A stretch of DNA of 12,406 bases from J088 sp003695505 [NCBI: Candidatus Dadabacteria bacterium] (lineage in GTDB: Bacteria; J088), in assembly GCA_003695505.1 (NCBI GenBank), contig RFIY01000135.1, positions 1 to 12,406 on the forward strand, read 5' to 3'. Below, in pieces: positions 1 to 12,406 of the stretch (its first letter is position 1; each line of letters starts with the position of its first letter). The notes under the pieces were generated by a model that saw nothing but the letters and a program-made list of their open reading frames with translations, was not told where the DNA came from and made no database searches. A program made the position numbers and the translations under genes.

Positions 1-1
1 G

Positions 2-38
2 TTGGAAAGCAATTGCCACATAAATATAGTTGTACAAC
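2..38 (+). promoter_or_regulatory. Weak candidate promoter overlapping a perfect 10-bp palindrome
   Basis: TTGGAA (2-7) and TATAGT (25-30) are separated by 17 nt, matching the sigma70 consensus at 4/6 and 5/6. The palindrome GTTGTACAAC at 29-38 overlaps the end of the -10 element and the expected transcription start, where a repressor operator would lie. AT-rich DNA yields such matches by chance, so this is tentative. If real, it would transcribe the GC-rich block at 104-306. Confidence 0.2.
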
Positions 39-103
39 AATATATTAAACTATTTTTTTCTACTCTATGTTTTGTTATTATTTTTTCATTTAGAACACGA
101 AAG

Positions 104-306
104 ACCGACCGGGCGACCCCGACCTTGCGGCCAGCCGCCTGGCAAAGGAACAACCAGGCGCAAACCAGGCCGAAGACCCGGTGCGACATCAGTCATCGCT
201 GCAGAACCGAGTGGAACAACCCGAATTGCACTGACGCGACGCGGACCAGTCGTCCAGCGGCATGACGTCGCGAACCAGCCACGAGGAGGGAACCCAACAG
301 CCCCCT
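104..306. other. GC-rich block, possible structured RNA (unidentified)
   Basis: This is a GC-rich island of about 200 bp with AT-rich DNA on both sides. Local helices can be drawn on the plus strand: GCCAG 130-134 with CTGGC 139-143 around a 4-nt loop, and CGCGACG 235-241 with CGTCGCG 266-272 (7 bp) enclosing a smaller hairpin, GGAC 243-246 with GTCC 252-255. Composition contrast plus nested helices is what an unannotated structured RNA can look like. Hairpins are also expected by chance in GC-rich sequence, and I do not recognise a known RNA family (not a tRNA; no tmRNA or 6S signature I can identify). It could equally be a repeat or the remnant of an older insertion. Confidence 0.25.
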
Positions 307-368
307 GAATCATAAAATTACATAAATATGATTGACATAAATAGCTATATCATTTTGTTTTTATTCGG

Positions 369-395
369 GATTTTTTTTCTTATGATTTTTTTTCT
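369..395 (+). repeat. Tandem T-tract direct repeat
   Basis: The 12-mer GATTTTTTTTCT occurs at 369-380 and again at 384-395, a 15-bp period. It lies just upstream of the -35 box at 405-410, in the place where AT-rich UP-element-like or curved DNA would act. Role unproven. Confidence 0.5.
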
Positions 396-404
396 ATTTT
401 ATAG

Positions 405-441
405 TTGACATTGCTTGACGCCGCTGCTAAACTTGCAGTTA
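405..441 (+). promoter_or_regulatory. Sigma70-like promoter giving a near-leaderless mRNA
   Basis: A perfect -35 box TTGACA (405-410), a 17-nt spacer, then TAAACT (428-433; 4/6 match to TATAAT). The expected transcription start is about 440-441, which is where the ATG of the downstream regulator begins. No Shine-Dalgarno sequence precedes that ATG, so the mRNA would be leaderless or nearly so. AT-rich DNA with two T8 tracts lies just upstream. The placement is read from sequence only. Confidence 0.5.
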
Positions 442-1346
442 TGGAAAAGCCGACCCCAGTTCGACCCAGCGTTTTCGAATACCTGGACTACCGCGAGTTT
501 CTGCGTGACCTGTTCGCCTGGCTCAAACAGCACGACCGGTCGTTTTCTCTACGCTCGTTGCGCATTCCACGCGCGGGCGATCGCGAGGATGGTTACTATT
601 CGGCGCAGTTCATCAGCCTCGTTCTGCGCGGAGAGCGCCCAATTCCAGAACCGATGATCGAGGGGCTCGCCAGAGCGTTTCGCCTCAACGATGACGAAAC
701 CCGTTTTTTCGAACGCCTCGTCCGCTATACCCGCGCGACCGACCCCGAGGAAAAACGCGATGCATTCGAGCGGCTCGCCTGGCGTTCCGAGTTTCGGACG
801 CGGCACGGCCTCGGCAGCCGCGACCGCCTTGCATTTATCACGCGCGGCTACATCGGCGACATCTACCTGCTGACCGCCCTGCCCGATTTTCGCGCCGAGG
901 CCGCCTGGCTTTCGGAGCGCCTGCTCTATCCATTGCGGCAGTCCCAGATCGACGACGCGATTGCCCTGCTGTGCGATCTGGAACTGATTCGACTCGAGGA
1001 CGATGGTCGCGTTGTGCGCTGCGATGCGCCCCGCCCCGAACCCGACGCAGGAGAAGCGATCCTCTTCCGACTGTACCACCAGGAGCAGTGCGACAAGGCC
1101 AAACTCGCGCTCGATCAACTGCCGCCCGCTGAACGGCGCTTCGCCACCTGGGGGCTGAGCGGACTGCGACGCGCCGATGTACCGGCCTTCTTTCGCGAGC
1201 TCGAAGCTGGTTTCGCGGAGCTGCTCGCACGCCTCGCCGAACGCTACGACGACCCGTCGGGCGACACGGTCGCGCAAATCAATTTGCAATGTTTTCCGGT
1301 CAACCTCATTCCGGGGCCCGATGGCCACAACCAAGGAGATGTCTGA
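441..1346 (+). CDS. TIGR02147 / DUF4423-type predicted regulator
   Basis: A 301-aa protein with the hallmarks I know from the TIGR02147 family. The N-terminus has the F-x-Y-x-D-Y-R-x-F-L pattern (residues 12-21, FEYLDYREFL). It is followed by an HTH-like segment: F-S-x-R-x-L near 35-40, then QFISLVLRGER at 56-66 and an acidic/aromatic helix ending near LVRYTRA. The C-terminal two thirds are helical and charged, and would correspond to the DUF4423-type part. The family is of uncertain function; DNA binding and transcription control are inferred. An in-frame TTG at 405 would add 12 residues, but that codon is the first half of the -35 box and family members start close to the FEY motif, so ATG 441 is chosen. 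The TGA stop (1344-1346) shares one base with the next ATG, so the two genes are probably translated together. Confidence 0.8.
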   Translation: MEKPTPVRPSVFEYLDYREFLRDLFAWLKQHDRSFSLRSLRIPRAGDREDGYYSAQFISLVLRGERPIPEPMIEGLARAFRLNDDETRFFERLVRYTRATDPEEKRDAFERLAWRSEFRTRHGLGSRDRLAFITRGYIGDIYLLTALPDFRAEAAWLSERLLYPLRQSQIDDAIALLCDLELIRLEDDGRVVRCDAPRPEPDAGEAILFRLYHQEQCDKAKLALDQLPPAERRFATWGLSGLRRADVPAFFRELEAGFAELLARLAERYDDPSGDTVAQINLQCFPVNLIPGPDGHNQGDV

Positions 1347-2872
1347 TGCACATCCGCACACGACTCTGGATGCCCAGCGTTCTCATTCTCACGCTCGCAG
1401 GCTGCGGGATCGACTTCAAAGTCGGAAACGGCGGCCTGGTCGAGAATCTGTTCGACCGCATTGCCGACCGCGCGGCCAATATCTCGTCTTTCGGCGGCGA
1501 AGCGAGAACGTTTCGACTTCTGTCCAACGGCGTCGACGGCGTCATCCCTGACCTCGATATGATTGCGCCGTCGACCGGTCTCGGTGGCAGCAGCACCGGA
1601 CTCGCGCCGGCGGGCGTCGCGGATGACTGTTTCATCTCACCCGACGTGTTCGACCTCCCCGCCGACCAGGTCTGCCGCATCAGCGAAACAGCCGCGGATC
1701 CGGAACCAGGCGTGACCAGCGCCACCGAGACATATGTGCTGTACTTTCCAGAAGGCACGGCAAATACCGATCGCGCCATCGCCATCGACTATCTGGCAAC
1801 GAAATGGTACAGCGACGGCAGCACTGGCGTCGTGCGCGTTCTTGACCAGGAAGCCGCCAACGCAACCACTGCGGCAGATCTCGGCCGCCATCGAGTTCAC
1901 GTCATCGAGCAACGGTTTTTTCCTTCCGGGCAAACGATTGCAGAACAATGGGCCCTGATTGCGGCCAACTGGCACGGCGTCCCCGATGACAGCAGCCCCG
2001 CCGATCGCGCGGCTGCCAACGACACGACGGACGAAGCATTCTATGCCGTCTATATGGAACGCTATGCCGACGGCAGCAGCAGCGAAGTGGTCATGGTGCC
2101 GTCCGCACCTTTGACGGACGACAGTGATCCGCCGGCCGGCGTCGTCACGCAGACGACCACCTTCGCCGACGGCCCGTTGCTCGACAGCGTCGAAACGGTG
2201 ACCTGGGACATCCGTCAGCCCGCCGCCAGCGGCAGCAAGCGTCTGCGGTATCGCGACGGCAGTTCAGAAACCGAATCCTATGCCGTCACCGACACCGGCG
2301 CAACCGGGACCACCGCGGGTCGGCTCGGAGAGCGCTCGACATTTGCCATCGACTTCCACAACGGCACCTTCGTCGAAACCGTAATCTTCCCCGACAGTCA
2401 CCCGATTGCCATGATCGAACAATCCGGTGTCTATACCGAGGCCGGCACTGGCCGCCAGACTCTCGACCTGAAGGAAACCACGACGTGGCGCGACGGATCG
2501 ACCGATGATGCCACGGCCACGATCTCGGTACAGGGCAACCGGACGACGATCGACTACACGGAATTGCGTCACGATGGAACCTCTGAGCAGGGCCGCATCG
2601 TCGTGGTCGATGGCATCGCCAGCCAGCAGATCGAAGCCGACATCACCGACCAGGATGGCATGCTGATCCATATCGAGGGCACCCAGTTCGCCGGCGGCGC
2701 GGCCATCCTGAGACTGAACGGCGACGATCCGACAACCCCGCAAAGTCCCGACTGGACCGCGAACGTGCACGCCTGGCCAGATGGCAGTGTCTCCGGCACG
2801 GTGACGGCCGATGGCGACACGGTCAGCTTCGACCGCGACGGCAACCTGCTATTGACCACGTCCGGCTCCTGA
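1346..2872 (+). CDS. Predicted lipoprotein with repeated aromatic-x-D-G-S motifs
   Basis: A 508-aa protein of unknown function. Residues 1-20 form a type II signal peptide: basic MHIRTR, a hydrophobic core, and the lipobox LAGC (17-20) with C20 as the lipidated cysteine. Residue +2 is Gly, so outer-membrane rather than inner-membrane retention is likely in a Gram-negative cell. The mature part is acidic, rich in Asp, Thr, Ser and Gly, without membrane segments, and looks mostly beta-stranded. A short motif (Y/W)-x-D-G-S recurs at about residues 155, 240, 302, 381 and 477, with a variant RHDGT at 408, suggesting repeated beta-hairpins. The ATG has a strong ribosome binding site (AAGGAG, 1333-1338) inside the end of the preceding gene and overlaps its stop (TGATG). 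An upstream in-frame ATG at 1289 would bury the signal peptide and is rejected. Co-transcription with the regulator suggests a regulator/target or sensor pair, which is inference. Confidence 0.8.
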   Translation: MHIRTRLWMPSVLILTLAGCGIDFKVGNGGLVENLFDRIADRAANISSFGGEARTFRLLSNGVDGVIPDLDMIAPSTGLGGSSTGLAPAGVADDCFISPDVFDLPADQVCRISETAADPEPGVTSATETYVLYFPEGTANTDRAIAIDYLATKWYSDGSTGVVRVLDQEAANATTAADLGRHRVHVIEQRFFPSGQTIAEQWALIAANWHGVPDDSSPADRAAANDTTDEAFYAVYMERYADGSSSEVVMVPSAPLTDDSDPPAGVVTQTTTFADGPLLDSVETVTWDIRQPAASGSKRLRYRDGSSETESYAVTDTGATGTTAGRLGERSTFAIDFHNGTFVETVIFPDSHPIAMIEQSGVYTEAGTGRQTLDLKETTTWRDGSTDDATATISVQGNRTTIDYTELRHDGTSEQGRIVVVDGIASQQIEADITDQDGMLIHIEGTQFAGGAAILRLNGDDPTTPQSPDWTANVHAWPDGSVSGTVTADGDTVSFDRDGNLLLTTSGS

Positions 2873-2885
2873 CTCCGTTCACGAC

Positions 2886-2933
2886 ACGCGCCCACGGCGG
2901 CCCGGCAACCTGTCCGGCCCGCCGTGGGCGCGT
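2886..2933. terminator. Strong GC-rich hairpin, likely terminator between convergent genes
   Basis: A perfect 15-bp inverted repeat (2886-2900 with 2919-2933), extended inward by CCGG (2902-2905) pairing with CCGG (2914-2917). On the plus strand it is followed by ACTTTTAG, a short T run of four. It starts 14 nt after the lipoprotein stop and lies 49 nt beyond the stop of the leftward Rieske gene, so it can serve both converging transcripts. There is no T run on the minus-strand side, so termination there would be less typical. Confidence 0.75.
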
Positions 2934-2981
2934 ACTTTTAGCAAACGCGCACCAACTGACGCAGCTCCAGCGAAACCGCGA

Positions 2982-3530
2982 TCACCCCTGCAGGCGTGTG
3001 GACTGGGGAACGTTGTGATTGATTTCGACCAGAACCGTGTCCTGATCGAGGGGAGAGACCAGATAATGAACCAGATCGCGCTCTGCGGGTCCGCGCAGCA
3101 CACGACCAATTCGGTCGAAGCGAGATCCGTGGCAGTTGCACGCGAGCCCAAAAGAGGTAATTTCGCCTTTTCGCCGCATGTCACAATTGGCGTGTGGACA
3201 AATCGATGACATCGCGTAGACGCCGTCGCCGTCCCTGCCGATGACAACACGATCCTCCGCCACGAACTGTACCGTATCCACCTCCAGCGTCGAGATATCC
3301 ACGCGGACCTGCCGATACAGCGTTTCAATGTCAACATACGGATCGGCCGTGTCGGTTGCCGGCACGGCGACGTCTGCGCGCGTCGGCCGAGACGGCTCCG
3401 CTCCACAACCGCACAACAGCGTCCCGGCAAGCCCGATCCCGCCGCGAGTCAGGTCGCGTCGCGTCAAGTGCCTGTCGGCATGCTCCACGGGAACGTCTTG
3501 CTGTGGATCTGGATTTGCACTTCGCGTCAC
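2982..3530 (-). CDS. Tat-exported Rieske [2Fe-2S] protein
   Basis: A 182-aa protein that should carry a Rieske iron-sulfur cluster outside the cytoplasm and act as an electron carrier or subunit; its partner is not in this window. Box I is CPHANC (111-116) and box II CNCHGS (131-136). C111, H113, C131 and H134 are the expected cluster ligands. C116 and C133 match the disulfide pair of bc-complex-type Rieske proteins, a sign of a higher-potential cluster rather than a Rieske ferredoxin. Both boxes have Asn where Gly (box I) and Pro (box II) are usual. The N-terminus has a twin-arginine motif TRRDLTRGG (23-31) and a short hydrophobic stretch ending in LCGC (39-42), so it may be Tat-exported and lipidated at C42; the lipobox is imperfect. 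The start is GTG with only a weak ribosome binding site; no better in-frame start is visible. It is probably co-transcribed with the 96-aa gene 72 nt upstream. Confidence 0.85.
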   Translation of the reverse strand: MTRSANPDPQQDVPVEHADRHLTRRDLTRGGIGLAGTLLCGCGAEPSRPTRADVAVPATDTADPYVDIETLYRQVRVDISTLEVDTVQFVAEDRVVIGRDGDGVYAMSSICPHANCDMRRKGEITSFGLACNCHGSRFDRIGRVLRGPAERDLVHYLVSPLDQDTVLVEINHNVPQSTRLQG

Positions 3531-3602
3531 GACGATCGCATCCCGGAGCTGGCATTCCCGGCCAATATTGTCCCACGTCCTGATGCCGTCGGGCGAACTG
3601 TT

Positions 3603-3893
3603 TCAGATCCTCCCCCACGCCCAGAGACGGCCCAGTGGCAGTGCCAGACGAATTCGCATCTCTGCCGCGGCCAGTCGTGTTCGGTGCGGCTCTGGCAACA
3701 GATCCCGTTCCAGCGCCTCCAACCCGAATCTGAGCCATTGAGCGGAATACGGCCAATCGTTCACAATCAGCTCCGCCTGATCGGGCTCCACGGTACGAAA
3801 CGCGAACGCCTCCTCAAATGCATCAAGGTGGGACAGAACCACCATCACAAAGTGTCTCGGATCGTCGTCGACAAACGGGATATTCGTCGCCAC
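3603..3893 (-). CDS. Small protein of unknown function, 96 aa
   Basis: I do not recognise the family. The GTG start at 3893 is preceded, with a 5-nt gap, by a very good ribosome binding site (GGGGAGGAG on the minus strand, 3907-3899), which favours it over the GTG at 3917, since that one would place the Shine-Dalgarno inside the gene. The translation reads like a real soluble protein: an acidic N-terminus (FVDDDPRHFV), then amphipathic helices with Trp and Leu (VNDWPYSAQWLRFGLEALERD), and a basic C-terminal part. No signal peptide, membrane helix, cysteine motif or catalytic signature is visible. It lies immediately upstream of and in the same direction as the Rieske gene, so a linked role is possible but unproven. 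Confidence 0.55.
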   Translation of the reverse strand: MATNIPFVDDDPRHFVMVVLSHLDAFEEAFAFRTVEPDQAELIVNDWPYSAQWLRFGLEALERDLLPEPHRTRLAAAEMRIRLALPLGRLWAWGRI

Positions 3894-4144
3894 AGATGCT
3901 CCTCCCCGTCCCTGCACGGCATACCGCCGACAGAGAAGAATCCAGCGTCGCCATCATTGCGAAACGCACCGCACAGACGAGTGCGCATGCTGCGCCACGG
4001 ACCGGATCAACATGTGAGCCGGTGGATTGGGTAGATTGCGGTTGAGAGTTAAAAGCACGCAAGCCGGTAGCAGCGCATACCGCGACTTCAAATCTCGTGT
4101 CTGGTAATACGGGCATGCACGAAAACGGCCCCAGGAGAGGAACA
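3894..4144. other. Divergent intergenic region before the cas operon
   Basis: About 250 bp between the leftward 96-aa gene and the rightward cas operon; both must be transcribed from here. I find no strong promoter. The best plus-strand match is TTGGGT (4027-4032), 17 nt, TAAAAG (4050-4055), which is weak. A further -10-like element, TGGTAATAC (4102-4110), has no matching -35. No CRISPR-repeat-like sequence convincing enough to call is present. Confidence 0.5.
4133..4140 (+). promoter_or_regulatory. Ribosome binding site of the small ORF upstream of cas3
   Basis: AGGAGAGG lies four bases before the ATG at 4145. It is a better Shine-Dalgarno match than the one serving cas3 itself (GGGAG, 4217-4221), and is the main reason to think the 28-codon ORF is translated. 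Confidence 0.5.
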
Positions 4145-4231
4145 ATGACAAGCTTGCTCGGCATTGGTATGATTGACGCACCAACCGGCTTGCGCGGTCT
4201 GGCGGTAATGGATGGTGGGAGCCGAACATGA
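4145..4231 (+). CDS. Small upstream ORF coupled to cas3, 28 aa
   Basis: ATG at 4145 with a strong ribosome binding site four bases upstream (AGGAGAGG). It encodes 28 residues starting MTSLLGIGMIDAPTG and ending GGSRT. Its TGA stop (4229-4231) overlaps the cas3 start in an ATGA arrangement (4228-4231), a typical layout for translational coupling. The peptide has no recognisable domain; its first half is mildly hydrophobic. It could be a leader peptide that tunes Cas3 translation, a small functional protein, or a chance ORF. The same stretch holds the cas3 ribosome binding site (GGGAG, 4217-4221), so ribosomes translating this ORF would pass over it. Confidence 0.4.
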   Translation: MTSLLGIGMIDAPTGLRGLAVMDGGSRT

Positions 4232-6570
4232 CTGAGACACATCATGACGCTGCGGAACCGATCGCGCACCTTCTTCGCGATCCGCGATCGAACAACTTGC
4301 GGATTCATCCCCTTCGGGGTCACCTTACCGATGTAGCAAACCTCGCAAGCAGCTTCGCATCGGATCTTCTCGCCGATCAATGGGGCTACCAGGCAGGTTT
4401 GTGGCACGATCTCGGCAAATATTCCGAGGCTTTTCAAAATTACTTGCTCGGCGCATCCAGAGACTACCACACGGAGGAACTGAGCGATACGCCCGGGCGC
4501 GTAGATCACAGTTCAGCGGGCGCGCAGCACGCTCGCAACCTTTTAGGTCCTCTCCTTGGCGACGTGCTTGCTTTTGTGATTGCTGGCCATCATTCCGGCC
4601 TTCTCGATGCCATTGGCAACGAGGGAAGCGCGGCCCTCGAAAACCGGCTACGGAAACAAGTTGAGGACTGGCGCAACGCGCCGACAGATATTCGGCAACT
4701 GCCTGAACCGGCACGCCAGCGGTTGTTGGCGCAGTTGAAGGCCATCGTGGAGCGCAGCCAGGAGCCACTGGCGGAGCGTCACCAGGAATCACTCTTCGCC
4801 ATCTCGTTTTTTATCAGAATGTTGTTTTCCTGTCTTGTCGACGCTGACTTTCTGGACACGGAACGCTTCATGGACCCTGAACGCGCGAAGAGTCGCGCCT
4901 CCTGGCCCGATGACATTTTGGAACGCATCGATACGTTGCTGACCAACCATGTCAAGGCAATTTCTCGACGGGGCACTGCGATTCATAGAATCCGCAGTGA
5001 GATATACGAGGCGTGCGTCAACGCGGCACCATCAGCGCCGGGCTTCTTTTCATTAACTGTCCCTACTGGTGGAGGCAAAACACTCTCGACGCTGGCGTTT
5101 GCGCTGAGGCATGCCCTGCGATACGGAATGCGGCGCATCGTCTATGTTGCGCCATTTACAAGTATCATCGAACAGAATGCTGATGTATACCGAGAAGTCG
5201 TTCAGCCCTTGACCGCAGAAGGCCTGCCTTCTCCTGTTCTTGAACATCACAGCGCGCTGGATATTGAACGTGAAACGTTCGCAAGCAGGCTGGCTACCGA
5301 GAACTGGGATGCTCCGCTAATCGTAACAACCGCAGTACAGTTTTACGAGTCGCTGTTTGCAGCACGAACCAGCCGCTGCCGCAAGTTACACAATCTCAGC
5401 CACGCTGTTGTCATACTCGACGAAGCCCAAAAACTACCTGTTGACCTTCTTCATCCCATCTTGAGTGCGCTAAAGTGTCTCGCAGGCGGATATGGAGCTA
5501 CCATTCTCCTGTGCACCGCGACACAGCCGGCGGTCGCTGCGCGCAGCGACTTCCCGGCAGGACTGCCAAACGTTCGTGAAATCATCCCCGACCCCGCTGG
5601 CCTCGCGCGCAAAATGAAGCGCGTTACCGTGCGTAGCTTGAACGACCTGCACGAAATGAAACGTAGCGAACTGGTGCAGGCGCTGTTGCCGCACGAGCAG
5701 GTTCTGTGTATTGCCAACACACGGAGTACCGCACGTGAGCTATGTCTGGAACTTCGCGACAACCTGGACGACGTGCAAAGCGTACAACACCTGAGCGCCG
5801 CGATGTGCCCGGAACACCGTTGTGCAGTCCTTGCCGACATTCGAAATCGTCTCGCGAACGGGGCCCCCTGCCGCGTGATTGCGACGCAGGTCATCGAAGC
5901 GGGTGTGGACGTCGATTTTCCGGTGGTCTTTCGCGCGCTTGCGGGGCTCGACTCGATCGCACAGGCCGCCGGGCGATGCAATCGAGAAGGCATCCGCGAT
6001 TCCGGAGACGTGTGGATTTATCGTCTCGAAGCCCAGAGCCGTCGGGAAGGCTTTCTCGCCGACACCATCAACGCGGCAACTCAGGTTTTATCGGCTGAAG
6101 ATCAGATCGAATTGTTATCTCCCGAAACCGTCGAGCAGTACTTTCGGCTCTATTTCTGGCAACAGCGGGATCGATGGGATCGGTACCAGATCGTACGCGA
6201 TCTGTCGCAACAAGGGGACGATGAACTTCCCTTGCTGTTTCAGTTTCGAAGCGTCTCAGAACGATTTCGACTCATCCCGGATAATGGAGCGACTGTCATC
6301 ATCCCATGGGGCGAGCGCGGCGCCGACCTTGTCGATCAATTGCGACGCATGGGTGCCAACGTCCCACGTAACTTGCTACGCAAACTGCAGCGCTTTACTG
6401 TCCAGATTCCGCAACGCTGGCTGGATCTGTACCTGAAGCAGGGCCGCGTGGAGCAGATAGCGGAACATTATCCGGCGCTTGTTGCCGCAAACCTGGATTA
6501 CGACGAACTACTTGGCATCTCCCCTCCGGAAAACGTTATTTCCTGGAGCGCGGATGCACTGATTTGTTGA
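4228..6570 (+). CDS. cas3: Type I-C CRISPR-associated helicase-nuclease Cas3
   Basis: A 780-aa protein; it unwinds and degrades target DNA after recruitment by Cascade. An N-terminal HD nuclease domain (about residues 20-240) shows H32, the HD pair H60-D61 in LWHDLGKYSEAFQ, H94 in VDHSSAG, and H121-H122 in AGHHSGLLD. The SF2 helicase core follows: Walker A PTGGGKT (279-285), the DEAQ box (398-401) in VVILDEAQKLP, the CTATQP motif III equivalent, and motif VI QAAGRCNR (579-586). Length and domain order are normal for a fused HD-helicase Cas3, and all key residues are present, so it should be active. The start is ATG with GGGAG six bases upstream, overlapping the stop of the small upstream ORF. 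It is the first large gene of the operon; cas5c begins 33 nt after its stop. Confidence 0.97.
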   Translation: MTETHHDAAEPIAHLLRDPRSNNLRIHPLRGHLTDVANLASSFASDLLADQWGYQAGLWHDLGKYSEAFQNYLLGASRDYHTEELSDTPGRVDHSSAGAQHARNLLGPLLGDVLAFVIAGHHSGLLDAIGNEGSAALENRLRKQVEDWRNAPTDIRQLPEPARQRLLAQLKAIVERSQEPLAERHQESLFAISFFIRMLFSCLVDADFLDTERFMDPERAKSRASWPDDILERIDTLLTNHVKAISRRGTAIHRIRSEIYEACVNAAPSAPGFFSLTVPTGGGKTLSTLAFALRHALRYGMRRIVYVAPFTSIIEQNADVYREVVQPLTAEGLPSPVLEHHSALDIERETFASRLATENWDAPLIVTTAVQFYESLFAARTSRCRKLHNLSHAVVILDEAQKLPVDLLHPILSALKCLAGGYGATILLCTATQPAVAARSDFPAGLPNVREIIPDPAGLARKMKRVTVRSLNDLHEMKRSELVQALLPHEQVLCIANTRSTARELCLELRDNLDDVQSVQHLSAAMCPEHRCAVLADIRNRLANGAPCRVIATQVIEAGVDVDFPVVFRALAGLDSIAQAAGRCNREGIRDSGDVWIYRLEAQSRREGFLADTINAATQVLSAEDQIELLSPETVEQYFRLYFWQQRDRWDRYQIVRDLSQQGDDELPLLFQFRSVSERFRLIPDNGATVIIPWGERGADLVDQLRRMGANVPRNLLRKLQRFTVQIPQRWLDLYLKQGRVEQIAEHYPALVAANLDYDELLGISPPENVISWSADALIC

Positions 6571-6603
6571 AAGTATGACAAGAAACGCAGAAAAGGAGCG
6601 GTG

Positions 6604-7353
6604 ATGACGTTCGGGGTGCAACTGGAAATCTGGGGTAACTATGCAGCGTTCAACCGACCGGAAATGAAGGTGGAGCGCGTGTCCTACGACGTGATTACAC
6701 CAAGCGCAGCCAGAGGGATACTTGAGGCGATTTACTGGAAACCACAGATCCGATGGTGTATCGACCGGTTACACATCCTCGCTCCCATACACTTCACGCA
6801 GGTTCGTCGAAACGAACTCTCCGGCAAGGTTCCGGTGAAAGGCGCCAGTGGGGTAGCATCGGCATTGCAATGTGCCGAACGCGGCGAACAACATTATCTG
6901 CCGTCCGTCCATATCGAGGATAAACGGCAACAGCGCGCGGCCCGCATCCTGCGCGATGTTCGTTACGGTATTGAAGCGCACATCGAAATCCTTGATCCAG
7001 CAGAACGGGACGGCACTATGCTCGCACACCCCGAAGCCAAGCATCTCGATACTTTTCGACGTCGCGCGACCCGCGGCCAATTCCACCACCAGCCTTGGCT
7101 CGGCTGCCGAGAATTTCCTGCTTTCTTCCGAATCCTGGACGAGGGCGAATCATTCCCATCCTGTCCTGAGGAACTACTCGGCGAACGCGACCTGGGATAT
7201 ATGCTCTGGGACATCGAGTTCACGCCGGATGCGAGAGGCAAGGTCATCGAGCGACATCGTGGCCGACGCGTGCGCCCCCGTCCCCGCTTTTTCCGAGCGC
7301 TAATGCGCGATGGTGTGATTGAAGTACCCGCGATTACGGAAACACGGGAGTAG
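6604..7353 (+). CDS. cas5: Type I-C Cas5c (Cas5d), crRNA-processing Cascade subunit
   Basis: A 249-aa RAMP protein. In type I-C it replaces Cas6: it cuts pre-crRNA at the base of the repeat hairpin and stays bound to the 5' handle in Cascade. The N-terminal strand FGVQLEIWGNYAAFNRPEMKVER and the segment YDVITPSAARGILEAIYWKP (residues 28-47) are highly characteristic. Y44 sits where I expect the described catalytic tyrosine (Y46 of the Bacillus halodurans enzyme). The adjacent Lys-His pair described there is not obvious here; H126 in RYGIEAHIEI is a candidate His. The C-terminus is very basic (GRRVRPRPRFFRALM), suitable for RNA contact. AAGGAG (6593-6598) is 5 nt before ATG 6604 but only 2 nt before GTG 6601, so the ATG is chosen. 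It ends 4 nt before cas8c. Confidence 0.95.
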   Translation: MTFGVQLEIWGNYAAFNRPEMKVERVSYDVITPSAARGILEAIYWKPQIRWCIDRLHILAPIHFTQVRRNELSGKVPVKGASGVASALQCAERGEQHYLPSVHIEDKRQQRAARILRDVRYGIEAHIEILDPAERDGTMLAHPEAKHLDTFRRRATRGQFHHQPWLGCREFPAFFRILDEGESFPSCPEELLGERDLGYMLWDIEFTPDARGKVIERHRGRRVRPRPRFFRALMRDGVIEVPAITETRE

Positions 7354-7357
7354 CGTG

Positions 7358-9226
7358 ATGATACTGCAATCACTCCTGGAACTCTACAATCGACTCGCCG
7401 GCGACCCTGCCTATCAGATCCCGCCACCGGGCCGAAGTATCCAAAAAATGAAGTTCGCGATCGTCTTGCACCCGGATGGCCGTCTGCACGAACTTCAGGA
7501 CATTCAGGTGAGTGAGGGACGCAAATCGCGCCCACGCCTGATGATCGTACCCGGGATCACAAAACCTACCGGCAGCGGTTTGAACCCATGTTTCCTCTGG
7601 GACAATACCGCCTATCTCCTGGGCTGGGACAGTCGGGCAGATCGCGCAGAACGAGCCAGGAAACAGTTTGCGGCGTGGCGCGATGCACACCTTTCGGTTG
7701 AACGCGCTATCGATCACCCGGAGTTTTCCGCCATCTGCCGATTTGCTGAAACGTGGGACCCGGCCAATGCCGATCAGATGCGAGACCTCCTTGAGCGGGT
7801 AAGCACTGGCTTCGGATGCTTTCAGATCATTGGGCGCACAAGCTACGTCCACGACAACGACCAGATTCTGTCATGGTGGGATAAACGCACCTGCCACAAT
7901 CCGGACCGCATGAAGCGCTGGGCCACGATACAGACCGAAATCCAGCCTGATGGGGCCGAGGCGAACGCTGCCGAACCGGGCGAACCGACACTCCAGTGTT
8001 TGCTGACCGGTAAGATCGTCGCGCATGCCGACATTGCGCGACTGCATCCAAAGATCAAGGGCGTTGCGGGTGCACAATCTTCTGGCGCAACGATCGCGGG
8101 TTTCAATGACCCTGCCTACGAGTCGTGGGGACACGAACAGAGCTATAACGCGCCGGTTTCCCAGGAAGCTGCCCGACGCTACGTCGCCGCATTAAACGCC
8201 CTTCTCGACGGACCGATGCGACAGCGCCACCGACTCGACCTCGGCTCAACGACCGTCGTATTCTGGACAGACCGTCCATCGGCCGCAGAAGGACTATTTG
8301 CACAAATCGGCCTGGGTGGCCTGGATGATCTGCAACACGTTCAGGACGAGTACTTGCGCTCGCGCCTCGAACAGGCGCTGCGTGCCATTCGTGCGGGTCG
8401 CCAGACCTGGCGGGAACTTGATGCATCCGCGGCAGACACAAGATTCTACATTCTCGGGCTTGCGGCGCCAGCACCCGCCCGGATCGCCGTTCGCTTTTTC
8501 CGCGAATCAACGGTTGCCGACCTGCTGGATCGCCTTTGGCAACATTTTTCTGACGTTCGCATCGAACGTCAATTCGGTGACGATGCGCGGCGGCCCGAAC
8601 CGCGGTACCCATCTTTTCGGTTCCTGCTTGACACCCTTCGCCCCCCCGGCGGTGATCCACCGCCATTACTCGCACCCGGTCTCGTCGAAAGTATCGTAAC
8701 CGGGCGGCAATACCCGCCGCTGTTGTATCAGGCGACCATCCGCCGACTCATTGCCGATCGCAACATTAACTACGCTCGTGCATGTTTGATCAAGGGCCAT
8801 CTGACCCGCAATCTTGGAAAGGAGATTTCCGTGACCCTCGACCCCAGCAACACAGATCCGGCGTACCGGCTCGGACGATTGTTCGCCGTACTCGAAAAGG
8901 CACAGTCCGACGCGTTACCCGGAATCAAGGCAACAATCCGGGACCGCTACTATAGCGCTGCGTCAGCGACCCCGCAAGCCGTATTCCCCCGTTTGTTGCG
9001 ATCGTGGCAACACCACCTTGGGGCGTTGGAAAACGTCGGCCAGCGCATTAACTATGACAAGCTGGCCCAGGAGATCCTCGGTCCCCTTGAGACATTTCCT
9101 GCGCACCTCGACCTTGCGGGACAAGGGCATTTCGCGCTCGGATACTATCATCAACGCAATGCCCTCTACAAACCCGCGGGCGCAACTGACAGCGAGCAGC
9201 AAGAAAACACACCCTCTGTAGCATAG
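7358..9226 (+). CDS. cas8c: Type I-C Cascade large subunit Cas8c (Csd1)
   Basis: A 622-aa protein, the normal length for Csd1/Cas8c. It is the large Cascade subunit that recognises the PAM and helps recruit Cas3. The N-terminus MILQSLLELYNRL followed by IPPPG (21-25) and KFAIVLHPDGRLHELQD is the family signature. Further Csd1-like parts include CLLTGKIVAHADIARLHPKIKG and the C-terminal FPAHLDLAGQGHFALGYYHQR. Several starts are possible (GTG 7319, GTG 7355, ATG 7358); GGGAG (7346-7350) is 7 nt before ATG 7358, and family proteins begin MILQ, so that start is used. The last 131 codons also encode Cas11c from an internal start (separate entry). It lies between cas5c (4-nt gap) and cas7c (23-nt gap). 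Confidence 0.96.
   Translation: MILQSLLELYNRLAGDPAYQIPPPGRSIQKMKFAIVLHPDGRLHELQDIQVSEGRKSRPRLMIVPGITKPTGSGLNPCFLWDNTAYLLGWDSRADRAERARKQFAAWRDAHLSVERAIDHPEFSAICRFAETWDPANADQMRDLLERVSTGFGCFQIIGRTSYVHDNDQILSWWDKRTCHNPDRMKRWATIQTEIQPDGAEANAAEPGEPTLQCLLTGKIVAHADIARLHPKIKGVAGAQSSGATIAGFNDPAYESWGHEQSYNAPVSQEAARRYVAALNALLDGPMRQRHRLDLGSTTVVFWTDRPSAAEGLFAQIGLGGLDDLQHVQDEYLRSRLEQALRAIRAGRQTWRELDASAADTRFYILGLAAPAPARIAVRFFRESTVADLLDRLWQHFSDVRIERQFGDDARRPEPRYPSFRFLLDTLRPPGGDPPPLLAPGLVESIVTGRQYPPLLYQATIRRLIADRNINYARACLIKGHLTRNLGKEISVTLDPSNTDPAYRLGRLFAVLEKAQSDALPGIKATIRDRYYSAASATPQAVFPRLLRSWQHHLGALENVGQRINYDKLAQEILGPLETFPAHLDLAGQGHFALGYYHQRNALYKPAGATDSEQQENTPSVA
8818..8824 (+). promoter_or_regulatory. Internal ribosome binding site within cas8c for Cas11c
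   Basis: AAAGGAG followed by six bases and an in-frame GTG (8831). This is among the best Shine-Dalgarno matches in the whole operon although it lies deep inside a coding region, which marks it as a functional internal initiation site. Confidence 0.8.
8831..9226 (+). CDS. cas11c: Cascade small subunit Cas11c from an internal start in cas8c
   Basis: A 131-aa product in the same frame as cas8c, starting at GTG codon 492 and sharing its stop. Type I-C Cascade is known to need a small subunit, Cas11c, made by internal translation of cas8c; it lines the target strand next to the Cas7 backbone. The start here (VTLDPSNTDPAYRLGRLFAVLEK after initiation) falls where I expect the published internal start, and the region is the conserved helical C-terminal part (IRDRYYSAASATPQAVFPRLL, then HHLGALENVGQRINYDKLAQEI). 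AAAGGAG (8818-8824) lies six bases upstream. The start rests on this ribosome binding site plus family knowledge; GTG is less common than ATG but usual for this organism's genes. Confidence 0.82.
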   Translation: MTLDPSNTDPAYRLGRLFAVLEKAQSDALPGIKATIRDRYYSAASATPQAVFPRLLRSWQHHLGALENVGQRINYDKLAQEILGPLETFPAHLDLAGQGHFALGYYHQRNALYKPAGATDSEQQENTPSVA

Positions 9227-9249
9227 TCCTGAACCAAGGAGACGACCTG

Positions 9250-10128
9250 ATGAACCGTTTTGATTTCGTCTATATTTTCGATGTAAAAGATGCCAACCCC
9301 AATGGCGACCCGGATGCAGGTAACCTGCCGCGAATCGATCCAGAAACCGGACACGGCCTCGTGACAGACGTCTGCCTCAAACGCAAGGTGCGCAACTACG
9401 TCACAATGAGCCAAAACAACCAACCTGGTCAACGCATTTATTTCGCCGAGCGCGCTGTACTCAACCGCCTCCACGCAGAAGCCTGGGAAAACCATCCCGA
9501 TGAAGATGTCCGTAGCGTACCCGCAGACAAGCGGAACAAACTGCCAAAAGAGGTCCAGAAAGCGCAGCAACTCACAGACTACATGTGTCAACAGTTCTGG
9601 GACATCCGCACATTCGGGGCTGTGATGTCAACCGAAGTCAATTGTGGTCAGGTGCGCGGCCCCGTCCAGGTTTCATTTGCACGTTCTGTCGAGCCGATTG
9701 TGGCCCTGGAACACGCGATTACGCGCAGCTCGGTAACCAACGAACGCGACCTCGAGAAAGAGCGTACGATGGGGCGCAAGTTTACGGTGCCGTACGCGGT
9801 CTACATTGCGCACGGGACCGTAAGTGGCGCGCTCGCGCAGCAAACCGGTTTCAGCGATGATGACGCAGAATTGCTTTGGGAAGCACTGGAACGCGCCTTC
9901 GACCTGGATGCTTCAGCCGCACGACCTGCAGGCAGCATGGCCGCACGCAGGTTAATTGTATTTGAACACGATCACCCGCTGGGCAGCGCGCCTGCCCACA
10001 AACTGTTCGATCGCGTCAAAGTCCACAGGCGCCCCGATGTCGCGGTGCCTCGCGAATTTGGGGACTATGAAGTTACCGTTACTCGCGAAGGCATGCCGCA
10101 AGGGGTCCGGCTGATCGAACGCGTGTAA
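9250..10128 (+). CDS. cas7c: Type I-C Cascade backbone subunit Cas7c (Csd2)
   Basis: A 292-aa RAMP protein, present in several copies per Cascade, that coats the crRNA spacer and presents it for base pairing with target DNA. The N-terminal signature FDFVYIFDVKDANPNGDPDAGN (residues 4-25) and the next block TDVCLKRKVRNYV are diagnostic of Csd2. Later conserved blocks are DIRTFGAVMS and GQVRGPVQVSFARSVEPI, followed by TMGRKFTVPYAVYIAHG. Length is normal and no key block is missing. ATG 9250 has AAGGAG (9236-9241) eight bases upstream. The TAA stop (10126-10128) shares one base with the cas4 ATG. Confidence 0.97.
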   Translation: MNRFDFVYIFDVKDANPNGDPDAGNLPRIDPETGHGLVTDVCLKRKVRNYVTMSQNNQPGQRIYFAERAVLNRLHAEAWENHPDEDVRSVPADKRNKLPKEVQKAQQLTDYMCQQFWDIRTFGAVMSTEVNCGQVRGPVQVSFARSVEPIVALEHAITRSSVTNERDLEKERTMGRKFTVPYAVYIAHGTVSGALAQQTGFSDDDAELLWEALERAFDLDASAARPAGSMAARRLIVFEHDHPLGSAPAHKLFDRVKVHRRPDVAVPREFGDYEVTVTREGMPQGVRLIERV

Positions 10129-10799
10129 TGCGCAGCGAAGCCGACCTGCTGCCCCTGTCTGGTCTGCAACACCTGGTGTTCTGCGAACGCCAGGCTGGCC
10201 TGATGCTGGTCGAGCAAATCTGGGAGGACAACGTATTTACCGTCCAGGGCACACTACGCCACCGCAACGTCCACGAAGAATCGCCGCGCCGTGAACGGCG
10301 CGGCGATTTGATCATCGTGCGGGGCCTGCCGCTGCGATCACTCGAACTGGGTGTCTCAGGCGTAGCCGACGTGGTGGAATTCCACCGAACCGACGACGCA
10401 ACCGGCGTGATGCTGACCGGATGCGACGGTCGATGGCAGCCGTTCCCGGTTGAGTACAAGCGAGGACGTCCGAAAATCCATCGGGCGGATGAAGTGCAAC
10501 TGTGTGCACAGGCCATATGCATCGAGGACATGCTTGGCACAAGAATCGACAAAGGCGCGTTGTACTATGGACAACCGCGTCGGCGCACAGAAGTTGCGAT
10601 GGATGATAGCCTGCGAGAGTTGACATGGGCTGCGGCACGCCGCCTGCACGAATTGGTCAGTGGCGGCATTACACCCCCAGCAATCCCGAAAAAGGAATGC
10701 CGCGCCTGCTCGCTGGTGGAAATTTGTCTGCCCTCCGCGGTTCAAAGACAACGCGTCGAACCGTATCTTGACCGTATTGCTGAGGACGAAGAATGGTGA
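10128..10799 (+). CDS. cas4: Cas4 spacer-acquisition nuclease (RecB-like, Fe-S)
   Basis: A 223-aa protein that trims prespacers with Cas1-Cas2 and so fixes PAM choice and spacer orientation. The cluster cysteines are C19 in the N-terminal FCERQ and C191, C194 and C200 in the C-terminal CRACSLVEIC, the four expected for a [4Fe-4S] cluster. The RecB-type catalytic residues are visible: H49, D81 in GVADVVEF, and E109-x-K111 in VEYKRG, with Q124 in the following helix (DEVQLCAQA). Nothing is missing. It starts one base into the cas7c stop (TAATG) and overlaps cas1 by 7 nt, so expression is probably translationally coupled. Confidence 0.96.
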   Translation: MRSEADLLPLSGLQHLVFCERQAGLMLVEQIWEDNVFTVQGTLRHRNVHEESPRRERRGDLIIVRGLPLRSLELGVSGVADVVEFHRTDDATGVMLTGCDGRWQPFPVEYKRGRPKIHRADEVQLCAQAICIEDMLGTRIDKGALYYGQPRRRTEVAMDDSLRELTWAAARRLHELVSGGITPPAIPKKECRACSLVEICLPSAVQRQRVEPYLDRIAEDEEW

Positions 10800-11815
10800 A
10801 GCGACACCTGAATACGCTGTACATTACAACCCAGGGCGCGTGGTTGAACAAAGATGGCGAAACAATTGCTGTCAATGTTGACGGGCAAGCCAGACATCGC
10901 ATTCCGATGCATCTTCTGCAGGGCCTTGTTTGTTTCGGAAATGTATCCATCAGCCCGTTTCTTCTGGGTGCCTGCGTCGAGCGTGGGATTGGTATCAGTT
11001 ACCTGACGCGGAATGGGCGTTTCCTGGCGCGCGTAAGCGGACCCGTAACAGGCAATGTCCTCCTACGGCGCGCGCAGTACCGAATGGCGGATGACGAGAC
11101 CCGGCGAACTGCGTTGGCAAAGACATTTGTACTTGGGAAACTCGTCAACACACGTACGGCGCTGCGCAGAGCGAGTCGAGACAATCCAGAACGTGCCGCG
11201 AACCTGCAAGATGCTGCAAACCGGATTAACGGTTTGCTACGCCGTGCGCGAACGGCCGGCACGCTTGACGAAGCAAGAGGCATCGAGGGAGAGGCGGCGC
11301 GAATATACTTCAGTGTGTTTAACGAGTTACTGCTGGCTGACGGCTTCACATTCTCGCGGCGCACCAGACGCCCGCCACTCGACGCGGTAAATGCACTGTT
11401 GTCGTTTGTCTATACGTTGCTCGTTCACGACGTGCGATCAGCATTGGAAACTGTGGGACTGGATCCGCAAGTCGGTTTCTTGCACCACGACAGACCTGGT
11501 CGTCCAAGTCTGGCGCTTGATGTGATGGAAGAATTGCGTCCGGTCTTGGCTGACCGGCTCGTTTTGTCATTGATTAACCGCCGCCAAATTCGTCCAAACG
11601 GGTTTGAACAGCGCGAATCCGGCGCAGTCTGGATGGATGATGAGACGCGCAAAACGGTACTGACTGCTTGGCAAGAACGGAAACAACAGGAACTGCTCCA
11701 CCCATTCCTGGATGATCGCTGCACGGTCGGCGCCGTGCCGCATATTCAGGCCCTGTTGCTGGCTCGGCACTTGCGCGGCGATCTGGACGGTTACCCACCG
11801 TTTGTGTGGAAATGA
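10793..11815 (+). CDS. cas1: Type I-C Cas1 integrase
   Basis: A 340-aa protein that, as a dimer pair bridged by Cas2, inserts new spacers at the leader end of the array. The N-terminal beta domain (LNTLYITTQGAWLNKDGETIAV) is typical of I-C Cas1. The metal-binding residues are seen as E165 in GIEGEAARIYF, H231 in GFLHHDRPGRPSLALD, and D243 or E246 in LDVMEELRP. The full helical domain is present, and length matches the family (about 340 aa). It starts inside the end of cas4 (ATGGTGA, 10793-10799) with GAGG a few bases upstream, and is followed by cas2 after a 12-nt gap. Confidence 0.97.
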   Translation: MVKRHLNTLYITTQGAWLNKDGETIAVNVDGQARHRIPMHLLQGLVCFGNVSISPFLLGACVERGIGISYLTRNGRFLARVSGPVTGNVLLRRAQYRMADDETRRTALAKTFVLGKLVNTRTALRRASRDNPERAANLQDAANRINGLLRRARTAGTLDEARGIEGEAARIYFSVFNELLLADGFTFSRRTRRPPLDAVNALLSFVYTLLVHDVRSALETVGLDPQVGFLHHDRPGRPSLALDVMEELRPVLADRLVLSLINRRQIRPNGFEQRESGAVWMDDETRKTVLTAWQERKQQELLHPFLDDRCTVGAVPHIQALLLARHLRGDLDGYPPFVWK

Positions 11816-11827
11816 AAGGCTTTCGTG

Positions 11828-12118
11828 ATGCTTGTCGTCGTAAGTTACGATGTATCCACCGTCGATGCGGCCGGCCGCAGGCGACTGAGACGAGTAGCGC
11901 GCGTTTGCGAAGACTTCGGGCAGCGCGTGCAGAATTCGGTATTCGAATGTATTGTAGATCCGCAGCAATGGGCATTGCTGAAAGATCGCCTGCTGCGGGA
12001 ATTTGATCCCGGCCAGGACAGCCTGCGCTTTTATTATCTGGGAGCGAACTATGACAGGCGCATCGAGCATCACGGGACCAAAGACGTACCCGATTTGACC
12101 GATCCACTGATCTTATAA
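11828..12118 (+). CDS. cas2: Cas2 adaptation protein
   Basis: A 96-aa protein, normal for Cas2; it forms the central dimer of the Cas1-Cas2 integrase. The N-terminal strand MLVVVSYDV carries the conserved Asp (D8). It is followed by RRRLRRVARVCEDFGQRVQNSVFEC, the usual helix and second strand of the ferredoxin-like fold. AAAGG (11815-11819) serves either GTG 11825 (5 nt) or ATG 11828 (8 nt); the ATG is chosen because the family starts at the ML-x-V-V strand. It is the last cas gene and is followed by the CRISPR leader. Confidence 0.96.
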   Translation: MLVVVSYDVSTVDAAGRRRLRRVARVCEDFGQRVQNSVFECIVDPQQWALLKDRLLREFDPGQDSLRFYYLGANYDRRIEHHGTKDVPDLTDPLIL

Positions 12119-12309
12119 ATGTGGCTCGACTTCGCGAACCACCAGCAAACATAGCTGCTCCGCGACATTCGCGGATCCAAAAAACTGTTCTTTGACAAAT
12201 GAATAGACGACATATGCGAGCGAAACCGGGTTGGCAAGGCGCTCCACCAAGGGACTTTCGCGGATGGCTGGCGAGAAGCAGTTGCTGCGCTGTATACTTT
12301 TAGCACCCT
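12119..12309 (+). promoter_or_regulatory. CRISPR leader with candidate array promoter
   Basis: About 190 bp between cas2 and the first repeat, the expected place for the leader that drives array transcription and guides spacer insertion. A -10-like TATACT (12293-12298, 5/6 match) would start transcripts near 12305, just before repeat 1, but has no good -35. A perfect TTGACA lies further up (12192-12197) with only a poor -10 after it. A small hairpin, CCGCG 12160-12164 with CGCGG 12170-12174, precedes an A run and is not a terminator. Which elements act is unknown. Confidence 0.7.
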
Positions 12310-12406
12310 GTCGCCCCCCACGCGGGGGCGCGGATTGAAACAACCACGTCCGACTGATCGAGCACATACTGACAGCGTCGCCCCCCACGCGGGGGCGCGG
12401 ATTGAA
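12310..12406 (+). CRISPR. Start of type I-C CRISPR array (two repeats, one spacer visible)
   Basis: Repeat 1 spans 12310-12341 (32 bp), a 35-bp spacer 12342-12376, and repeat 2 12377-12406, cut two bases short by the window end; the visible parts of the repeats are identical. The repeat begins GTCGCCCCC and ends GGATTGAAAC, the type I-C pattern. It folds into a 7-bp hairpin, CGCCCCC (12312-12318) with GGGGGCG (12324-12330) around a 5-nt loop. The 11 bases after the stem (12331-12341) match the 11-nt 5' handle left by Cas5c. The array continues past the window, so the spacer count is unknown. Orientation follows from the leader and cas2 on its left. Confidence 0.97.

Follow-up and report, generated by a model that had tools for sequence, protein, structure and literature searches.

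The window, meaning the entire stretch of DNA analyzed here, is a whole contig of 12,406 bases from an assembly of 2.83 Mb that is 84.5% complete. It carries a type I-C CRISPR-Cas operon in the order cas3, cas5c, cas8c, cas7c, cas4, cas1c, cas2, then a CRISPR repeat, which is the same order as in Nitratidesulfovibrio vulgaris DP4. I-C-specific models scored above their cut-offs for cas5c, cas8c, cas7c, and cas1c. The features are as follows.

4228 to 6570, + strand: cas3 (Cas3'' HD model 101.2, above the cut-off of 43.45)
6604 to 7353, + strand: cas5c (TIGR01876, 156 bits, cut-off 85)
7358 to 9226, + strand: cas8c (Csd1), large subunit of the type I-C Cascade, 622 aa (TIGR01863, 440.6 bits, cut-off 218.65)
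8818 to 8824, + strand: internal Shine-Dalgarno (SD) sequence AAAGGAG, by direct reading (duplex energy −8.7 kcal/mol)
8831 to 8833, + strand: putative internal cas11c start codon GTG, cas8c codon 492 (aligned to residue 1, V, of 7kha_K)
8831 to 9226, + strand: predicted cas11c, small subunit, 131 aa (frame and stop codon, 9224 to 9226, in common with cas8c)
9250 to 10128, + strand: cas7c (Csd2) (TIGR02589, 352.8 bits, cut-off 182.25)
10128 to 10799, + strand: cas4 (TIGR00372, 125.4 bits, cut-off 65)
10793 to 11815, + strand: cas1c (TIGR03640, type I-C Cas1c, 508.2 bits, cut-off 385)
11825 to 12118, + strand: cas2 (TIGR01573, 62.1 bits, cut-off 24.5)
12310 to 12341, + strand: first CRISPR repeat (30 nt, 12310 to 12339, confirmed by the second copy)

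The core helicase model for cas3 scored slightly below its cut-off (100.8 versus 102.45). The mechanical open reading frame of cas5c starts at GTG 6601, and a copy of AAAGGAG at 6593 lies five bases before ATG 6604, the likelier start as judged from these signals. Cas8c matches PF09709 with an E-value of 2.1e-152 and, read from ATG 7358, its residue 1 aligns with residue 1 of D. vulgaris Cas8c (8dej_I). The CRISPR array consists of one spacer between identical 30-nt copies spaced 67 nt apart, the second of which (12377 to 12406) ends the contig. An AC at 12340 to 12341 would bring the repeat to 32 nt, the usual length of I-C repeats. No separately encoded small subunit (Cse2/Cas11, type I-E style) was found in the operon, and there is no room for a further gene between the seven cas genes because these overlap or are separated by gaps of at most 33 bases. 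Upstream of cas3 are a TIGR02147/DUF4423 protein (405 to 1346, + strand), a 527-aa protein with a lipobox-like start by eye and no match in NCBIfam and Pfam (1289 to 2872, + strand), and a Rieske [2Fe-2S] protein on the opposite strand (2982 to 3530, − strand). A search of the window's phylum (up to 300 genomes) returned the window's own genome alone.

Within cas8c, AAAGGAG is followed by the spacer ATTTCC (8825 to 8830) and then by GTG 8831. A sequence-only reading had described this arrangement, with six bases between the motif and an in-frame GTG at codon 492, a 131-aa product, and the stop codon of cas8c, and re-reading of the sequence bears out each element. AAAGGAG occurs twice on the + strand of the window and never on the − strand; the other copy is the one directly before the cas5c start. 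The SD:anti-SD energy before GTG 8831 is the strongest among the 18 in-frame ATG, GTG, and TTG codons of the cas8c reading frame, and it exceeds that before cas8c's own start (−6.9 kcal/mol). From −36 to +65 codons around GTG 8831, no other in-frame start has an SD better than −1.6. A search of the window's assembly for a 16S gene, a 16S 3' end, or a GGATCACCTCCTT stretch, from which the host's own anti-SD would be read, found none. We recoded the 13 local codons synonymously 2,000 times, drawing on the codon usage of cas8c itself. In 1.2% of recodings an equally good SD preceded a start within ±2 codons, and in 4.9% such a start had an SD of −7 or better.

Next, we compared the 131-aa segment with known structures. 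In the PDB its matches were ten distinct I-C Cascade chain sequences, each with an E-value below 1e-26, followed by two unrelated chains at 0.71. The N-terminal residue of the product falls on residue 1 (V) of the D. vulgaris Cas11c chain (7kha_K), and residue 3 aligns with residue 2 of chains 8g9s_H, 9jhb_B, and 9jhc_A. Identity to the N. vulgaris DP4 product is 58/117 (50%). An AlphaFold2 model of the product has five helices and a mean pLDDT of 91.8, with low confidence in the last ~20 residues. Sixteen PDB chains reached an E-value of 0.001 or better in a Foldseek search with this model, and the titles of their entries identify them all as I-C Cascade; the best was 8dex_J with an E-value of 8.4e-10, a TMq of 0.83, and an rmsd of 1.5. 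By the 7kha_K register, the DP4 identity, and the fold match, the start boundary guessed from sequence coincides with the experimentally known one. The helical character proposed earlier for the product thus agrees with the model, and its reading as a hidden cas11c is supported by the register, the I-C setting of the operon, the predicted fold, and the conservation described below. The 3' end of cas8c is very probably a gene within a gene, predicted from the DNA and the structural model to encode a separate 131-aa Cas11c. The additional claim that such genes are usually missing from annotations fits a small sample: cas11c was listed in none of 11 annotated plasmid records that list cas8c, in a PLSDB gene table that is itself incomplete.

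In the accessible text of O'Brien et al. 2020 (PMC7684278), an internal ribosome-binding site in D. vulgaris cas8c yields a separate small subunit, and two copies of Cas11c lie beside Cas8c in Cascade and are needed for interference. The window product and Desulfovibrio (Nitratidesulfovibrio) vulgaris Cas11c (7kha chain K) have the internal start column and the fold in common, and each shares its frame and stop with cas8c. The internal start of N. vulgaris DP4 is also GTG, preceded by CTGGAGGTG CCC, which contains GGAGG. Unlike D. vulgaris Cas11c, which is known biochemically, the window product is known from sequence and model. The Cas11 of the I-C Cascade of PDB entries 8g9s to 8gan (8g9s_H), which we take to be from Neisseria lactamica, belongs to a lineage separate from that of the window; compared by protein chain, it has the matching domain, with 48% identity over 115 columns in Foldseek. 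Furthermore, the Cas11b and Cas11d subunits of types I-B and I-D are made from inside cas8b and cas10d via an in-frame internal start, according to the accessible part of PMC11899642. The genetic trick is alike, while the subtypes and the large subunits differ.

By analogy with these systems, some ribosomes on the polycistronic cas mRNA would initiate at the ATG of cas8c and yield the large subunit of 622 aa, while other ribosomes would bind the internal AAAGGAG, start at GTG 8831, and make the 131-aa helical bundle Cas11c, identical in sequence to the Cas8c C-terminal domain except at the first residue. As in solved I-C complexes, two copies of Cas11c would then lie next to Cas8c, in the belly of Cascade, and keep hold of the strand displaced in the R-loop. 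That the organism makes Cas11c, in how many copies, and to what end are inferred from the I-C literature and the sequence evidence. The internal SD of the window is the stronger of the two (−8.7 versus −6.9), as would be expected if Cas11c is needed in larger amounts than Cas8c.

We then examined the site in 102 cas8c genes, comprising the window, 15 genome loci, two plasmid records, 80 genome contigs, and four viral contigs. The genome contigs are the best 80 of 558 confirmed relatives, so the set leans towards the window's relatives. They were found with an eight-row alignment; a single-protein scan of the genome contigs found no relative. Left out before counting were a row that is the window itself (L001), a row with the same gene as L012 (L017), a broken N. 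gonorrhoeae cas8c (L020), and two standalone Cas11c-like phage genes (L105 and L106). The 102 loci are related to one another, so counts are not independent events and P-values, including those of the Fisher tests applied to some codon-choice counts, are indicative only. One genome (G086) carries two divergent cas8c genes (L014 and L016), both above the family cut-off.

At the column of the window's internal start, 45 of the 102 loci have ATG and 35 have GTG. A start codon lies within ±2 codons of the column in 100 loci and within three codons in 101; L014 has a GTG at −3 with a strong SD, just outside the narrower range. The single locus with no nearby start, L103, has its sole nearest start, an ATG without an SD, at −15. 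The internal start follows an SD of −7 kcal/mol or better in 77/102 loci, versus 97/2,489 other in-frame starts of the same genes, and synonymous recoding would give 17.1 ± 3.2 of 102. Start codons by themselves are less telling: the synonymous null gives 83.9 of 102 versus 100 observed, a smaller excess, since there is a single codon for methionine, and most of the weight therefore falls on the SD and on codon choice. Where the start column holds valine, its codon is GTG in 35 of 38 cases, versus 883 of 3,186 elsewhere in the same genes. Under the SD, glutamate is GAG in 54/64 loci at −3 and in 21/21 at −4, and lysine is AAG in 26/29 at −4, so these G-rich codons are much commoner there than in the rest of the genes. 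Just outside it there is no clear excess of AAG for lysine (12/22 at −5 and 2/11 at −6). Where the start is shifted (−3 to +2), a strong SD was present at the shifted place in eight of the nine loci inspected, the exception being L010. As read from their DNA, the relatives keep the start and its SD far beyond synonymous chance; a known Cas11c start placed elsewhere, with no conserved ribosome-binding site at 8818, which the earlier reading had named as evidence against itself, was not what we saw. The median SD energy at the internal start, −9.3 over the 85 loci that lie outside the SD-less group described below and have a start within ±2 codons, is similar to that at the cas8 start (−9.0, 73 loci). 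The description of the window's site as near-perfect is slightly generous, the site being typical of the family.

A held-out set of 12 loci, hand-picked for variety from 45 plasmid and phage hits and lying outside the 102, was inspected up to four codons from the column, and more widely for L118 and L119. All 12 have a start, which lies within ±1 codon in 11 of them; the twelfth, L118, has it at −6, behind a good SD. The SD is −6 or better in eight and weak (−4.0) in L119, and three loci have an SD-less ATG at +1. Six of the 12 qualify under the strict count (within ±2 codons, SD −7 or better). The SD-less three are two Bacteroidales plasmids with one strain label (L110 and L111) and a human fecal record labeled as phage (L121). 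The operon of L110 is mixed, with an SD of −11.3 at the cas8c start and none at cas5c, cas7c, and cas4. L110 and L111 are plasmids of Parabacteroides distasonis and Phocaeicola massiliensis, both labeled TSDC17.2-1.1, and are nearly identical around the internal start, hinting at a recent transfer. As annotated, two other plasmid I-C loci seem incomplete: L116 has an IS3 transposase and no annotated cas5c before cas8c, with a strong internal SD and GTG kept, and L119 has no annotated cas7c after cas8c and the weakest SD among the SD-led held-out loci.

In 18 of the 102 loci, no SD within ±2 codons reaches −5: L010, L014, L103, and 15 loci that are all Verrucomicrobiota by record title and have an internal ATG, at column 0 or +1, without an SD. 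This SD-less group was set after the internal site had been seen. Its lack of an internal SD is therefore by construction, which does not apply to the SD-poor starts of cas5, cas7, and cas8, the retained ATG, or the open RNA. SDs of −7 or better were found at 0/15 cas5, 0/15 cas7, and 0/14 cas8 starts in the group, compared to 60/82, 51/77, and 60/73 in the other loci. The contrast rests on these three genes because cas4, cas1, and cas2 are SD-poor in both groups; strong SDs elsewhere are seldom seen at cas3 (2/16), cas4 (10/69), cas1 (17/53), and cas2 (12/41). The internal start codon is ATG in all 15 SD-less loci, versus 49 ATG, 35 GTG, and 1 TTG elsewhere. The 20 bases before this ATG hold a mean of 0.53 G versus 1.37 after synonymous recoding, and the folding energy around it is −1.2 versus −3.6 kcal/mol. 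The 74 other in-frame ATGs of the same genes are neither G-poor nor open (5.1 G, MFE −10.1), and the same is true of the internal ATG of one exception among the 15, L031. The SD-led loci, too, are slightly more open than after synonymous recoding (−6.5 versus −7.6).

Since cas5, cas7, and cas8 also lack strong SDs in these operons, the hidden start seems to follow the initiation mode of its operon. Two loci limit a rule by phylum, yet fit a hidden start that follows its operon. L023, a member of the Kiritimatiellia, which some place in the Verrucomicrobiota, has SDs. L089, a record titled Bacteroidales, has SDs at the internal start and at every one of the five cas starts checked except cas4. 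Seven of the ten best contig matches to the window's Cas8c are SD-less Verrucomicrobiota, and the window itself has the SD form. The accessible parts of earlier reports describe some Verrucomicrobia as SD-scarce (PMC10783764), weakened structure around the start codon of SD-less genes (PMC5397173), and an archaeal Cas11b for which an absent SD does not contradict a start (PMC11899642). No statement of an SD-free Cas11c start was found in the accessible text of the Cas11c literature covered, including PMC7684278 and PMC11899642; McBride et al. 2020 (Mol Cell) was outside this scope. Most simply, the hidden start persists under either initiation mode of the operon, and its signal is adapted to that mode.

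L103, which has no nearby start, is an IMG/VR viral contig with a Cas8c-like gene of 558 aa (2508 to 4184, + strand; PF09709, 335.9 bits). Its neighbors are an HTH-like open reading frame, weak and just under Pfam cut-offs, and an NlpC/P60 gene. Alone among the 102 loci, it has neither a cas5 nor a cas7 match, in the 7.6 kb examined of a 32-kb contig. A missing start fits the idea that the start is retained for Cascade assembly alone, although this is a single case, and L103 is possibly a viral cas gene turned against CRISPR.

Separately, two IMG/VR viral contigs carry standalone Cas11c-like genes with no cas8c body, L105 (3504 to 3944, + strand) and L106 (3489 to 3914, + strand). Their proteins of 146 and 141 aa are 58% identical, have an extra C-terminal stretch in common, and score 44.2 and 42.1 against a Pfam Csd1 cut-off of 27. 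L105 lies near minor tail, transposase-like, and nucleotide phosphatase matches, and L106 near an endolysin/amidase. The predicted fold of L105 matches Cas11c chains weakly, with a best E-value of 8.7e-3, a probability of 1.00, and a TMq of 0.52. A second viral scan for standalone Cas11c-like genes found none beyond these two. The anti-CRISPR AcrIB4 is 38% identical to the Cas8b C-terminal domain according to the accessible part of PMC13131331, and given this precedent L105 and L106 may be I-C inhibitors acting by subunit mimicry. Additionally, NZ_CP119142.1 (L020) and NZ_CP119140.1, N. gonorrhoeae records of 2.17 Mb that are classed as plasmids, match Cas8c residues 1 to 403 only, without the Cas11c part, and cas8c of NZ_CP119142.1 is in two open reading frame pieces.

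Could the site have no initiation function at all? The motif K-E-[VI] might be conserved for the protein, with codons that happen to resemble an SD before a GTG valine. The residues before the start are indeed partly conserved as protein and, in the window alone, a strong SD at 4.9% of recodings is not vanishingly rare. However, coincidence sits poorly with a codon choice that departs so strongly from the usage of the same genes (GTG 35/38, GAG at −3 54/64, AAG at −4 26/29), with strong SDs in 77 loci versus 17 expected, with an SD and a start that mostly shift together, and with SD-less operons that retain an ATG in mostly open RNA, and we consider it very improbable. Internal SD-like motifs have also been proposed to slow elongation, and the run does lie at a Cas8c domain boundary, where a pause could let the Cas8c body fold before the C-terminal bundle without any initiation. 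A pause needs no start codon, yet there is one within three codons in 101 of 102 loci, and the Verrucomicrobiota loci without an SD-like run have kept an ATG and mostly open RNA. Furthermore, Cas11c of D. vulgaris is an established separate subunit (PMC7684278, accessible text). We give a pause without initiation almost no weight, even if pause and initiation effects could coexist.

Equally little weight falls on Cas11c being made from another start or by proteolysis of Cas8c. The start position does drift from −6 to +2 codons among relatives. However, the window offers no competing SD between −36 and +65 codons, the D. vulgaris Cas11c chain begins at the same column, and proteolysis would not keep an SD and start codons. 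The hidden internal start is probably near-obligatory in working I-C operons, encoded by two interchangeable signals under synonymous selection, and lost when cas8c leaves Cascade, as in the one instance observed, the lone phage cas8c of L103. The signals would be an SD with ATG or GTG in most phyla and a lone ATG in G-poor, mostly unstructured RNA in Verrucomicrobiota. An SD-less, A-rich ATG was seen in the two Bacteroidales plasmids and the fecal phage-labeled record.

The window's cas11c is a clear case of a mechanism already established for type I-C and an ordinary example of its family. When this I-C system is moved or annotated, the internal start must be kept; codon optimization of cas8c, or tagging at the N-terminus only, would silently remove or hide a needed subunit. 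The part that deserves a specialist's look is the operon-matched, SD-free form. The comparison of relatives also makes it easy to locate Cas11c starts in SD-less phyla, for which a scan for internal ribosome-binding sites would come up empty.
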